Of a stretch of DNA of 64,000 nucleotides, positions 1 to 64,000 are shown in pieces. Source of the DNA: Enorma massiliensis phI. Its GTDB lineage: Bacteria > Actinomycetota > Coriobacteriia > Coriobacteriales > Coriobacteriaceae. Below the pieces are notes generated by a model. That model made no database searches, was not told the origin of the DNA, and saw only the letters and a program-made list of their open reading frames with translations. Within the stretch, counting starts at the first letter, position 1, and every line of letters begins with the position of its first letter. The position numbers were made by a program, and so were the translations under genes. The stretch spans positions 1 to 64,000 of the forward strand of contig NZ_HE978574.1 of the NCBI RefSeq assembly GCF_000311845.1, in the 5' to 3' direction.

Positions 1-96
1 GGCAATCTCTGGAGGCCTTTTCCTACTATATATAGTGGTTTGTCGCCGCCTGCCTACTAGAACCAACCGTTTGCCGAACGTGACCTGTCCGAAAAA

Positions 97-1506
97 TTAA
101 AAACCGCTAATGCCGGCCTCCCCACGCGCGATATCGCATGCCGCCTCTAGCAGCTCATCGCGCTCTTGGATGCTCGGCGCTTCCGCATAGACGCGAACCA
201 CGGGCTTTGTGCGACTCGGCCTGAGCAACACCCACGATTCATCCGAGAACTCCAGCTTCAGGCCATCCATATGGCTTACCTGCACTGGCTCCCGTCCGGC
301 CACCGTCTTTGGATTGAGCCCCGGGAGCATCGTGCGGAACACATCGATAACTTCCGCTTCTACGCGAAGGTCTCGCCGCGCATAGCAGGTCTTCCCGTAT
401 GTCTTGCTAAGATCGTCCGCCAACTGCTCGAGCGTCTTGCCCGATTTCGCCATGAGCTCGCATATCAGGAGCGCGGCCAGAAGCCCGTCGCGCTCGAGCA
501 TGTGCGAACCGAGCGCGATGCCACCCGCCTCTTCTGCGCCCAGAAGAATGTCGCCCTTGCACATCTCCTTATATATATGTCGGAAGCCAACCGGCTTGAC
601 CACAACGCGGCAGTCGTAGTTCTTAGCAACACGCCGCGCCAGCACCGACGAGGAGATGCCAAGCACCACGCGACCGCGCTCGTTACGATTAACGAGCAAG
701 TGCTCGAGAAGCAGCGCGATGATCTGGTGCGGCGTAATGAACCGCCCTGCACCATCGACTGCCGCCATACGGATGCCGTCTCCATCGTTCACCAGCCCAG
801 CATCGGCCCCCACCTCGACCACGGCCTGTTCGCAGTCGTCAACCCAGGGCTCGACGGGCTCCGGATGCATGTCCTCTGCGCCCTCGTCGATCTCGGCGTG
901 GATCTCAACCACATTGATGCCCAAAGCTCCCATGACGGCCGGAAGATAGGTTCGAGTTGAACCGTAGAGCGGATCGACCACCACGGTGAGGTGTGCACGG
1001 GAGATGGCGTCACCATCCACAAGCGTGCAGAGGTCGTCGAGATACGGCAGCACGATGTCGCGGCGCTCGATGGGACCGCGCACATCGCTGGGCTCGCCCT
1101 CGATGCTCGCCTCGATTTCCTCGGCGAACTCTGCGGATGCGATGCCTCCGTCGTCCATATAGAGCTTGATGCCGAGGTAGTCGTAAGGATTATGCGAGCC
1201 CGTAACCATGATGCCGCCGCACGCACGGTTATCGTGGGCGACCGTCCACGCGAGCGCCGGAGTTGGAGCAAACCGATCGGAAACCATCGCGGCAAGACCG
1301 TACCCCGCGAGCACGCGGCCGACAAGGCAGGCGAAGCGCTCCGCTTCCGAGCGGGCATCGTACGCAACATACACAATAGCCCCCGGAGCGGTGCGCGACC
1401 AGACGCGCGCGGCCGCATCGGCTATACGTACGACATTCTCCTCGGTGAAATCCTCGTCGAGACGCGATTTCCATCCGTCGCTCTCTATATGTATGATCGC
1501 GCTCAT
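97..1506 (-). CDS. Phosphohexomutase (phosphoglucomutase/phosphomannomutase family)
   Basis: This 469-residue protein has the four landmarks of the alpha-D-phosphohexomutase superfamily. The phosphoserine loop is VTGSHNPYDY (Ser104), the metal loop is NDGDGIR (about 240-246), the sugar-binding loop is GAEEAGGIALG (about 323-333), and a C-terminal phosphate loop RPSRTKPVVRVYAEA is present. The family interconverts hexose 1- and 6-phosphates in the cytosol and feeds nucleotide-sugar and cell-wall synthesis. The ATG at 1506 is preceded by GGGAG with about 10 nt spacing. A second, more divergent phosphohexomutase lies at 53545-55239, so substrates are probably divided between the two. Which sugar this one prefers cannot be read from the sequence. 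The final loop has RPSRT rather than the usual RPSGT, a small departure. Confidence 0.9.
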   Translation of the reverse strand: MSAIIHIESDGWKSRLDEDFTEENVVRIADAAARVWSRTAPGAIVYVAYDARSEAERFACLVGRVLAGYGLAAMVSDRFAPTPALAWTVAHDNRACGGIMVTGSHNPYDYLGIKLYMDDGGIASAEFAEEIEASIEGEPSDVRGPIERRDIVLPYLDDLCTLVDGDAISRAHLTVVVDPLYGSTRTYLPAVMGALGINVVEIHAEIDEGAEDMHPEPVEPWVDDCEQAVVEVGADAGLVNDGDGIRMAAVDGAGRFITPHQIIALLLEHLLVNRNERGRVVLGISSSVLARRVAKNYDCRVVVKPVGFRHIYKEMCKGDILLGAEEAGGIALGSHMLERDGLLAALLICELMAKSGKTLEQLADDLSKTYGKTCYARRDLRVEAEVIDVFRTMLPGLNPKTVAGREPVQVSHMDGLKLEFSDESWVLLRPSRTKPVVRVYAEAPSIQERDELLEAACDIARGEAGISGF

Positions 1507-1642
1507 GGCGCACGCACTCCCTACGGCTGTGGGTCGAGTCGTTCCGGCAATGCAGGCGGGTAACGTTCCCGCGCACGCACGAACTCATGTATACCCAGCA
1601 AACGGCTCTCGGCAATGCGCTATTTCTGCAAGCTCATGGGTT

Positions 1643-2560
1643 TCATAGAAGCGCGTCGGACATGGCCGCCGTCGTGCGCGGCGTGGCCCCGCAGCAGGCG
1701 CCAACTAGATGCGCGCCCGCCTCGCGCCAACGTATGCAGGCGTTCGCAAAGCTCAGAGGCTCTTCATGCCATGCAAGCGAGCCGTCCTCAGCCCGCAGCG
1801 GGAGGCCCGCATTCGGCCGCACCATGACTGGCGTGCACGCCGCCCGAACCAGACGGGGCACCGCCGCGTCGGCGGCGGCAATGGAGCAACAGTTGACGCC
1901 TACCGCATGGGCCCCGTGCTTTTCGGCGAACACAACCGCCCCTTCTATGGTGAGGCCATCCCCCAAGAGCTCCCCATCCTCGTTGATGGCAAAGCTCACC
2001 ATGATGGGCATGCCCCAAGCAGCGTCCGCGGCACCGGCGAGCGCTGGCTGAAGGTCGCGAATGGAACAAAACGTCTCGAGCATCACCGCGTCCACGCCGG
2101 CGGTCAACAGAGCGGTGGCCTGCTCTCGATAGGCCGCGCGCGCCGCCCGGAACTCCGGGGAATCCTCGCGCATCCATTCGATGCCGCAGGGACCGATCGA
2201 CCCAACGACCACCTCTCCATGCGCGGCGCGCGCATTATCCACGGCAGCACGATTGACCTCCGCCGCAGACGGCGCGATACCGTCTCTTTCGAGCGCAGGC
2301 GCGCTCGCTTGAAAGGTGTTGGTAAGCAGCACCTGGGCACCCGCCGCCTCATAGAGTTGATGGATGCGCCGAACCGTCTGCGGTTCTGCAAGGTTCCAGA
2401 ACGCCGGTGGGATATCTTCGGCGCCGGGCTCGCTCATGAGCATGCTGCCCATCGGACCCTGCATGAGAAGGGTCTCGTCCGACAGACGCCGCATGAACTC
2501 GGCAGCGCCTGCGCGATTGTAGTACTCAGCAGAATCGTTGGCGGCGTCCCGGCTCTGCAT
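1643..2560 (-). CDS. Homocysteine S-methyltransferase (Hcy-binding domain)
   Basis: The 305-residue product is a single homocysteine-binding barrel. It opens with LLMQGPMGSMLMSE, the counterpart of the DGGxGTxL start of the family, and contains LLTNTFQAS and VVGSIGPCG. The zinc ligands are expected in GVNCC and in the late GACCGATPRTT motif. These enzymes move a methyl group, often from S-methylmethionine or S-adenosylmethionine, to homocysteine to make methionine. It lacks the folate and cobalamin domains of MetH. It starts 3 nt after the stop codon of the DtxR-type gene, so the two are probably co-transcribed; the leader GGAGAGCTAGGCC provides a ribosome site. The methyl donor is undetermined. 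Confidence 0.85.
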   Translation of the reverse strand: MQSRDAANDSAEYYNRAGAAEFMRRLSDETLLMQGPMGSMLMSEPGAEDIPPAFWNLAEPQTVRRIHQLYEAAGAQVLLTNTFQASAPALERDGIAPSAAEVNRAAVDNARAAHGEVVVGSIGPCGIEWMREDSPEFRAARAAYREQATALLTAGVDAVMLETFCSIRDLQPALAGAADAAWGMPIMVSFAINEDGELLGDGLTIEGAVVFAEKHGAHAVGVNCCSIAAADAAVPRLVRAACTPVMVRPNAGLPLRAEDGSLAWHEEPLSFANACIRWREAGAHLVGACCGATPRTTAAMSDALL

Positions 2561-2563
2561 GGC

Positions 2564-2986
2564 CTAGCTCTCCACCGTAACGCCCTGCTGCTCGAGATAT
2601 GCGAGCCAACGAGACATGGTGTCCTCGGAAAGCGCATGCTCCATCATGCAGGCCTCGGAATCAGCGCGCTCGAAATCAACACCCAGCTCCCTCACGAGGA
2701 ACGTGCGGATAAGCCGATGACGGTACCATACAGCCGTGCCGACCTCACGGCCCTGATCGGTAAGGATAACTTTGCCGTAGTGAGACTGGTCGACAAGCCC
2801 CTGCGCCTTGAGGGCAGCAACCGCCTTGTTCACCGATGCTTTGGAAACGTTGAGGCGCTTGGCAACGTCAACGGACCGCACGCCGTCTTCGGCTCCCTCT
2901 TCCTGCTCGATGCGAACCAGGCATTCCAGATAATCCTCGTTCGCCATCGTCAGGTGCAGCTCGCGCGAGCGCTCGGTGGTATCCAT
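2564..2986 (-). CDS. DtxR/MntR-family metal-dependent repressor
   Basis: The 140-residue length matches the short MntR-like branch rather than full DtxR with an SH3 domain. An N-terminal winged helix-turn-helix lies at about 38-66 (VAKRLNVSKASVNKAVAALK). The dimerisation/metal region has YRHRLIRTFL (His90) and EACMMEHALS (Glu111, Cys113, Glu116, His117), equivalent to the DtxR metal ligands. It is expected to bind Mn2+ or Fe2+ and repress uptake genes, but no transporter lies next to it. It is transcribed just ahead of the homocysteine methyltransferase gene and divergently from pepT. The metal and the targets are unknown. Confidence 0.88.
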   Translation of the reverse strand: MDTTERSRELHLTMANEDYLECLVRIEQEEGAEDGVRSVDVAKRLNVSKASVNKAVAALKAQGLVDQSHYGKVILTDQGREVGTAVWYRHRLIRTFLVRELGVDFERADSEACMMEHALSEDTMSRWLAYLEQQGVTVES

Positions 2987-3112
2987 ATCTTGCTCCCATC
3001 TTGTTGTGTTACTGGCGATTCTACCCCAACCCGTAGCGTACGGGCACCCGCCGTTGCCGCCTAAGCTGCTAGAGTAGAAGAGCGAAGATTACCCTTATAA
3101 CAAGGAGGCATC

Positions 3113-4363
3113 ATGGAAGAAACCGAGCGCGCATCGTCAGACGTTCTAGAGCGCTTCTTGCGCTATGTGCAGGTTGACACGCAGTCGAGCGACGAACATG
3201 CCGACCAGGTGCCCTCGAGCGCCATCCAGTTCGATCTTGCCCGCTTGCTCGCCGAGGAGCTCCGCGGGCTAGGGGCCGAGCAGGTTGCCGTGAGCGAGAA
3301 CGCCTATGTGACCGCACGGATCCCCGCCAGCGCTGGAGCGGAAGGACGGCCGGCTCTCGGCCTTATCGCCCATCTCGACACGACGGAGGTCGTCTCGGGC
3401 TTTGGCGTAAAGCCGCACATCGTGCACTATGAAGGCGGCGACCTTGTGAGCGGAGTCGTTGACGGCGCCCCCGTGGCGATCGGCCCCGATAAGCTCCCGG
3501 CGCTCAACAGCCTGGTTGGCCAGGACCTCGTCTGCTCGGACGGTTCGACGTTGCTCGGAGCCGACGACAAGGCGGGCGTTGCCGAAATCATGGCGCTCGT
3601 CGCACGCCTGAGCGCCCACCCCGAGCTGCCGCACCCGGCACTTGGCATCTGCTTCTGCCCCGACGAAGAGATTGGCCATGGCGCCGCGCTCCTCGACATC
3701 GAGGGCTTCGGTTGCACCTATGCCTATACCGTCGATGGCGGCCCGATTGGCGAGCTCGAATGGGAGTGCTTCAATGCTGCTGAGGCGACCGTCACGTTCA
3801 ACGGATATTCAATCCACCCTGGCGACGCCAAGGACCGCATGATCAACGCCTCGAACCTATTCGTCATGTTCCACGACATGCTGCCCGCGCACATGCGTCC
3901 CGAGCACACCGAGGGCTACGAGGGCTTCATCCACTTGCTGGGCGTCTCTTCCACGTGCGAGCATGCAATCGCCCGATACATCGTGCGCGACCACGACCGG
4001 AACCTGTTCGAGCAAAAACTCGCGCTGATGCAGCGCGCAGTCGATTTCATCAATGCCGAGCTCGGCGAAGAGCGCGTGTCCATCGACATCAAGCAGGAAT
4101 ACCGCAACATGGCAGAAATCGTCTCCGCGTACCCCGAGCTTATCGAGACCGCCCAGTTAGCCTTTGCCGCAGCGGGCGTTGAGCCGCGGGTGCTTCCCAT
4201 TCGAGGCGGCACCGACGGCGCGCAGCTCTCGTTCCGCGGACTCCCCTGCCCCAATCTTTCTACCGGCGGCTACGCCTTCCACGGAGTCAACGAGTTCATC
4301 CCCGTCTCGTCGCTCGAGAAGATGGTCGATGTTCTCGAGGCGCTGGTGAAACGCTTTGCCTAG
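3113..4363 (+). CDS. pepT: Peptidase T (tripeptide aminopeptidase, M20 family)
   Basis: At 416 residues this has PepT length. It shows the M20 di-zinc signature: IAHLDTTEVVSG (His87, Asp89), LLGADDKAGVAE (Asp151) and CPDEEIGHGA (Glu185 catalytic base, Glu186 ligand). FERFLRYVQVDTQS-like residues at the N-terminus and the RGGTDGAQLS motif near the C-terminus are typical of PepT. The enzyme removes the N-terminal residue of tripeptides in the cytosol. AAGGAGGCATC precedes the ATG with good spacing. It is monocistronic, divergent from the DtxR-type gene, and ends at a strong hairpin shared with the convergent LCP gene. Confidence 0.95.
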   Translation: MEETERASSDVLERFLRYVQVDTQSSDEHADQVPSSAIQFDLARLLAEELRGLGAEQVAVSENAYVTARIPASAGAEGRPALGLIAHLDTTEVVSGFGVKPHIVHYEGGDLVSGVVDGAPVAIGPDKLPALNSLVGQDLVCSDGSTLLGADDKAGVAEIMALVARLSAHPELPHPALGICFCPDEEIGHGAALLDIEGFGCTYAYTVDGGPIGELEWECFNAAEATVTFNGYSIHPGDAKDRMINASNLFVMFHDMLPAHMRPEHTEGYEGFIHLLGVSSTCEHAIARYIVRDHDRNLFEQKLALMQRAVDFINAELGEERVSIDIKQEYRNMAEIVSAYPELIETAQLAFAAAGVEPRVLPIRGGTDGAQLSFRGLPCPNLSTGGYAFHGVNEFIPVSSLEKMVDVLEALVKRFA

Positions 4364-4448
4364 GAGAAACGCCGGCGATCCGCCCTTGACGGACCCGCGG
4401 CATGAGCGGCGGCGTGTGACCGCAACAACATAAACGCCTCAAACGATT

Positions 4449-4480
4449 GCGGGCGGGTGGAACGATCTCCACCCGCCCGC
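4449..4480. terminator. Bidirectional hairpin between convergent pepT and LCP genes
   Basis: Perfect 13-bp arms GCGGGCGGGTGGA and TCCACCCGCCCGC enclose a 6-nt loop. The hairpin lies between the stop of pepT (4363) and the stop of the convergent LCP gene (4493). T-tracts are poor on both sides, so strength is inferred from the stem. Confidence 0.75.
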
Positions 4481-4492
4481 TTGCATGAGGCG

Positions 4493-5719
4493 TTATTCAG
4501 AACTCGAAGAACTCGAGCCCGACGACTCGCCCGAACTCTCATCATCGCTCGATCCGCCACTTGTCGTCGCGGTACCTCGCGCCCAGTCGGTGTTGCTGTT
4601 GTTATACAGGTCGCCGATGGTCGCGGACTCATCGCCGCCCGAGCCCATGGTCTGCGGCCCCTCGGGATCCTTGCCGGCATCCACACGGGCCATCATCTCT
4701 TCGAGTGCGTCTTCATATACGAACACGTAGCTCTGGCCGTTGATGTAGGTATCGTCGCCTGCCCAAGACGGGATGTTCGCAGAGTACATATCGTTGACAT
4801 CCATGCCGCGCATCGCGTTCACGAGCGAGATGATGTCAGAAACCGAAAGCGACGTATGAACCATGTCGGCGAGCGACTCGACGAGCGAGGGGATCGTCGC
4901 GATATCGAGGTTGTTCAAGATCTTGTCGGCGAGCGCACCCAAGACCATGCGCTGGTGGCGCATACGGGTGTAGTCGCCATCGGCGAACTGATGGCGCGCG
5001 CGGCAGAAGGTGAGCGCGGCCTCGCCGTCCATGTGCTGCTGCCCCGCCTCGATGGTCACAGGTCCGGCCTCGGGGTCGTCGACCTCGTCGCCCTCGGGCA
5101 CGTAGATATCGATACCGCCCACGGCATCCACGAGCGCCTTCATGCCATCGAAGTTAATCTCGGCATATTGCGAGATCTCGACGCCGCAGAGCTCGTTGAC
5201 GGCCTGAACCATCTCTTCGGCACCGCTGCCGTCGTCGGCGGCGCCGTAGGTGAAGACCGCGTTGATCTTCATGGTGGAACCCTTGTACTCAACCTTGGTG
5301 TCGCGCGGCACCGAGATGAGCGTGACCTGCTTGCCCGTGGGGTCGATGCGCGCCAGGATAATCGAGTCGGTACGGTACGCGGTCTCGCCGGGGCGCCCGT
5401 CGGTACCAAGCAAGAGCATGTAGAACGGCTCGCGGGCAACGTCGGAATCCGCCAACACGGCGCGCAGCTCGTCGGTGATGATGCCGGCGTCGTTCAGGCG
5501 CGAGACGATGCTGTTGAACCAGATCGCCGTAGCCGTGCCCGCCGTGACCAACATGACGAGCAGGCTGCACACGATGCTGCGGCGGATGATGCGGCCGCGA
5601 CGGCGCTTGCGAGCGCGCTCGGAATAACGGCCAACGTTCTCGCGGCTATAGATGCGGCTCGCCGTGCTCGACGATGTTCGCCTTGACTGCTGAACGGCTT
5701 TCTTTCGACGCAAACCCAT
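4493..5719 (-). CDS. LytR-CpsA-Psr (LCP) cell-envelope glycopolymer transferase
   Basis: The 408-residue product has a basic cytosolic N-terminus (RKRRRGRIIRR), one transmembrane helix at about 47-68 and an extracellular LCP domain. LCP landmarks are FYMLLLGTDGRPGETAYRTDSI, VSVPRDTKVEYKG, INAVFTYG and a C-terminal FCRARHQFADGDYTRMRHQR stretch, which carries the conserved Arg/Asp cluster. The family moves lipid-linked teichoic acid-like or capsule polymers onto peptidoglycan. The last 40 residues are a Ser/Gly/Glu-rich tail with no predicted structure. It begins 12 nt after the murA stop, so it is read with murA and probably with the atp operon. The polymer it attaches is unknown. Confidence 0.92.
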   Translation of the reverse strand: MGLRRKKAVQQSRRTSSSTASRIYSRENVGRYSERARKRRRGRIIRRSIVCSLLVMLVTAGTATAIWFNSIVSRLNDAGIITDELRAVLADSDVAREPFYMLLLGTDGRPGETAYRTDSIILARIDPTGKQVTLISVPRDTKVEYKGSTMKINAVFTYGAADDGSGAEEMVQAVNELCGVEISQYAEINFDGMKALVDAVGGIDIYVPEGDEVDDPEAGPVTIEAGQQHMDGEAALTFCRARHQFADGDYTRMRHQRMVLGALADKILNNLDIATIPSLVESLADMVHTSLSVSDIISLVNAMRGMDVNDMYSANIPSWAGDDTYINGQSYVFVYEDALEEMMARVDAGKDPEGPQTMGSGGDESATIGDLYNNSNTDWARGTATTSGGSSDDESSGESSGSSSSSSE

Positions 5720-5731
5720 GCAACTACCTGC

Positions 5732-7015
5732 CTAATCCTCGAGCGGGTCGGGTATAGAAGCACGTTCAACCTGCGCCCCCAGTCCCGTCAGTTTATCAAC
5801 GAACCGCTCATAGCCGCGATTGATGTGGTGGATAGCCGAAACATCGGTCTCGCCCTCCGCCACAAGACCAGCGAGCACAAGCGCCGCGCCGCCGCGAAGG
5901 TCGGGCGAGACCACCTGCGCTCCCGAAAGGCGCTCTACGCCATGGATGATGGCGTGATGGCTCTCGATGCGAATATTGGCACCCATGCGCACCAACTCGG
6001 ATGCGAACATGAAGCGGTTTTCGAAAATGTTCTCCGTGATGATGGAGTTGCCATCGGCAAGCGCAGAAAGCACCATGACCTGGGCCTGCATATCGGTCGG
6101 GAATCCCGGGAAGGGCAGCGTCTGGATATCGACGGGGCGCAGATGCTCGGCTCGCCACACCCGAACGCCACCGTTCACGCGCTCGTAGCTCACACCCATG
6201 AGCTCGAGTTTTTTAAGTACCATACCGAGGTGCTGCGGGTTGAAGCCGGTAACGGCAACGCCGCGGTCGCCCGCCGCCAGCGCGCCGGCCACGATGAACG
6301 TGCCCGCCTCGATGCGGTCGCCGATCACCTGGTGCACGACGGGATGGAGCTCCTCGACGCCCTCGACCGTGACAACCGGCGTGCCGGCACCGCTCACCTT
6401 GGCGCCCATCTCGTTGAGCATGTTGGCAAGATCGACGATCTCGGGCTCGCGAGCAGCGTTATCGATCGTCGTGGTACCTTGGGCGCGCACCGCCGCCATG
6501 ATGAGGTTTTCCGTTGCGCCAACGCTCGCGAACTCGAGCGAGACCATGGTTCCGGTAAGGCCCTCGGGCGCATTGGCATGAATGTAGCCATGATCGGTGT
6601 CAAACTGCACACCGAGCGCCTCGAGGCCGAGGATGTGCATGTCGATCTTGCGCGCACCGAGATTGCAGCCGCCGGGCATGGCGATCTTCGCGCGGTTGAA
6701 GCGCCCGAGGAGCGGCCCCATGACCGCCGTCGAGGCGCGCATCTTGGCAACGAGCTCGTAGGGAGCTTCCCAGCTATCCACAGCAGAAGTGTCGATGATG
6801 AGGGTGTGCTCGTCCGCGACCTCGATGGTGGCGCCCAACCCCTTGAGCACCTTACCCATCACATGAACATCAGAGATGTTGGGCACGTTGGTGAGCGTCG
6901 TGGTGCCCGGCGCCAAAAGCGTTGCAGCCATAAGTTTGAGCGCTGAGTTTTTAGCACCCGAGACATGCACGTCACCTTCGATGGCGTGTCCGCCATGAAC
7001 GCGAATGATATTCAC
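5732..7015 (-). CDS. murA: UDP-N-acetylglucosamine 1-carboxyvinyltransferase
   Basis: This is the first committed enzyme of peptidoglycan synthesis, transferring enolpyruvate from PEP to UDP-GlcNAc. I place the start at GTG 7015, giving 427 residues, because AAGGAG lies 6 nt upstream and the protein then begins NIIRVHGG like its family. The in-frame ATG at 7072 would add 19 unrelated residues. With this start the catalytic cysteine of MPGGCNLGARKID is exactly residue 117, the E. coli number. VSGAKNSALKLM (substrate loop) and PFPGFPTDMQAQ are also present. It lies 85 nt after atpC and 12 nt before the LCP gene on the same strand, which suggests energy and wall genes share transcription. Confidence 0.96.
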   Translation of the reverse strand: MNIIRVHGGHAIEGDVHVSGAKNSALKLMAATLLAPGTTTLTNVPNISDVHVMGKVLKGLGATIEVADEHTLIIDTSAVDSWEAPYELVAKMRASTAVMGPLLGRFNRAKIAMPGGCNLGARKIDMHILGLEALGVQFDTDHGYIHANAPEGLTGTMVSLEFASVGATENLIMAAVRAQGTTTIDNAAREPEIVDLANMLNEMGAKVSGAGTPVVTVEGVEELHPVVHQVIGDRIEAGTFIVAGALAAGDRGVAVTGFNPQHLGMVLKKLELMGVSYERVNGGVRVWRAEHLRPVDIQTLPFPGFPTDMQAQVMVLSALADGNSIITENIFENRFMFASELVRMGANIRIESHHAIIHGVERLSGAQVVSPDLRGGAALVLAGLVAEGETDVSAIHHINRGYERFVDKLTGLGAQVERASIPDPLED

Positions 7016-7033
7016 GTGCCACTCCTTCACGAC

Positions 7034-7066
7034 CATGCCCGAAGCGATACGTTCGCCTCGGGCATG
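7034..7066 (-). promoter_or_regulatory. Inverted repeat in the atpC-murA intergenic leader
   Basis: Perfect 9-bp arms CATGCCCGA and TCGGGCATG flank a 15-nt loop, 19 nt upstream of the murA GTG. No T-tract follows on the minus strand, so a full terminator is unlikely. A partial attenuator or an RNA-processing stem within the atp-murA transcript would fit. Confidence 0.45.
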
Positions 7067-7100
7067 ATGCAATCGATATCACAAAGCGGTGCGATGTGCT

Positions 7101-7492
7101 CTATTGTGAAAGCAAGAGCTTGCACCATGCGATTTCATTATAGAGATAGGCACGGCGTGCATCATCTTCTGACAAGATGCTCAATTGTTCTTCAAAACCT
7201 TGAAGTTGAGCTTGAACTTCATCCTTGTTGATCGAAGCCAGATCCTCGGCGCGTTCCGCCAGCACGATCACCTCGTCGTCGGCAATCTGCGCATAGCCTC
7301 CATCCACCGCGAACGTGCGGCTCACCTCGCCCATCCTCTGGTCGCACACGCGCACGTACCCGGACTTGATCGTGCAGATCTCGCTCGCATGGCGCGGGAG
7401 GATGCCCAGCTCACCATCGGTCGAAGGCAGGGCGACAAAGGCCGCCTCGCCTTCGTAGGCGCTATGCTCGGGACACACAATACGGACGTGCA

Positions 7493-7493
<1 letters not shown>
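7101..7493 (-). CDS. atpC: ATP synthase epsilon subunit
   Basis: The 130-residue protein has the beta-sandwich core of the F1 epsilon subunit (VRIVCPEHSAYEGEA, GELGILPRHA, VDGGYAQIADDEVIVLAE) and a C-terminal helical hairpin. It is a central-stalk subunit that couples rotation and can inhibit ATP hydrolysis. The start codon overlaps the atpD stop (TAATG), which indicates translational coupling. It is the last structural gene of the atp operon. The C-terminal helices are full length. Confidence 0.93.
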
Positions 7494-9855
<2,362 letters not shown>

Positions 9856-9859
9856 GAGG

Positions 9860-11470
9860 TTACGACTCCTCTGCCGCGACGTCCGCAGCGGGCGCGTCGG
9901 CGGCGTGCTTCGAGGTGTACTGCGCCTTGAAGTCGCGCAGCGTCTGATCGAGCCGGTCCTTGAGGTCTCCCTCGATCTTCTGGGTGCGCAGGCGCGCCAT
10001 GAGCGGACCGAACGAATTGCGCATCTGCTCGAGGAGCTCGTCGCGGAAGGGAAGCACCTGCGAAAGGGGAAGGTCGTCGAGGTACCCCTCGTTACCGGCG
10101 TAGAGCGCCACGATCTGCTCGGCAACGTCGAACGGCTTGAAGCGCGGCTGCTTGAGAAGCTCCGTCATGCGCGAACCGTGCGTGAGCTGCTTCTGGGTCG
10201 TCGCATCGAGGTCGCTGCCAAACTGCGCAAACCCCTGGAGCTCCTGGTAGGAGGCCAGGTCCAGGCGCAGGTTGCCCGCAACCTGCTTCATAGCCTTGGT
10301 CTGGGCGGCGCCGCCCACGCGGCTCACCGAGATGCCCACGTCCACTGCCGGGCGCTGTCCCTGGAAGAACAGGTCGCTCTGCAGGTAGATCTGGCCATCG
10401 GTGATGGAGATCACGTTGGTGGGAATGTAGGCGGAAACGTCGCCGTCCTGCGTCTCGATGATCGGGAGGGCCGTCATGGAGCCAGAGCCGTGCTCGCTCG
10501 AAAGCTTGCAGGCACGCTCCAACAGGCGAGAATGCAGGTAGAAGATGTCGCCGGGGTAGGCCTCGCGTCCCGGCGGACGGCGAAGCGTGAGCGACATCTG
10601 ACGGTAGGCGACGGCCTGCTTGGAAAGGTCGTCGTAGATCACGAGCACGTGGCCGCCGGGGTTCTCGGCAGATGCCGGCTTGCCGTCCTTGCCGTTGTAC
10701 ATAAAGAACTCGCCGATGGCGGCGCCCGCCATGGGCGCGATGTACTGCAACGGCGCGGAATCGGCCGCCGTAGCGGAAACGATCACCGTGTAATCGAGCG
10801 CATGACGGCGCGAAAGGGTCTCGCGGATGTTGGCAACCGTGGAAGCCTTCTGGCCGATCGCCACGTAGATGCAGATAACGCCCTTGCCGCGCTGGTTCAG
10901 GATGGCATCGATGGCGATGGCGGTCTTGCCCGTCTTGCGGTCGCCGATGATGAGCTCGCGCTGGCCGCGGCCGATCGGAATCATGGAGTCCACGGCAAGG
11001 AGGCCCGTTTGCAGCGGCTCGCACACCGGCGTGCGGTCGATAACGCCCGGGGCCTTGAACTCGATGGGGCGCCGATGCGTGGTGCGGATGTCGCCCAAGC
11101 CGTCGATGGGCTCGCCGAGCGGATTGACTACGCGCCCCAGCATGCTGCGGCCAACGGGAATGTCCATGACGCGGCCGGTCGTGCGGCATTCGTCGCCCTC
11201 GACGATGAGTGCGGTCTCGCCGAAGAGCACGGCGCCGACCTCGTCGCGGTCGAGGTTCTGGGCGAGACCGTAAACCGTCTCCCCCGTATCGGAGCTCTTG
11301 AATTCCAGGAGCTCGCCCGCCATGGCGTTTCGCAGGCCCGAGACGCGAGCGATGCCATCGCCCACCTCGTCAACCTGGGAGACCTCCTGGGTATCCACGA
11401 CGGCGCTCAGGGTGTCGAGCCTTCCCGCCAGGATGCGCGCGATGCTCTGCGCGTCGATGGTCTCAGACAT
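9860..11470 (-). CDS. atpA: ATP synthase alpha subunit
   Basis: The 536-residue non-catalytic F1 subunit has Walker [16 protein letters not shown], the [14 protein letters not shown] element and the [19 protein letters not shown] stretch. ATG 11470 has GGAGGTG 8 nt upstream; the longer reading to 11542 lies inside atpH. The C-terminus carries an alanine-rich tail of about 25 residues ([16 protein letters not shown]) beyond the usual end. It overlaps atpH by 8 bp and is followed 4 bp later by atpG. Confidence 0.97.
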
Positions 11471-11963
11471 GTGCGGTTTCACCTCCATGCGTTGTGTGTC
11501 CGTGTGCGGTGTGAACGGTCGAGAGCGTCTCGTGCGCGGCACGGAGCTGCGTCTTGACCGAGATGTCGCGGCGCTGGCCGCGCGCCTCGAGCACGATACC
11601 GCCGATGATCGACGGGTCCACCTGCTCGATGAGGAAGACCTCCTGGCCGAAATCGCGCTGCAGGCGCTCGCGAATCTGGGCGCGCAGGTCGTCGTCGAGC
11701 GGCACCGCCGTCGTCACCGTGACGCCCACGATGTCGTCGTCCTCTTCGGTCATGGCGTGATAGGCTTCGGCCACCTGGGGCAGCAGGTCGAGCTGCCCGC
11801 GCTCCACGAGCGCGCTCAACACGGCCAGCACCTCAGGGCTCGCCGAGCTAAGCACCTCGAGATCGCGCAGGTTCTCGAAGACGCGCCCCTCGGTCTTGCC
11901 CGCTTCGAGCAGAGACCGCGCATACGTCTCGAGGACCTTCATCTCCCTGCGGCTAGTTGGCAT
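11463..11963 (-). CDS. atpH: ATP synthase delta subunit
   Basis: This is the peripheral-stalk subunit that ties the b subunit to the top of F1. The N-terminus has [15 protein letters not shown], the family's YAxALFEx-like start, and the C-terminus has [26 protein letters not shown], the conserved DxSIIGGxxx region. I chose ATG 11963 (166 residues, close to family length), which overlaps the atpF stop by 11 bp. ATG 11942 would give 159 residues but has its GGGAG directly against the codon. The start is therefore uncertain by 7 residues; the identity is not. Confidence 0.9.
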
Positions 11964-12552
11964 TCAGGCTACCCGCTTCCTTGATGTAGCTCTCGATGAG
12001 GCGACGCTGCTCGCCATCCTCGTCGAGGGCCTTCTCGACGATCTTGGACGCCACAGAAACCGAGAGGTCCGCGATCGAGGCAGCAGCCTCGGCGTAGAGC
12101 GCGTGGCGCTCGTCCTCGGCCGTACGGTGCGCCTTGGCGATGATGCCCTCGGCCTCCTTGTGGGCCGCAGCGATGATGCGCTGGCGCTCGGCCTCGGCAT
12201 CCTGGCGTGCAGCAAGCACGATATCGGCTGCCTGGCGGCGGGCGTCGGTAAGCAAGTCGTCGGAGGCCTTGCGGTCCTCGAGGGCCTTCTGCTTGGTTTT
12301 CTCGGCCTCATCGAGGCTCTCCTCGATACGGCGAGAACGCTCGTCCATCATGCCGAGAACCTTGGGCCACGCCACCTTGGCGAGCGCGATCCAGATGATG
12401 ATGAAGGCGATGAGCGCCGGCACGAATTCCGCCATCTTGGGGATGAGGATGTCGGCACCGCCCGCCTCTTCAGCAAACGCCGAGGCAGGAGCCACGAGGG
12501 CGGCAAGCGTCACTACGGCCGCCGAACCGGCGCATCGGTTGAACAATTTCAT
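11953..12552 (-). CDS. atpF: ATP synthase b subunit with N-terminal signal-like extension
   Basis: The 199-residue product is the peripheral-stalk b subunit: a membrane helix (about 42-62, PALIAFIIIWIALAKV) followed by a long charged coiled coil. Before this helix sits an extra hydrophobic stretch, AAVVTLAALVAPASAFAEE, that looks like a cleavable type I signal peptide with an AFA cleavage site near residue 28. Start ATG 12552 has AAGGAG 6 nt upstream. Standard b subunits begin with the single anchor helix, so the extension is notable. If it is not cleaved, the subunit has two membrane spans. Confidence 0.93.
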   Translation of the reverse strand: MKLFNRCAGSAAVVTLAALVAPASAFAEEAGGADILIPKMAEFVPALIAFIIIWIALAKVAWPKVLGMMDERSRRIEESLDEAEKTKQKALEDRKASDDLLTDARRQAADIVLAARQDAEAERQRIIAAAHKEAEGIIAKAHRTAEDERHALYAEAAASIADLSVSVASKIVEKALDEDGEQRRLIESYIKEAGSLNAN

Positions 12553-12585
12553 AATCGACTCCTTACGGAACACGACGAGGCTCCC

Positions 12586-12777
12586 CTAGGAGATGAGCGT
12601 GACGACGAAGCCGATGAGGCCAAGCGCCTCGGTGAACGCGGATGCCAGGATGAAGACGGTGAACGCGCGACCCTGGACCTCGGGCTGGCGCGCCATGGCG
12701 CTCGTCGCACCGAACGCTGCAAGGCCAATGGCCAGGCCAGCACCGATAACACCGAGACCGTAACCGATAACTCCCAC
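12586..12777 (-). CDS. atpE: ATP synthase c subunit (rotor ring)
   Basis: This small gene begins with GTG (12777), preceded by AAAGGAGG, and encodes 63 residues. The two helices are GVIGAGLAIGLAAFGAT and FILASAFTEALGLIGFVVTL, joined by the polar loop ARQPEV that contacts F1. The glutamate of FTEALGL is the ion carrier. The following residue is Ala and helix 1 lacks the Gln of sodium-type rings, which suggests protons rather than Na+. At 63 residues it is shorter than the usual 70-85 because the N-terminus is trimmed. Confidence 0.94.
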   Translation of the reverse strand: MGVIGYGLGVIGAGLAIGLAAFGATSAMARQPEVQGRAFTVFILASAFTEALGLIGFVVTLIS

Positions 12778-12875
12778 GATTCCTCCTTTGACGTGCGCCT
12801 TCTCGGCGCAGGATACCCAAACTATCTTGACAGGGCGAAGACCGCCCGAGTCACCTTGATGCGACGCCGCGAGAG

Positions 12876-13682
12876 CTAGTGCCCCTCGGCCTCGGCGATC
12901 TGAATGTACACGGCGGCGAGTACGGTAAAGACATATGCCTGAACGAACGCAACGATGAGCTCGACCGCGTAGATGATGAGCAAGATGGCAACCCAGGCCA
13001 GGCTCGGAAGCGCGCCGAGCGCGTTCATGGCGCTCACCTGCTCGAGCAACGGCTGGGCAAAGAGCGACGCCATGATGGCAAAAGATCCCATGACGATGTG
13101 CCCGGCGAACATATTGCAGAACAGACGGATGGCGAGCGTGATGGGGCGGAGCAGCAGCGAGAAGACCTCGATGACCCACACGAACACGTTCATGGGGAAG
13201 GCCACTCCCGCCGGAGCAAGGCTCTTGAGATACCCGATCACACCATGCTTCTTGCAGCCGAAATACACGAAGTAGATAAAGGTCACGAGGGCGAGGGCCG
13301 CCGTGCAGCCGATTGCGCCCGTGCCCGGCTTCATGCCAGGGATGAGGCCGATGAAATTGTTGATGAGGATGAAGAAGAAGATCGTGGCAAGGAACGGGAA
13401 GTGCTTGCGCCATTCGGTGCCCACGACGCCCTTGGCGACATCGTTTTCAACATATTCAACTAAATACTCGACGCCGTTGACGAACAGGCCCTTGGGAACA
13501 AGCGTCTGCTTCTTCACGAACGTGAAGACCACGACCAGAAGCACGATGGCCGAGACGAGAAGCCAGAACGAATATTGCGTTATGCCCGCACCTAGATCGC
13601 CGACGACAGGGGCCGAGGAGAACTCTGAGACGAGTTCGTTGATCGCCTCGGGCAGCTTGGAAAACGCATCCAAGGATGTCAC
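12876..13682 (-). CDS. atpB: ATP synthase a subunit
   Basis: The 268-residue membrane protein has five or more hydrophobic helices and the key stretch LRPITLAIRLFCNMFAGH, which contains the essential arginine facing the c-ring. The FPFLATIFFFILINNFIGLIP element is also typical. GTG 13682 gives the longest product; the TTG at 13673, 6 nt after AAGGTG, is an equally good start. It heads the core of the operon, 36 nt after the small AtpI-like gene, and is followed by a 98-nt gap before atpE. Confidence 0.94.
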   Translation of the reverse strand: MTSLDAFSKLPEAINELVSEFSSAPVVGDLGAGITQYSFWLLVSAIVLLVVVFTFVKKQTLVPKGLFVNGVEYLVEYVENDVAKGVVGTEWRKHFPFLATIFFFILINNFIGLIPGMKPGTGAIGCTAALALVTFIYFVYFGCKKHGVIGYLKSLAPAGVAFPMNVFVWVIEVFSLLLRPITLAIRLFCNMFAGHIVMGSFAIMASLFAQPLLEQVSAMNALGALPSLAWVAILLIIYAVELIVAFVQAYVFTVLAAVYIQIAEAEGH

Positions 13683-13718
13683 CTTCCCTATCTACCGGCC
13701 CCACGGCCGGATTCCGCA

Positions 13719-14018
13719 TCAATCCTTCTTGAGCATCAGCGCGATGGCCACCGCGAGCCAGCACAAAAAGAACCCGATAATCTCGCCGGCTGCGAACCCG
13801 ACGAGCACCGGACGTGCCAAAAGGTACGTCACGATAACGCCCAGGAACAGCACGAGGAACGACGCGAAGACTCCCATGAACCCCACGGTCATGTTCGCCT
13901 CGCGCTGCCTGCGCAGCACCGGGACGAGCGCGACGAGCAAGGGAGCGAACGCCAGAAGGCCCACGATCACTCCCGCCACGATGCTCGGGATATGATGTGC
14001 ATAATCAAACTCGAGCAT
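13719..14018 (-). CDS. Small membrane protein at the head of the atp operon (AtpI-like)
   Basis: The 99-residue product has three hydrophobic helices (about 13-38, 46-70 and 74-96), short basic loops and a C-terminal LMLKKD. Gene position directly before atpB is that of atpI, and size and topology agree, but the sequence has no motif I can tie to AtpI with certainty. ATG 14018 is preceded by GGGAGGGG with 5-7 nt spacing, better than the upstream codon at 14099. A role in c-ring assembly or ion supply would be an inference from position only. Confidence 0.65.
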   Translation of the reverse strand: MLEFDYAHHIPSIVAGVIVGLLAFAPLLVALVPVLRRQREANMTVGFMGVFASFLVLFLGVIVTYLLARPVLVGFAAGEIIGFFLCWLAVAIALMLKKD

Positions 14019-14082
14019 CGCGCCCCTCCCTGCAACCAACTGCGCTCTAAGCGCGCGCCGGTTGCACGAGCGTTGAGCGATT

Positions 14083-14110
14083 ATTATAGATACCCGCATC
14101 TAGAATTCAA
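14083..14110 (-). promoter_or_regulatory. Sigma-70-like promoter of the atp operon
   Basis: Read on the minus strand there is TTGAAT (14110-14105), a 16-bp spacer and a perfect TATAAT (14088-14083). Transcription would start near 14076, about 58 nt before the first gene of the atp operon. This is the best vegetative promoter match I noticed in the window. Confidence 0.75.
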
Positions 14111-14218
14111 GCGAAGTGTGGCGGTTTGGTGTCCCGGTACATACACCCGGCCGAACTCTTAGAAAAACGGATAACGCACCTGTTCAGAGTACCATTTTAC
14201 GCACGGTGTTCCTAGCCG

Positions 14219-14248
14219 TTGCCGGCCGCATGCGCGTCTAGCCGGCAA
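14219..14248. other. Short inverted repeat between upp and the atp operon
   Basis: Perfect 8-bp arms TTGCCGGC and GCCGGCAA surround a 14-nt loop. It sits 24 nt from the upp terminator stem and upstream of the atp promoter. No T-tract follows, so its role is unclear. Confidence 0.35.
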
Positions 14249-14271
14249 GAATCTTATCAATTGAAGACAAA

Positions 14272-14303
14272 GGCGCTGCAGACGACCCATCGCCTGCAGC
14301 GCC
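14272..14303 (-). terminator. Rho-independent terminator of rpiB-upp
   Basis: On the minus strand GGCGCTGCAG and CTGCAGCGCC form a 10-bp stem, followed by TTTGTCTTC. It lies 50 nt after the upp stop codon. Confidence 0.85.
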
Positions 14304-14353
14304 CTTGCCTAAACACCCCTCAACCACTCGTTGGATTTGAGGAGGCTCGCATG

Positions 14354-15001
14354 CTACAGCGTGCCGAAGATGCGGTCGCCGGCATCGCCCAAACCGGGCA
14401 CGATGTAGGCGTTTTCGTTGAGGCCCTCGTCAATGGCGCAAGCGAAGATCTTTACGTTCGGATCGGCATCCTGGACCGCCTTGATGCCCTCGGGCGCAGC
14501 GACGATGCAGAGCAGGCGGATGTCACTCACACCCTGTTTGCGCAGGTACTCGAGCGCCGCCGTGGCCGAGCCGCCCGTGGCGAGCATGGGATCGACGAGC
14601 AGGCAGATGCGCTCGTCAACATCCTGGGGAAGCTTGCAGTAGTACTCATGCGGTTCGTGCGTGACCTCGTCGCGATACATGCCGATGTGCCCCACGCGCG
14701 CGGCGGGAATGAGCTCGAGCAGGCCATCGACCATGCCGAGGCCAGCGCGCAAGATGGGCACGATGGCGAGCTTGCGACCCGCGAGCTGCTTGCAGGTGGC
14801 CTCGCGAATGGGAGTTGTTACCTGCACGTCCTCGAGCGGAAGGTCGCGCGTTGCCTCATAGCCTTCGAAGACGGCAAGCTCCGAGACAAGGTCGCGGAAC
14901 TGCTTGGTGCCGGTCTTCTCGTCGCGGAGAATCGAGAGCTTGTGCTGCACGAGCGGATGATCGACAACGGTGACGCGCGCGGGGTCGTAGGAAACGGACA
15001 T
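14354..15001 (-). CDS. upp: Uracil phosphoribosyltransferase
   Basis: The 215-residue enzyme makes UMP from uracil and PRPP (pyrimidine salvage). It has the PRPP loop [11 protein letters not shown] (about 136-146), the PILRAGLGM element, the flexible loop [16 protein letters not shown], and a C-terminal [16 protein letters not shown] that contacts uracil. It follows rpiB with a 2-nt gap, giving a small salvage/pentose operon closed by the terminator at 14272-14303. Length is normal. Confidence 0.96.
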
Positions 15002-15003
15002 CG

Positions 15004-15453
15004 TTACGCCTCCTCGGTGTCGAGCGCCATGATCTTCTCGACGCGGCGCTCATGGCGGCCGCCTTCGAACTCCGTGGTAAGGAAGGTCTTCACGATCTGC
15101 TTGTTAACCTCAAGATCGACGAACCGCCCCGAGAGGCACACCACGTTGCCGTTGTTGTGCTGGCGGAAGAGCTCGGCGAACGCCGGGGAGGTGATCGACG
15201 ACGCGCGCACGCCGGACACCTTATCTGCGGCGACGGCCATGCCGATGCCCGTACCGCAAATGAGCACGCCGTAATCTGCATCGCCCGACGACACCGCCTG
15301 GGCAACCTTAACGGCATAGTCCGGGTAATCGACGGAATCGCCCGTTTCGGGGCCGAAATCCGTAACATCACAGGACAGCTCGGTTGCCATGAAGTCCACG
15401 AGCGCGCCCTTCTGATCGAAGCCGCCGTGGTCGGATGCAATCGCTACGCGCAT
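15004..15453 (-). CDS. rpiB: Ribose-5-phosphate isomerase B
   Basis: The 149-residue protein begins [15 protein letters not shown], has [12 protein letters not shown] and the [16 protein letters not shown] phosphate/anion-hole element, all RpiB landmarks. It interconverts ribose 5-phosphate and ribulose 5-phosphate, feeding PRPP for the downstream upp enzyme. The probable catalytic cysteine is that of CGTGIG. AAAGGAGCAGCA precedes the ATG. Allose-6-phosphate isomerase activity in the same family cannot be excluded. Confidence 0.94.
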
Positions 15454-15800
15454 TGCTGCTCCTTTCGCAATGGTTACATGCGAGATTTCGCACCAGCAAC
15501 CACTTTACTACATTCCTACATTCGCTCCGTTGCAACCTGCGCGCGCCCCGCAACAGCTATAACCACCTCACGCAGCCTGCGCGCACCTGCCGCAACGCGC
15601 GTCCCGAATCAGCATCTTTTGCTCGGATTGAAAAAGAACCGACGTAACAGGCTTCACGTGACCTGCGGCTTCCTTGCAGCGCAGGCACTCTCAGCCCAGC
15701 TCCTCGCGAAAAAGGCGCTGATTCGAAACCTAAAAGTGCTACGTCCATTTCCCTCTATAGGCACTACATATAAATAGGCAATACATATAAGACGAGCTTT
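15454..15800. other. Non-coding spacer upstream of the AAA ATPase gene
   Basis: No convincing gene is seen here. The left part is GC-rich and holds an imperfect direct repeat (CCTGCGCGCGCC and CCTGCGCGCACC, near 15537 and 15577). The right end becomes A/T-rich with two copies of TACATATAA (near 15766 and 15783), a likely promoter region for the rightward gene. Confidence 0.4.
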
Positions 15801-15842
15801 ATAACATGTATTTTAGATGCTGTTTGCTAAAATCCATGTTAT
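15801..15842 (+). promoter_or_regulatory. 16-bp inverted repeat before the AAA ATPase gene
   Basis: ATAACATGTATTTTAG and CTAAAATCCATGTTAT pair at 15 of 16 positions across a 10-nt loop. The repeat lies between the A/T-rich promoter region and the ribosome site (GGAGG) of the ATPase gene. It could be an operator or an RNA hairpin in the leader. It also argues against the ATG at 15817 inside the loop as the start. Confidence 0.6.
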
Positions 15843-15864
15843 ACCAAGCGTTTGGAGGTTTGAT

Positions 15865-17148
15865 ATGCAGCAGCAAGGCACCTATATCGAACGGCCCCAG
15901 CTCCTCCACGCAATAACAGAACATCAAAACACCCCCGATATAAAGGTGATCACCGGTGTACGCCGCTGTGGCAAGTCAACGGCAATGGCCATGCTTGCCG
16001 ACGAGCTGCGCCGCCAGGGGGTTCCAAGCACCAACATCTTCTACAAACGCTTCGACGCATTCGACATTCCGCTTGATTACCGGGCAGAAGACCTCTTTTC
16101 AGAGCTCACGACGGCTTCCCAAGAACTGGATAGCGGCTCTTACTGGTATGTGCTCCTCGACGAGATACAAGATGTTTATGGTTGGGAGCAGGTCGTTCGA
16201 CGCCTCCATACGCGCCCAAACACCGACGTCTACCTGACCGGGTCCAATGCTCGCCTGCTCTCGAGCGACCTTTCAACATACCTAACCGGTAGATACGTTG
16301 AGATTAACGCGTTTCCGCTCTCATTGAGCGAATATCACGCGTTTGTCCGAGCGTACGACACGCAAAGCAACATGACCGAAGACCAGCCCAAAAGCCTCGA
16401 TGAGCATCTAGCAGACTACCTGCTCTTTGGAGGCATGCCCGGCATCTTTAGCCTTGCCGAACGCAATCCACGCACCGTCGAAAGCGAGCTGCGCGGTATC
16501 TATCAATCAATCCTGTATAAAGATGTTGCACAGCGTTTCTCCATTCGTGATCTTGAGGGACTCGACCGGCTCGCGCGATTCACATTCCTGAACGCGGGGT
16601 CGCTTTTTTCGATTCGCAGCGTTACCAATGCGCTTAAAAGCGCCGGTCACTCCGCATCAGAGACCGCAGTAGCAAATATGCTTAAGGCTCTTGAACAGGC
16701 ATTCCTTGTCTACCCTGCAGAGCAGGCAGGCATTCAGGGTAAAGAGGTTCTACGCCCGCAGCGTAAATACTATCCGGTTGATTTGGGATTTCTCGGGCTT
16801 GCAAGCGCGTTCTCTGGTAGAAACCTTGGTGCGCGCCTTGAATGTGCGGTGGCACTCGAACTCCTACGGCGGGGATACCGCATCTCTGTGGGCACCGGAC
16901 CGACAAGCGAAATCGACTTCATAGCAATAGATCCGAGCACATCGGAAAGGCTTTACATCCAGGTAAGCGCCAGCATCGGCGATGAACATACAAGGGAGCG
17001 AGAGCTCCGACCTCTTAAGAGGCTCACCGATTCATTCCCCAGGCTGCTCGTTACCCTCGACCACTACGCGGAGGAAACCACGCCGGAGGGAATACGCGTT
17101 GTTCATGCCGCGTCGTGGCTAACGGGTGCCCACCAGAACAGACGATGA
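15865..17148 (+). CDS. AAA+ ATPase with DUF4143 C-terminal domain
   Basis: The 427-residue protein has a Walker A GVRRCGKSTAM (about 32-42), Walker B WYVLLDEIQDV, and the sensor element YLTGSNARLLSSDLST followed by LTGRY, a typical arrangement of this orphan ATPase family. The C-terminal half matches DUF4143, with a PD-(D/E)XK-like ending (RLECAVALELLRRGY, EIDFIA, YIQVS). These proteins are common accessory genes in gut bacteria and their role is not established. ATG 15865 is preceded by GGAGG at 6 nt. The gene reads more A/T-rich than its neighbours and overlaps glpK tail-to-tail by 30 bp, both consistent with acquisition. Confidence 0.88.
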   Translation: MQQQGTYIERPQLLHAITEHQNTPDIKVITGVRRCGKSTAMAMLADELRRQGVPSTNIFYKRFDAFDIPLDYRAEDLFSELTTASQELDSGSYWYVLLDEIQDVYGWEQVVRRLHTRPNTDVYLTGSNARLLSSDLSTYLTGRYVEINAFPLSLSEYHAFVRAYDTQSNMTEDQPKSLDEHLADYLLFGGMPGIFSLAERNPRTVESELRGIYQSILYKDVAQRFSIRDLEGLDRLARFTFLNAGSLFSIRSVTNALKSAGHSASETAVANMLKALEQAFLVYPAEQAGIQGKEVLRPQRKYYPVDLGFLGLASAFSGRNLGARLECAVALELLRRGYRISVGTGPTSEIDFIAIDPSTSERLYIQVSASIGDEHTRERELRPLKRLTDSFPRLLVTLDHYAEETTPEGIRVVHAASWLTGAHQNRR

Positions 17149-18687
17149 CGCGCGCATGCTACGGGCGCGGGCAACGGCATCGTGCCAGCCAGCAAGATTG
17201 CGGGCGCGGTCTTCCTCGCTCATCTGAGGCATGAAGCGCTTTGCGTAATCGTGGTTCTGACGCAGCTCCTCGTGGTCCTCCCAGTAGCCAACCGCCAAGC
17301 CGGCAAGATAGGCGGCACCGAGGGCGGTCGTCTCAACCGACTCCGTTTGGTCGACAGGGATTCCCAGCAAGTCCGCCTGGAACTGCATGATGAACTCGTT
17401 CCGCGAAGCGCCGCCGTCGACCGAAAGACTGTCGAGGCGCGAGCCGGCATCGGCCTCCATGGCGCGAAGCACATCGTAGCTCTGGTATGCCATGGACTCG
17501 CACGCGGCGCGAACGAGCGACGAACGGTCCGAGGCTCCGGTGAGCCCGCAGATGAGCCCGCGCGCGCCCGCGTCCCACCAGGGAGCACCAAGGCCGCTGA
17601 ACGCAGGAACCAGATAGCAGCCGCCGTTATCGGGACGCGAGAGCGCAATCCCCTCGGTCTCCTTTGCACTCCCGATGATCTGCAGCTTGTCGCGCAGCCA
17701 TTGGATCACCGAACCCGCATGGAAGATCGATCCTTCGAGGGCATAGCTCACCTTGCCCTGTTCTGCGATGCCAATGGTTGCCACGAGCCCGTTCTTGGAC
17801 TCCACCACGGTGTCGCCCGTGTTCATGAGCATGAAGCACCCGGTCCCATAGGTGTTCTTAGCCTGTCCCGGCTCGAAGCAACAGTGCCCGAAAAGTGAAG
17901 CCTGCTGGTCGCCCGCGACCCCCATAATGCGAGGCCGGTGCGTCATGATATCGGTCGAGACGCGACCGAACTCCCCCGAGCTCCAGCGAACCTCGGGCAG
18001 CATGCGGCGCGGGATGTTCAGAAGCTCGAGCAGCTCGTCGTCCCAATCGAGCGTGTGGATATTGAAGAGCATCGTGCGGCTTGCGTTCGTGTAGTCCGTC
18101 GCGAACACCAATCCGCCCGTGAGGTTGAAGATGAGCCACGAGTCGATGGTGCCGAAGAGCAGCTGCCCGGATTCGGCAAGCTCTCGCGCCCCGCTCACGT
18201 TGTCAAGAATCCACGCGACCTTGGTGGCCGAGAAGTAGGCATCTGGGGTGAGCCCGGTCTTGGCGCGAATCATATCCTCGTATCCCTCGTCAACGAGGGA
18301 CTGAGCGAGCGGTGCGGTGCGGCGGCACTGCCAACCGATGGCGTTGTAAATGGGCTGTCCGCTATCCCGGTCCCAGACCACCGTGGTTTCACGCTGGTTG
18401 GTGATGCCGATCGCTTCGATGCTATCCGAGTGGATGCCGCTCTTGAACTGCACTTCCATCATGACGGCGATCTGCGAGGCGAGGATTTCGGTTGGGTCTT
18501 GCTCCACCCATCCCGGATGCGGGTACGTCGTTTTAATCGAACGAGACGCCTGGGCCACGATGCACCCGTATGCGTCGACGATCATGGCACGCACCGATGT
18601 CGTGCCGCTGTCGATCGCCATGATGTATGAGCTGCCTGTTGAATACTGCCGATCAACAAGACCGAGGTCTTTGAGTGAAAGCGCCAT
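17119..18687 (-). CDS. glpK: Glycerol kinase
   Basis: The 522-residue FGGY-family kinase has the phosphate loop MAIDSGTTSVRAMIVDAYG, the glycerol-site PGWVEQDPTEI and ITNQRETTVVWD elements, and FSGLGAPWWDAGARG plus VDGGASRNEFIMQFQADLLG, which are specific for GlpK rather than sugar kinases. It phosphorylates glycerol to glycerol 3-phosphate. The N-terminus is about 18 residues longer than usual. It follows the tsaC-type gene by 7 nt. No glpF or glpD is nearby. The 3' end overlaps the convergent ATPase gene. Confidence 0.95.
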   Translation of the reverse strand: MALSLKDLGLVDRQYSTGSSYIMAIDSGTTSVRAMIVDAYGCIVAQASRSIKTTYPHPGWVEQDPTEILASQIAVMMEVQFKSGIHSDSIEAIGITNQRETTVVWDRDSGQPIYNAIGWQCRRTAPLAQSLVDEGYEDMIRAKTGLTPDAYFSATKVAWILDNVSGARELAESGQLLFGTIDSWLIFNLTGGLVFATDYTNASRTMLFNIHTLDWDDELLELLNIPRRMLPEVRWSSGEFGRVSTDIMTHRPRIMGVAGDQQASLFGHCCFEPGQAKNTYGTGCFMLMNTGDTVVESKNGLVATIGIAEQGKVSYALEGSIFHAGSVIQWLRDKLQIIGSAKETEGIALSRPDNGGCYLVPAFSGLGAPWWDAGARGLICGLTGASDRSSLVRAACESMAYQSYDVLRAMEADAGSRLDSLSVDGGASRNEFIMQFQADLLGIPVDQTESVETTALGAAYLAGLAVGYWEDHEELRQNHDYAKRFMPQMSEEDRARNLAGWHDAVARARSMRASSSVLVGTR

Positions 18688-18694
18688 GATGAAC

Positions 18695-19483
18695 CTATTT
18701 CTCTTGCGCCATGGAATCCCGGGTAGCCGTGACGACGCGCGCGATCGCCGCGCGCGAGATGGCTCCCTGCCGAATGATGACGGGCTCGCCGCCGATGCAG
18801 GAGACGATGGTCGATGCATCGCGGCAGGGCGTCTCGCCCGCATCGAGCGCGACATCAACGCCGTCGAGCACCGATGGCTCCACGTCGCCGAAGGTAACGG
18901 GAGCAGGGGCACCATGCGTGTTCGCGCTCGTCGTGGCAAGGGGGCAGCCGCACGCCTTGATAAGGGCTGCGACGACAGGAGACGCCGAACAGCGCAGGGC
19001 GACCGTACCATCCGCCGCCTGCATATACACCGGAACGTTTTCGCGGGCATGCACGATGAGGGTGAGCGCCCCGGGCCAGAAAGCCTCCGCAAGCGCCCGA
19101 GTTATGGGATCGATTCCATAGCCGTACCGATCGAGCGCATCGACCCCGCCCACGAGCCAGGGAACCGTTTGCGTAAGCTCACGGTGCTTAACGGAAAAGA
19201 TGCGACGATACCCACTGCCAGACGGCGGAACCGGAGCGCCGTTCACGCTCGGTCGCTCGTCCTCTTCCGAAGGGAGGCTTTCCTGGCCGTTCCGGCATGC
19301 GTCACGTTCGTTCACGGCGTCGACTAAATCTTGGGCAAGCGGTGCCACGGCCACACCAAGGCCATACACCGTCTCGGTAGGGATGAGCGCGAGGCCGCCC
19401 TCCCGCAGCACCTGTGCCGCGCGCACGATGCCCTCATCATGCTGCTCCGGCGATGTACCCGACACCTTCAATACCCTCTGCAT
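18695..19483 (-). CDS. tsaC: L-threonylcarbamoyladenylate synthase (TsaC/Sua5/YwlC family)
   Basis: This enzyme makes threonylcarbamoyl-AMP for the t6A37 modification of ANN-decoding tRNAs. Family motifs are LALIPTETVYGLG (about 32-43), FSVKHRE (the KxR element, about 96-102), WPGALTLIVHA and PLATTSANTHG. I chose ATG 19483 (262 residues), the nearest start before the family-like sequence; the frame is open to 19621 but the extra residues look random. Between the YGLG and KxR motifs there is an insert of roughly 30 hydrophilic residues (about 60-92) not seen in the short family members. No C-terminal Sua5 domain is present. Confidence 0.88.
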   Translation of the reverse strand: MQRVLKVSGTSPEQHDEGIVRAAQVLREGGLALIPTETVYGLGVAVAPLAQDLVDAVNERDACRNGQESLPSEEDERPSVNGAPVPPSGSGYRRIFSVKHRELTQTVPWLVGGVDALDRYGYGIDPITRALAEAFWPGALTLIVHARENVPVYMQAADGTVALRCSASPVVAALIKACGCPLATTSANTHGAPAPVTFGDVEPSVLDGVDVALDAGETPCRDASTIVSCIGGEPVIIRQGAISRAAIARVVTATRDSMAQEK

Positions 19484-19757
19484 GCCCTCGACTACGTCTC
19501 CCCCAATGGATTGGCCTCCGCGTGCGCGGCGTCGTTGTATTCTCTCATGGCCTTGCGAACATCGCGGCGGCAGCGCGCCAGAAGGTCGCAAACGGGGCAA
19601 TCCGGTCGACAGAAGGAACAAAGTGTGTCGGCTCTGTGTGGCACGCCGGGCAGTCTGGCAGGAGCCCCCACATGTTACAACCCAAGCCGTTCGCTCCTAC
19701 GGGCGAAGCAGCATCCCCCACGGTACCGGGCGCAGGCGCACGGTATTGCGCTTGTCC

Positions 19758-20939
19758 CTAGAGACGAGGCGGCATCTCCGCAAATACGAAGCGCGGCCGA
19801 CGCGTGAGGTCTTCAATCGCACGAACGTTAACCATTCCCGCGCCACGACACAATGCGGCGGCGTCCTCCACAGCGCCCTCAAAGAGCTCGCAGGCGAACA
19901 ATCCGCCCGGCTTGAGCACAAACGGCGCCGCATCGAGAAGCCTCCGGAATATGGCAAGGCCGTCAGGCCCACCATCGAGTGCAAGATGCGGCTCGTAGTC
20001 TTTTACCTCGTGCGGAAGGCCGCCCATCACAGCAGTTGGAATGTACGGGGGGTTCGACACGAGCACGTCGAAGGTGCCGCGCTCGGATTCCTCAACCGGG
20101 CAAATCAGGTCGCCGAAACGAATATCCACCGCATCCGGAGCGAGCCCGCAACGTTCCCGGTTCCGGAGCGCGAGGTCGATGGCTGGCCGGCTGATATCCG
20201 TCGCCACGCATGCAACGCGCCCGCGGCGCTCCAGGGCGAGCGAGAGCGAAACGCATCCCGTTCCGCACCCGACTTCGAGCACGCGCGCACTGACCGGTGG
20301 CTCTGCACCCTCCTGAACCTCATGCGCCTCGCAAGCAGAATCATCAGAAGAATCGGGGCCCTCTCCCGCAACCGCGCTGCCCGTAGCCGCCTCACCGGCA
20401 TCAACCGCCGCGACGGTCTCGTTCCCACCGCCATACTGGGACAGCGTTTCACCTGCACGCTCCGCCTCCCGCGCGGCGGCAGCTTCCGCCTGGCGAGCAA
20501 CCTCAGCCTGGCGGGCAGCCTCAACAGATGCATTCCAAGGAAGCTCGATGCGGTGCCGCTCGATTTCCCGGTGGCCAATCACCCGCTCGTCAAGGTGGGT
20601 CAAAACCAGATCGACCAAGAACTCCGTTTCCGGGCGCGGGATGAGCACCTCGGGAGCGCAGAGTATGCTGTGGCCCCGAAACGACGTCTCCCCGGTGATG
20701 TACTGCAGCGGCTCGCCATCGGCGCGGCGCTTTACCCCCGTACGCATAATCGTTCGCTCTTCGGGGGAAAGCGGCCTGTCGAAATGCGTGTACAGATCGA
20801 TGCGCTCCAAGCCCGTCGCGGCACATAGCAGCCATTCAGCCGAGAGCCTCGGATGATCCTGTCCCCTCCGCTTGAGGTAGCCCATGGTCCAATCGAGGCA
20901 ATCCCTGACCGTCCAGACCTTCTCTTCCACTTCAGGCAT
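19758..20939 (-). CDS. prmC: Peptide chain release factor glutamine methyltransferase, with large linker insert
   Basis: PrmC methylates the glutamine of the GGQ motif in RF1 and RF2. The N-terminal helical domain ends in EPLQYITGETSFRGH and EVLIPRPETEFLVD, the C-terminal Rossmann domain has LEVGCGTGCVSLSLA (about 221-235) and the substrate motif NPPYIP (296-301). ATG 20939 is preceded by GGGAG at 6 nt and gives 393 residues, about 100 more than usual. The extra length is an Ala/Glu/Ser-rich insert at about 122-216 between the two domains. It lies downstream of prfA on the same strand, the classic pairing of enzyme and substrate. Confidence 0.95.
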   Translation of the reverse strand: MPEVEEKVWTVRDCLDWTMGYLKRRGQDHPRLSAEWLLCAATGLERIDLYTHFDRPLSPEERTIMRTGVKRRADGEPLQYITGETSFRGHSILCAPEVLIPRPETEFLVDLVLTHLDERVIGHREIERHRIELPWNASVEAARQAEVARQAEAAAAREAERAGETLSQYGGGNETVAAVDAGEAATGSAVAGEGPDSSDDSACEAHEVQEGAEPPVSARVLEVGCGTGCVSLSLALERRGRVACVATDISRPAIDLALRNRERCGLAPDAVDIRFGDLICPVEESERGTFDVLVSNPPYIPTAVMGGLPHEVKDYEPHLALDGGPDGLAIFRRLLDAAPFVLKPGGLFACELFEGAVEDAAALCRGAGMVNVRAIEDLTRRPRFVFAEMPPRL

Positions 20940-21282
20940 AGCTCGCTCCCATCCTCGTCTCTTTGCACGCACATCCGTCAAAGCCGCCCCCCGCACGGGT
21001 ATCGAGCGGTCCACGACCCGATGCCCTAAGACTATCGGGAGGGTCTGTCGCGCATCCTGCAAGAAGCCGACAACAATCCGGCTCAAAACCTGCTGAACCT
21101 TAACGCCGCAAAAACACCCCTGCTCTGGCAGGCGAATCATGCACCACGCGCGCAATGCTCCGCCGTGCAAACCCCGCCACTCAACACGACAACTCCACAG
21201 CCTTAATCCGCAACATGCCGTGTATGCCCAGGGGCACATCGACCATGGCACAACGCGCAAGGAAATGCCCCGGTATGAAAAA
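20940..21282. other. Spacer between prfA and prmC
   Basis: I find no gene, repeat or RNA structure I can support here. The open frame that runs through it from prmC has no ribosome site and no family-like sequence. Confidence 0.4.
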
Positions 21283-21309
21283 CGGGCCCGCCATACCCTG
21301 ACGAGCCCG
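21283..21309 (-). terminator. Terminator downstream of prfA
   Basis: On the minus strand CGGGC and GCCCG form a short stem around a 17-nt loop, followed directly by TTTTT. It lies 13 nt after the prfA stop. The short stem makes it a moderate candidate. Confidence 0.6.
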
Positions 21310-21321
21310 CTATCAAACGAA

Positions 21322-22389
21322 TTAGACCGCCTCGGCGAGCTTCTCCGCACGATCGGCGGCGGCGAGCGCCTCGATCACACCGGAAAGCCCGTCTCCCAGC
21401 AGCACTGCGTTGTAGGTGCTGTTAAAGCCGATGCGGTGATCGGTCACGCGGTCCTGGGGCTGGTTATAGGTGCGGATCTTCTCCGAGCGGTTGCCGTGGC
21501 CGATCTGACTCTGGCGCTCGGCACCCAGCTCGGCCTGCTGCTTCTCGAGCTCCATCTCGTACAGGCGGGCGCGAAGCATCTGCATGCAGACCTCGCGGTT
21601 CTGGATCTGCGAGCGCTGCTCCTGCGACTGCACCACGGTATTGGTGGGCAGGTGGGTGATGCGCACGGCCGAATACGTGGTGTTCACGCACTGGCCGCCG
21701 GGGCCGGACGCGCAATACGTATCGATGCGCAGGTCGGACTGGTCGATATGGATGTCGATCTCGTCCGCCTCGGGAAGCACCGCCACGGTGGCCGTCGAAG
21801 TCTGGATGCGACCCTGGCTCTCGGTCTTGGGAACGCGCTGCACGCGGTGCACGCCGCTCTCGTACTTCATGACGGAGTAGACCTTATCGCCCGAAACCTT
21901 GAACTCGATCGACTTGAAGCCGCCCGCGTCGCTCGGGCTCGAATCGAGCACCTCGAGCTTCCAGCCCTGCGACTCGCAGAAGCGCTGGTACATCTTGAAG
22001 AGGTCGCCCGCAAAAATGGCCGCCTCGTCGCCGCCGGCGGCAGAGCGAATCTCCACGATGGTGTTCTTCTCGTCGTTCGGGTCGCCCGGGATGAGCATGA
22101 ACTTGATGTCTTCCTCAAGCTGCGGAAGCTTGGCCTCGTTGGCGGCGATGTCCTCCTGGAGCATGGCCTTCTCGTCCGCGTCCGAGGTCTCGCGCTGCAT
22201 CTCCTTGGCAGCCTCGATGTCGTCGAGAGCGCCGAGGTACTCACGGGCCGCCGCCACGAGCTGTGCCTGGTGCGCATGCTCCTTGGCAAGACGCATGTAT
22301 TCCTTTTGATTTGCAACAACCGAAGGGTCGGAGAGCTTCTTTTCGAGCTCCTCATAGGCAGCGATGAGTTTTTCGAGCTTGTCGCGCAT
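21322..22389 (-). CDS. prfA: Peptide chain release factor 1
   Basis: The 355-residue protein has the universal GGQ motif in SGPGGQCVNTTYSAVRI and the codon-recognition segment HRVQRVPKTESQGRIQTS, where P-K-T matches the P-x-T of RF1 (UAA/UAG). The RSAAGGDEAAIFAGDL element is also diagnostic. ATG 22389 is preceded by AAGGAA at 5 nt; the frame open to 22491 is not used. prmC, whose product methylates this GGQ, follows downstream. Confidence 0.97.
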   Translation of the reverse strand: MRDKLEKLIAAYEELEKKLSDPSVVANQKEYMRLAKEHAHQAQLVAAAREYLGALDDIEAAKEMQRETSDADEKAMLQEDIAANEAKLPQLEEDIKFMLIPGDPNDEKNTIVEIRSAAGGDEAAIFAGDLFKMYQRFCESQGWKLEVLDSSPSDAGGFKSIEFKVSGDKVYSVMKYESGVHRVQRVPKTESQGRIQTSTATVAVLPEADEIDIHIDQSDLRIDTYCASGPGGQCVNTTYSAVRITHLPTNTVVQSQEQRSQIQNREVCMQMLRARLYEMELEKQQAELGAERQSQIGHGNRSEKIRTYNQPQDRVTDHRIGFNSTYNAVLLGDGLSGVIEALAAADRAEKLAEAV

Positions 22390-22737
22390 GATGGTTCCTT
22401 TGCGTTTTGGAAGTGGGCGCCCGGAAACGATATTCGGGGCGCAGGGCCATACAGAAGGGCACCGCGGCGCCTGCGGCACGCGGTGAATCATGAGCCCAGC
22501 TAGAACATGTCGAACCGAAGATACATGCGCTTCCTTTCTTCCGGCACCTAATCATACCCAGAGCGCCAAAAAGGGCAAGCGGCAGCTGCGCATCCTGCAG
22601 AAAAGACACGGCATCGCCGTGATACCAAGATGATATTGAGTGATAGAGAGAGAACTCTGGGCAGCGGGCGCTTCGCTGCCGGACAGCGAGACAACGCTCC
22701 CCGCGCTTGCCTCGTCCCCTCAAAAAAATTTCGTACT
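22390..22737. other. Divergent intergenic region between prfA and the zinc-ribbon cluster
   Basis: No gene is visible. The region must hold the leftward promoter of prfA, which I cannot place with confidence, and it leads into the rightward promoter-like module at 22738-22779. A run of A (CAAAAAAATT, 22721-22730) precedes that module. Confidence 0.4.
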
Positions 22738-22779
22738 CTTTCAAAACCTCTATTTGGGGTTTGCGGAACTTCTTATACT
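22738..22779 (+). promoter_or_regulatory. Two-part promoter-like module, copy 1
   Basis: CTTTCAAAACCT (22738-22749) and TTCTTATACT (22770-22779) are separated by 20 bp. The same two strings occur in the same order 19 bp apart at 29630-29670, again in front of a gene of this cluster. TATACT is a plausible -10 hexamer. The distance from its end to the start codon is 95 nt here and 93 nt in the other copy. Confidence 0.7.
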
Positions 22780-22874
22780 CATAGCTGTACAGGAGGCAAG
22801 GTTGCGGCCCCTGCGGGAAGCACCCAGCCGTGGCGGACTCCAGCGAGCACCTGCGAGCTAGAGAGGAAGACGGT

Positions 22875-23564
22875 ATGAACATCGAGCTTCTTAACACCGG
22901 ATTAAAACTGTCGACCAGCAACGACGACGGCGTGTGGCAGAACTGTTGCTGCTGGGCGCTCATGTACCGCCTCGGCTTCAACAATGCCACGCGTGTAGCC
23001 AATATGGTAGACGAGGCCACCTACGGGCGCCTCCCCGTCGGTAACAAGGGCATCATGGTCGTGGGTGCGTCGGAGGACCCTTACGAGGAGCCCGGCTTCG
23101 AGGCATACGTTGCCCGCCTGCGCCGATCGGTGGTCTGCCACTTCCTCGATACGCGCTATGGCATCGACATCGGTCCCGCGAATGCGGAGGCGACGTGCCG
23201 CAACCGCCCGAACGCATGGCGCGATGCGAACGAGCTCGCCGACCGCTTCATGAACGACGAGGTGCTCTCCGAGTTCGTGCCGACATGGGGCGCATCAGTG
23301 CGTTCGTGCAGGAACAAGTTCGGCAACCTCTTCGAAACCCTCGTCGTGCCCACCTATGAGCGGCGCACGGGCAAGCGCTACGTGCCGCTCGAGTGGGAGG
23401 ACCCGCTGCACCCCGGCACGCCGCGCCCGAAGCAGGCGGCGCCGGCGCCCACCGCTCCCCAGGCAGCTGCAGCAAAGACTGCCCCCAAGTTCTGCAGCAA
23501 CTGCGGCTCGCCGCTCTCGCCCGGCGCGAAGTTCTGCTCCAGCTGCGGCAACCGCATCGCCTAG
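22875..23564 (+). CDS. Hypothetical protein with C-terminal paired-CxxC zinc ribbon
   Basis: This 229-residue soluble protein opens the zinc-ribbon cluster. Residues 1-180 are a globular region I do not recognise, rich in Cys and Trp (QNCCCWALMYRLG; CRN; SVRSCRNKFGN). A Pro/Ala linker (about 186-203) leads to a C-terminal zinc ribbon, KFCSNCGSPLSPGAKFCSSCG, with Cys207, 210, 221 and 224. No signal peptide or membrane helix is seen, so it should be cytosolic. ATG 22875 follows GAGGAAGACGGT. Position directly behind promoter module 1 suggests it is first in the transcript. Function unknown. Confidence 0.8.
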   Translation: MNIELLNTGLKLSTSNDDGVWQNCCCWALMYRLGFNNATRVANMVDEATYGRLPVGNKGIMVVGASEDPYEEPGFEAYVARLRRSVVCHFLDTRYGIDIGPANAEATCRNRPNAWRDANELADRFMNDEVLSEFVPTWGASVRSCRNKFGNLFETLVVPTYERRTGKRYVPLEWEDPLHPGTPRPKQAAPAPTAPQAAAAKTAPKFCSNCGSPLSPGAKFCSSCGNRIA

Positions 23565-23627
23565 CCGCCAAGACACCCCACCCCCACCCGTATACACGCC
23601 CCACCTATATAAAAGAGAGAAACACCC

Positions 23628-24026
23628 ATGGGACTCATCACGCACAAGGTCAAGCAGTACGACAACAAGTCCGGAACGCTCTACCACTACGTCGACGACT
23701 TCACCACGTTTGGATGGATCCTCGTCCTCGCGCTCTTCGCGTTTCTCTGGCACTTCGGCTGGGACATCTTGCGGGCAATCGTGGCGGCGCTCACCTCGGC
23801 CGCGTTCTCGGTAATCGTGCTCGTTATCCTGCGCTGCGCCCTGCGCGTCCTGAGCGAGGGCGCGGCACAGCTCGTGCCCTGCGTGCGCCCCGACGGCGGC
23901 AAGCTCTTCCCCTGGGCGGCACGCGTGCAGAACGCGCTCCTCTTTGGGAAGCGCAGGCCGGGGGTGCTGTATATCGTGAGCTTCGTGCTCTGCTTCATTG
24001 GAGTGTTCATCAGCTTCCAGGGGTAA
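23628..24026 (+). CDS. Hypothetical membrane protein
   Basis: The 132-residue product has about three membrane helices (roughly 29-46, 48-72 and 110-130) separated by a polar stretch with two basic patches. The N-terminus (MGLITHKVKQYDNKSGTLYHYVDDF) is polar and probably cytosolic. I recognise no family. It has no zinc ribbon, but sits between two ribbon genes on the same strand with a 63-nt gap on the left, so it is likely part of the same transcript and complex. Confidence 0.7.
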   Translation: MGLITHKVKQYDNKSGTLYHYVDDFTTFGWILVLALFAFLWHFGWDILRAIVAALTSAAFSVIVLVILRCALRVLSEGAAQLVPCVRPDGGKLFPWAARVQNALLFGKRRPGVLYIVSFVLCFIGVFISFQG

Positions 24027-24093
24027 TGGCGCTCGCGTAAAGCCCCGTGCACAGTATGCCCCGCACCATCCATCTTCCAAGAAAGGATTTGCC

Positions 24094-24600
24094 ATGTTCT
24101 GCTCATCCTGCGGCGCCCCGCTCGAAGCGAACGCGAAGTTTTGCTCCGCCTGCGGCGCACCCGCTGCCAACGTAAGCGCGCCGGCGAGCACCCCGACCGC
24201 ACCAGCAAGCACCCCGACCGCACCTGCGCCCGCAAGCAAGCCCACGGCGCCCGTGGCCGCATCCCCCGTCTCCCAGCCTGCACCCGCATTCACCACCTCC
24301 CAAGCGAGCGCGCAGACCAAGGGCGCCGAGCCCTCGGCAGCCGCCATGTCCGGTACGGCGAGCAACATCCGCACCATCCTCATGACCGGAAAGAACTTCG
24401 AGCACATCTCCATGGCAACGCTTCTCGGCGGCTTCGGCATCATCATCGCCGCCATCGCATGGATCGCTGTCATCGCCCCCTATCACCCTGAGGGCCTCTC
24501 CCTCCCCACCATCATCGCCATGATGCTCTTTGTCGCCGGCATTGCCATTGCGGTGGCGGGAGGCATAGGCCGTATCGCAGCGTTCGCAATCAACCGGTAA
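24094..24600 (+). CDS. Zinc-ribbon membrane protein (two helices)
   Basis: The 168-residue protein begins directly with the ribbon: Cys3, Cys6, Cys17 and Cys20 (MFCSSCGAPLEANAKFCSACG). A long Ala/Pro/Thr linker with short repeats of PTAPAST type (about 25-85) follows, then two membrane helices (about 108-128 and 136-156) and a short basic end. The expected topology puts the ribbon in the cytosol. ATG 24094 follows AAAGGATTTGCC; the longer frame to 23998 overlaps the previous gene and is not used. Function unknown. Confidence 0.8.
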   Translation: MFCSSCGAPLEANAKFCSACGAPAANVSAPASTPTAPASTPTAPAPASKPTAPVAASPVSQPAPAFTTSQASAQTKGAEPSAAAMSGTASNIRTILMTGKNFEHISMATLLGGFGIIIAAIAWIAVIAPYHPEGLSLPTIIAMMLFVAGIAIAVAGGIGRIAAFAINR

Positions 24601-24636
24601 CGCGTGGATTACCCACACGCAAGGAAGGGAGAACAG

Positions 24637-26445
24637 ATGAGTTTCTGCACGTCATGCGGAGCCCCGCTCAAACCGGGGGCGAAATTCTGCGAACAATGCG
24701 GAGCCGCCGCGGCAGAGGCGAAGCCCGCAGGGGGGCATCGCGTCACCGTCGATCCGGACATCGCGAACGACATCATCGTGTGGGAGGGCAAGGAGTACAC
24801 CGCACAGGAGTGGGCGAATCGCTTCGGTGGCAAATCCACAGGCGCGGCTGTGGCAGAAAGCAGCGAGACGGAACGCGACGCCGCGCGCGCATCGCGCACG
24901 AGCCCGGCGGCCGTCGAGGCCAGGGCCGCCGCGCGCAGCCTCTCGCCCAGCACTCCTGCCGACATCGAGCCCTACACCTCATCCCTCACCGACGAGGAGC
25001 GGGCAGCCGGCAATACCCCGTCGAAAACCATGTCCGAGCACGCCCGAAAGAAGCTTCAGAATGAAATCTCCAATCTGAACAATCTGGTTCGCTCGCGAAG
25101 CAAGCTTGTGAGAAGCCATATGGCAAAGGTGAAGCTTGAGGATGAAACCGCCGCGAAAAACGTGCAATCGCGCATCGATGCCATGGAGCACGATTCTACG
25201 TACTTCAGCGAAACGGTCGCGTTCAACGACCTCACGCGGGTTAACGCGTATCGCTCGTTTGCCGAAAAGCACCTTGCCACCGACGCCGAAACCTCCGCCA
25301 CCGTCTTCGCATGGCTCAACGAGAACGAACAGCCCTTCCTCGACGATGCCGAGATTCTCGCGACGCGCATGTGGGAAACGTTCGACGAGGCCGCTCTCGA
25401 CCGCGCGAATGACGAGTACCGCGACGCACTAGCCGCGCGCGACCAAGCGGCTCAGGAGCTCCGAAAGCTCAAAGCCGACTGCGATGCAGAGATCGACCGC
25501 CTCTCCAGGGAACGCGTCGCGCTGGACTATTCCCGCCCGATCAGCGATTCCATCAAGCATTATGCGCTGCTTTGCTTGGCCCTCGTGGTGCTTACGCTCG
25601 CACTTTCGCTCATCAATTACCTGATTCTGCATGCCGCATTCCTTGTTACGGCACTGCCCATCGTTCGCATCATCGGGCTCGTGGGCGCTATTGGGTTCTT
25701 CGTTGCAGGCATCTTCCTTCAGCGAGGGCCGGAACGCAAGCGCGCAGCCGAAGCCGCCACAAAGAACGAGGCGTGCGAACGGGCCGTCGCCGACAAGAAA
25801 AAGGAATTTGGCAGCCTCATCGAGCAAGCGGAACGCAAACACAAGGCTGCGCAGGAACGCGCCGATGCCGCAGCGCTTGAGATTAAGCGCGCCGAGAAAA
25901 CCGTCGACCCCACCATGCAGGAGAGGTTCAGCACCCTCACCTACGGCTTTGTGAACAAGCTCGACGCGCTCGACAAGTCCATCGATGTCGTGTACGCGAA
26001 CCTCAACGAAAGCTGCCCGCTCGAGAACTTCGAGCAGAACATCGACGCCGAATGGATGGACGAGCTTAAGAAGCGCGACGCCCAGCGATACATGATGCTT
26101 CACACCGAGCGCTCAAATGAAGCGCAGACGAGCGAGTTAAAGAAAACGAGCGAGGCGCAGCGGGAAGAGGCTGCGAAGCAGACCCGTCTGCAGGAAGAAC
26201 AGACCCGTTTGCAGGAGGAGCAGACGAGGATCGCCCAAGCAGATCTTGAAGAGAACCGCAGGCGGCGCGCAGAGGCAAGCCAGCTTGACAGGCAGCGTGC
26301 GTTGGATGCCCGGAGGGCGGCCGATGCCGCTGAGCGTGCAAGCCGGGCCCAGGAAGCCGAGGCTCGGGCCGGCGAACAGGCCAATTACTCGGCCGACGCC
26401 GCTGCACGGGCCCAGAAGAATTACTACAACTACAGGAAGTACTAA
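24637..26445 (+). CDS. Large zinc-ribbon coiled-coil membrane protein
   Basis: The 602-residue product begins with a ribbon (Cys4, 7, 18, 21). Next come a small globular segment (HRVTVDPDIANDIIVWEGKE), a helical region (130-300), a pair of membrane helices (about 308-332 and 337-361) and a long C-terminal coiled coil (370-420, then about 500-590) that includes the near-tandem QTRLQEEQTRLQEEQTRIAQ. Ends are therefore both on the same side, presumably cytosolic. The architecture looks like a scaffold rather than an enzyme. Start ATG 24637 follows GGGAGAACAG. No family is recognised. Confidence 0.8.
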   Translation: MSFCTSCGAPLKPGAKFCEQCGAAAAEAKPAGGHRVTVDPDIANDIIVWEGKEYTAQEWANRFGGKSTGAAVAESSETERDAARASRTSPAAVEARAAARSLSPSTPADIEPYTSSLTDEERAAGNTPSKTMSEHARKKLQNEISNLNNLVRSRSKLVRSHMAKVKLEDETAAKNVQSRIDAMEHDSTYFSETVAFNDLTRVNAYRSFAEKHLATDAETSATVFAWLNENEQPFLDDAEILATRMWETFDEAALDRANDEYRDALAARDQAAQELRKLKADCDAEIDRLSRERVALDYSRPISDSIKHYALLCLALVVLTLALSLINYLILHAAFLVTALPIVRIIGLVGAIGFFVAGIFLQRGPERKRAAEAATKNEACERAVADKKKEFGSLIEQAERKHKAAQERADAAALEIKRAEKTVDPTMQERFSTLTYGFVNKLDALDKSIDVVYANLNESCPLENFEQNIDAEWMDELKKRDAQRYMMLHTERSNEAQTSELKKTSEAQREEAAKQTRLQEEQTRLQEEQTRIAQADLEENRRRRAEASQLDRQRALDARRAADAAERASRAQEAEARAGEQANYSADAAARAQKNYYNYRKY

Positions 26446-26455
26446 GGAGTTCCCC

Positions 26456-26839
26456 ATGCCTTGTTCCCTCGGCACAGCCCGCGCGCCGCGCGCCTTTGCA
26501 CGCGTCATGGCCGGTGCGGCGGCCTGTTTGCTCGTCATCGTTCTGAGCGGATGCTTCAGCCCCCACCCCGATATCACGGGCTCGTGGAGCGCGCCCGGAA
26601 AGGACGACGAATCCATCACGTATACCTATACCTTTAACTCCGATGGCACCTCGTCTGTCGAGACGTCGAGCACCGACAGCGGATCGACCATCTATTACGA
26701 GGAGGCCACCTGGGCAACCGACTTCGGAACGATCGTCATGGACTTTTCCGATGGCGAGGACCTCGTGTTCACGCTCTCCCTTGGCGGAGACAGCATCAGC
26801 GACCCTTATGGCAACACGTACCATCGCATCACCGAATAA
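26456..26839 (+). CDS. Small predicted lipoprotein
   Basis: The 127-residue protein has a basic n-region, a hydrophobic core (AGAAACLLVIVL) and a lipobox LSGC with the lipidated cysteine at residue 33. The mature part begins GSWSAPGKDDES and reads as alternating beta strands ending in DPYGNTYHRI, a pattern like small lipocalin-type lipoproteins, though this fold guess is weak. It should be anchored on the outer face of the membrane. ATG 26456 follows AAGGAGTTCCCC and lies 10 nt after the preceding stop codon, so it is co-transcribed with the coiled-coil protein. Confidence 0.75.
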   Translation: MPCSLGTARAPRAFARVMAGAAACLLVIVLSGCFSPHPDITGSWSAPGKDDESITYTYTFNSDGTSSVETSSTDSGSTIYYEEATWATDFGTIVMDFSDGEDLVFTLSLGGDSISDPYGNTYHRITE

Positions 26840-26857
26840 CAGAGGCAAGGACTACCT

Positions 26858-27151
26858 ATGGATAACGCACGTAAAATCATCTCTATGATCGACGGGGCCC
26901 TGAGCCGCGCAGGCAGTGCGCTCACCGTTGTCATCGATGCCATCTTTGCCGCCTTCGACTTCGTGCGGCGCACGCTCGCAGGCAAAATCATCGCCGGCCT
27001 GGTCGCGCTCCTCCTGTTCGCAAACGTTGCACCCGATCTTGCTCAGCAGGTTGCCCAGGGCATAGGCGTCGGGCTCGCCATCATCATCGCCTTGCCGATC
27101 ATCATCTTCCTCGTCTTCATCTGGTGGCTCGTTGACCGGTTCTGGAATTAG
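26858..27151 (+). CDS. Small membrane protein
   Basis: The 97-residue product has an amphipathic N-terminal half and two hydrophobic stretches (about 43-58 and 68-92, ending in FIWWLVDRFWN). No family is recognised. It starts 18 nt after the lipoprotein stop codon with AAGGACTACCT as ribosome site. Size and position suggest an accessory membrane subunit of the cluster. Confidence 0.65.
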   Translation: MDNARKIISMIDGALSRAGSALTVVIDAIFAAFDFVRRTLAGKIIAGLVALLLFANVAPDLAQQVAQGIGVGLAIIIALPIIIFLVFIWWLVDRFWN

Positions 27152-27198
27152 CGGGGGTCCACGCGCTCGCCCCGCACGCAGCTGAAAGGAAGCACCTC

Positions 27199-29454
27199 AT
27201 GATCATGGTTTCGCTCCTCCTACCGCTCCCCTACGTCAACCTCCACCGCAACGACGAGGCATGGCGCCAGCTTTGCGCCAGCCAGCTGGTAGAGCACCTC
27301 GCTGTCAAGAACGCTGAGCGCATCGAGGCGCTGTGCACCGATGCCGCATTCGAGCTCGTTCCCCGCGATCCAGCTGGGCGCTGCTTCATCGGCGTTCCGG
27401 AAGACATCGCCGCCGCTCCCGGATTCGGCGACGCAATCGAGCTCATCACCGGGGCTACGGAGGCGCACGTTGCCGACTTGGAATATGGCATCGGCAACGA
27501 TACGGTCGAGCAGATCGACGGGTTCCGCGGCTTTGACGACCTTGCCGAGCGCCTGGGCGACCCTGGCGCGCTCGCTCAGGTAAAGAGCAGCGCCGCAAAG
27601 CTCGTGGAGGGCATCCTGGCCGATGCGCGCGCCATCTGGAACGAGGAGCGTGCCCGGCACGAACTGTGGTACGGCAACGTCTACCAGGCGGTTGCCGGGC
27701 CGTTCGTGGACCCGGAAAGCGTCTCATGGCTCGAAGACGAGGATGTTCCCCCTATTGCCGAGATGCCTCGAAGCCTAAAGGGCTACTACCCGGCATCATT
27801 CTTCCCCTCCGGCAAGTACCCCTTCACGGCTCACGACGTGCCGTTCGACGTCGAAGCTGGCCTCGATGCCGAAGCGGATCTGCCGCGAGGATATCGTGTT
27901 GAGAGCTGGGTTCGCCCACAGTCGACCGACCTGTGCCAGGGCTCCGATGCGCACGTGGCAAGCATCTACCAGCGCTGGCAGCAGCGCGGCTTCGACGGAC
28001 AGCCGCGCGTCGTCTACAGAGGGCCGTTCGCAATCGACGGACGGTACTTCTACCTTTCCGGCGCTGTGTTCCGCTCAACCTGGCAGACGGTCGTTGTAGG
28101 CAGCCTCGGCTCCGTAGCAGACGGGCACCTGCACATCTTTACGCTTTCGAAGTCTTTTGAGAGCGAGAGCGCTCCGGACGAGGAGTACGCGGGGCGCGTC
28201 GCAGATGCCATCGAGGGCGCGCTGCGGTCGATGGCGGCCAATCTTTGCAGCGAGCGCTACCCCACCGGAAGCTTGCTGCTCTGCTCGCCCGCCTTCGAAT
28301 CCACCAACCTCAACCACCTTACCACCATCCTTGCCAGCGGGTTTGTAAACATGCCGACGCTCAGCGTGACGCTCGGCGAAGCGCTCGAGGAGGCAGCCTC
28401 GAAGCACTACCAGGCCCCCGTCAAAGCCGACATCATCAAGACCGACCAACGGACCGGAGATTTCGAGAGCCGTATCGTGCGCATGAGCCTACCTGGCCCT
28501 CATGCCTGCGATATCTATCTCGACCTCGTGTGCAGGGACGATCACTTCTTCGTGGAGCTTCTCACAACCTGCGATTTTAACGATGAGAAGACCTCTGATG
28601 TGGTGTTCGACGCGCAGGACGCGGTGCTCGATGCCTGTGATGGCATGGGCGCATGGCAGACGCATGCCGCGTTGAACGAGCCCCGGCTCTACAGCACGGT
28701 GCTCGAGGTGTTCCTGCCGCACTTCCGCCCGGACTCCGCAAAGCTGATCCAGACGCTTACGAACGAGGATGTTCCGCGCCTGATGGGGGAGGACGGTTGG
28801 CACTCACGCGTTGAATCCCGCGACGAAGTGGACGACGGCGGCATGCGCGTGCTGGAGATCAGCCTGCACGACGACGAGCATTGCCTCACCTGCTTTATGC
28901 GCACCCTCATCTGCGGCGATACTGCCACGATGACGCTCGGCATCCTCTATAACGAGGGCTATGCGCCGTGCGCGGAGGCGGATGGCTTTATCGATAACTT
29001 CACGGCAACCGGCATCGCCCTGGCCCGGACCCTGTTCGCCGTGGTGCCCGAGGGCGCTCAGGATACAACCGAGCGATGGAGCCCGGAGCTTTCCATCGCG
29101 CTCTGCGAGCGCTGCCGTGATGCCTTGGGCGGCGTGGTCGAACCGCCGTTCTTGGCAGATTTCGAACGGGTAGACAACGAAGCCGAGGCGCCCACAGCGG
29201 CCGATGCCGCCGCGGGCAATGAGCCCGCGGCAGAGGGCACTGTCGAGGCAGACGGCAACGCCGGCGCGGCGGAGGCCAATGCAACGGCCAGCGAAGAACC
29301 GCTTCCCGCGGCGGCAGCCGCGCCCGATGCAAGCACCAGCCCGGCGGCATCGTCCGACGAGGCACCCACCCCGAAGTTCTGCTACAACTGCGGCTCCGCG
29401 CTTGAGCCAGGCGTGCGCTTCTGCTCTCACTGCGGCACGCAGGTCGCGCGGTAA
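27199..29454 (+). CDS. Large hypothetical protein with C-terminal zinc ribbon
   Basis: At 751 residues this is the largest protein in the cluster. It has no membrane helix or clear signal peptide. Residues 1-660 are a globular acidic region without a motif I know; two stretches of similar flavour (about 275-400 and 420-610) hint at internally repeated domains. A 60-residue Ala/Glu linker leads to a ribbon with Cys728, 731, 742 and 745. This mirrors the first gene of the cluster (soluble domain, linker, C-terminal ribbon). AAAGGAAGCACCTC precedes the ATG. A GGGAGGG hairpin follows the gene. Function unknown. Confidence 0.78.
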   Translation: MIMVSLLLPLPYVNLHRNDEAWRQLCASQLVEHLAVKNAERIEALCTDAAFELVPRDPAGRCFIGVPEDIAAAPGFGDAIELITGATEAHVADLEYGIGNDTVEQIDGFRGFDDLAERLGDPGALAQVKSSAAKLVEGILADARAIWNEERARHELWYGNVYQAVAGPFVDPESVSWLEDEDVPPIAEMPRSLKGYYPASFFPSGKYPFTAHDVPFDVEAGLDAEADLPRGYRVESWVRPQSTDLCQGSDAHVASIYQRWQQRGFDGQPRVVYRGPFAIDGRYFYLSGAVFRSTWQTVVVGSLGSVADGHLHIFTLSKSFESESAPDEEYAGRVADAIEGALRSMAANLCSERYPTGSLLLCSPAFESTNLNHLTTILASGFVNMPTLSVTLGEALEEAASKHYQAPVKADIIKTDQRTGDFESRIVRMSLPGPHACDIYLDLVCRDDHFFVELLTTCDFNDEKTSDVVFDAQDAVLDACDGMGAWQTHAALNEPRLYSTVLEVFLPHFRPDSAKLIQTLTNEDVPRLMGEDGWHSRVESRDEVDDGGMRVLEISLHDDEHCLTCFMRTLICGDTATMTLGILYNEGYAPCAEADGFIDNFTATGIALARTLFAVVPEGAQDTTERWSPELSIALCERCRDALGGVVEPPFLADFERVDNEAEAPTAADAAAGNEPAAEGTVEADGNAGAAEANATASEEPLPAAAAAPDASTSPAASSDEAPTPKFCYNCGSALEPGVRFCSHCGTQVAR

Positions 29455-29524
29455 CGGCGGGCAGCCGCTATTCTCCCCATAGCTACCGCCCTCTTTCTGC
29501 CTCCTGCCGTAGCCACTCCCTTCC

Positions 29525-29571
29525 CGCCCTCCCCAAAGCTAGCCGTTCAGCCTCTTGCCCTGGGGAGGGCG
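29525..29571 (+). terminator. Hairpin closing the first zinc-ribbon sub-block
   Basis: Perfect 11-bp arms CGCCCTCCCCA and TGGGGAGGGCG lie 70 nt after the large ribbon gene and are followed by TTGTATT. The loop is 25 nt. The surrounding 29455-29763 spacer has no gene and also holds the second promoter module. Confidence 0.6.
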
Positions 29572-29629
29572 TTGTATTGGCCGGTTGCGAACGCCCTCCA
29601 CCGTCCCCCATTTCTTATAAATTAGAACC

Positions 29630-29670
29630 CTTTCAAAACCTATTTTTAGAGCTATCAATTTTCTTATACT
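29630..29670 (+). promoter_or_regulatory. Two-part promoter-like module, copy 2
   Basis: CTTTCAAAACCT (29630-29641) and TTCTTATACT (29661-29670) are 19 bp apart, matching the module at 22738-22779. The sequence between the two boxes is not conserved, so the boxes stand out as the functional part. The lipoprotein gene starts 93 nt downstream. Confidence 0.7.
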
Positions 29671-29763
29671 TACATCAGCAGCGTGAAGTGGTTTCGAGCA
29701 ACGCTTTCTGCACCCCGAAGCCATCTCTCGCATACCCCACTGCGCCACAAGAAAGGAACGTCC

Positions 29764-30762
29764 ATGAGCACCTCAGCTTTTGCTCCCACCTCCCCTGGCC
29801 GTCGCCTCGTATGGGCCATCCTCGGCATCGTTGCTTCGTGCTTCCTTGCCCTCTCCCTTACCGCCTGTTCATCGGCGCCGGACCTCCAAGCGTTCCAAGA
29901 CGCCTTCGCCGAGCAGGAAGCAGACCTTCTTGAGGGCGTGGCGCTCAATGACCATGTGGAACCGAGCGACTACAGCTTCTCGTTCGACCTGAGCGAACCC
30001 ACCACGGAAGACGGCGTCACCAGCACAAGCGGCACCGTGACCGTTGCAAACGATAGCTTCCAAACGGTTTATGACGTCACGGGAACCTTCCAGGACGATA
30101 CCTACCAGTTCTCGGTCCAGGAGGGCCAGACCACGCCCATTGCCGGCGTCGATTTTGATGATGACCATGACTTCGGCGACGCCGAAAGCGAGCTCGTGAG
30201 CGACAACGCCTGCGAGGTCACCACCACCCAGACCATCGACACGTGGTTCGCGACCATCAGCTTCGATAAGACCTACCGCTACGAGTTCGTGAACGATGCC
30301 GTGGGCAGCTACTGGTCGTTCGCGGGCGAGAGCGTCAACTCCTCGAACATCGCATACAAAGAGGGCGCACTCGACGGCTCATACTCCTACACCTCGGATT
30401 CCATGAGCGAAGGTTCGTTCACAACGTTCGAGATCTCCAATTTCAACGCCACCGACGGCACCTTCACGGTGAACTATGCAAACAGCTACGCCTCGGGAAC
30501 GGCGCAGTGCACGCTCGAGACCATCGAGCTCGATGAGGACTCCCTGGAGCAGGCGCAGAACGACGGCACGGCGGTGGCCGATGCTTATCAGTTCCATTTC
30601 GTGGGCGATAGCCCCGAAGACCGCGACGTGACCATCGAGGGCTACCTCTCGCAGGAAAACAACAGCATCGTGTCCAACAGCTGGCTGCCATCCTCGGGCT
30701 TCGATGTTATGGGCTACGCGCAGGTGGTGTACGGCACGGTCTCCGGCACGCTCGTGAAGTAA
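29764..30762 (+). CDS. Predicted lipoprotein of the zinc-ribbon cluster
   Basis: The 332-residue protein has a signal peptide with lipobox LTAC (Cys35), followed by an acidic helical segment (PDLQAFQDAFAEQEADLLEG) and a long beta-rich region with many Thr/Ser/Asp. The middle part reads as two similar beta-sandwich-like units (about 60-130 and 150-280), but I cannot name a family. It is the first gene after promoter module 2. ATG 29764 follows AAAGGAACGTCC. The protein is expected on the outer membrane face, presumably working with the membrane-anchored ribbon proteins downstream. Confidence 0.78.
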   Translation: MSTSAFAPTSPGRRLVWAILGIVASCFLALSLTACSSAPDLQAFQDAFAEQEADLLEGVALNDHVEPSDYSFSFDLSEPTTEDGVTSTSGTVTVANDSFQTVYDVTGTFQDDTYQFSVQEGQTTPIAGVDFDDDHDFGDAESELVSDNACEVTTTQTIDTWFATISFDKTYRYEFVNDAVGSYWSFAGESVNSSNIAYKEGALDGSYSYTSDSMSEGSFTTFEISNFNATDGTFTVNYANSYASGTAQCTLETIELDEDSLEQAQNDGTAVADAYQFHFVGDSPEDRDVTIEGYLSQENNSIVSNSWLPSSGFDVMGYAQVVYGTVSGTLVK

Positions 30763-30826
30763 GTTGACTGAACGCTGACGGGCGGACTCGCCGCTGAGAC
30801 CGCCCTCATGTTTGAAAGGAGCTGCG

Positions 30827-32191
30827 ATGTTTTGCCCTCAATGCGGCAGCAAGCAACCAGATAATGCCCAGTTCTGCGCGCAATGCGGCGCACCGCTCGC
30901 TATGGCAGGCGACGCGAACGAGCCCCAGGTCGCACCGGAGCCGACGATGAGCGCCGAGCCAGAAGCGTCTGACGCCCCAGCATCCGTCGCCGAGACCGTC
31001 GTTATGCCCACCACGAGCCCCGAGCCCGAGGCCACAGACGCTAAGCCCGCGGAATCTGAGCCCGCCGAGGGCGCTGCGGCCGATGCATCCGCAACCTCCG
31101 CTCCCGCTCCCTCTCCCGAGAAGCCGAAGCGCAAGAGCCACCGCACCGCCATCATCGCGGGAGCCATCGCGGCCGCGCTCGTCTGCGGCGGAGGAGCAGG
31201 CGGCATGATCTGGTGGCAGGGCGAGCAGGCGCGCATTGCAGAGGAGGCCCGCATCGCCGCGGAGGAGCAGGCGGCCTATGAAGCAGCCCACCAGAAGTAC
31301 CCCATCCAGCTCATCATTCAATGCGAAGGCCTCGATACCGCCACGGGAACGATGATTCCCCTGCACGTGACGGGCACGGACTTCGAGGGTAACGAGGTAG
31401 ACGAGCTCTTCTTCACCAACCAGAACGGCGCGGGCGTCGAACTCATGCAGGGCGACTACGTGTTCGAAGTCCCCGCCTCCCCCATCGCAGCCGATGGCAC
31501 CATCTACGACGTAGCCGCGCCCACAGCGAGCGGCCTGGGCGGTGCCGTACACGAGGACGGCACGTTCGAGACGCAGAACGTGCTCATGCTCGAGCCCATC
31601 GACGCCGCCGACGTCACCGACGACCAGATCGAGGCCGCGTACGATATGGCGGTGCAAGGCGGCTGCGAGAACGCCGACGAACTGCGCGACGCCGCCATCG
31701 CGCGGCGAGACGAAGCCGTCGAGCAGCTCGAAAGCGGTTCGTTCGACGCCACGTCCTACAGCTTCTCCATCCCCGAGCAGTGGGTTGGCCGCGTGAGCGT
31801 GGCGATCGACGGTGATACCGTCACGATTGCCCCGAACGACCAGCCGAACCACGAGCTCTGCACGCTTAAGGTGATCGAGGGCGGGCGGACGAGCGCTGGA
31901 GACATCAGCAAGGCCACGGTTGAGGTATGCGACCTGGGTGACGGGCGCACCGTTATTGCCAGTGTGCCCAACTACTGCTATCTCATACCGTATGCGCTCG
32001 ACACGAACAGCACGGACCCCGGCGACTTCTACACACAGAGTGAAGCGGATGAGCTGGTCGACCTCCAAACCCTCGGGGCATCCACCTACGACGACGCCCT
32101 CGCAGCATGGAACAACAACCCCGGCGTTGGCCTCACGAACCCATCCAACCCCCTCTTCCAGCACTTCACGCAATCGGTCTCGGTGCGCTAG
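30827..32191 (+). CDS. Zinc-ribbon, single-pass membrane protein with large extracellular domain
   Basis: The 454-residue protein has an N-terminal ribbon (Cys3, 6, 17, 20), an acidic Pro/Ala/Glu linker (about 25-98), a KPKRKSHR stop-transfer patch, one membrane helix (about 107-129), a short Ala/Glu coil and an extracellular region of about 300 residues. The last region has an Ig-like start (KYPIQLIIQCEG) and a helical middle (DELRDAAIARRDEAVEQLE). The arrangement resembles TcaA-type proteins of Firmicutes (ribbon in, domain out), without proof of homology. ATG 30827 follows AAAGGAGCTGCG. Confidence 0.82.
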   Translation: MFCPQCGSKQPDNAQFCAQCGAPLAMAGDANEPQVAPEPTMSAEPEASDAPASVAETVVMPTTSPEPEATDAKPAESEPAEGAAADASATSAPAPSPEKPKRKSHRTAIIAGAIAAALVCGGGAGGMIWWQGEQARIAEEARIAAEEQAAYEAAHQKYPIQLIIQCEGLDTATGTMIPLHVTGTDFEGNEVDELFFTNQNGAGVELMQGDYVFEVPASPIAADGTIYDVAAPTASGLGGAVHEDGTFETQNVLMLEPIDAADVTDDQIEAAYDMAVQGGCENADELRDAAIARRDEAVEQLESGSFDATSYSFSIPEQWVGRVSVAIDGDTVTIAPNDQPNHELCTLKVIEGGRTSAGDISKATVEVCDLGDGRTVIASVPNYCYLIPYALDTNSTDPGDFYTQSEADELVDLQTLGASTYDDALAAWNNNPGVGLTNPSNPLFQHFTQSVSVR

Positions 32192-32241
32192 CGATGCTCG
32201 CGGTTCGCGACATAAAGAGATGCGCGCGGAACGGGCGCGCG

Positions 32242-33801
32242 CTAGAGCAGCCGCTCCCTCAGGCGCTGGACGATCTCGTCCTTGTTGTTCAGGAGCTCTT
32301 CCTGCAAGGGCTTATGAAGGATTCGCCTCCAGTCGAGGCCGTCGCGCATACACCGGGCAAACAGCTCGGTGCCCCATCCCTCATTGCGAATGGAATCGTG
32401 GAGCTCGTTTTTGAGCTTGGGCCACTTGTTGAGGATCCCGCGCACCTCTTTGAGCGCGTCGTCGAACGACTGGTCCTCCCGCTGGAGCTCTCGAGCGATC
32501 TCGGTGACGGAAATTCCGCCGTTGAAATGCTCGTCCCCTTGGAACAGCTCGCGCGCCCGCTTCGTGCGCATGCTCTTCAGGCGGTTCTTCGCCTCGTTCT
32601 TGCACTTCTCGCTGCAGAACAGGCGCTCGCGCCCGCGGTGGGACACAAGCGAGAACGGCTTGCCGCAGTTACCGCAGTACCCGATGCGCACCTTTTCGAT
32701 GCTGCTGGAGTACTCGTACCAAAGCCAGGCGAGGTAGTTCGGAAAGCGCAGGTGGCCGGTCTTTTCGTCTGCGTAGAACACGTCGAGGCGCGCTTCTTGG
32801 AGGTGCGCCGCAACGAGCAGGCGCACGAGCGAGGCGATGGGCGAGCAATCCGCATCGTCGAAGGGCACCTCCTCCATCGTGTGCACCGCATTCTGGGCGA
32901 GCCCGTACGCATCGGAATCGCGCGTGCTTCGCAGCCCCTCGCCATCGGCGCCAGGCTGATCGAAGTAGCGAAACACCTGGGCATCGATGCCGGCATCGAA
33001 GTCGAAAGCACGGCTCAGCGCAAGGTAATCGGGAAGGCTCATCTCATGCTCGAACGAGACGACATGCAGGTACAGCACGACATTCGGTCCTACGTCGGCC
33101 TCCTCCTTCACCGAGAGGAAGGCGTAGTTGATGCGCCCCTCGCGCTCTTCGCGGCGCACGAAGGGGGCTTCCAGATGCCGAGCATATTCCGGGTCGACGG
33201 CTCGCGAGATGACGATGAGATCGAACTGCGTGCTCGTTGCCGGGTTCGTGAGACGGTATTTGGAAATATTGCTGAAGGCCCCACCGTTCAGTGCGGCAAC
33301 GCTCATCGTTCCCTCGAGCTTCGAGGCAACCTGCTGAAGACGCGTCGCAAGAACCGCCAGGATGGCAGCCGAGCTCCAGACGCTCACGCGCTCCTCGCTA
33401 GACGCCCCGAACAAGGGGCCGTACTTGCAGGCGAACCGATAGAGGTCTTCCGCATGAACCCGCTCGACGTCTCGCGGAGCGCATGGCTCCCCCGCCGCAT
33501 CGGCAGGATCGCCGGCATCTTGGACGGCGCCATCTTGCGCAGGCGGTTCCGGCTCGACGATCTCGTGGCGAACGCACTCTGCGAGCTCAAGCAAGGTGAT
33601 GTGATTCGACCGCTCGCCGGAATCGTCCGGCGCCGCGGCAGCGCGCGCTTCGTCAACAGGCAGGGGCTCAAAGCGGAACGCCTGCCACGCGCCCGTATCC
33701 TTGTCGCTAGCATCAGCCCCGTCGACGATGGGCAGCACCGACCGACAGGGAACCTGGCCGCGCGTCGTTCGTATCTGCAGAAACGGATCGAGTTCGCTCA
33801 T
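32242..33801 (-). CDS. Hypothetical protein with CGNR-like zinc finger, opposite strand
   Basis: The 519-residue protein is the only leftward gene inside the cluster. The N-terminal two thirds are soluble and unrecognised. Residues 373-420 form a zinc finger, YCGNCGKPF then LFCSEKCKNEAKNR, with Cys376, 379, 396 and 400 and a basic RLKSMRTKRARELF tail, like the CGNR-type fingers of putative transcription factors. The last 100 residues are helical and charged. GAGGAGGGGAGACG precedes the ATG. It is convergent with the gene on its left and divergent from the gene on its right, so it could be a regulator of the cluster; that is inference. Confidence 0.75.
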   Translation of the reverse strand: MSELDPFLQIRTTRGQVPCRSVLPIVDGADASDKDTGAWQAFRFEPLPVDEARAAAAPDDSGERSNHITLLELAECVRHEIVEPEPPAQDGAVQDAGDPADAAGEPCAPRDVERVHAEDLYRFACKYGPLFGASSEERVSVWSSAAILAVLATRLQQVASKLEGTMSVAALNGGAFSNISKYRLTNPATSTQFDLIVISRAVDPEYARHLEAPFVRREEREGRINYAFLSVKEEADVGPNVVLYLHVVSFEHEMSLPDYLALSRAFDFDAGIDAQVFRYFDQPGADGEGLRSTRDSDAYGLAQNAVHTMEEVPFDDADCSPIASLVRLLVAAHLQEARLDVFYADEKTGHLRFPNYLAWLWYEYSSSIEKVRIGYCGNCGKPFSLVSHRGRERLFCSEKCKNEAKNRLKSMRTKRARELFQGDEHFNGGISVTEIARELQREDQSFDDALKEVRGILNKWPKLKNELHDSIRNEGWGTELFARCMRDGLDWRRILHKPLQEELLNNKDEIVQRLRERLL

Positions 33802-33866
33802 CGTCTCCCCTCCTCGCCGTTCGGCCTAATCATACAACGCGTTTCGATTCAATCCGGGAGTTCGTT

Positions 33867-34061
33867 ATGAAATGCAGGATTTGCGGCACCAAAAACGATG
33901 ACTATCTTCTCTACTGCGTGATGTGCGGCGCGCGCCTCCCGGAACGAACCGACCCCGGAAGCGCGCCGGCCCAGAAGGACGGTTCTTCCCACAAGGGTGC
34001 TCCCGCGCGCACCACGCCGCAGCCAAACCAGTCCGCTCAGCACAGCCATCACACACGGTAA
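33867..34061 (+). CDS. 64-residue zinc-ribbon protein
   Basis: The protein is little more than a ribbon, MKCRICGTKNDDYLLYCVMCG (Cys3, 6, 17, 20), followed by 40 hydrophilic, Pro/Gln/His-rich residues. There is no membrane segment. GGGAGTTCGTT precedes the ATG and the stop lies 9 nt before the next ribbon gene, so it is a genuine member of the row and not a fragment. It might act as a soluble competitor or partner of the membrane-anchored ribbons; no evidence decides this. Confidence 0.75.
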   Translation: MKCRICGTKNDDYLLYCVMCGARLPERTDPGSAPAQKDGSSHKGAPARTTPQPNQSAQHSHHTR

Positions 34062-34070
34062 GGAGACGCG

Positions 34071-35123
34071 ATGTATTGTCCACAGTGCGGATCGAGTATC
34101 GGCGAGAATGCGAGCTTCTGCCCGCAATGCGGAGCAAAGCTCGGCACGGCAACGGAGCAAGACGCCTCTCATAGCAGCACCGACGCGCCCGCTGGCTCCG
34201 AAACGACGTTTGCCGCCAGTGCATCATCCCATTCGAGCACGAACGCAACCGATCAACATGCGGCGCCCGCCCAAGAACCCGGTGCCGACACGTTTGCCGC
34301 GCAGGTATCGCGCGCTCAGACGCGGAGCAAGCGCCGCCTCCCGATGCTTCTCATCGTTGTCCTCGTTACCCTCGCGCTCGCTGCGACGGCTTTCGCCGCA
34401 ACGTATATCTACCAGAACATCATCCTTCCCCAGCTCGAAGAGCAGGCGCAACAGGATGCCGAGGCCGATCTTGCCGCGCAGCAAGAGGCAGAGGCGGAGG
34501 CCCAAGCGGCTGCGGAAGCGGAACAGCGCGCCATGTACGACGACCTGCTCACCACGTACCGCGATTCGCAAGCGCAGGACTGGGCGAATGCCAGCTCGTC
34601 CACGTTGAACGATCTTGCCTCCCTCGGCGTGATCGTTGACCTGCAGGAAGACATGAACGTGAGCGTCACATACGATGAGCTCACAAGCGGCACCGTTTCG
34701 TACGCCTACACCGATTTGGGCAACGATGGAACGCTCGACCTCGTGATTGGCGTGCTCACCGGCAGCGGCGACGAATACAAGCTTATCGGAGCCTTCTCCA
34801 CCGACGGCTCGGCCACGACCTCGCTCATGAACGGCTCGCTGCTCATGCGCGTCACCTGGGACGTAACCCGCGACGGCTACCTGCGCGCTCTCGGCTCCGG
34901 CGGTGCAGACTCCGCCTCGGTTCAGCTCTACACCGTGAAAAACGGCACCGCGGTCAGCGCGCAGCACCTGAGCCGTATTGGCACCAGCTACTATTCCTAC
35001 AACGACGACGGTTCAACGAGACCCACGGATTCCGACACCTTCAACACCGCCGCCGACGCAGCCCAGACATCATTTGACCTCGACTGGATGCCGCTGGAAG
35101 ACTTCACGCCCAGCTCTGAATAA
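34071..35123 (+). CDS. Zinc-ribbon single-pass membrane protein, paralogue 1
   Basis: The 350-residue protein has a ribbon (Cys3, 6, 17, 20), a Ser/Thr/Ala linker, basic TRSKRRLP, one membrane helix (about 91-112), an Ala/Glu/Gln coil (120-157) and an extracellular domain (158-350). The domain contains YRDSQAQDWANASS, DLASLGVI and YTDLGNDGTLDLVIG; the Asp-rich loop resembles the calcium-binding loop of FG-GAP/EF-hand type modules. The gene at 35256 is a clear paralogue sharing all three segments. AAGGAGACGCG precedes the ATG. Function unknown. Confidence 0.82.
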   Translation: MYCPQCGSSIGENASFCPQCGAKLGTATEQDASHSSTDAPAGSETTFAASASSHSSTNATDQHAAPAQEPGADTFAAQVSRAQTRSKRRLPMLLIVVLVTLALAATAFAATYIYQNIILPQLEEQAQQDAEADLAAQQEAEAEAQAAAEAEQRAMYDDLLTTYRDSQAQDWANASSSTLNDLASLGVIVDLQEDMNVSVTYDELTSGTVSYAYTDLGNDGTLDLVIGVLTGSGDEYKLIGAFSTDGSATTSLMNGSLLMRVTWDVTRDGYLRALGSGGADSASVQLYTVKNGTAVSAQHLSRIGTSYYSYNDDGSTRPTDSDTFNTAADAAQTSFDLDWMPLEDFTPSSE

Positions 35124-35255
35124 GTTGCATAGCGAAAGCCCATGGCGGTGGATATAAAAAGGTACCCCACCCCCAGGATATACCGAGTAGAATAATCCTA
35201 ATACCGGGGTCCCGACGCTTAGGCCCGAGACCCCGCTCGGTTGGGAAGGGGTGCC

Positions 35256-36626
35256 ATGCGCTGTCCTGTGTGCGAGAGCACCGTGAGCTCGTCGCTCTCG
35301 TTTTGCCCGCGTTGCGGCGCACGGCTTGGCAACCCTGCAGGACGGGCCCGCGCGGCCGCCGACGGTGCGAACAACAGCGCGCACTCCGCTACGGAAGAGG
35401 ATGGGCCGGGCGGCTCTGCAGCCGTATCCGGGGCCGCAGGCGCATCCGGCACCGCGACCGCATCCGGGGCCGCAAGCGCATCCAAAACCGCAAGCACACC
35501 CAAGGCGGCAGCGTCATCCGAGACTGTCACCGTATCCGAGGCCGCAAGCGTCAACCCCGACGACACGGCACCTTTGCCCCTTATCAGCGAGGACGAGAAT
35601 TTCCTGCGCAACGACAACCTTTCCTCCCATTTCATCGAGGCGCAGGAAGAGAGCAAGAAGCGCCTACCTATGGTGCTCGTCATCGTGATGTTCGTGCTCT
35701 TCCTTGTTGCGATCAGCACGCTGGCCATCGCGACCTACTACATCATCGAAAACTACATCGAACCGATCATTCGCGAGCTCGCACTCTCAACGATCTACGA
35801 CGACAACGCGGAAGAAGACACCGGCGCAACCTTGAGAGATGGCGGGGGCCAGCAAGACGGAGCAACGGGAACCCAACTCGTCCAGCCGCCCGCCCCAGCA
35901 ACTACCGCACCGCCCGCCGCACCCGAAGCGCCAACGCCGCCCGCCGGAGATGGGGGCGGCGGCACGCCGGTTACCCCCGTCGCCACCGAGGATGATCCCG
36001 CGAAGCAGGCGATCTACAACAATCTCCTCGCCGCATACCGCGATGCGCAGGCGCAAGATTGGCAGAATGCGCTCGATTCCGAGTACCAGGACCTGGCATC
36101 GCTCGGCGCAATCATGATCACGCACACGGACTCGAATGTGTCGGTCTCCTACGACCAGGTAGAAAACGGCACGGTATCGTATTCCTACGTGGACTTCGGC
36201 GACGACGACACGCTCGACCTCGCCATCGCAGCGGTGCAGGATGATGGCTCCTACCAGCTGCTCGGCCTCTTCAACACCGACGGCGCAGAGCCCATCTCCA
36301 TCATGAACGGAGCCGTATCCACTCGCTCGAACTGGAAGGTTCGCGAGGACCTGACCATCGAGAGCGGTGGATCGTTAAGCGCATGGGAGTACCGGGCGAA
36401 CGTCTACGAGGTAGCTGGCTCGGAACTGACCTCCGTTGCCGCATATGGCTACGACAGCTACGGCTACTGGAGCGAAGATGCCGAGGGCAACCGAACGTAT
36501 ATTTCGCTCGAAGAATACCAAGAGCTGCACAACGCCGCCTCCGCCACGCTCGAATGGCACCCGGTCTCGGAATTCGTGGAGGTTGCGCCGGATGAGACCG
36601 AGGTCACAGGCAGCACCACGCCGTAG
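35256..36626 (+). CDS. Zinc-ribbon single-pass membrane protein, paralogue 2
   Basis: The 456-residue protein repeats the plan of its left neighbour: ribbon (Cys3, 6, 17, 20), a long low-complexity linker with ASGAASASKTAS-type repeats (about 55-100), one membrane helix (about 138-163), a Pro/Ala/Gly extracellular hinge (about 195-250) and the shared domain with YRDAQAQDWQNALD, DLASLGAI and YVDFGDDDTLDLAIA. The hinge replaces the coiled coil of paralogue 1. ATG 35256 follows AGGGGTGCC. A 132-nt gap separates it from paralogue 1, so it may have its own promoter. It ends the cluster. Confidence 0.82.
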   Translation: MRCPVCESTVSSSLSFCPRCGARLGNPAGRARAAADGANNSAHSATEEDGPGGSAAVSGAAGASGTATASGAASASKTASTPKAAASSETVTVSEAASVNPDDTAPLPLISEDENFLRNDNLSSHFIEAQEESKKRLPMVLVIVMFVLFLVAISTLAIATYYIIENYIEPIIRELALSTIYDDNAEEDTGATLRDGGGQQDGATGTQLVQPPAPATTAPPAAPEAPTPPAGDGGGGTPVTPVATEDDPAKQAIYNNLLAAYRDAQAQDWQNALDSEYQDLASLGAIMITHTDSNVSVSYDQVENGTVSYSYVDFGDDDTLDLAIAAVQDDGSYQLLGLFNTDGAEPISIMNGAVSTRSNWKVREDLTIESGGSLSAWEYRANVYEVAGSELTSVAAYGYDSYGYWSEDAEGNRTYISLEEYQELHNAASATLEWHPVSEFVEVAPDETEVTGSTTP

Positions 36627-36747
36627 GGTGGCTGCACTTTGGCAGGCTCTGCGAAAACCATGCGCTGTCATCTGCGGCAGCAACGACGCTCGCGTCTCCC
36701 AAGGAAACGCTGATTATGGGGTGCCGGAGGCATCCGCCCCCTCGATG

Positions 36748-36891
36748 TTTCAACTTTTGGGCACTTCCCCGCGCGGCGGACGGGCACGGGCGGGCGAGGG
36801 GTGGGAAAAGGCGCAGCTCAGGCGGCTGGCACCCTCCCGGATGCGGCACGGCTACCCGGGCCCTCCTCCCCGAAGTGCCCAAAAGCTGAAA
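36748..36891. repeat. 144-bp element bounded by 20-bp inverted repeats
   Basis: TTTCAACTTTTGGGCACTTC (36748-36767) and GAAGTGCCCAAAAGCTGAAA (36872-36891) are inverted copies with one mismatch, enclosing 104 bp of very GC-rich DNA. The element fills most of the 333-bp gap between convergent genes. It is not a simple terminator, because the loop is too long and no T-tract follows. No transposase is present. Confidence 0.7.
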
Positions 36892-36959
36892 TCGCGATCG
36901 CCCCGAAGGGAATATCAGCGCTTCCCTATCAGCCGTGGCTGCGCAATAGCTCACGCACG

Positions 36960-38204
36960 TCACGCGCTCTGCGCCGCCTCCAGCTTCGCCCGCTCGGCGC
37001 GAACCTCCTGGGCGCGGACGCGCACGAGCGACGTGATGGCGCACTCGAGCATGCCGCGATCGGGTACGCGCGTCGTGAGGCGCTGCATCTGGAGCCCGGG
37101 CCAGAGCACCACGCGCACGAGAGGGCTATCGAGACGTTTTCCCGCCCACCGGACCGTCACCTCGTACGAAATTCCCATGACCACCGGCAGCAGCACGAGC
37201 CGCGATGCGAATACGATGGCCCCGCGCACGAACCCCGTCGCACCAAGCGCATCGGCAAACGCGCCCACTGGCGCGACCGCGTTCACCACGATCGCGATGA
37301 TGACCGTCATGACGAGAAACGCCGTGCCGCACCGCACATGAAGCCGCGAGAAGCGCATGCAGTTCTGGGGCGTGAGGTCGAGCCCGTGTTCGTAGCAGTG
37401 AATCGCCTGATGCTCTGCGCCGTGGTAGGCAAAGACACGTGCCATATCCGGCATACGGCCAATGCACCATATGTAGATCACGAGCGCCACGAGGCGCAGC
37501 GCCGCCTCGACAAGATTCCACACGAGGCTGTTATGGGCCTGAAGATCGCCCATAAGAAGATTCGTTACCGCAACAGGCAGGGCAACGAACAGGCCGATGC
37601 CTAGAAGCAGCCCCATACAGACAGAGATGAACATGCCCGCCGTCTCGAAGGCGGGGGCGGCAGAGCTGCTCGGGCTGGCACCCTTGCCTGCAGGCTCCTC
37701 CTCCCGCGCGGCGGGAACAGCGTCTTTCGGCACAGCAGCCCCGGAACGCTCAGTACATCCCGGGCCGATGGGGGCTTCCTCGTGCGGGCGCTCAGGGCCT
37801 TCCGGATCGGCGGGATTGTCCTCGTGCGGGCGCGCGGCCTTACCCGGCTCGGCGGGAGCATCCTCATACACATGGTCAACAGCAATGGAGAGCGCCTGAT
37901 AGGAGATGCGCATCGATTCGACAAACGACACGCAGCCGCGTACGATCGGCAGCTTTTGCCAAGCCGGGCGCTCCTCCGGCCCGGGAAGGGGGCGCTCCTC
38001 GACGTAGATGCCACCCGACTCCTCGCGCACAGAAACCGCCCAGCCATTGCGGCCGCGCATCATCACGCCTTCCAACACGGCAGATCCGCCGATGTGTGTT
38101 TGGAAGAGCTCGTCCATATGCCCCTGGCCGCCTTGCGCCATGGACTCCAGCGCATGGCCGACCGACGCGGACAGCACGCCGATACCGGTAGCGATGGATG
38201 GCAT
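36960..38204 (-). CDS. DUF1385 family (YqhQ-like) integral membrane protein
   Basis: The 414-residue protein shows the family signature IGGSAVLEGVMMRGRNGWAV near the N-terminus, then GCVSFVESMRISYQALS, several membrane helices, and the FAYHGAEHQAIHCYEHG motif followed by HVRCGTAFLVMT. The His/Glu residues of YHGAEH suggest a metal or catalytic site within the membrane; the family's function is unknown. An 80-residue Pro/Glu/Ala-rich insert (about 110-190) separates the N-terminal domain from the helices. ATG 38204 follows GGAAGGACCCC. In many genomes DUF1385 neighbours prfA/prmC; here it is about 15 kb away. Confidence 0.9.
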   Translation of the reverse strand: MPSIATGIGVLSASVGHALESMAQGGQGHMDELFQTHIGGSAVLEGVMMRGRNGWAVSVREESGGIYVEERPLPGPEERPAWQKLPIVRGCVSFVESMRISYQALSIAVDHVYEDAPAEPGKAARPHEDNPADPEGPERPHEEAPIGPGCTERSGAAVPKDAVPAAREEEPAGKGASPSSSAAPAFETAGMFISVCMGLLLGIGLFVALPVAVTNLLMGDLQAHNSLVWNLVEAALRLVALVIYIWCIGRMPDMARVFAYHGAEHQAIHCYEHGLDLTPQNCMRFSRLHVRCGTAFLVMTVIIAIVVNAVAPVGAFADALGATGFVRGAIVFASRLVLLPVVMGISYEVTVRWAGKRLDSPLVRVVLWPGLQMQRLTTRVPDRGMLECAITSLVRVRAQEVRAERAKLEAAQSA

Positions 38205-38363
38205 AGGGGTCCTTCCGTGCGGGTTTGGTAGCAGCATCATTATACGGCCTGGTCTCTGACGGCGCCCGGCGTTCCCAAATGATGGAAACAGAACGGGACG
38301 TCCGCGCGCGGCCCCGGCCCCATGACATAATACTGGTCGACCACAAGCAAGAAGGACGGAATC

Positions 38364-39878
38364 ATGGCGCAGCAGTCTTCACATCGCCCACGCTCCGTAC
38401 GCGGAGGCAAGCCCGCGCGGCGCGGGAAGGACCACCGGGGAACGTCGGCGTCTGCCGGCAGCGGGCAGCGGGCTAAGAGCTCCCCTGCCGGCAGCGGGCA
38501 GCGGTCGGCGGGCTCCCCTGCCAGCAGCGCTCGGCAGGCGGTCGGCCGCCCCGGCGGCGCCGCCTCCGGTGCAGGCCGCTCCGGCGGCGCCGCCTCCGGC
38601 GCAGGCCGCTCCGACGGCACCGCCTCCAATGCAACGCCGTCGCGCCGCAAGCTCAAGGATTCCGCCGGCCCCTGCCCCATCATGCGTGCATGCGGTGGGT
38701 GCGCGTGGCTTGGCATACCCTACCGGAAGCAGCTCGTCCGCAAGCAGGAAGCCATGGAGAATCTCTTCCGTCCGCTCATTGAGCGCATGGGATGGGACGC
38801 CGTGATCGAGGCCACCTGCGGCATGGGAGGCAAAGCGGGAGACCCGGGCAAGGCTCCCGCGCCGCGCGCGTTTCGCTACAAGGCGGCCACGCCCTTTGCA
38901 CCCGGGCCCGCAGGCACGGTGCGCTCAGGATTCTTCGCCCGTGGAACGCACACCATCGTTCCCGCTCCAAACTGCACCGTCGAAGCCCCTGGAGCGCGGC
39001 ACATCCTCAACGAGGTCGCCCGAGCCGCCGAGCGCCTGGGCATACCCGCATACGATGAAGATGCGCGGCAGGGTGTGCTGCGCTATGCAGTACTGCGCAT
39101 GGGCTGGCGCACCGATGAAGCCATGCTCACCATCGTCACCGCGCGCCGCGAGGTGCCCCACATCGAAGACCTCGCCCACGGGCTTTCCAGCATCGACCCT
39201 CGCATCGTATGCGTGGCCCAGAATATCAACGGGCGCGAAGGCAATGCCATCCTGGGCCGCGAGACTCGGGTGCTGTGGGGTGCTCCTCACATGAAGGACG
39301 AGCTACTTGGTTGCACGTTCGCCATCTCGCCCACCGCGTTCTATCAAACGAACCCCCAACAGACCGAGGTCTTATACCGCCTCGCCATCGAGGGCATGGC
39401 GCTCGAAGCGGGCGACGTGCTACTTGATGCATATTGCGGAAGCGGAACGATCGGTCTTTGCGCTGCGCGCGATGCGGCCCGCGCGGGCAAGGCGATCAAA
39501 CTCATCGGCGTGGAGAAGAACCCGGCGGGCATCGCCGACGCCCGCCTCAATGCCGAACTCAACGGCCTCGGCCCGGATGAGGCCTCCTTCATGGCAACCG
39601 ACGCTACCGAGTTCCTGCGCGATGCGGCTCGCAGCGGCACGCATGTCGATGTCATCGCGCTCGACCCTCCGCGGGCCGGCTCAACGCCAGCGTTTCTTAC
39701 GGCGGCTGCAGAGCTTGGACCGCGGCGCATCGTCTATATCAGCTGTAACCCCACAACGCAGGTGCGTGATCTGGAGATACTCGGGCACCAGGGCTACCGG
39801 CTCTGCCGCCTCACGCCCGTGGACATGTTCCCGCACACCGAGCACACGGAAACCGTCGCGGTTCTCGAACGCTCCTAG
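38364..39878 (+). CDS. RumA/TrmA-family RNA (uracil-5-)-methyltransferase
   Basis: The 504-residue protein has the Fe-S cysteines CPIMRACGGC (Cys104, 110, 113) and a fourth in PNCTVEAPG (Cys204), the ISPTAFYQTNPQQTE element, the SAM motif LLDAYCGSGTIGL, DPPRAG, and the catalytic cysteine in YISCNPTTQ. It should methylate a uracil of 23S rRNA at C5 (RlmD/RlmCD-like) or of tRNA; which cannot be told. The first 100 residues lack the usual TRAM domain and are instead a low-complexity basic Gly/Ser/Ala tail encoded by tandem DNA repeats. GAAGGACGGAATC precedes the ATG. Confidence 0.9.
   Translation: MAQQSSHRPRSVRGGKPARRGKDHRGTSASAGSGQRAKSSPAGSGQRSAGSPASSARQAVGRPGGAASGAGRSGGAASGAGRSDGTASNATPSRRKLKDSAGPCPIMRACGGCAWLGIPYRKQLVRKQEAMENLFRPLIERMGWDAVIEATCGMGGKAGDPGKAPAPRAFRYKAATPFAPGPAGTVRSGFFARGTHTIVPAPNCTVEAPGARHILNEVARAAERLGIPAYDEDARQGVLRYAVLRMGWRTDEAMLTIVTARREVPHIEDLAHGLSSIDPRIVCVAQNINGREGNAILGRETRVLWGAPHMKDELLGCTFAISPTAFYQTNPQQTEVLYRLAIEGMALEAGDVLLDAYCGSGTIGLCAARDAARAGKAIKLIGVEKNPAGIADARLNAELNGLGPDEASFMATDATEFLRDAARSGTHVDVIALDPPRAGSTPAFLTAAAELGPRRIVYISCNPTTQVRDLEILGHQGYRLCRLTPVDMFPHTEHTETVAVLERS
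38454..38519 (+). repeat. 33-bp tandem duplication inside the methyltransferase gene
   Basis: Two adjacent 33-bp units (38454-38486 and 38487-38519) begin with the same GCCGGCAGCGGGCAGCGG and end with GCTCCCCT. Their length is a multiple of three, so the frame is kept, and they encode AGSGQR-type repeats. Confidence 0.8.
38551..38640 (+). repeat. 30-bp tandem repeat inside the methyltransferase gene
   Basis: Three 30-bp units (38551, 38581, 38611); the first two differ at a single base and the third is degenerate. They encode the decapeptide GRSGGAASGA in frame, extending the unstructured tail. Confidence 0.85.
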
Positions 39879-39971
39879 CGCGCTTTGTGACCAAGAGGGG
39901 CGAGCAGCTCAAGCGGATCACCAATAGATCGTCTCACCTAAACGGGTGCCCCATCCGCGCAGATAGCCCGC

Positions 39972-41360
39972 TTAGCTTAAAGTCAGGTCATCCGCCTCGA
40001 TGGTATACATCCAACTGATGTAGACGCTCGGATAGTGTCCGCATAAGATGCGGGCGGGATCGATATGCCGTGCGCACGCCTGGGCAACAGCGGCAATCCC
40101 TCCCGGGGTAACCAGCTCGTCGACCGAGCCAACCTCGGCACCAACCTCGCTCACTACCGACCGCACGGCTTGAGCCGCCTCGGGGTCATAGGGGTCCTCC
40201 TCACCGGTAAGCTCGGTGTAGGCGCTGCTCATCGACGCGAACTGGGTATCGAACCCTTCCTCGCCCATCGCAGGCAAGTTCATGTCGACCCCGTAGCGAG
40301 CATACCCCCAAGACGCCAGAGGGAGCGCGGGCATAAGGTCCGCCGGGTTCGCAATATTGAAGATGTTGCCATAGCGCGCGGCGTGGGCGTGGGCGCTCGT
40401 GGTACATCCGGGCGACGCGAAGGTGTACCCTGCAACCGCATCGCCCGCCGCCAGTTCGAGCCCATCCTGGGACTGGGCGCCCTCTGCCAGCGCAGCAAGC
40501 TCGTCGTCCGCTTGGGCGGCAACGAGGTTCGCGATCGCCCCGCCGCGACTGTGCCCAACGAGCAACAGGGTCACCTGGTCTCCGCGCCTATGGCTTTCGC
40601 GCACCCAGGGAGCGACCGCCTGGCTCACCTCGCTCGCCGCCTCTACATACCCGGAGTGGTCGTACCGTGTCTCTTGATCCTCGGAAAGGGCTGTCTCGCC
40701 TTCGGGAGAAACGCCCTCGATTTTTAGGTTGCTCAGCCATTCCGATCCATAGCTGCCACGCACCGAGACGAGGATGACCGAACGAGTGGACCCGTCGGCT
40801 CCCGTTACGCGCTTGCGCGCCAAGGTGTAGGCGACGGTATCTTCTCGCTGCGTCACCAGATTGAGCATCTGGTCCATTACCTCGCTGCGATACTCGTACG
40901 AGGCTGTGGAAACCTCGTCGAAGCCCAGCTCGGCCAGGGCGTTCTCCATATACGGCGGCGTTTGATAGCTTTCTTGGTAATGAGAAGATTCGGAATACGC
41001 CAGGGCAGCAAGAACCGACGAGGCCTTTGCGAGGTCGTGGTTGTAGGTGCGCATGTCGCCGAAGAACCAGCCGTCATCCCAGACAACCGGCGACACCGTC
41101 TCGCGACCGGGCGCGTCGATGCAGGTATAGGTGATGCTCTTGGTAAAGCGCCCCGTCGCGGGAAGCTCCTCGCCATAGGCAACCGCGGAGCTTTGCGGCG
41201 AACCCGCTCCCCCGGCGTTTCGGCGATTCTGCTCGTAGCGACAGAGCATCATGAACACAAAGCTCAGAGCCATGATGGCGAGCACGAGCAGCACCAAGAA
41301 CGGCAGGCGGCTCAACCCCGCCCGCACCGCAGACACCATATGACACCGCCCGAGCGCCAT
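39972..41360 (-). CDS. Membrane-anchored lipase/alpha-beta hydrolase
   Basis: The 462-residue protein has a short cytosolic start and one membrane helix (about 17-40), so the enzyme domain faces outside. The nucleophile elbow is VGHSRGGAIANLVAA, the acid is likely in NPADLMPALP, and the histidine in ILCGHYPSVYISWMY, the order found in lipase class 3 and Mbeg1-like (DUF2974) hydrolases. ARKRVTGADGSTRSVILVSVRG precedes the core strands. The ATG lies 3 nt after the PHP gene stop and uses AAGGGTAGATC within that gene's end, so the two are co-transcribed. Substrate unknown, possibly a lipid or an ester. Confidence 0.8.
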   Translation of the reverse strand: MALGRCHMVSAVRAGLSRLPFLVLLVLAIMALSFVFMMLCRYEQNRRNAGGAGSPQSSAVAYGEELPATGRFTKSITYTCIDAPGRETVSPVVWDDGWFFGDMRTYNHDLAKASSVLAALAYSESSHYQESYQTPPYMENALAELGFDEVSTASYEYRSEVMDQMLNLVTQREDTVAYTLARKRVTGADGSTRSVILVSVRGSYGSEWLSNLKIEGVSPEGETALSEDQETRYDHSGYVEAASEVSQAVAPWVRESHRRGDQVTLLLVGHSRGGAIANLVAAQADDELAALAEGAQSQDGLELAAGDAVAGYTFASPGCTTSAHAHAARYGNIFNIANPADLMPALPLASWGYARYGVDMNLPAMGEEGFDTQFASMSSAYTELTGEEDPYDPEAAQAVRSVVSEVGAEVGSVDELVTPGGIAAVAQACARHIDPARILCGHYPSVYISWMYTIEADDLTLS

Positions 41361-41363
41361 GAT

Positions 41364-42194
41364 CTACCCTTCGCGAGCAACAAGATTCCGCAGGTCGCAG
41401 ATGCCTGCATCGGCAAGTGCGGTAAGCATCGAGGCGCGATCGCGATTCATGATGAGCTCCCTGGGGAAATGAATCTCCTCGAGCATGGCGCTCACCTGGG
41501 GATACTTACCGATATCCGAGGCGATATGAGCATCGCTGGAAACCGATATGCCCACGCCGAGCTCCGCGCAGCGCTCGGCTATGCGGCGGCAGGCATCGTG
41601 CGTGTCGCCCTTGTGATCGCCCTCGAGACTGTGCTCGTTAACCTCGATGAGCTTATGGCGCTCCTTCGCAACGGTGAGCACCTCATCAACATCGAACGGC
41701 ACGCCGGAACGCCCCGTATGCCCCAACACCAGCACCTTCGGCTGCTCAAGCGCTCGAATGTACATGCCGGTCGTCTGTGCCCCGGAGACATCTTCGGTGA
41801 ACCGCGTATCGTGAACGCTCGCCACGAGATAATCGAGATTGCTCGTTACGCGCTCGAACAGGCTCTTGTCCTGCTTGTACGGCCGCCCGGTGATGCTTGC
41901 CGGACAGGCGATATCTTGCCCGAACAGCCCGCCCTCAAGCGAGACGATATCAACCTCCGCAGCGCGCAGGAGCACGACCCCGTCCCAAACGCGCGGCCAC
42001 ACGGTCTGGTTCACGAAGTATTGGAAGTTGCGGATGTGCTGCTCGGGAAAGAGCATGCAGCTGAAATGATCGGCGGACCCCAAGAGCTCGAGCCCTGCGG
42101 CGCGCGCTGCCGCGACGTTCTCCGCAATGGTTGAATATGCATGACGAGAGAACATCGTATGGGTATGGATATCTGATTTAATCTCGTATGTCAT
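41364..42194 (-). CDS. PHP-domain phosphoesterase (YcdX-like)
   Basis: The 276-residue enzyme shows the metal-binding pattern of PHP phosphatases: SDIHTHTMFSRHAYST (His10, His12), LLGSADHF, AAEVDI, VEVNEHS-like IEVNEHSLE and SVSSDAH. Family members cleave phosphoester bonds with two or three bound metals. ATG 42194 follows AAGGAGCATCTC; the frame is open to 42341 but without a ribosome site. The lipase-like gene follows by 3 nt. The substrate is not known. Confidence 0.88.
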   Translation of the reverse strand: MTYEIKSDIHTHTMFSRHAYSTIAENVAAARAAGLELLGSADHFSCMLFPEQHIRNFQYFVNQTVWPRVWDGVVLLRAAEVDIVSLEGGLFGQDIACPASITGRPYKQDKSLFERVTSNLDYLVASVHDTRFTEDVSGAQTTGMYIRALEQPKVLVLGHTGRSGVPFDVDEVLTVAKERHKLIEVNEHSLEGDHKGDTHDACRRIAERCAELGVGISVSSDAHIASDIGKYPQVSAMLEEIHFPRELIMNRDRASMLTALADAGICDLRNLVAREG

Positions 42195-42318
42195 GAGATG
42201 CTCCTTAGATGTGAACCATCTGCAACAAGCGCGATTCCGGCGCGCCGCAGCCGCTGAACGCCGAGTAGTCCGGCACAGGGCCGCGCACAACGGCAATGCG
42301 CTCAGCCAAAGACGAAAC

Positions 42319-43518
42319 CTACAGGCCGTAGTCTTCAGCAAGACGCTTCCATGCGGGAAGCGAACGCTCGATAACCTCGGGTGCCACGCAATACCCTACG
42401 CGCACCCACCCCTCAACGCCGAAGCTGTTGGAGGGCACCGGCAAGAGCTCGTAGGCCCGAGCGCGTTCGCAGAACGCCTCGGCATCGGGCTCAAGGGCAC
42501 GGATCCACAGGTAGAAGGCACCGCCTGGCTCCACATAGGTATACCCCATCTGCGAGAGCGCCTGGGTGAGCAGGTCACGATTGCGAGCGTATGCCGCAAC
42601 ATCCGACGGAACGTCCACACAATCCATGACCACGCGCTGGAAGAGCGATGGCGCGCATACGAACCCGAGCGACCGGGCCGTTCCGGCAACGGCCGTCATG
42701 ACCCGGCGGGCGCCCTCGCTCACCTGCGGCACGAGCACCCAGCCCACGCGCTCTCCAGGAAGCGAGAGCGATTTGCTGTACGAATAGCACACCACCGTGT
42801 GCTCGTAGAGCGACGGCACCCAAGGAACCTCAGCGCCGTAGGTGATTTCGCGGTAGGGCTCGTCTGAGATGAGGACAATGGGCTGAGGATGGCCCAGGCG
42901 CGCCTCGCGATCCACGTTCGCGCGCTCGAGGACATCCACGAGTTTCTCCAGGTTCTCCCTGGTATAGACCGCGCCCGTTGGGTTATTGGGCGAGTCGATG
43001 ATAACCGCCGCGGTACGGTCGGTGATGGCGGCGGCGACCGCCTCGGGGTCGACCTGGAACGTTTCCTGATCGGCTAAGACCTCGATGCAGACGGCACCAG
43101 CCGTTTCGATCCACACGCGGTATTCCGGGAAATACGGCGCGATGACGATAACCTCATCGCCGGGGCACGTGACCGCTCCAAGCGTGCAGGACACCGAGGC
43201 GGCGGCGCCGACCGTCATGAACACATCGGCCATGGTGTAGTTCGTCCCAAAACGACGGTTGAGCGATTCCGCCACGGCAGCACGAACCTCGGGTGCGCCG
43301 GGCGCGGGCGTGTACCCGTGCACCTGCTCGGGTGGGAGCTTGAGCGAACGCTCGATGCTCTGCCTCACCTCGTCGGGGGCGGGCACGCTGGGGTTGCCCA
43401 GGCTGAAATCGAACACATTCTCATCGCCAATCTGTGCCTTGCGCTCGTTGGCGTACGTGAAAATCTCGCGAATCACCGAGCTCTCGGCACCGCGAGCATA
43501 CATCGTATCGTTGATCAT
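42319..43518 (-). CDS. PLP-dependent aminotransferase, class I/II
   Basis: The 399-residue fold-type I enzyme has SLGNPSVPAP near the start, the VGAAASVSC cofactor phosphate site, SPNNPTGAVYT, ISDEPYREITY and the PLP lysine in CYSYSKSLSLPGERVGW (Lys249). The sequence resembles aspartate/aromatic aminotransferases of the AspB type. The amino donor cannot be read from sequence. GAGGAGCAATC precedes the ATG at 43518. It is 124 nt upstream of the PHP gene on the same strand and may head that transcript. Confidence 0.93.
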   Translation of the reverse strand: MINDTMYARGAESSVIREIFTYANERKAQIGDENVFDFSLGNPSVPAPDEVRQSIERSLKLPPEQVHGYTPAPGAPEVRAAVAESLNRRFGTNYTMADVFMTVGAAASVSCTLGAVTCPGDEVIVIAPYFPEYRVWIETAGAVCIEVLADQETFQVDPEAVAAAITDRTAAVIIDSPNNPTGAVYTRENLEKLVDVLERANVDREARLGHPQPIVLISDEPYREITYGAEVPWVPSLYEHTVVCYSYSKSLSLPGERVGWVLVPQVSEGARRVMTAVAGTARSLGFVCAPSLFQRVVMDCVDVPSDVAAYARNRDLLTQALSQMGYTYVEPGGAFYLWIRALEPDAEAFCERARAYELLPVPSNSFGVEGWVRVGYCVAPEVIERSLPAWKRLAEDYGL

Positions 43519-43756
43519 GATTGCTCCTCATATCGGCGCAGCCGTGCCGCGCACCGTCTTGTGGTCCATGATACGGCAAGATGCACGGCCCTCGGAGCCA
43601 GAACGCTCCAGGGCGCGGTGCCGATCAATGCGAGCAGCCAGATGGCGCTGGCAGATGGTGCCAGTGGCTTCGTACAACAGGCATGGAGCGTTGCACACGG
43701 CAAAGACGCGCCGGGCTCAGGTGCTCCATGCAGACGCTCCATGCAATCGTTACGCA

Positions 43757-43847
43757 CATTCGCTCGGCGCAGCGCTCCGTGCAATCGCCCAGCGAAATCG
43801 TTCGCGCAAACGCTCAGCGCATTCGCTCGGCGCAGCGCTCCGTGCAA
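43757..43847. repeat. 63-bp-spaced direct repeat in a 700-bp non-coding gap
   Basis: An identical 28-bp string occurs at 43757-43784 and 43820-43847 (it contains CTCGGCGCAGCGCTCCGTGC), so the period is 63 bp. Degenerate relatives (GCTCCATGCAGACGCTCCATGCAA) lie just to the left. The leftward reading frame across it gives ERLHGALRRAN repeats but has no ribosome site, so I treat it as non-coding. Confidence 0.7.
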
Positions 43848-43930
43848 ACGCTCGGCATACACGCTCACCAACTCGATGGAATGGCCGCGCCGGCCCGCAC
43901 GGTGAAGGCGTTTTTGCAACGAATGTCGGT

Positions 43931-44121
43931 TTTCTGGCTAACTTTGTCGATTTCTGGCGATGGACTTCGACCATTCGGCGTCAAGAAGACCTCGCTAGCC
44001 ATGTCCGCGCTCCGTTACCCACCCTTTCGGCATGTTTTTATAGCTAAATGTAGGACCCAGTGCCCCTCCGCCAGAAAGCCCAGGCGTCTGAGCGCAATAA
44101 ATCGACAAAGTTAGCCAGAAA
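43931..44121. repeat. 191-bp element with perfect 23-bp terminal inverted repeats
   Basis: The 23 bases at 43931-43953 (TTTCTGGCTAACTTTGTCGA plus TTT) are repeated exactly as the reverse complement at 44099-44121. A nested pair, TTTCTGGCG (43951-43959) and CGCCAGAAA (44069-44077), lies inside. The 145-bp interior has no gene. Size, perfect ends and the absence of a transposase fit a MITE-like mobile remnant. A long-range RNA hairpin is the alternative. Confidence 0.7.
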
Positions 44122-44135
44122 TCAATCTCTCTACG

Positions 44136-44174
44136 AAAGACGCCCGCACTCGGAGTCGAGCGCGGGCGTCTTTT
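44136..44174. terminator. Bidirectional terminator downstream of ftsH
   Basis: AAAGACGCCCGC and GCGGGCGTCTTTT form a 9-bp GC stem with A-tract and T-tract on its two sides, so it works on either strand. It is 47 nt after the ftsH stop codon. Confidence 0.85.
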
Positions 44175-44220
44175 GCCGTTCAATCTACTGTCAAATCCGT
44201 CTTGGTCGGGCAGGAATCGC

Positions 44221-46443
44221 TTAGTCTTGATCCCCCTCCGAGTGGGAATCAGCAGCGACGGCCTCTGCGGCGAAGCGGGCGGCGTCTTCCGCAAGCTCCT
44301 CATCGCTCATGCGCGGCTTGCGGCGATCGCCGGGCTTGGAGCCATCCTTACCGCCAGCCTGCTCCTTGGCCAAGAATTCATCCCAAGTGTTATCAAGCAG
44401 CGCCTCGACGGCGTCGCCCTCGACGGTCTCGCGCTCCAGGAGCACGTTGGCCATGAGCTTGAGCTGGTCGGAGCGATCGCGCAGGATCTTCTCCGCACGC
44501 TCGTGCGCCTCACGCATGATGCGCTGCACCTCGGTATCGATACGGCGTGCGGTCTCCTCGGAGTAATCCTGATGATCGGCGTAATCGCGCCCCAAGAAGA
44601 CCTGGTGCTGGGCTTCGCCGAAGACCTGCGTTCCGAGCGCCTCGCTCATACCCAAGCGCGTGACCATCTCGCGTGCCATCTTGGTTGCGCGCTCGAGGTC
44701 GTTCGATGCACCGGAGGTGATGTCGTCGCACATGAGCTCTTCGGCCACGCGACCGCCCAGGAACACCGCGAGCTCGTCGAGCATCTCGTTCTTGGTCTTG
44801 AGGAAATGGTCCTCAGTGGGTAGCTGCATGGTGTAGCCAAGTGCCTGGCCACGCGGGATGATCGTAATCTTGTGGACCGGGTCGGAGTGCTCGAGCACGT
44901 GCCCCACGAGGGCATGGCCGCTCTCGTGGAACGCGATGGTCGTGCGCTCGGTCTCGGTCATGACCCGGGCCTTGCGCTCGGGACCAGCGATCACGCGCTC
45001 CATAGACTCCTCGACCTCGTCCATGCTGATGCGCCCGCGGTGGCGGCGGGCGGTAAGCAGCGCGGCCTCGTTCATGAGGTTCGCAAGGTCGGCGCCGGTG
45101 AATCCCACGGTGAGCTGGGCGAGTTTATCGAAGCGCACGTCGTCTGCAAGCGGCTTGTTGGCGGAGTGCACCCGAAGGATCTGCTCGCGGCCCTTCACAT
45201 CCGGGCGGTCCACGGTAATCTGCCGATCGAAGCGGCCAGGGCGCAGCAACGCCGGGTCGAGAATATCCGGGCGGTTGGTCGCAGCGATGAGGATCACGCT
45301 CTCGTTCTCCTCGAAGCCGTCCATCTCCACGAGCAGCTGGTTCAGCGTTTGCTCGCGCTCGTCATGCCCGCCGCCCAAGCCTGCTCCGCGCTGGCGTCCA
45401 ACGGCATCGATCTCGTCAATGAAGATGATGCTCGGAGCCTGTTCCTTCGCCTTGGAGAAGAGGTCGCGCACGCGGCTTGCGCCCACGCCAACGAACATCT
45501 CAACGAAATCGGAACCGCTGATGCTGAAGAACGGCACCCCGGCCTCGCCGGCGACGGCCTTGGCCAGCAACGTCTTGCCCGTACCCGGAGGGCCTACGAG
45601 CAGGACGCCGCGCGGGATCTTCGCGCCAAGCTTACGGTAGCGCTCGGGATCTGCCAGGAAGTCGCGGACCTCCTCGAGCTCCTCGACCGCCTCGTCGATA
45701 CCCGCCACATCGGCGAACTTGACCTTGGGGCGAGTAGCCTCGTTCATCTTGGCGTTCGTCTTGCCAAACTGCATGGTCTTGCTGTTGGCGCCCATCATCT
45801 GGCGCATGAAGTACAGCATGATGAGCACCAAGATCACCGTTGGGACCACGCTGATGAGAAAGTCCATGATCGCGTTGGGATCGTTGGTGTTGACGATGTA
45901 GACGGTGCTCGGGCGGCCGGCCATGAGGTCGGCAAGCGCATCGGAGCCCACGTAGGTAGAGGTAAAGTGCTTAAGCGCCGCGTTCTTGCCAATGTCCTCA
46001 GAACGCGTCCAGTACTCACCGGCCAGGCTGCCATCGGCCACGGTGTAGGTCACGTTGGCAACGCGCCCCTCTTCGACCGCGGTCACGAACTCGCTCGTAG
46101 CAAGCTCGTCGGCGGGGCTCTGCGCGCCAAAGCCACCGTTCATGCTGAAGATGACATAGGCGAGAAGACCGCACACAAGCAGGATATAGAGCCACGACAC
46201 GCGGGACGGACCGCGCCTACCGGGACCGCCGCCGGGACGGCCCGATCCGTCGCCCGACCCACCGGAACGCCCGAGCCCCAGCTGGAACGGATCGTCAAAC
46301 GACGAGCCGGGCGAATCCGGCGCTTCGGGGCGGGGCGCGTCATCCTGCTGATCGCGATTGCTTGAGCCACCGCCATCAGCAGCGAGAGCGAGCCCGCAGG
46401 CTCGCTCATCCTCAATCGTTGCGCTTAGAACACGACGGGTCAT
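44221..46443 (-). CDS. ftsH: ATP-dependent zinc metalloprotease FtsH
   Basis: The 740-residue protein has two membrane helices (about 83-102 and 196-213) around an extracytoplasmic domain, AAA+ core with Walker A GPPGTGKT (284-291), Walker [16 protein letters not shown], the [16 protein letters not shown], and the zinc site [10 protein letters not shown]. It degrades misfolded membrane proteins. ATG 46443 is chosen: it is 1 nt after the hpt stop, with GGAGG further upstream. The first 80 residues are an unusual Gly/Ser/Asp-rich cytosolic tail ([19 protein letters not shown]) not found in E. coli FtsH. The C-terminal tail is acidic. Confidence 0.97.
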
Positions 46444-46444
46444 A

Positions 46445-47002
46445 TTACGAATAAACCTCCGGCTTGAGAATCCCCACATAGGGGAGGTTGCGATAGCGCT
46501 CGGCAAAATCGAGGCCGTACCCCACCACGAACGCATCCGGGCAATGGGTGCCCACGTACTTGGGGTTGATTGCAGCCTGCTTGCCCTCCACGTCCTTCCA
46601 CAGGAAGGTTGCCACCTCGATGGACGCGGGGTTACGGCTGCTCAGGTTCTTCATGAGGTACTTGAGCGTGAGGCCGGAATCCAGGATGTCCTCCACGATG
46701 AGCACGTCACGCCCCTTGATATCCATGTCCAGGTCTTTAACGATGCGCACCACGCCCGAGCTCTTGGCTTTATCGCCATAGCTTGAGACGGCCATGAAGT
46801 CGATGGCGAGCGGCACGTCGATAGAGCGCATAAGGTCGCCCATGAAGACGACGGCGCCGCGCAGGACGGCGATAAGCACCAGGTCTTTACCCTGGTAGTC
46901 GCGAGAGATCTCTGCGCCCATGCGCTTGACCATAGCCGCGATATCCTCTTCCGTGAACAGCACCTGCTCGATATCCGGATGCATAGCGCCCTGCTCGATC
47001 AT
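46445..47002 (-). CDS. hpt: Hypoxanthine phosphoribosyltransferase
   Basis: The 185-residue purine-salvage enzyme has the PRPP loop [17 protein letters not shown], the [12 protein letters not shown] element, the SSYG flexible loop and [20 protein letters not shown] at the C-terminus. ATG 47002 is preceded by GGAGG at 7 nt; the frame extends to 47050 but without a ribosome site. tilS-hpt-ftsH is a widely conserved order in Gram-positive bacteria and the ftsH start lies 1 nt after its stop, so the genes are coupled. Confidence 0.96.
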
Positions 47003-47057
47003 ATAAAAACCTCCTGCACATGTTGCCGTGATACGCAGCTTACCCAACACCCAGTTT

Positions 47058-48608
47058 TCATAACGCGAGATCCTGGGGGTGAATGACCAATTTTACCAGC
47101 ACTTTACTGGCGGCCGTGCACTTAAAGCGGTCATCGAGGCGAATTCCGCCAACCCACACAACGGAACCCCCCGGAGCCGTGCGCACGACCGGCACGAGCG
47201 GGCGCTCTGCCACGGGAACCTGTTCCTCTCCCAAGAGGTCAGACAGCTTCTTGCTGCGGCCATGCATGCCCAGCGGGCAGAGAAGATCGCCGGGTGCGGG
47301 GGCGTCGACCCAGAGGCGCGCGCCGAGGGCCTCCGCCGTAAGGGAGCTTCCCGACTCCTTGAGTCGCACCAGGTCGCGCTCAGCGTAGCCCAGCGCCGCC
47401 GCGTCAACATAGGCCACGGAACCACCAGCTGGCGAGGAGGCCGCCGCCTCGCGCGCGAGGGCAACGGCGTCGGTTCCGGCAGGAATGCGTTCGAGCGACG
47501 CCTCGAGCACCGCGCCGTTCGCGAGGGGCATCCGGCCGGGCACCGCGATCCAGCCTGCCACCAGATGCTCGCGGGCAGATGCCGTGCGCAAGGCGAGCGT
47601 GCCAAACTCGATGCGCGCGTCGATATTGCCCGGCAGCGTGAGGGACCCCTCGCCCGCCGCGACGCAGCGAAGGATACTCTCCACATGGCGCATCTCGAGC
47701 CGTGCCTCGGCATCGAGCTGTTTTACCGCAAGACGCACCATGCGGCGAGCTATGGCAACCTCTGCCGCAGCCACGCGCGCGGCATCCAGTACCACAAGGC
47801 CTTCCTGCTGGCGGCGCGTGCACGAGCGAAGGGCCGTGGCGGCGAGATGCGCCATGAAGGCATCTTCGTCGCCCAAGATGTCGCACGCCGCTCCCACGTT
47901 CCGCGCAAGGTTCTCGTTACGTTCGCGGGCCACGGGAATCACGCGGTGGCGGACAAAATTGCGCAGATACGATGTGTCTTGGTTGCTCTCGTCTTCCCGC
48001 CAAGCGATGCCCGCCACTTCAAGATACCGGCAAAGCTCCTCGTGCGTGAGGTCGATGAGCGGGCGCACGATGATGTTCCTACGGCGCGGAATGCTCGAGA
48101 GTCCCGCGGGGCCCGCGCCCTTGATGGCGTTCATGAAGAACGTCTCGGCTCGGTCGCTTGCCGTGTGCGCGGTCACGATGCGCGCCGCGGTGCGAGGGCA
48201 CCCCGCCTCTTGGCAGAGTTCGCGAACGTACCTCCGAGCGGCCGCATAGCGCACCTCTCGTGCGGCGGCTTCGAGATTTTGGCCGTTGAGCTCGGTGAAC
48301 GATGCGTGTTCCACACACAGGGGAACCCCATAGCGCTCGCAGAGGCTGCGAACATGCTCCTCGTCTGCGTCGGACGCCTCCCCGCGGAGATGATGGTTTA
48401 CATGGAGCACGTGGATGCGCTCTCGAGCTATGCGCGCAGGGCCTCGACCGTCCATGATGTCGAGCTTTGACGTGCACGCCATGACCAGAAGCGCCGTTGA
48501 ATCCGCGCCGCCCGACACCATGAGCACGACGGGTGCCGATGGATCGAGCGCGCGGCCGGACGCGGTGCCCGCGCGATGTGAGACGAAACGCTGTGATACC
48601 GTGGGCAT
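47058..48608 (-). CDS. tilS: tRNA(Ile)-lysidine synthetase
   Basis: TilS adds lysine to C34 of tRNA-Ile(CAU), turning AUG decoding into AUA decoding. The PP-loop SGGADST lies at 32-38, followed by HVLHVNHHLRGEASDADEEHV and TAHTASDRAETFFMNAIKGAG, both specific for TilS. The C-terminal domain ends GMHGRSKKLSDLLGEEQVP, the tRNA-binding TilS_C region. I start at ATG 48608 (516 residues); TTG 48653 would add 15 residues but has no spaced ribosome site. It is 55 nt upstream of hpt. Confidence 0.95.
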   Translation of the reverse strand: MPTVSQRFVSHRAGTASGRALDPSAPVVLMVSGGADSTALLVMACTSKLDIMDGRGPARIARERIHVLHVNHHLRGEASDADEEHVRSLCERYGVPLCVEHASFTELNGQNLEAAAREVRYAAARRYVRELCQEAGCPRTAARIVTAHTASDRAETFFMNAIKGAGPAGLSSIPRRRNIIVRPLIDLTHEELCRYLEVAGIAWREDESNQDTSYLRNFVRHRVIPVARERNENLARNVGAACDILGDEDAFMAHLAATALRSCTRRQQEGLVVLDAARVAAAEVAIARRMVRLAVKQLDAEARLEMRHVESILRCVAAGEGSLTLPGNIDARIEFGTLALRTASAREHLVAGWIAVPGRMPLANGAVLEASLERIPAGTDAVALAREAAASSPAGGSVAYVDAAALGYAERDLVRLKESGSSLTAEALGARLWVDAPAPGDLLCPLGMHGRSKKLSDLLGEEQVPVAERPLVPVVRTAPGGSVVWVGGIRLDDRFKCTAASKVLVKLVIHPQDLAL

Positions 48609-48690
48609 AGAGAATGGCTCCGATCGATACGTTGAAGAGAAATAGTCGTTCAAACCTGATACCCTAGACCGGGTTACAGACTCTCGCGTG

Positions 48691-48752
48691 GTTCACAGAC
48701 ACCCGGTGTCTACGAATCACAGTTCACAAACACCCAGTTCCTACGAACCACA
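48691..48752. repeat. 31-bp tandem duplication upstream of the MBL hydrolase gene
   Basis: Two adjacent units (48691-48721 and 48722-48752) share GTTCACA-ACACCC and CTACGAA-CACA at corresponding positions. They lie in the 187-bp gap between divergent tilS and the MBL gene. They may carry duplicated regulator sites. Confidence 0.7.
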
Positions 48753-48795
48753 AGCCCTGTTTTCAGGGTACCACCTGAGGTTATTGGACGACAGC

Positions 48796-49614
48796 ATGAC
48801 ACACGCCTTGCGCCTACATATTCTCGGCAGTGGCTCCAAGGGCAACTGCGAGCTCATCGAGGGACCCGAGGGGATCATCATGGTCGACAACGGGTTTTCG
48901 CGACGCGAGGTCCTGCGGCGCATGGCAGAACTTGAACTCGAAGCATCCCGCGTGGTTGCCCTCATCGTCACGCACGAGCATTCCGATCACGTGAAGGGGC
49001 TTCCCGTTTGGTGCAAGAGCTTCCCGGGCGCGTTGCTCGCAAGCTCAGGCACCCCGCAAGCGCGCGCAACGCTCGAGGGGCTTCCGTTTACGGAGTTCGA
49101 GCCGGGGGCATGCCTCGACATCGCGGGGATCGAGGTGCAGACGTTTTCTACCTCGCATGATGTGGTCAACCCCATTGGCCTGCGCTTCTCGTGCCGCAAC
49201 GACTCCATTGGCATCATGACCGATACCGGAACGGCGACCGAGGCGGCGCTGCAGGCGCTCGGCGACGTTCGGATTTTGGCACTTGAAAGCAACCATGACG
49301 TCCCCATGTTGAGAACTGGCTCCTACCCGCGGTACCTGCAGGACCGCATCATCTCTGAACGCGGCCACCTCTCAAACGCTCAGGCTGCCGAAGCCGCTCA
49401 CTCACTTGTTGGCCCGCATACCGAGCAGCTTGTTGCCATGCACATATCGCAGGAGAACAACCGACCGAGCCTCGCGGTGCGCGCGCTTGCCGAGGCACTC
49501 GGTGCGGAGCTCGACAACAAGCTCGGATCATCCGCGACGCTGCGGCGGCCAGACCCGTTGCCCAGCCTGCATATCCGCGCCGCCGGCCAAAACCGGCCGA
49601 TCAGCATTTGGTAA
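48796..49614 (+). CDS. MBL-fold metallo-hydrolase (YycJ/WalJ-like)
   Basis: The 272-residue protein starts LRLHILGSGSKGNCELIEG and has the metal motif THEHSDHVKG (His60, His62, Asp64, His65), then SHDVVNPIGLRF, DTG and ALESNHDVPMLRTG, which match the YycJ/WalJ branch of the metallo-beta-lactamase fold (a 5'-3' exonuclease in Bacillus). No yycFG two-component genes are adjacent. ATG 48796 has only a weak ribosome site (TTGGACGACAGC). The C-terminal 60 residues extend beyond the core fold. Confidence 0.9.
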   Translation: MTHALRLHILGSGSKGNCELIEGPEGIIMVDNGFSRREVLRRMAELELEASRVVALIVTHEHSDHVKGLPVWCKSFPGALLASSGTPQARATLEGLPFTEFEPGACLDIAGIEVQTFSTSHDVVNPIGLRFSCRNDSIGIMTDTGTATEAALQALGDVRILALESNHDVPMLRTGSYPRYLQDRIISERGHLSNAQAAEAAHSLVGPHTEQLVAMHISQENNRPSLAVRALAEALGAELDNKLGSSATLRRPDPLPSLHIRAAGQNRPISIW

Positions 49615-49639
49615 CTGCCGCCAAACGGAAGCTTGCCGC

Positions 49640-49959
49640 TCGTTGCCGCGTTCTCGGGTGAGATCCGGGCACTGGGGCCGTTACGGTTGCGTTCTCGGGC
49701 GAAATTCGGACACTGCATTCGTTTTCGGGCAGTTTTCGTACGTTCCGGCAGTCCAAAACGGCGAAATGTCGCCCGAAGACGGAACGAGTATCCAAAACTC
49801 GCCCAAGAACGCGGCGTGCGTCCAAAACCCGCCCGAAGACACCCGGCGCATCCGGATGTCGCCCGAGAGCGCCCATCGCTTATATAACTGCCTGTCACCC
49901 GGCAACGCCTGCCGCCCGATAGCGACTGTCACCCAACAGTGTCTGTCGCCTGAATAAAA
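49640..49959. repeat. Mirrored repeat element with 30-bp period, copy A
   Basis: Forward units start at GGG of 49656, 49697 and 49727 (consensus TTCTCGGGCGARATTCGGAC). Reverse-orientation units follow, with GCCC(G/A)A at 49771, 49801, 49831 and 49861, exactly 30 bp apart, each preceded by a TCCAAAAC-type stretch. Four 17-bp units of CTGTCACCCGGCAACGC type (49892-49959) close the array. No gene is present. The array lies between the convergent MBL and hsp20 genes, and further copies occur at 55440 and 62825. Confidence 0.85.
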
Positions 49960-49961
49960 AA

Positions 49962-50002
49962 TCCCTGGTGGGAAGCCGTAGTGAACAGCTCCCCACCAGG
50001 GA
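49962..50002 (-). terminator. Terminator of hsp20
   Basis: TCCCTGGTGGG and CCCACCAGGGA form an 11-bp stem; on the minus strand TTTTTTATTC follows. It is about 118 nt after the hsp20 stop. The rest of 50003-50119 holds no gene. Confidence 0.8.
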
Positions 50003-50119
50003 CCCTCAAAACCTACATCTCGACAACATGCGCAAGGAGCCGCTCATTTTCCAAGCCGTTCTCCGCTGCCGCGCAGCGACGAGAACAGCATCAAGAAACG
50101 AGCGGACCCACTAGAAGCG

Positions 50120-50542
50120 TTAGTCGATTGCGACCTTCGTGACGTTCTTCTTCTCAACGATCTTCGGAACCGTCACCGTCAGCACGCCGTCGGCGTACCG
50201 AGCGGACAGACCCTCATTCGAGGCGTCCTTAAGGTAGATGCCACGCGTGGCGCTGAAGGACGTGAACTCCTTCTGCAGGAAGTTCTTACCCTTGTCCTCT
50301 TCCTTCTCCTCAACCTTGACGGAAATGGAGAGGCGACCCTCATTGAGCTCGACGTCAATATCATCCTTGCTCACACCGGCCAGGTATGCCTTGACCTCGT
50401 AGCCCTCGCCCTTATCCTCGACATCCATCGGGAAGGCGCGGGTGGAGGAAGACGGGGCGAAATCCATCATGTCATCGAGCGCGTCGAAGAGCGACGTGGG
50501 ACGAATACCGAACACCGAACGATACGGAACCATGCTTGCCAT
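50120..50542 (-). CDS. Hsp20/alpha-crystallin small heat-shock protein
   Basis: The 140-residue protein has the alpha-crystallin domain from about residue 37 (PMDVEDKGEGYEVKAYLAGV, DDIDVELNEGRLSISV) to ADGVLTVTVPKI, which contains the GVLxxxxPK signature, and a C-terminal VTKVAID. It is an ATP-independent holdase. ATG 50542 is 9 nt after GGAG; the upstream in-frame TTG is too close. The upstream region holds an operator-like inverted repeat (50670-50696). Confidence 0.95.
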   Translation of the reverse strand: MASMVPYRSVFGIRPTSLFDALDDMMDFAPSSSTRAFPMDVEDKGEGYEVKAYLAGVSKDDIDVELNEGRLSISVKVEEKEEDKGKNFLQKEFTSFSATRGIYLKDASNEGLSARYADGVLTVTVPKIVEKKNVTKVAID

Positions 50543-50669
50543 AATCAATCACTCCTTTGTGATTGCCCGGATATCTTAGCTCCGGGTCTTCTTTGGACAC
50601 TCTTGTTATTCCCGAGCTTCCTGGTCCTAAACAGGCGTAATCAGATTTTTTAAGCGTCATAGTATCATC

Positions 50670-50696
50670 AAATCTTAGTGTATATGACTTAGATTT
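50670..50696. promoter_or_regulatory. HspR/HAIR-like inverted repeat upstream of hsp20
   Basis: AAATCTTAGT and ACTTAGATTT are inverted 10-bp arms (one mismatch) separated by 7 bp. Arm spacing and the inner AGT-N7-ACT match the HAIR operator (CTTGAGT-N7-ACTCAAG) of the actinobacterial repressor HspR, but other positions differ. The site is about 128 bp upstream of the hsp20 start, in a 309-bp A/T-rich gap that otherwise has no gene. No hspR is in the window. Confidence 0.5.
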
Positions 50697-50851
50697 ATAC
50701 CAAGCGGAAGAACCCTGAGCCGCCGTCAACGGCCAGTTCAATTGATTTTGCACCTCGCGTGAACGCGCCGCTAATTTTCACGCCAACTCGGCTCACATGC
50801 TGAGGGAACTATAGAATAGGGCTATCACCGCAAGGCCACGCGAGGGACACC

Positions 50852-51439
50852 ATGGATGAGAACAACCGCGCCCAGTCGACGCCATCTTCAAACCAGCAGC
50901 ACGAAAAGCGTGCGCGCGTCCCTTACCAGCGAACGGTCCCCCATATCACCCAAGACCCCATAACCGACGACGGCGTTACCTACCAGCAGCGCATACAGCG
51001 GGAGACCTACTCCCGTACCGGATCGCGTGCTGCCGCGGGCGCCGGAACAGGCGGTGCGGCCCGCCAAGACATGAGGGGGTATCGCCCGCAAGCGCCGGGC
51101 GACTATGTAGGCGGCTTTGCGGGCGGCCCTCAGCAACAGAGCTTCACCTCGGCGCCCGGGCGCAAGCACATGGGCGTTGCGACGTCTGATCCCCAGTACC
51201 TCCAGCCCGTCGGCCACCAAACCGGCGCTCCCCAAGGTCCGGCTCATCCACGCCACAAGATGCCCGGCGACGGGGAGCCGCAAGTGCTCCATTCAGACCG
51301 CTATCTCTCGGCTCCATCGGGTCGCAAGACGATCTTCACAGCACGGCAAGACCGCGCTCGCAAGCGGGTGCGTATCCTGCTCGTGCTCGCGCTCATCGTC
51401 GTCATCGCCGTTCTCGTGTGGATCATCTTCTTCCGCTAG
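50852..51439 (+). CDS. Tail-anchored hypothetical protein
   Basis: The 195-residue protein is hydrophilic, Gln/Pro/Gly-rich and probably disordered over 1-165, then has a basic patch (RQDRARKRVR) and one C-terminal membrane helix (about 174-194, ILLVLALIVVIAVLVWIIFF). The large part should face the cytosol. No family is recognised. GAGGGACACC precedes the ATG. The gene stands alone between divergent hsp20 and the following deoC. Confidence 0.75.
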   Translation: MDENNRAQSTPSSNQQHEKRARVPYQRTVPHITQDPITDDGVTYQQRIQRETYSRTGSRAAAGAGTGGAARQDMRGYRPQAPGDYVGGFAGGPQQQSFTSAPGRKHMGVATSDPQYLQPVGHQTGAPQGPAHPRHKMPGDGEPQVLHSDRYLSAPSGRKTIFTARQDRARKRVRILLVLALIVVIAVLVWIIFFR

Positions 51440-51571
51440 ACAGGAACACGCGGAACTTCATACCGAGGTTCGACGCGCAAAACGAGAGCGCTCACCAACG
51501 GTCTCTTCGAACAACCTGCATCTATATGTACTATCAGCTTGTTCGCACTTTGCGGGAGGAGTTTGATAGCT

Positions 51572-52297
51572 ATGCACTACACCATTGACAATCTTGCACG
51601 GCTGGTCGACCACACGAACCTGCATGCCGATGCCACCGAAGCAGACATGGAGAAGCTCTGCGACGAAGCACGGCGGTACCATTTCAAGATGGTCGCCATC
51701 AACTCGGGACAATCTGCACGGTGCTCTGCCCTTCTCGCAGGTACCGATATTCACACCGGTGCCGCTATCGGCTTCCCGCTCGGACAGATGAGCATCGCCG
51801 CGAAGGCATTCGAAACGCAAGACGCCATCGAGAACGGCGCGAACGAGATCGATTATGTCGTGAATATCACCGAGGTTAAAGACGGAAACTGGACATATGT
51901 GCAGGACGAAATGGAACAGATCGTCAACGTCTGCTGTGCGGCGAGCGAAGGACGCGAGGAATCCATCCCCTGCAAGGTCATCTTTGAGAACTGTCTGCTC
52001 ACCGATGACGAGAAGATCAAGCTCTGCGAGATTGCGAGCGAGGTAAAGCCCGCCTTCATCAAGACGAGCACCGGCTTTTCCACCGGCGGTGCCACCGTTC
52101 ACGACGTGCGGCTCATGCGCGAACACGTCTGCCCCGAGGTCCAGGTCAAGGCTGCCGGCGGCATTCGCACGGCCGATGCGTTCCTCGACATGGTGCGCGC
52201 CGGTGCTACCCGCATCGGGTGCAGCGCCGGCATCCCCATCATCGAGGAGCTCAAGCGGCGCTTCGACGCCGAGGGAATCGATGCGATCGAGCTGTAG
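51572..52297 (+). CDS. deoC: Deoxyribose-phosphate aldolase
   Basis: The 241-residue class I aldolase cleaves 2-deoxyribose 5-phosphate to acetaldehyde and glyceraldehyde 3-phosphate. Landmarks are [42 protein letters not shown], the Schiff-base lysine in [14 protein letters not shown] (Lys164) and [19 protein letters not shown] 51572 is chosen; the ribosome site GGAGGA is about 11 nt upstream, and in-frame TTG 51563 is the alternative. No deoxynucleoside phosphorylase or deoR lies adjacent. Confidence 0.95.
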
Positions 52298-52432
52298 GAC
52301 GCCCGTGCCCGCGAGCGCGGGACGCTACACCGTGCGCGGAACCTGCCGCGTGCTGCAGAGTTATCATCCCCGTTAGCAGGAGACGCCGCTTCCGACCACT
52401 GCCCCGAGCCACCCTTTGCCGAAAGGATTCCC

Positions 52433-53311
52433 ATGACACGCATCGCCATCACCGGCGCCAATGGATACCTCGCCAGCCTTGTCCAGACCTACAACGCGGG
52501 AACGTTCGATTTTATCCGCGTGAGCAGAAGTGATGTCGATTACGCCGACCTCAACGGCCTCCGGTCGTACTTCGAAGCGCTCGATTTCGACATCCTCTTC
52601 CATACGGCAGCCAACGCCACCACCGCCGACTGCGAGAACGACCCTGCAGGAACGCACCGTGTAAACTGCGAGGCCGCCATCGAGCTCGGGCGCATCTGCC
52701 ACGAGCGCGGCAAGCGCATGATCTTCATCTCGACCGAGCAGATCTACAACGGGAAGCACGAGCCCGGACCCTTCTCCGAATCGGTTGAAGCCGAAAGCGT
52801 CACCAATTACGGAAAACAGAAGGCGGAGGTCGACGCCTGGATGCGAGCCACCATGAGCGACTACGTCATCCTGCGGCTTTCATGGATGTTCGGCATGGCG
52901 CTCCCCCACGTCAAGCCCTCTCCCGGCATCGTGGGCAACGTGGTGCGCGCACTGCGCACGAACACGCCGACGCTCTTTACGGTGAACGAGAAGCGCTGCA
53001 TGACCTATGCCCAGCACCTTGCCGACCAATTCGCCGCCATCTGCGAGCTCCCGAGTGGCGCATACAATTTCGCGAGCAGCAATGATCTCTGCACGTACGA
53101 CGCCGCGCGCGTCGTGGCGGGAAAGCTCGTGTCCGCAGGCATCGCCACGCCCGACGCCGTCGAGCGCTGCATTCTCCCGAATACCGAGCGCTACGCCGAC
53201 CGGTTCCGCGACTTCCGCCTCGACAACCGCAAAGCCGTTGCCGCCGGGATCCAACTCGGGACATTTGAAGAGGACGTCGACCGCTGCCTCGCGGATTTCG
53301 GCTGGATGTAG
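52433..53311 (+). CDS. NAD(P)-dependent sugar-nucleotide reductase (RmlD-like SDR)
   Basis: The 292-residue extended SDR has the GANGYLA nucleotide loop (residues 8-14), FHTAANATTADCENDP, the STEQIYNG segment and the catalytic YGKQK. It resembles dTDP-4-dehydrorhamnose reductases, which complete dTDP-rhamnose synthesis, but no rmlABC is nearby, and related SDRs have other substrates. AAAGGATTCCC precedes the ATG. The 233-bp gap after it has one weak hairpin. Confidence 0.78.
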   Translation: MTRIAITGANGYLASLVQTYNAGTFDFIRVSRSDVDYADLNGLRSYFEALDFDILFHTAANATTADCENDPAGTHRVNCEAAIELGRICHERGKRMIFISTEQIYNGKHEPGPFSESVEAESVTNYGKQKAEVDAWMRATMSDYVILRLSWMFGMALPHVKPSPGIVGNVVRALRTNTPTLFTVNEKRCMTYAQHLADQFAAICELPSGAYNFASSNDLCTYDAARVVAGKLVSAGIATPDAVERCILPNTERYADRFRDFRLDNRKAVAAGIQLGTFEEDVDRCLADFGWM

Positions 53312-53483
53312 GCTGTTTGCCGCCGGCAATGCGACGGAATGCAACTCAGAAGTCGCCAGAGAAGCAAGCTACCAGACAAACGACTAGATGCGGCTCTACT
53401 CCGTCAGCAGAACCCGCGGAGGCACCTAAGAATTGAGACGTGTATGGCTGTAGCGCGCACCCTCACCACATCTTGCAAACTAC

Positions 53484-53510
53484 GGGCGGGCACCCGAAGA
53501 GCGCCCGCCC
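53484..53510 (-). terminator. Possible terminator downstream of phosphoglucomutase
   Basis: GGGCGGGC and GCCCGCCC form an 8-bp stem 34 nt after the phosphoglucomutase stop, with only a weak T-tract (GTAGTTTGC) on the minus strand. Confidence 0.5.
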
Positions 53511-53544
53511 ATAAAACGTACGAGATACCTATCGCATTCCTCGC

Positions 53545-55239
53545 CTATGACAGCAGCTCGCGGCCCGATTCCTCGATCGCGGCGATAAGCGCGTCGGCCG
53601 CCTCAGCATCCGCGCCCTTGGCAAAGATGTAGAGCTTGATCTTCGGCTCGGTGCCGCTCGGGCGCACGATGGCCTTGTTGCCGCCCTCAAGATCGAACTC
53701 GATAACGTTCGCCTTGGGGAGGCCGTTCACACCATCCTTGTAATCGAGCACGGCCTCGACCTTGCTGCCAGCAATCTCGACGGGAGCCTCGGCACGGAGC
53801 TCGGCCATGATGCCGGCCATCTTGGCGGCGCCATCCGCACCCGGGTAAGAGAGCGAAACGGTCTTGTTATGGTAATAGCCATACTTCTCGTAGAGATCAT
53901 GCATAGCCCCAACGAGATTCTTGCCCTGCAGCTTATAGTACTGCGCCATCTGGCAGATGAGCATGGAGGCGTTCACGGCGTCCTTGTCGCGCACGTGGTC
54001 GCCCGAGAGGTAGCCGTAGCTCTCCTCGAAACCGAAGATGAAGCGGTCGACCTCACCCGCGTCCGAAAGGCTCGTGATGATGTCGCCGATGTACTTGAAG
54101 CCCGTGAGGCAACGACGCAGCTCGAAGCCGTACTCATCGGCAAGGGCGTCAACCATGGCGGAAGACACGATCGTGGTCACCGCAACCTTGCGGGAAAGGT
54201 CCTCGCCGCGCGCGGCGCGCATCTTGCAGATGTAGTCGAGCAGGAGCACGCCCATCTCGTTACCGGTGAGCAGCGTGTAGTCGTCGCCGTCCTGGCACGC
54301 TACGCCCACGCGGTCGGCATCCGGGTCGGTTGCGAGCAGCAAGTCGGGATGGACCTCCTGGCACAGGTCGATGCCCTTCTGCATGGCCTGGCGAATCTCG
54401 GGGTTGGGATAAGGGCAGGTGGGGAAATCGCCATCCGGGTCCTTCTGCTCGGGCACCACGGTGATATCGGTGATGCCCACCTTGTTGAGCACCGTCGTGA
54501 CGGGAATAAGGCCCGTGCCGTTGAGCGGGGTGTACACGAGCTTGAGCGGCGCGGAGGCCGACTCTTCCTCGGTAAGGTTGCAAACGGACTTATCGACCAC
54601 CGCGTCGTAGTAGCGCTCGAGGCAATCGTCGCCGATCCACTCGATTTTGCCTGCAGCCACAGCCTCATCAAAGTCCATGGACTTGATGCCGTTCCACATG
54701 TCCACACCAGCGATGGCAGCAGAGATGGCATCGGCGACCTCGGATGCAATCTGGCATCCATCGGGGCCGTAGGCCTTGTAGCCGTTGTACTGGGCGGGGT
54801 TGTGACTTGCCGTCACGCACACGCCGCCAGAGCACGCAAGGTCGCGCACGGCCCAAGAAAGCGTGGGCACCGGCGAAATCTTGGGATAGAGCTTGGCGGT
54901 TACTCCATTGGCAGCAAAGATGGCAGCCGCGGTCTTAACGAAGAGCTCGCCGTTGTTGCGGCTGTCGCGCGCAATGGCAACCGTAGGATTCTCGAAATTC
55001 TTGACGAGATACTCCGCGAAGCCCTGAGTTGCACGGCCGACCGTATAGATGTTCATGCGGTTCGTGCCGGCGCCAAGCGTGCCGCGCAGGCCTGCCGTGC
55101 CAAACTCGAGGTCCTGGAAGAACGCGTCGGTGATAGCGTTTTCGTCTCCCGCTTCCTTCATTGCCTTGAGCTCGGTGAGTAGCTCGTCATCCGTGACATT
55201 GGCGATCCACTCATCGAGGAGTACATGTACATCTGCCAT
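53545..55239 (-). CDS. Phosphoglucomutase/phosphomannomutase (PgcA-like)
   Basis: The 564-residue enzyme has LEFGTAGLRGTLGAGTNRMN at the N-terminus, the phosphoserine loop CVTASHNPAQYNGYKAYG (Ser145), the metal loop ATDPDADRVG (Asp305, 307, 309), FGFEESYGYL and the phosphate loop RPSGTEPKIKLYI. This is the long bacterial phosphoglucomutase type, distinct from the shorter paralogue at the left end of the window. ATG 55239 follows AAAGGAAGGCTACCT. It is transcribed alone. Confidence 0.95.
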   Translation of the reverse strand: MADVHVLLDEWIANVTDDELLTELKAMKEAGDENAITDAFFQDLEFGTAGLRGTLGAGTNRMNIYTVGRATQGFAEYLVKNFENPTVAIARDSRNNGELFVKTAAAIFAANGVTAKLYPKISPVPTLSWAVRDLACSGGVCVTASHNPAQYNGYKAYGPDGCQIASEVADAISAAIAGVDMWNGIKSMDFDEAVAAGKIEWIGDDCLERYYDAVVDKSVCNLTEEESASAPLKLVYTPLNGTGLIPVTTVLNKVGITDITVVPEQKDPDGDFPTCPYPNPEIRQAMQKGIDLCQEVHPDLLLATDPDADRVGVACQDGDDYTLLTGNEMGVLLLDYICKMRAARGEDLSRKVAVTTIVSSAMVDALADEYGFELRRCLTGFKYIGDIITSLSDAGEVDRFIFGFEESYGYLSGDHVRDKDAVNASMLICQMAQYYKLQGKNLVGAMHDLYEKYGYYHNKTVSLSYPGADGAAKMAGIMAELRAEAPVEIAGSKVEAVLDYKDGVNGLPKANVIEFDLEGGNKAIVRPSGTEPKIKLYIFAKGADAEAADALIAAIEESGRELLS

Positions 55240-55439
55240 AGGTAGCCTTCCTTTCGAAGCAACTCCCCTTCCACCCGTTTTCAGCAGCAGAAAGGGTGCG
55301 CCGAAGCGCATATATAGGAGAATCATACGGCAAGTTGCGAAGGGCGAACTCGATCTGTCGGTAAGCGTTTGGTTATAACGGGGGACGGCGAAGGAACGCT
55401 AGACGAGAGGCACCACCGAGTGTGTCCAACCCCCGGATG

Positions 55440-55745
55440 GTTCTTGCTCGGGCGGGTTCCCTCCCGGGCGCGCACTTTCGCGGGCCGGATCCTTCCCAAA
55501 CTGGCTCTTCTCCAAGCTAACTCCAGATACCGCGGCGTTGCCGGGCGGGTTCCTGACACCCACCCGTGTTATCGGGCGAGATTCGGACGCTCGAAGGGGA
55601 GAGAACGGCGAAATATCGCCCGACAATCACCTGAGCGTCCAAAACCCGCCCGATAACGCCGCGATGTCCGGAACACGACCGACAACGCTGCCCCGCCCGA
55701 AGCCGGCTATGGAACGCCACCCCGCCCGAGACCCGCCCGGAATGC
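55440..55745. repeat. Mirrored repeat element with 30-bp period, copy B
   Basis: Forward units have GGG at 55450, about 55481, 55543 and 55574 (about 31 bp apart, with a degenerate unit at 55512). Reverse units have GCCCGA-type cores at 55618, 55648, 55677, 55695 and 55724. The best conserved strings are TCGGGCGAGATTCGGAC and GTCCAAAACCCGCCCGATAA, both shared with copies A and C. It fills most of the 574-bp gap between the phosphoglucomutase start and tRNA-Lys; no gene is seen. Confidence 0.8.
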
Positions 55746-55813
55746 AATCCTACGACGAAGAACCTAACGGCCACCGTGCGAGATCCGTCCAACGTGCTAC
55801 AATAGCTCCGCAC

Positions 55814-55886
55814 GGGCCGTTAGCTCAGCTGGCAGAGCAGGGGACTTTTAATCCCAAGGTCTAGGGTTCGAACCCCTAACGGCCCA
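55814..55886 (+). tRNA. tRNA-Lys (anticodon UUU)
   Basis: The 73-nt sequence folds as a cloverleaf. The acceptor arms are GGGCCGT and ACGGCCC, the D stem GCTC/GAGC, the anticodon stem GGGGA/TCCCA-side with loop CTTTTAA, and the T arm TAGGG-TTCGAAC-CCCTA. The anticodon TTT reads AAA/AAG lysine codons. The discriminator is A and CCA is not encoded. A TACAAT (-10-like) lies 11 nt upstream. Confidence 0.97.
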
Positions 55887-55900
55887 CCCGCGCTTGTTGA

Positions 55901-55925
55901 CGCCTCCGTTCGCGGAGGCGTTTTT
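55901..55925 (+). terminator. Rho-independent terminator of tRNA-Lys
   Basis: CGCCTCCG-TTCG-CGGAGGCG is an 8-bp stem with the extra-stable UUCG tetraloop, followed by TTTTTG. It ends the tRNA transcript 15 nt after its 3' end. Confidence 0.93.
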
Positions 55926-55968
55926 GTTTGACGGCCATATCAAGCAGGCTATCTATCCGAATCTCGCA

Positions 55969-56292
55969 TTATGCAGATGAGAGCGACTCATGGTCGAAAA
56001 CACCTACCATACGAATTATCCTGCGTCGTTCGCGCCTGAAGTACACGACGAGCACGTCATCATCGAAGATATGAAATTCGTAGTGTGATCCGTCGTTGAA
56101 CGGCGACTTCTTCAACAGGTGTTCCGCCCATCCGTTTTCGTCAACGTATCCCTGTCGTGCAAGTTCGTTGATACAGGCTCTTACGATTCGGATAATCTCG
56201 GCAAACTGCTCTCGTGTGTACTTAGGGCGAAGCGGCGTAAGGGTATTCCAGAAGTCTCGACCGGCACGAACGTCATACGCCAGGGCGCTCAT
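55969..56292 (-). CDS. Type II toxin, RelE/ParE superfamily
   Basis: The 107-residue product overlaps the antitoxin gene by 4 bp (ATGA), the standard coupling of such pairs. The C-terminal half has the RelE-like strand pattern SHYEFHIFDDDVLVVYFRRERRRIIRMVGVFDH, with clustered arginines and a histidine where the ribosome-dependent RNases keep their residues. The N-terminal half (FWNTLTPLRPKYTREQFAEIIR) is helical. It should act as a translation inhibitor neutralised by its partner. Identity to a named subfamily (YafQ, RelE) is not certain. Confidence 0.8.
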   Translation of the reverse strand: MSALAYDVRAGRDFWNTLTPLRPKYTREQFAEIIRIVRACINELARQGYVDENGWAEHLLKKSPFNDGSHYEFHIFDDDVLVVYFRRERRRIIRMVGVFDHESLSSA

Positions 56293-56606
56293 AACCCGAC
56301 CTCTACTGCAGAAATGCCCCATGCATCCAGAAGGTCGCTTGGCACCTCTGTAGGATCGTCCTGAGCATCATCGGGAATGAGCCCGTACTCCTTGGCCTCT
56401 TCGCGTACCATGGCCCGGCGTATTTCATCGGAGTACGCCTGGCCGCCCTTGCCGAGAAAGAGGCCATCAAAGGGGCTTGATCCGGTATTCGCCACCTGCG
56501 TGATCATTACCCTCATCGCCATGGCCGAGGTAAGACCGCTGCGAGCAAACACCTCGTCGGCGCGCTTCTTGACATCGTCATCAATGGTTGTCTGAACGAG
56601 CGCCAT
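56289..56606 (-). CDS. Antitoxin, RelB/DinJ family
   Basis: The 105-residue protein begins MALVQTTIDDDVKKRADEVF and continues with GLTSAMAMRVMITQVANTGSSPFD, the ribbon-helix-helix and spacing of RelB/DinJ antitoxins, which bind DNA and repress their own operon. The C-terminal part is acidic (DDAQDDPTEVPSD) and should wrap the basic toxin. AAAAGGTGGTTCT precedes the ATG. Direct repeats in the promoter are likely its operator. Confidence 0.87.
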   Translation of the reverse strand: MALVQTTIDDDVKKRADEVFARSGLTSAMAMRVMITQVANTGSSPFDGLFLGKGGQAYSDEIRRAMVREEAKEYGLIPDDAQDDPTEVPSDLLDAWGISAVEVGL

Positions 56607-56644
56607 AGAACCACCTTTTCAAAATATGAGGATCAATGGCATTT

Positions 56645-56667
56645 CCATAGCATAAGTATACCCATAG
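56645..56667 (-). promoter_or_regulatory. Probable operator of the toxin-antitoxin operon
   Basis: On the minus strand CTATGG appears twice, around TATACTTATG, at about 16-bp spacing, and a third CTATGG overlaps the antitoxin start codon (56603-56608). Repeats with a -10-like TATACT between them fit autoregulation by a ribbon-helix-helix antitoxin. Confidence 0.5.
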
Positions 56668-56774
56668 AACGAGAGCAACGGGGCCTTTCGTTGTCGCGTG
56701 ACGCCATGCCCATGGTTTCCGGCCAGCATGTCTCAAGGCCGCCCGTCACAAAATGAACCGAAGCAGGCCAGGTG

Positions 56775-58055
56775 CTACTCCCAGCTCCACTGACCGTTAA
56801 CGAACACCGGCACCTCGCTGCCATCGGGCATGATGCCCGTGATATTGAGGTCGTCCGCACCGATCATGAAGTCCACGTGGGTGGTCGAGGTGTTCACCCC
56901 GCACGCGCGCAACTCAACGGGCGTCATCTCGTAACCACCAGCGTAGCACTCAGGGAATCCCACGCCCAGCGCCAAGTGGCAGCTCGCGTTTTCGTCGTAG
57001 AGCGTGTCGTAGAACAGCGTCTCGCTCTCGCGTATGGGCGTGTTCTTCGAAATGAGCGCAACCTCGCCCAGGCGGCGGGCGCCCTCGTCGGTGTCGAGGA
57101 TGCTCTGCAGCACGTCGGCGCCAATCCGCGCACCGCAATCGATCACGCGGCCACCCTCAAAACGCAGCCAGAAGTCATCCACCTTGTTGCCTGCATGGAT
57201 AAGCGGAAGCGCAGAGTACACAATGCCGTCGGCATGCTCGCGATGCGGAGAGGTAAAGACCTCCTCGGTAGGGATGTTGGGGAAGAACGGGTGCCCGTCC
57301 GGCGTCTCGCTGCGCCCGCCCGCCCAGATATGGCGGTCGGTAAGCCCAACGGTAAGATTTGTGCCATTCGCAGACTCATAGCGCAGCGCCGAGAAATGGT
57401 GTTCGTTCAAAAACCGCAGGTTCTTCTCGAACGTCGCGTCGTGCAGCTCCCACGCGCTCTCTGGGTCTTCCCCATCCGCGCGCGAAACCGAGAGAATGGC
57501 GCACCACAGCTTGTAGATGGCCACCTCTTCCGGCACATCGGGAAACACGTGACGCGCCCACGATGCAACCGGAGCGCCCGCGATGCACCACGGGTTAATA
57601 TTGAAGTCCAGCCCGCGTCGGAAGCGCTGGCACTGCGTGTTGCGCGTACGGCTCGCGGCGGTCGGCTTCGCAGGATCGATGCCTTTAAGCGCCTCAGGGT
57701 CGGAGCCCTCTACGAACACGAAGCATGCACCGGCCTCGGCGAGCGTCTCGTACTGGGTCCGCTGCCATTCCGGCATCTGCTCGAAATACGAAAGCTCATT
57801 GTTCTCATAGGTGAGTCGCGTCACCGCGTCGTCGCTCCACACCACCGTAACGTGCCCGGCACCAGCCTCGTAAGCGCACCTCACCAGCGTGCGCGCGAAC
57901 TCAGCCGTCTCGACCGGAGACATGATCACCAGCTCCTGCCCCGGTTTAACATGAACGCCCTTGCGAACGATAAGGCTTGCGTACCGCTCGATCTGCGGCG
58001 CCAAGGAACGCATGCCTGCCTTGGCATCCTCAACCGTGAGCGCTGCTTTGATCAT
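56775..58055 (-). CDS. M29-family metallo-aminopeptidase (AmpS/PepS type)
   Basis: The 426-residue enzyme has the M29 pattern: RYASLIVRKGVHVKPGQELV at the N-terminus, FPNIPTEEVFTSPHRE with a metal glutamate, a second acidic site in RFEGGRVIDCGAR, and HLALGVGFPEC plus TTHVDFMIGADDL near the end, holding the His and Asp ligands. It removes N-terminal residues from peptides, like PepT at the other end of the window. ATG 58055 is 8 nt after GGAG. Confidence 0.92.
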   Translation of the reverse strand: MIKAALTVEDAKAGMRSLAPQIERYASLIVRKGVHVKPGQELVIMSPVETAEFARTLVRCAYEAGAGHVTVVWSDDAVTRLTYENNELSYFEQMPEWQRTQYETLAEAGACFVFVEGSDPEALKGIDPAKPTAASRTRNTQCQRFRRGLDFNINPWCIAGAPVASWARHVFPDVPEEVAIYKLWCAILSVSRADGEDPESAWELHDATFEKNLRFLNEHHFSALRYESANGTNLTVGLTDRHIWAGGRSETPDGHPFFPNIPTEEVFTSPHREHADGIVYSALPLIHAGNKVDDFWLRFEGGRVIDCGARIGADVLQSILDTDEGARRLGEVALISKNTPIRESETLFYDTLYDENASCHLALGVGFPECYAGGYEMTPVELRACGVNTSTTHVDFMIGADDLNITGIMPDGSEVPVFVNGQWSWE

Positions 58056-58086
58056 GATCGTCACTCCGTTTCTCTGGGCAAAGCAA

Positions 58087-58134
58087 CAGCCAGACCGAAA
58101 CGCACCACTTGGAAGGGAACGCTCGGCCTGGCTG
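58087..58134 (-). terminator. Inverted repeat between the small membrane protein and the aminopeptidase gene
   Basis: CAGCCAGACCGA and TCGGCCTGGCTG pair over 11 of 12 positions with a 24-nt loop; TTGCTTTG follows on the minus strand. It could end the purC transcript. Confidence 0.5.
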
Positions 58135-58156
58135 CTACGAGATAAACAGTATCGAA

Positions 58157-58810
58157 TTAGCGGCGGGAACGATGGTTCTTCTTAGGCCCGCGCTTCTTCT
58201 GAACGGGCTCCTCAGCCGGCTTGTCGTCCTCAGCCTTCTTGGAGTCCTTCTTATCCTTGGTGTCGGCATCCTCAAGAATCTCGAGCACCCTGCGGTCGGT
58301 CATGCCCGCCACCTGCGCCTTATAGAAGTTGCGGATGGGGCGAATCTTCACCATGTCGAAGATGAAGGCACCGATCACAAAGCCGTAGGCAAGAACGAGG
58401 CCTACGATTTGCAGCACTCCGATCACGTTCTCGGGAAGCGAACTAAGCACACCCATGAGCAGGAACCACACCAGGAAGATGGCAACCACGCCGATAGCCA
58501 TGAGCACCCAAAAGATGCGGCGCTTAGAGCGGTACTCCGCATCGTTCTTCATGAGGATGTTGGCCGCGGAGTACATGCGGTCTTCCTTGATGCGCAGCTC
58601 TTGCTTGCGCGCCTTTTTCTCCTCTTTGGAAAGGCCCTCGAGCGACTCTCCCTGCTCGGCCTCGCGGCGACGAGCCTTCGCGCTCGCGGGCACGACGCGC
58701 ACCGAGCTCGCCGCAGCGCGCGCGGGCTTCGCCGAGGCCGCCGACTTACGGGACGCGCCCGCGTACTCGCGGTTCTGCACACGCTTGTTGTTAGCGCTCC
58801 TGATACTCAC
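58157..58810 (-). CDS. Hypothetical two-helix membrane protein with charged ends
   Basis: The 217-residue protein has an Ala/Arg/Lys-rich N-terminal 60 residues, a charged helix (EGLSKEEKKARKQELRIKED), two membrane helices (about 100-122 and 129-151), and a basic C-terminus (KKRGPKKNHRSRR) after an acidic stretch. Both ends should be cytosolic. Proteins of this plan are frequent in actinobacteria, but I recognise no named family. GTG 58810 directly follows the purC stop (TAAGTG), so expression is tied to purC. Confidence 0.75.
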   Translation of the reverse strand: MSIRSANNKRVQNREYAGASRKSAASAKPARAAASSVRVVPASAKARRREAEQGESLEGLSKEEKKARKQELRIKEDRMYSAANILMKNDAEYRSKRRIFWVLMAIGVVAIFLVWFLLMGVLSSLPENVIGVLQIVGLVLAYGFVIGAFIFDMVKIRPIRNFYKAQVAGMTDRRVLEILEDADTKDKKDSKKAEDDKPAEEPVQKKRGPKKNHRSRR

Positions 58811-59707
58811 TTATGCGTTTCCCTTCATGCTTTCGAATGCGGTACCCGTGATGATCTGATACGCCTCGCGATAGCGCGCAGACGTGCCGTCGATCACCTC
58901 GGCGGGCAGATGGAGCACCTCGCCCGTCATATCCCAATGGGCGCGCAGCCAATCGCGCACGTACTGCTTGTCGTAGCTCGGCTGAACCTTACCCTCCTCA
59001 TAGGAGTCTGCCGGCCAGAAACGACTCGAATCGGGCGTGAGGCACTCGTCGATGAGCGTAACCTTGCCGTCGATGACACCGAACTCGAACTTCGTATCGG
59101 CGATGATGATGCCGCGCGTGGCAGCATACTCGGAGGCGGCGGTGTAAATCTTCAGCGATAGATCGCGAATCTGCTCGGCAATCTCGGCGCCCACGATCTC
59201 TACCGTGCGGTCAAACGAGATGTTCTCGTCATGGTCGCCGATGGCAGCCTTGGTGGACGGGGTGAAGATGGGCTCGGGGAGCTTGGATGCCTCGGTGAGG
59301 CCGGCGGGCAGCTTGATGCCGCACACGGTGCCGTCCTCGTCGTAGGTCTTCTTGCCCGAGCCGGTGAGGTAACCGCGCACGATGCACTCGACGGGGATGG
59401 TCTCCGCGCGGCGCACCAGCATGGCTCGGCCAGCCAGATAGTCGCGATACTCGGCAAACTCCTCCGGGAAATCCGCGGGGTCGATCGACACCAGATGGTT
59501 TGGAACGATATCGGCGAATTTCTCAAACCAGAAGGCCGAGATGCGGTTGAGCACCTCGCCCTTGAAGGGAATCTCGTCCGGCAGGATGTAGTCGAAAGCC
59601 GAGATGCGGTCGGTTGCGACCATAAGCAGGTTGTCTCCAGCCTGATAGATATCGCGAACCTTGCCGCGGGAATCCGGACGGCGCTCCATGTTGGCCACGT
59701 GAGTCAT
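58811..59707 (-). CDS. purC: SAICAR synthetase
   Basis: The 298-residue enzyme adds aspartate to CAIR in purine synthesis. It has RGKVRDIYQAGDNLLMVATD, SAFDYILPDEIPFKG, ECIVRGYLTGSGKKTYDEDG, IIIADTKFEFG and LIDECLTPDSSRFWP, all landmarks of the family. This is the longer type that resembles the yeast and cyanobacterial forms. Start choice is open: ATG 59707 has GAGGAG directly against it, while GTG 59698 has it at 9 nt. The other pur genes are not nearby. Confidence 0.96.
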   Translation of the reverse strand: MTHVANMERRPDSRGKVRDIYQAGDNLLMVATDRISAFDYILPDEIPFKGEVLNRISAFWFEKFADIVPNHLVSIDPADFPEEFAEYRDYLAGRAMLVRRAETIPVECIVRGYLTGSGKKTYDEDGTVCGIKLPAGLTEASKLPEPIFTPSTKAAIGDHDENISFDRTVEIVGAEIAEQIRDLSLKIYTAASEYAATRGIIIADTKFEFGVIDGKVTLIDECLTPDSSRFWPADSYEEGKVQPSYDKQYVRDWLRAHWDMTGEVLHLPAEVIDGTSARYREAYQIITGTAFESMKGNA

Positions 59708-59773
59708 CTCCTCAAAGACGATTGCGTTGCATTGCCTGCGCCACGATGCCCCAGCACATGGGCACGGCGCAGC

Positions 59774-61315
59774 CTAGTGTTCTATTGTAGAGGATGAAGG
59801 TTCTGCCGTGTGCTCACGGGGCAGATGAATCGTAAACGTCGTACCTTTTCCAAGTTCAGATTCGACCGAGATGTAGCCGTGGTGGCGCTCGACGATCTGC
59901 TTTGTGACCGAAAGGCCAACGCCCAGGCCGCCCGCCTCGCGAGCGTGGCTCGCATCGGCCCGCCAGAAGCGGCCGAAGATGCGCGAAAGGTCCTCTTTCG
60001 CGATGCCGATGCCGGTATCGGACACGATGATCTGCACGTTGCGACGAGAGGTGCGCACCGAGACCACGACCCAGCCACCTTCGGGGGTATAGCGCATGGC
60101 GTTGCTCATGAGGTTGACCACCGCCTGCGTGACCATATCGGGATCGGCCTCGATGCCCGAGGGGCGGCCCTGCGTGTCGTCCGAGAAGCGGAGGCGCAGG
60201 TCGTGGGCGTTGAAGAGCTGCTGCTGGCTGTCGACGATGCGGCGCACGAAGCGCACCGTGTCGATCTGCTCAAGCTTGAGCGGCGCCGTGCGGTTCTCCA
60301 TGCGCGAGAGGTCGAGCATCTGCTGCACGAGGCGGGAGAGGCGGCGGGTCTCGGAGGCGACCGTCTCCAGGTGCTCGTCGTCGGCGGGAAGCACGCCGTC
60401 CTGCATGGCCTCGACCGTAGCGAGCATGGCCATGAGCGGCGTGCGCAGCTCGTGCGCAACATCCGAGGTGATGCGGCGCTCGTGCTTGAGGTCCTTCTCG
60501 AGCGAGGTCGCCATCTCGTCGAAGGTCTCGCCAAGGCGGTCGATCTCGTCATCGCCCTTGAGGCCGGTACGTGCCGAAAGGTCGCCGTCACGGATCTGCT
60601 TCGCCGTGCCGGTAATACGACGGAGCGGGTTGGTGAGCATGCGCGACACGAGGATGCCGATGATCACCGAGATGGCCACCGCGATGATCGAGGCGAGGAA
60701 CATCGCGTTGAAGGTGCGGTCGCGAAACGCCGTGTCCGCCTTGCTGAGCAGCGCGTCCGAACCGAACACCCACAGGCGCACCTGCCCAACCACCGTGCCA
60801 TCGGTAAGCGTGATGTCGCGGGTAACCGAAGCGGCCGCGTCGGTCGGGGCGCTCGAGATAAGACTATGGGAACTTGGCTCGCTGCTACCCTGAGTTGAGC
60901 CGACCATCGCCGCAGCCGGCCAGGAATCGTCATAGATGATCGTGCCCTCGGCATCGACCACCTGCAACCCGATATCGTCGCTCGAGAGCGTTGAATCGGC
61001 AACCGACGCCAGGTACGACGTGCTCCACGCCCCATTCAGCTCGTACTCTTGGGCGAGGCGCTGCGCCGTGCTCTGCGCGATATCCGTCATGTTCGCGCGC
61101 GTGTAATCCGAGAACACGCCGCTCCACACCACGGCAACCACGCCAACGAGCACCAGCACGGTCATGACGGAGGTGAGCGCGAACGAGGAGGCCATGCGCG
61201 TGGCATAGCTCATGCCCGAGCGCGTATCGGAACGAGGCGTGTTCCAGCTCGCGCGGGAACTCGCCTCGTCTTGCTGCTTATGCTTTTGTCCGATTTCGAC
61301 GCGAGCGGGGAACAT
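59774..61315 (-). CDS. Sensor histidine kinase
   Basis: The 513-residue kinase has two membrane helices (about 45-66 and 206-226) flanking a 140-residue extracytoplasmic sensor region, a HAMP linker (227-277), the dimerisation motif TSDVAHELRTPL with phosphoacceptor His288, and the ATPase boxes NLMSNAMRYTPEG, DTGIGIAKEDL and GLGVGLSVTK. It lies 21 nt after the response regulator gene and forms a two-component pair with it. The N-terminus has a polar 35-residue extension. The stimulus is unknown. Confidence 0.94.
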   Translation of the reverse strand: MFPARVEIGQKHKQQDEASSRASWNTPRSDTRSGMSYATRMASSFALTSVMTVLVLVGVVAVVWSGVFSDYTRANMTDIAQSTAQRLAQEYELNGAWSTSYLASVADSTLSSDDIGLQVVDAEGTIIYDDSWPAAAMVGSTQGSSEPSSHSLISSAPTDAAASVTRDITLTDGTVVGQVRLWVFGSDALLSKADTAFRDRTFNAMFLASIIAVAISVIIGILVSRMLTNPLRRITGTAKQIRDGDLSARTGLKGDDEIDRLGETFDEMATSLEKDLKHERRITSDVAHELRTPLMAMLATVEAMQDGVLPADDEHLETVASETRRLSRLVQQMLDLSRMENRTAPLKLEQIDTVRFVRRIVDSQQQLFNAHDLRLRFSDDTQGRPSGIEADPDMVTQAVVNLMSNAMRYTPEGGWVVVSVRTSRRNVQIIVSDTGIGIAKEDLSRIFGRFWRADASHAREAGGLGVGLSVTKQIVERHHGYISVESELGKGTTFTIHLPREHTAEPSSSTIEH

Positions 61316-61336
61316 GGCGCTAAACAGCCGCAGAAG

Positions 61337-62065
61337 CTACTTGGCTTCGGCCTTGTTGTCAGCGGGCTGCTGCGGCGCCTCGAAGCGGTATCCCACACCA
61401 TGCACGGTGTAGAGCCACTTGGGGTGCTTGGGGTCGTCTCCCAGCTTAGCGCGAAGGTTCTTCACATGGGAATCGATGGTGCGCTCATAGCCCTCGAAAT
61501 CGTAGCCGAGCACCTTCTCCACGAGCTCCATGCGGTTGTACACGCGGCCAGGATGGCGTGCGAGGGTGGTAAGCAGCTTGAACTCAGAGGCGGTGAGGTC
61601 AACCTCCTTGCCCTCGACGAGAATCTTATGACCGGAGATATCGATGACGAGATCGCCGAAATCGAGCACCTCAACCTGCGGTTCATCTGTTAGATGCGTA
61701 CGGCGGAACAGCGCGCGAACGCGGGCAACGAGCTCGCGGGGGCTGAACGGCTTGATGAGGTAGTCATCGGCACCGAGCTCGAGACCGATGATGCGGTCCT
61801 CGACCTCGCCCTTCGCGGTAAGCATGATGATCGGCACGTCAGACGTGTCGCGGATGGCACGGCAGACGCGCTCGCCCGAGAGCTTGGGAAGCATGAGGTC
61901 GAGCACGATGAGGTCGAACTGGTGCTTCTCGAACTCCTCGACCGCAGACTGCCCGTCGCCAACACCGACGACCCAGTAGCCCTCGCGCTCTAGGTAAGCC
62001 GCGACGGCATCGCGAATAGCCTTCTCATCCTCAACGAGCAGGATCCTTCTTGCATCCGAAGCCAT
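61337..62065 (-). CDS. OmpR/PhoB-family response regulator
   Basis: The 242-residue regulator has the receiver acidic pair (VEDE), phosphoacceptor Asp56 in VLDLMLP, the conserved Thr of MLTAKG and Lys105 of LIKPFSPREL. The C-terminal winged helix ends in TIDSHVKNLRAKLGDD and YTVHGVGYRFE. It is co-transcribed with the kinase. A perfect palindrome upstream (62105-62125) may be its own target. The regulon is unknown. Confidence 0.95.
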   Translation of the reverse strand: MASDARRILLVEDEKAIRDAVAAYLEREGYWVVGVGDGQSAVEEFEKHQFDLIVLDLMLPKLSGERVCRAIRDTSDVPIIMLTAKGEVEDRIIGLELGADDYLIKPFSPRELVARVRALFRRTHLTDEPQVEVLDFGDLVIDISGHKILVEGKEVDLTASEFKLLTTLARHPGRVYNRMELVEKVLGYDFEGYERTIDSHVKNLRAKLGDDPKHPKWLYTVHGVGYRFEAPQQPADNKAEAK

Positions 62066-62104
62066 ATCGAGGCTCCCTTCTCAATCTGTAAAGAACCATC
62101 ACAT

Positions 62105-62125
62105 TGTATCGCACGCAGCGATACA
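62105..62125. promoter_or_regulatory. Palindrome between the response regulator and the acetyltransferase gene
   Basis: TGTATCGC and GCGATACA are perfect 8-bp arms around 5 bp. The site lies 40 bp upstream of the response regulator gene and about 98 bp upstream of the divergent GNAT gene, a good position for an operator serving both. Confidence 0.5.
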
Positions 62126-62222
62126 CTGGGCAACGGGAACGTTCGCCGGGCGATTCGCACCGGCCGGCGGAGCTCCATTGATTGATTATTACCCGACCAG
62201 TCGTTTTCTATCCGGAGGGCAC

Positions 62223-62816
62223 ATGTCTTACCGAATTCGCGCCGCCGCGGTCGCTGATGCCGCTTCGCTCCTTGCCATCTACGCACCGTATGTGACCGAT
62301 ACGTGCGTGAGCTTCGAGCTCGAGGTGCCCCCGGTCGAGGAGTTCGAACGGCGCATCCAGGCGACGCTCGATCGAGCTGCCTATCTCGTGGCAGTGGATT
62401 CGGATAGCGGCGCTGTTGCTGGCTACGCTTACAACGGATCATTCCGCTCGCGCCCCGCATACGACTGGGCGTCCGAGATTTCAATCTATCTAGCCCCCGG
62501 GCATCAGGGGCACGGGCTCGGCTCGGCGCTGCTCGATACCCTCGAAGAGCTCATGCGTCTTCAGGGCATTCGCATGAGCGAGGCCTGCATCACGTCCACC
62601 AATACCGGGTCGATCGCTTTTCATGAGCGCCACGGTTATCGCGTGTGCGGCGAGCATACCGCCTGCGGGTTTAAGCTGGGACAATGGCTTTCCGTCACTT
62701 GGATGGAAAAGCAGCTGCTGCCGCTCAACGCGGCGCCCGAGCCCCCGCATGGCTTGAGCGCCGCGGAGATTGAACCCGTGCTTGCAGCCGCGAACGCTCG
62801 CCTGCGCACAAAGTGA
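62223..62816 (+). CDS. GNAT N-acetyltransferase (phosphinothricin acetyltransferase-like)
   Basis: The 197-residue protein starts YRIRAAAVADAASLLAIYAPYV, typical of the phosphinothricin/methionine sulfoximine acetyltransferase group, and has the acetyl-CoA loop PGHQGHGLGSALL and SIAFHERHGYRVCGEH. The acceptor could be an amino-acid analogue or another small amine. ATG 62223 follows GGAGGGCAC. The last 35 residues are an extension beyond the GNAT fold. It is divergent from the two-component operon. Confidence 0.88.
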   Translation: MSYRIRAAAVADAASLLAIYAPYVTDTCVSFELEVPPVEEFERRIQATLDRAAYLVAVDSDSGAVAGYAYNGSFRSRPAYDWASEISIYLAPGHQGHGLGSALLDTLEELMRLQGIRMSEACITSTNTGSIAFHERHGYRVCGEHTACGFKLGQWLSVTWMEKQLLPLNAAPEPPHGLSAAEIEPVLAAANARLRTK

Positions 62817-62824
62817 CGCTTCGC

Positions 62825-62990
62825 TCTCGGGCGAGATTCGGACACCCACGGTGCTATCGGGCGACATCTGGACAGTCGCGGCGTTCTTGGGCGTGTTTGG
62901 TACGCTCAAGGCGCTGAATGCGTCCAAATGTCGCCCGAAAACGAGATGAATGTCCGAAAGCCGCCCGACAACACCGGAGCGAGATGCGGA
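62825..62990. repeat. Mirrored repeat element with 30-bp period, copy C
   Basis: Forward units have GGGCG at 62829, 62859 and 62889, exactly 30 bp apart. Reverse units have GCCCGA at 62933 and 62963, again 30 bp apart. TCTCGGGCGAGATTCGGACA and GTCCAAATGTCGCCCGAAAA match units of copies A and B. The element lies between the convergent GNAT and beta-propeller genes. Confidence 0.85.
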
Positions 62991-63067
62991 GCCCACCTCG
63001 ATGGAGAGCGTGCCTCGCTACTGAGCCCGCCTCGACGCAACGCGCCGAAACGGATCGTCACATTCGA

Positions 63068-64000
63068 CTAGATTGAAAACACGCGGGCGGTAACGCTCGC
63101 CGGCACACCGGTGTCGTCGCGCACCGTGGCGAAGGTTAGGAACTGGGAGCTCGCTCCCTCCGTCGCTGGGAAATCGCCGTAATCAATCGAACGATCAGGC
63201 GAGGTCAAAACCGCATAGCTCTGCGCCTCGGTATCGATCACGAAGTGCGATGCCTGGGATTTCACCAGATATCGAGACCCGTTGCCCGCGACCTGCGCCA
63301 AAGGCTCGCGGCGCAGGTAGAGATAGGGACCGCCCTCTTTTCCTATGAACGTCCCCATGTTTCCCAAGCTCCCCACCCCAGAGTAGCTCGCCTCGATCGA
63401 GAATACGAACTGGTCGTTCATGTAGGTCGCATCGAACGGCGATACCGTCCGGGGCAGAACGAGCTGATCGATCTGGTCATACGAACTCGACGTGATGTCT
63501 ACCGCGGTCATGCCATAGTACACGCCGCTTCCCTCGCGCACACGCGGCGCAATGGTGAGCACCGACCCCGAGACGCGTGGAGTCGTGGCGAAACGGCCGT
63601 GCGATTCGTAAATCTCCTGACCCTCGCTCGACCCCACGGTCCAGATATAGCAGTGCGAGTACTCCGTTGTTCGATTACCGCTTGCAAGCGGCATCTTCTG
63701 CCAGATGACGCTCGAATTCCACACGGTAAAGCGCGGCGGCTCCCAATCGCTATCGCCTGAGTCCAGCTGAACAGGGCTGCCGTAGAGCGCGCCGTTGGAA
63801 AGGCCCTGACCAAGCAAAACCCACGAGCCATCGGTGTAGTTTATCTCAATCCACGCGTACACCTGATCCGAGCAGCGCACGTCGAAGAAGCTGTAAGACG
63901 CCCCCAAGCTCGCAACATCTAACAGTGTGGTCAGGTTGCCGCTTGACAGGCTGAGCACGCCAACCGTATTGACGCTCGTCGCCGACTCCGGCGTGAGCAT
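63068..64000 (-). CDS. Probable beta-propeller (TolB-like) protein, 5' end outside the window
   Basis: The visible 310 residues are rich in Ser/Thr/Tyr and beta strands, with recurring blades of the type TVWNSSVIWQKMPL, SQASHFVIDTEAQSYAVL and LTSPDRSIDYGDFPA. This pattern fits a WD/TolB-like propeller, often extracytoplasmic. The frame is open to the window edge, where an ATG happens to stand; no ribosome site can be checked, so the gene is probably truncated here. No signal peptide is visible. Function unknown. Confidence 0.6.
   Translation of the reverse strand: MLTPESATSVNTVGVLSLSSGNLTTLLDVASLGASYSFFDVRCSDQVYAWIEINYTDGSWVLLGQGLSNGALYGSPVQLDSGDSDWEPPRFTVWNSSVIWQKMPLASGNRTTEYSHCYIWTVGSSEGQEIYESHGRFATTPRVSGSVLTIAPRVREGSGVYYGMTAVDITSSSYDQIDQLVLPRTVSPFDATYMNDQFVFSIEASYSGVGSLGNMGTFIGKEGGPYLYLRREPLAQVAGNGSRYLVKSQASHFVIDTEAQSYAVLTSPDRSIDYGDFPATEGASSQFLTFATVRDDTGVPASVTARVFSI

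Follow-up and report, generated by a model that had tools for sequence, protein, structure and literature searches.

The analysed window, a stretch of 64,000 nucleotides, contains a gap of 702 bp between the start of a gene for a PLP-dependent aminotransferase (43518) and the 3' end of ftsH (44221), which was identified by the FtsH equivalog HMM (E 1.5e-254). This gap, put at about 700 bp by the initial annotation, holds an element that we call W, whose ends are inverted copies of each other and whose interior, as had been stated, includes no credible gene. A scan for sigma-70-type promoters over 43519-44230 returned no sigma-70-like site. Between W and the aminotransferase start lies a degenerate tandem array with periods of 13 and 25 bp (GCAATCGCTCGGC-like). 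Just outside W stands a hairpin of 17 bp that carries a short T run and is probably the ftsH terminator; hairpins resembling it precede three further copies of the element (c230, d232, and a327). The coordinates of all features are collected in Table 1.

The ends of W, described beforehand as perfect inverted repeats of 23 bp, are indeed exact reverse complements separated by 145 bp, and they extend to 29 nt (93%) if two mismatches are allowed. The nested 9-bp inverted pair was likewise found. That such an arrangement is unlikely by chance also stands, since the window contains the 19-nt core of the arms twice, whereas shuffled sequence has it 0.02 times on average, and no inverted pair of this kind appeared in 600 kb of Markov-shuffled DNA. 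The outermost four bases (TTTC/GAAA) are not common to all copies, and therefore the unit is better drawn without them. Both strands of W have a low folding energy (z = -6.2 and -5.9). Searches against Rfam with the element and with both families described below gave nothing above the curated thresholds, and the sub-threshold matches fall mostly on the hairpin beside the element. No DNA similar to W was found in phage and plasmid records.

Table 1. Coordinates of W, its parts and surroundings, the further copies of its family, and other repeats
Feature	Record	Positions	Strand	Remarks
PLP-dependent aminotransferase gene	window	42319-43518	-	
Degenerate tandem array	window	43743-43856		
TTTC flank of W	window	43931-43934	+	pairs with GAAA at 44118-44121; junction dyad symmetry, not conserved throughout the copies
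W left arm, 23 bp, TTTCTGGCTAACTTTGTCGATTT	window	43931-43953	+	type B core, CTTT replacing AAAT
W extended arms, 29 nt	window	43931-43959 / 44093-44121		
W miniature element, 183 bp	window and C1	43935-44117		bounded TGG...CCA, like the other eight copies; d232, f662, and g698 show the shared boundary
Nested 9-bp inverted pair	window	43951-43959 / 44069-44077		
W inner arm extension CTGGCGATGG	window	43954-43963	+	also in the d232 and f662 left arms; only partly paired in W
W non-coding interior, 145 bp	window	43954-44098		part matches c230 on the opposite strand; rest unique in the genome
W right arm	window	44099-44121	-	perfect reverse complement of the left arm
17-bp hairpin with short T run	window	44136-44173		
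ftsH	window	44221-46536	-	
c230	C1	230802-230995		
d232	C1	232268-232461		
e297	C1	297127-297310		
a327	C1	327008-327169		
f662	C1	662436-662631		
g698	C1	698112-698307		
j4754	C2	4754-4925		
b497	C2	496967-497128		
Exchanged block carrying a327	L275	8877-9800		compared with L279
Sister-family element	window	36748-36891		example
Sister-family element	L344	6990-7119		example
Sister-family elements	L359-L375			examples
Single element with 30-bp arms	L276	4045-4224		
RAYT gene	L280	5980-7110		GAGACAGTTGTGCCGGGTTAAACTGTCTC repeats on either side
Further GAGACAGTTGTGCCGGGTTAAACTGTCTC repeats	L275; L278; L343	3958; 5174; 9858		

The genome from which the window comes (2.28 Mb in 3 contigs) was searched with the arm pattern TGGNTAANNNTGTCGATTT, and a census of inverted pairs combined 420 kb of own-genome stretches with pattern searches. 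The 18 exact matches of the pattern in this genome resolve into nine inverted pairs with outer lengths of 162-196 bp, and no unpaired arm is found among them; two additional matches, with two mismatches each, look like chance. The genome search for the end sequence that the initial annotation proposed thus shows W to be multicopy. The accompanying search for a full transposon with the same ends found none in this genome, where all 18 arms belong to short pairs and no longer element with W-family ends encloses a gene. On the ORF picture, all nine copies are intergenic (the overlapping ORFs look spurious), and several sit directly after gene-end hairpins. Their neighbours are mostly housekeeping genes, including ftsH by HMM and, as judged by eye, metG, rsmA, and a clp-like gene; a327 lies between genes that also by eye appear convergent. 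Integron attC sites were considered and rejected on inspection of the sequences, because type A arms have no AAC/GTT core and the spacers are too long. W is one copy of a low-copy, species-restricted and mobile-looking family, with inverted arms (a core of about 19 bp, up to 38 bp in all) and a variable non-coding spacer.

Of the 398 genomes searched in the class, two have the exact arm pattern, the genome under study and a second one of the same genus (G003), so that 396 of the 397 other genomes had no match to the arm sequence. The match in G003 is the a327 copy. The block around it is about 98-99% identical between the two genomes and begins approximately 100 bp beside the element, whereas identity beyond the break is around 80-90%; this difference indicates that the presence of a327 in G003 reflects a recent exchange between the species. 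BLAST comparison of the same two genomes showed a further block of 96% identity along the DNA. We read the junctions at the W and e297 sites in G003 and in another related genome, G001, and located the flanks alone in two more, G002 and G004. In both G003 and G001, the gap between ftsH and the aminotransferase gene is much shorter and carries no element, and the same holds at the metG-rsmA site, which corresponds to e297. These findings do not describe the single copy at a conserved site that the initial annotation had named as speaking against its reading. Since the whole intergenic spacer differs between the species, however, the W and e297 loci of G003 and G001 do not offer a clean empty site. 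In G004, the intergenic region behind the clp-like gene (L316), where c230 lies in the present genome, holds an inverted pair with 38-bp arms (TGGCCATTTTTGACAGCTTGG...); this was tried as a family of its own and dropped when it proved a single pair. A scan of public collections with a degenerate arm pattern gave matches in at least 116 bacterial stretches and in 92 viral ones, each with a single, unpaired match; these appear to be chance hits, and the pattern was too loose for the scan to be informative.

Three of the copies, d232, f662, and g698, are homologous from end to end (f662 and g698 are 77% and 72% identical to d232), and the homology stops at the arms. As they occupy unrelated sites, the unit has moved. 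The absence from G003 and G001, the presence of nine copies and the shared interiors that end at the arms together support a small mobile element. The interiors of W and c230 match in part with one of them reversed (local score 41; the highest score in shuffles was 24), and no relationship was detectable among the remaining interiors of the nine copies, so common descent of the whole family is argued by the arms only. Across d232, f662, and g698, the arms show no differences in 54 positions, whereas the interiors differ at 25, 48, and 57 of 142; at the interior rates, unchanged arms would be expected with probabilities of 3e-5, 2e-10, and 9e-13. The arms of the W family are far more constrained than its interiors. 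They are of two types, AAAATG and ACTTTG, which are mixed at one locus only, b497. The changes occur together, with CTTT accompanied by AAAG in W and a327, and AAAT by ATTT in six others. The core triplet is identical within eight of the nine loci and differs between the arm types, the triplets of b497 being mismatched. Part of the inner arm extension of W, CTGGCGAT, also recurs in g698 and b497. The consensus structure of the family comprises the outer stem alone, with little covariation, and the two halves of the interior pair no better than swapped-half controls.

No target duplication had been seen at the borders of W, and none was found in our analysis. The nine copies as a set show no excess of target-site duplications over swapped flanks, and 19 copies of the sister family described below have fewer matches than with swapped flanks. 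The flanks are instead dyad-symmetric across the element (p about 0.01, nine copies). The bases at positions -5 to -1 pair across it in 27 of 45 cases, compared with 16.9 when the right flanks are swapped (p=0.004). The clearest dyad is that of e297, where removal of the element joins the flanks into AGCCGATCTGAATCGGCT, a sequence with a 7-bp stem and a loop of four bases. This palindrome suggests that the insertion target may be a small palindrome, or that the stem may have been lengthened after insertion.

The genome encodes three RAYT-type Y1 transposases. Their matches to NCBIfam REP_Tyr_transpos have E values from 3e-17 to 4e-20 and all fall a little short of the curated cut-off. Each of the three genes, as read by eye, adjoins a repeat of its own (GAGACAGTTGTGCCGGGTTAAACTGTCTC, TGCAAAACCAGGACAGAGGGATTTTTGCATGC, and GTCAAAATGGGACGGGGTTGTTTTGAC). 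One of these genes, in L280, has palindromic GAGACAGTTGTGCCGGGTTAAACTGTCTC repeats on either side, with more of them elsewhere (Table 1), and looks like a textbook REPIN system. Searches for W-like arms at the three RAYT loci gave scores no better than shuffles. A single W arm does not fold alone (DNA z = 0.0), while GAGACAGTTGTGCCGGGTTAAACTGTCTC, the palindromic REP repeat of the transposase designated RAYT1, does (z = -3.8). The W family is for these reasons not assigned to any resident RAYT, and neither the three RAYT loci nor the arm pairs searched for enclosed genes yielded an enzyme able to move it.

A second, larger repeat family, built like the W family, was recognised with the pattern TTYMACTTTTGGG, which has 62 arm matches in the genome against none in the control and forms about 20 pairs with near-constant spacing. 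Its arms read TTCAACTTTTGGGCAC / TTCGTTCCACTTTTGGGAA. Of the 19 pairs that we read in the sequence, most span 130-131 bp, and the spacers are strongly divergent. Once oriented alike, 17 of the pairs have AGTA and TACT boxes in common (clearest in a TTCAAC subfamily), which flank a central TACCTGCGGTTTT box in which CTG is nearly invariant, giving the layout arm-AGTA-CCTGCGG-TACT-arm; the interior dyads are a property of the consensus sequence, with no copy-by-copy covariation. A single element in L276 has 30-bp arms (TTTCTGGCAGTTATTTCAACTATGAACGAT, 97%) and a CCTGCG box at its midpoint. When the central box was sought in the W family, it was clear only in c230, again at the midpoint. As the box is clear in c230 and in the L276 element but not in W, a kinship of the two families is suggested and no more. 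A bolder and rather unlikely idea is that both belong, as separate branches, to a single class of symmetric DNA elements that has not been described before, with family-specific inverted arms, inner dyad boxes, an asymmetric midpoint CCTGCGG box, and a nearly fixed length. Such elements would be read by a putative protein of the host or of a mobile element, and selection would keep them while their spacers drift to saturation.

We read W as a REPIN- or MITE-like non-autonomous hairpin element, moved in trans by a putative, probably duplication-free enzyme, with arms that are still selected, and we give this reading a probability of about one half. A long hairpin in single-stranded DNA, formed by the paired arms, would probably be what the trans-acting enzyme recognises, and the unit would be inserted without target duplication at intergenic, often palindromic places, by a route similar to the one proposed for REPINs and their REP-associated tyrosine (HUH) transposases. 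The arms would remain under selection while the spacer drifts, either because copies with damaged arms are no longer copied or because a protein may still bind them. Counting for the reading are the nine pairs with no lone arm, the copying of d232, f662, and g698, the constraint on the arms and their joint changes, the dyad symmetry of the flanks in place of a duplication, the strong folding of either strand, the missing W and e297 in G003 and G001, the narrow distribution of the arms, the sister family of like build, and the precedent of REPINs (PMC3116915). Counting against the reading are the shuffle-level scores at the RAYT loci, the single arm that does not fold, the lack of a clean empty site at the W and e297 loci, the lack of detectable homology among most interiors, and the absence of interior self-complementarity above swapped controls. 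The MITE-like insertion advanced by the initial annotation survives in part. The multiple copies, the G003 and G001 gap without an element, and the three interiors shared up to the arms favour it, but there is neither a target duplication nor a full transposon, the arms are constrained, and the more specific notion of a DDE-transposon MITE does not follow. A classical MITE would have arisen by deletion within a DDE transposon; the arms would be its remaining terminal repeats, and the autonomous parent would since have been lost from the genome. This origin would account for the terminal inverted repeats, the non-coding interior, the many intergenic copies, and the end-to-end copying, yet it appears unlikely when neither the nine copies nor the 19 sister copies carry target duplications, no longer element has the same ends, and the arms do not decay along with the interiors, as those of a decaying MITE would.

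Conserved arms with diverged spacers, arms that covary, and intergenic positions, several of them right after gene-end hairpins, are also what would be seen if the copies were protein-binding or cruciform sites, selected in place for a role in the host (regulation, processing of 3' ends, or chromosome organisation) after a mobile past. The fixed layout of the sister family, whose dyads are consensus and not per-copy base pairing, points the same way. We nevertheless find this explanation decidedly unlikely, for the positions are not conserved in congeners and the arm sequences are limited to one species and one exchanged block. The arms of 19-23 bp and the spacing of 162-196 bp in the W family agree with known invertible promoters. 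These dimensions would fit invertons, that is, DNA switches inverted by a shared site-specific recombinase with the arms as recombination sites, as would the one inverted pair at each locus and the core triplets that agree within eight of the nine loci and differ between arm types. That alternative is nonetheless highly improbable given mainly housekeeping neighbours, no sigma-70-like site in the scan of the W region, the mismatched triplets of b497, the location of a327 between apparently convergent genes, and the copying of the whole unit seen in d232, f662, and g698. Slimmer still is the chance of a structured RNA at transcript 3' or 5' ends. Low folding energy on both strands and three arm positions that change as pairs are in its favour. 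On the other side stand the lack of Rfam matches above threshold, a consensus limited to the outer stem with little covariation, and the position of a327; moreover, an RNA stem would not need an identical arm sequence at nine unrelated genes.

Most small bacterial repeats are attributed either to DDE transposons, as their MITEs, or to RAYT transposases, as their REPINs. The W family resembles MITEs in being short, multicopy, and bounded by terminal inverted repeats, in having no coding capacity, and in the homologous interiors at unrelated sites (complete in d232, f662, and g698, partial in W and c230, and absent in the rest), but it has neither a target duplication nor an autonomous parent, and its arms are conserved far above the interior. 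The Correia or NEMIS elements of Neisseria are intergenic units of 100-160 bp near gene ends, with inverted ends of about 26 bp; their descriptions include a TA duplication and a well conserved interior, which set them apart from the W family. With invertons the W family shares the single inverted pair per locus and similar arm and spacer lengths, but whole-unit copies exist and the sigma-70-type scan of the W region revealed no promoter association. REPINs are REP doublets that form a hairpin and are mobilised in trans by RAYT tyrosine transposases; their inverted ends are conserved, more so than the spacer, which has a set length (PMC3116915). Similarly, the W family has inverted conserved ends, a less conserved spacer, intergenic positions, a pair that behaves as a unit, a predicted long hairpin, no observed target duplication, and RAYT genes in the same genome. 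In contrast to REPINs, its arms contain no palindromic REP core at each end and flank no RAYT, and there are nine copies alone with no singlets. The family thus combines the anatomy and the evolutionary pattern of REPINs, without their palindromic ends or enzyme, with the lack of the target duplication expected of a MITE. If the moving enzyme is found, it may represent a further route by which bacteria spread hairpin-forming DNA, and if no such enzyme exists, the conserved arms would point to a host role for repeats of this type.
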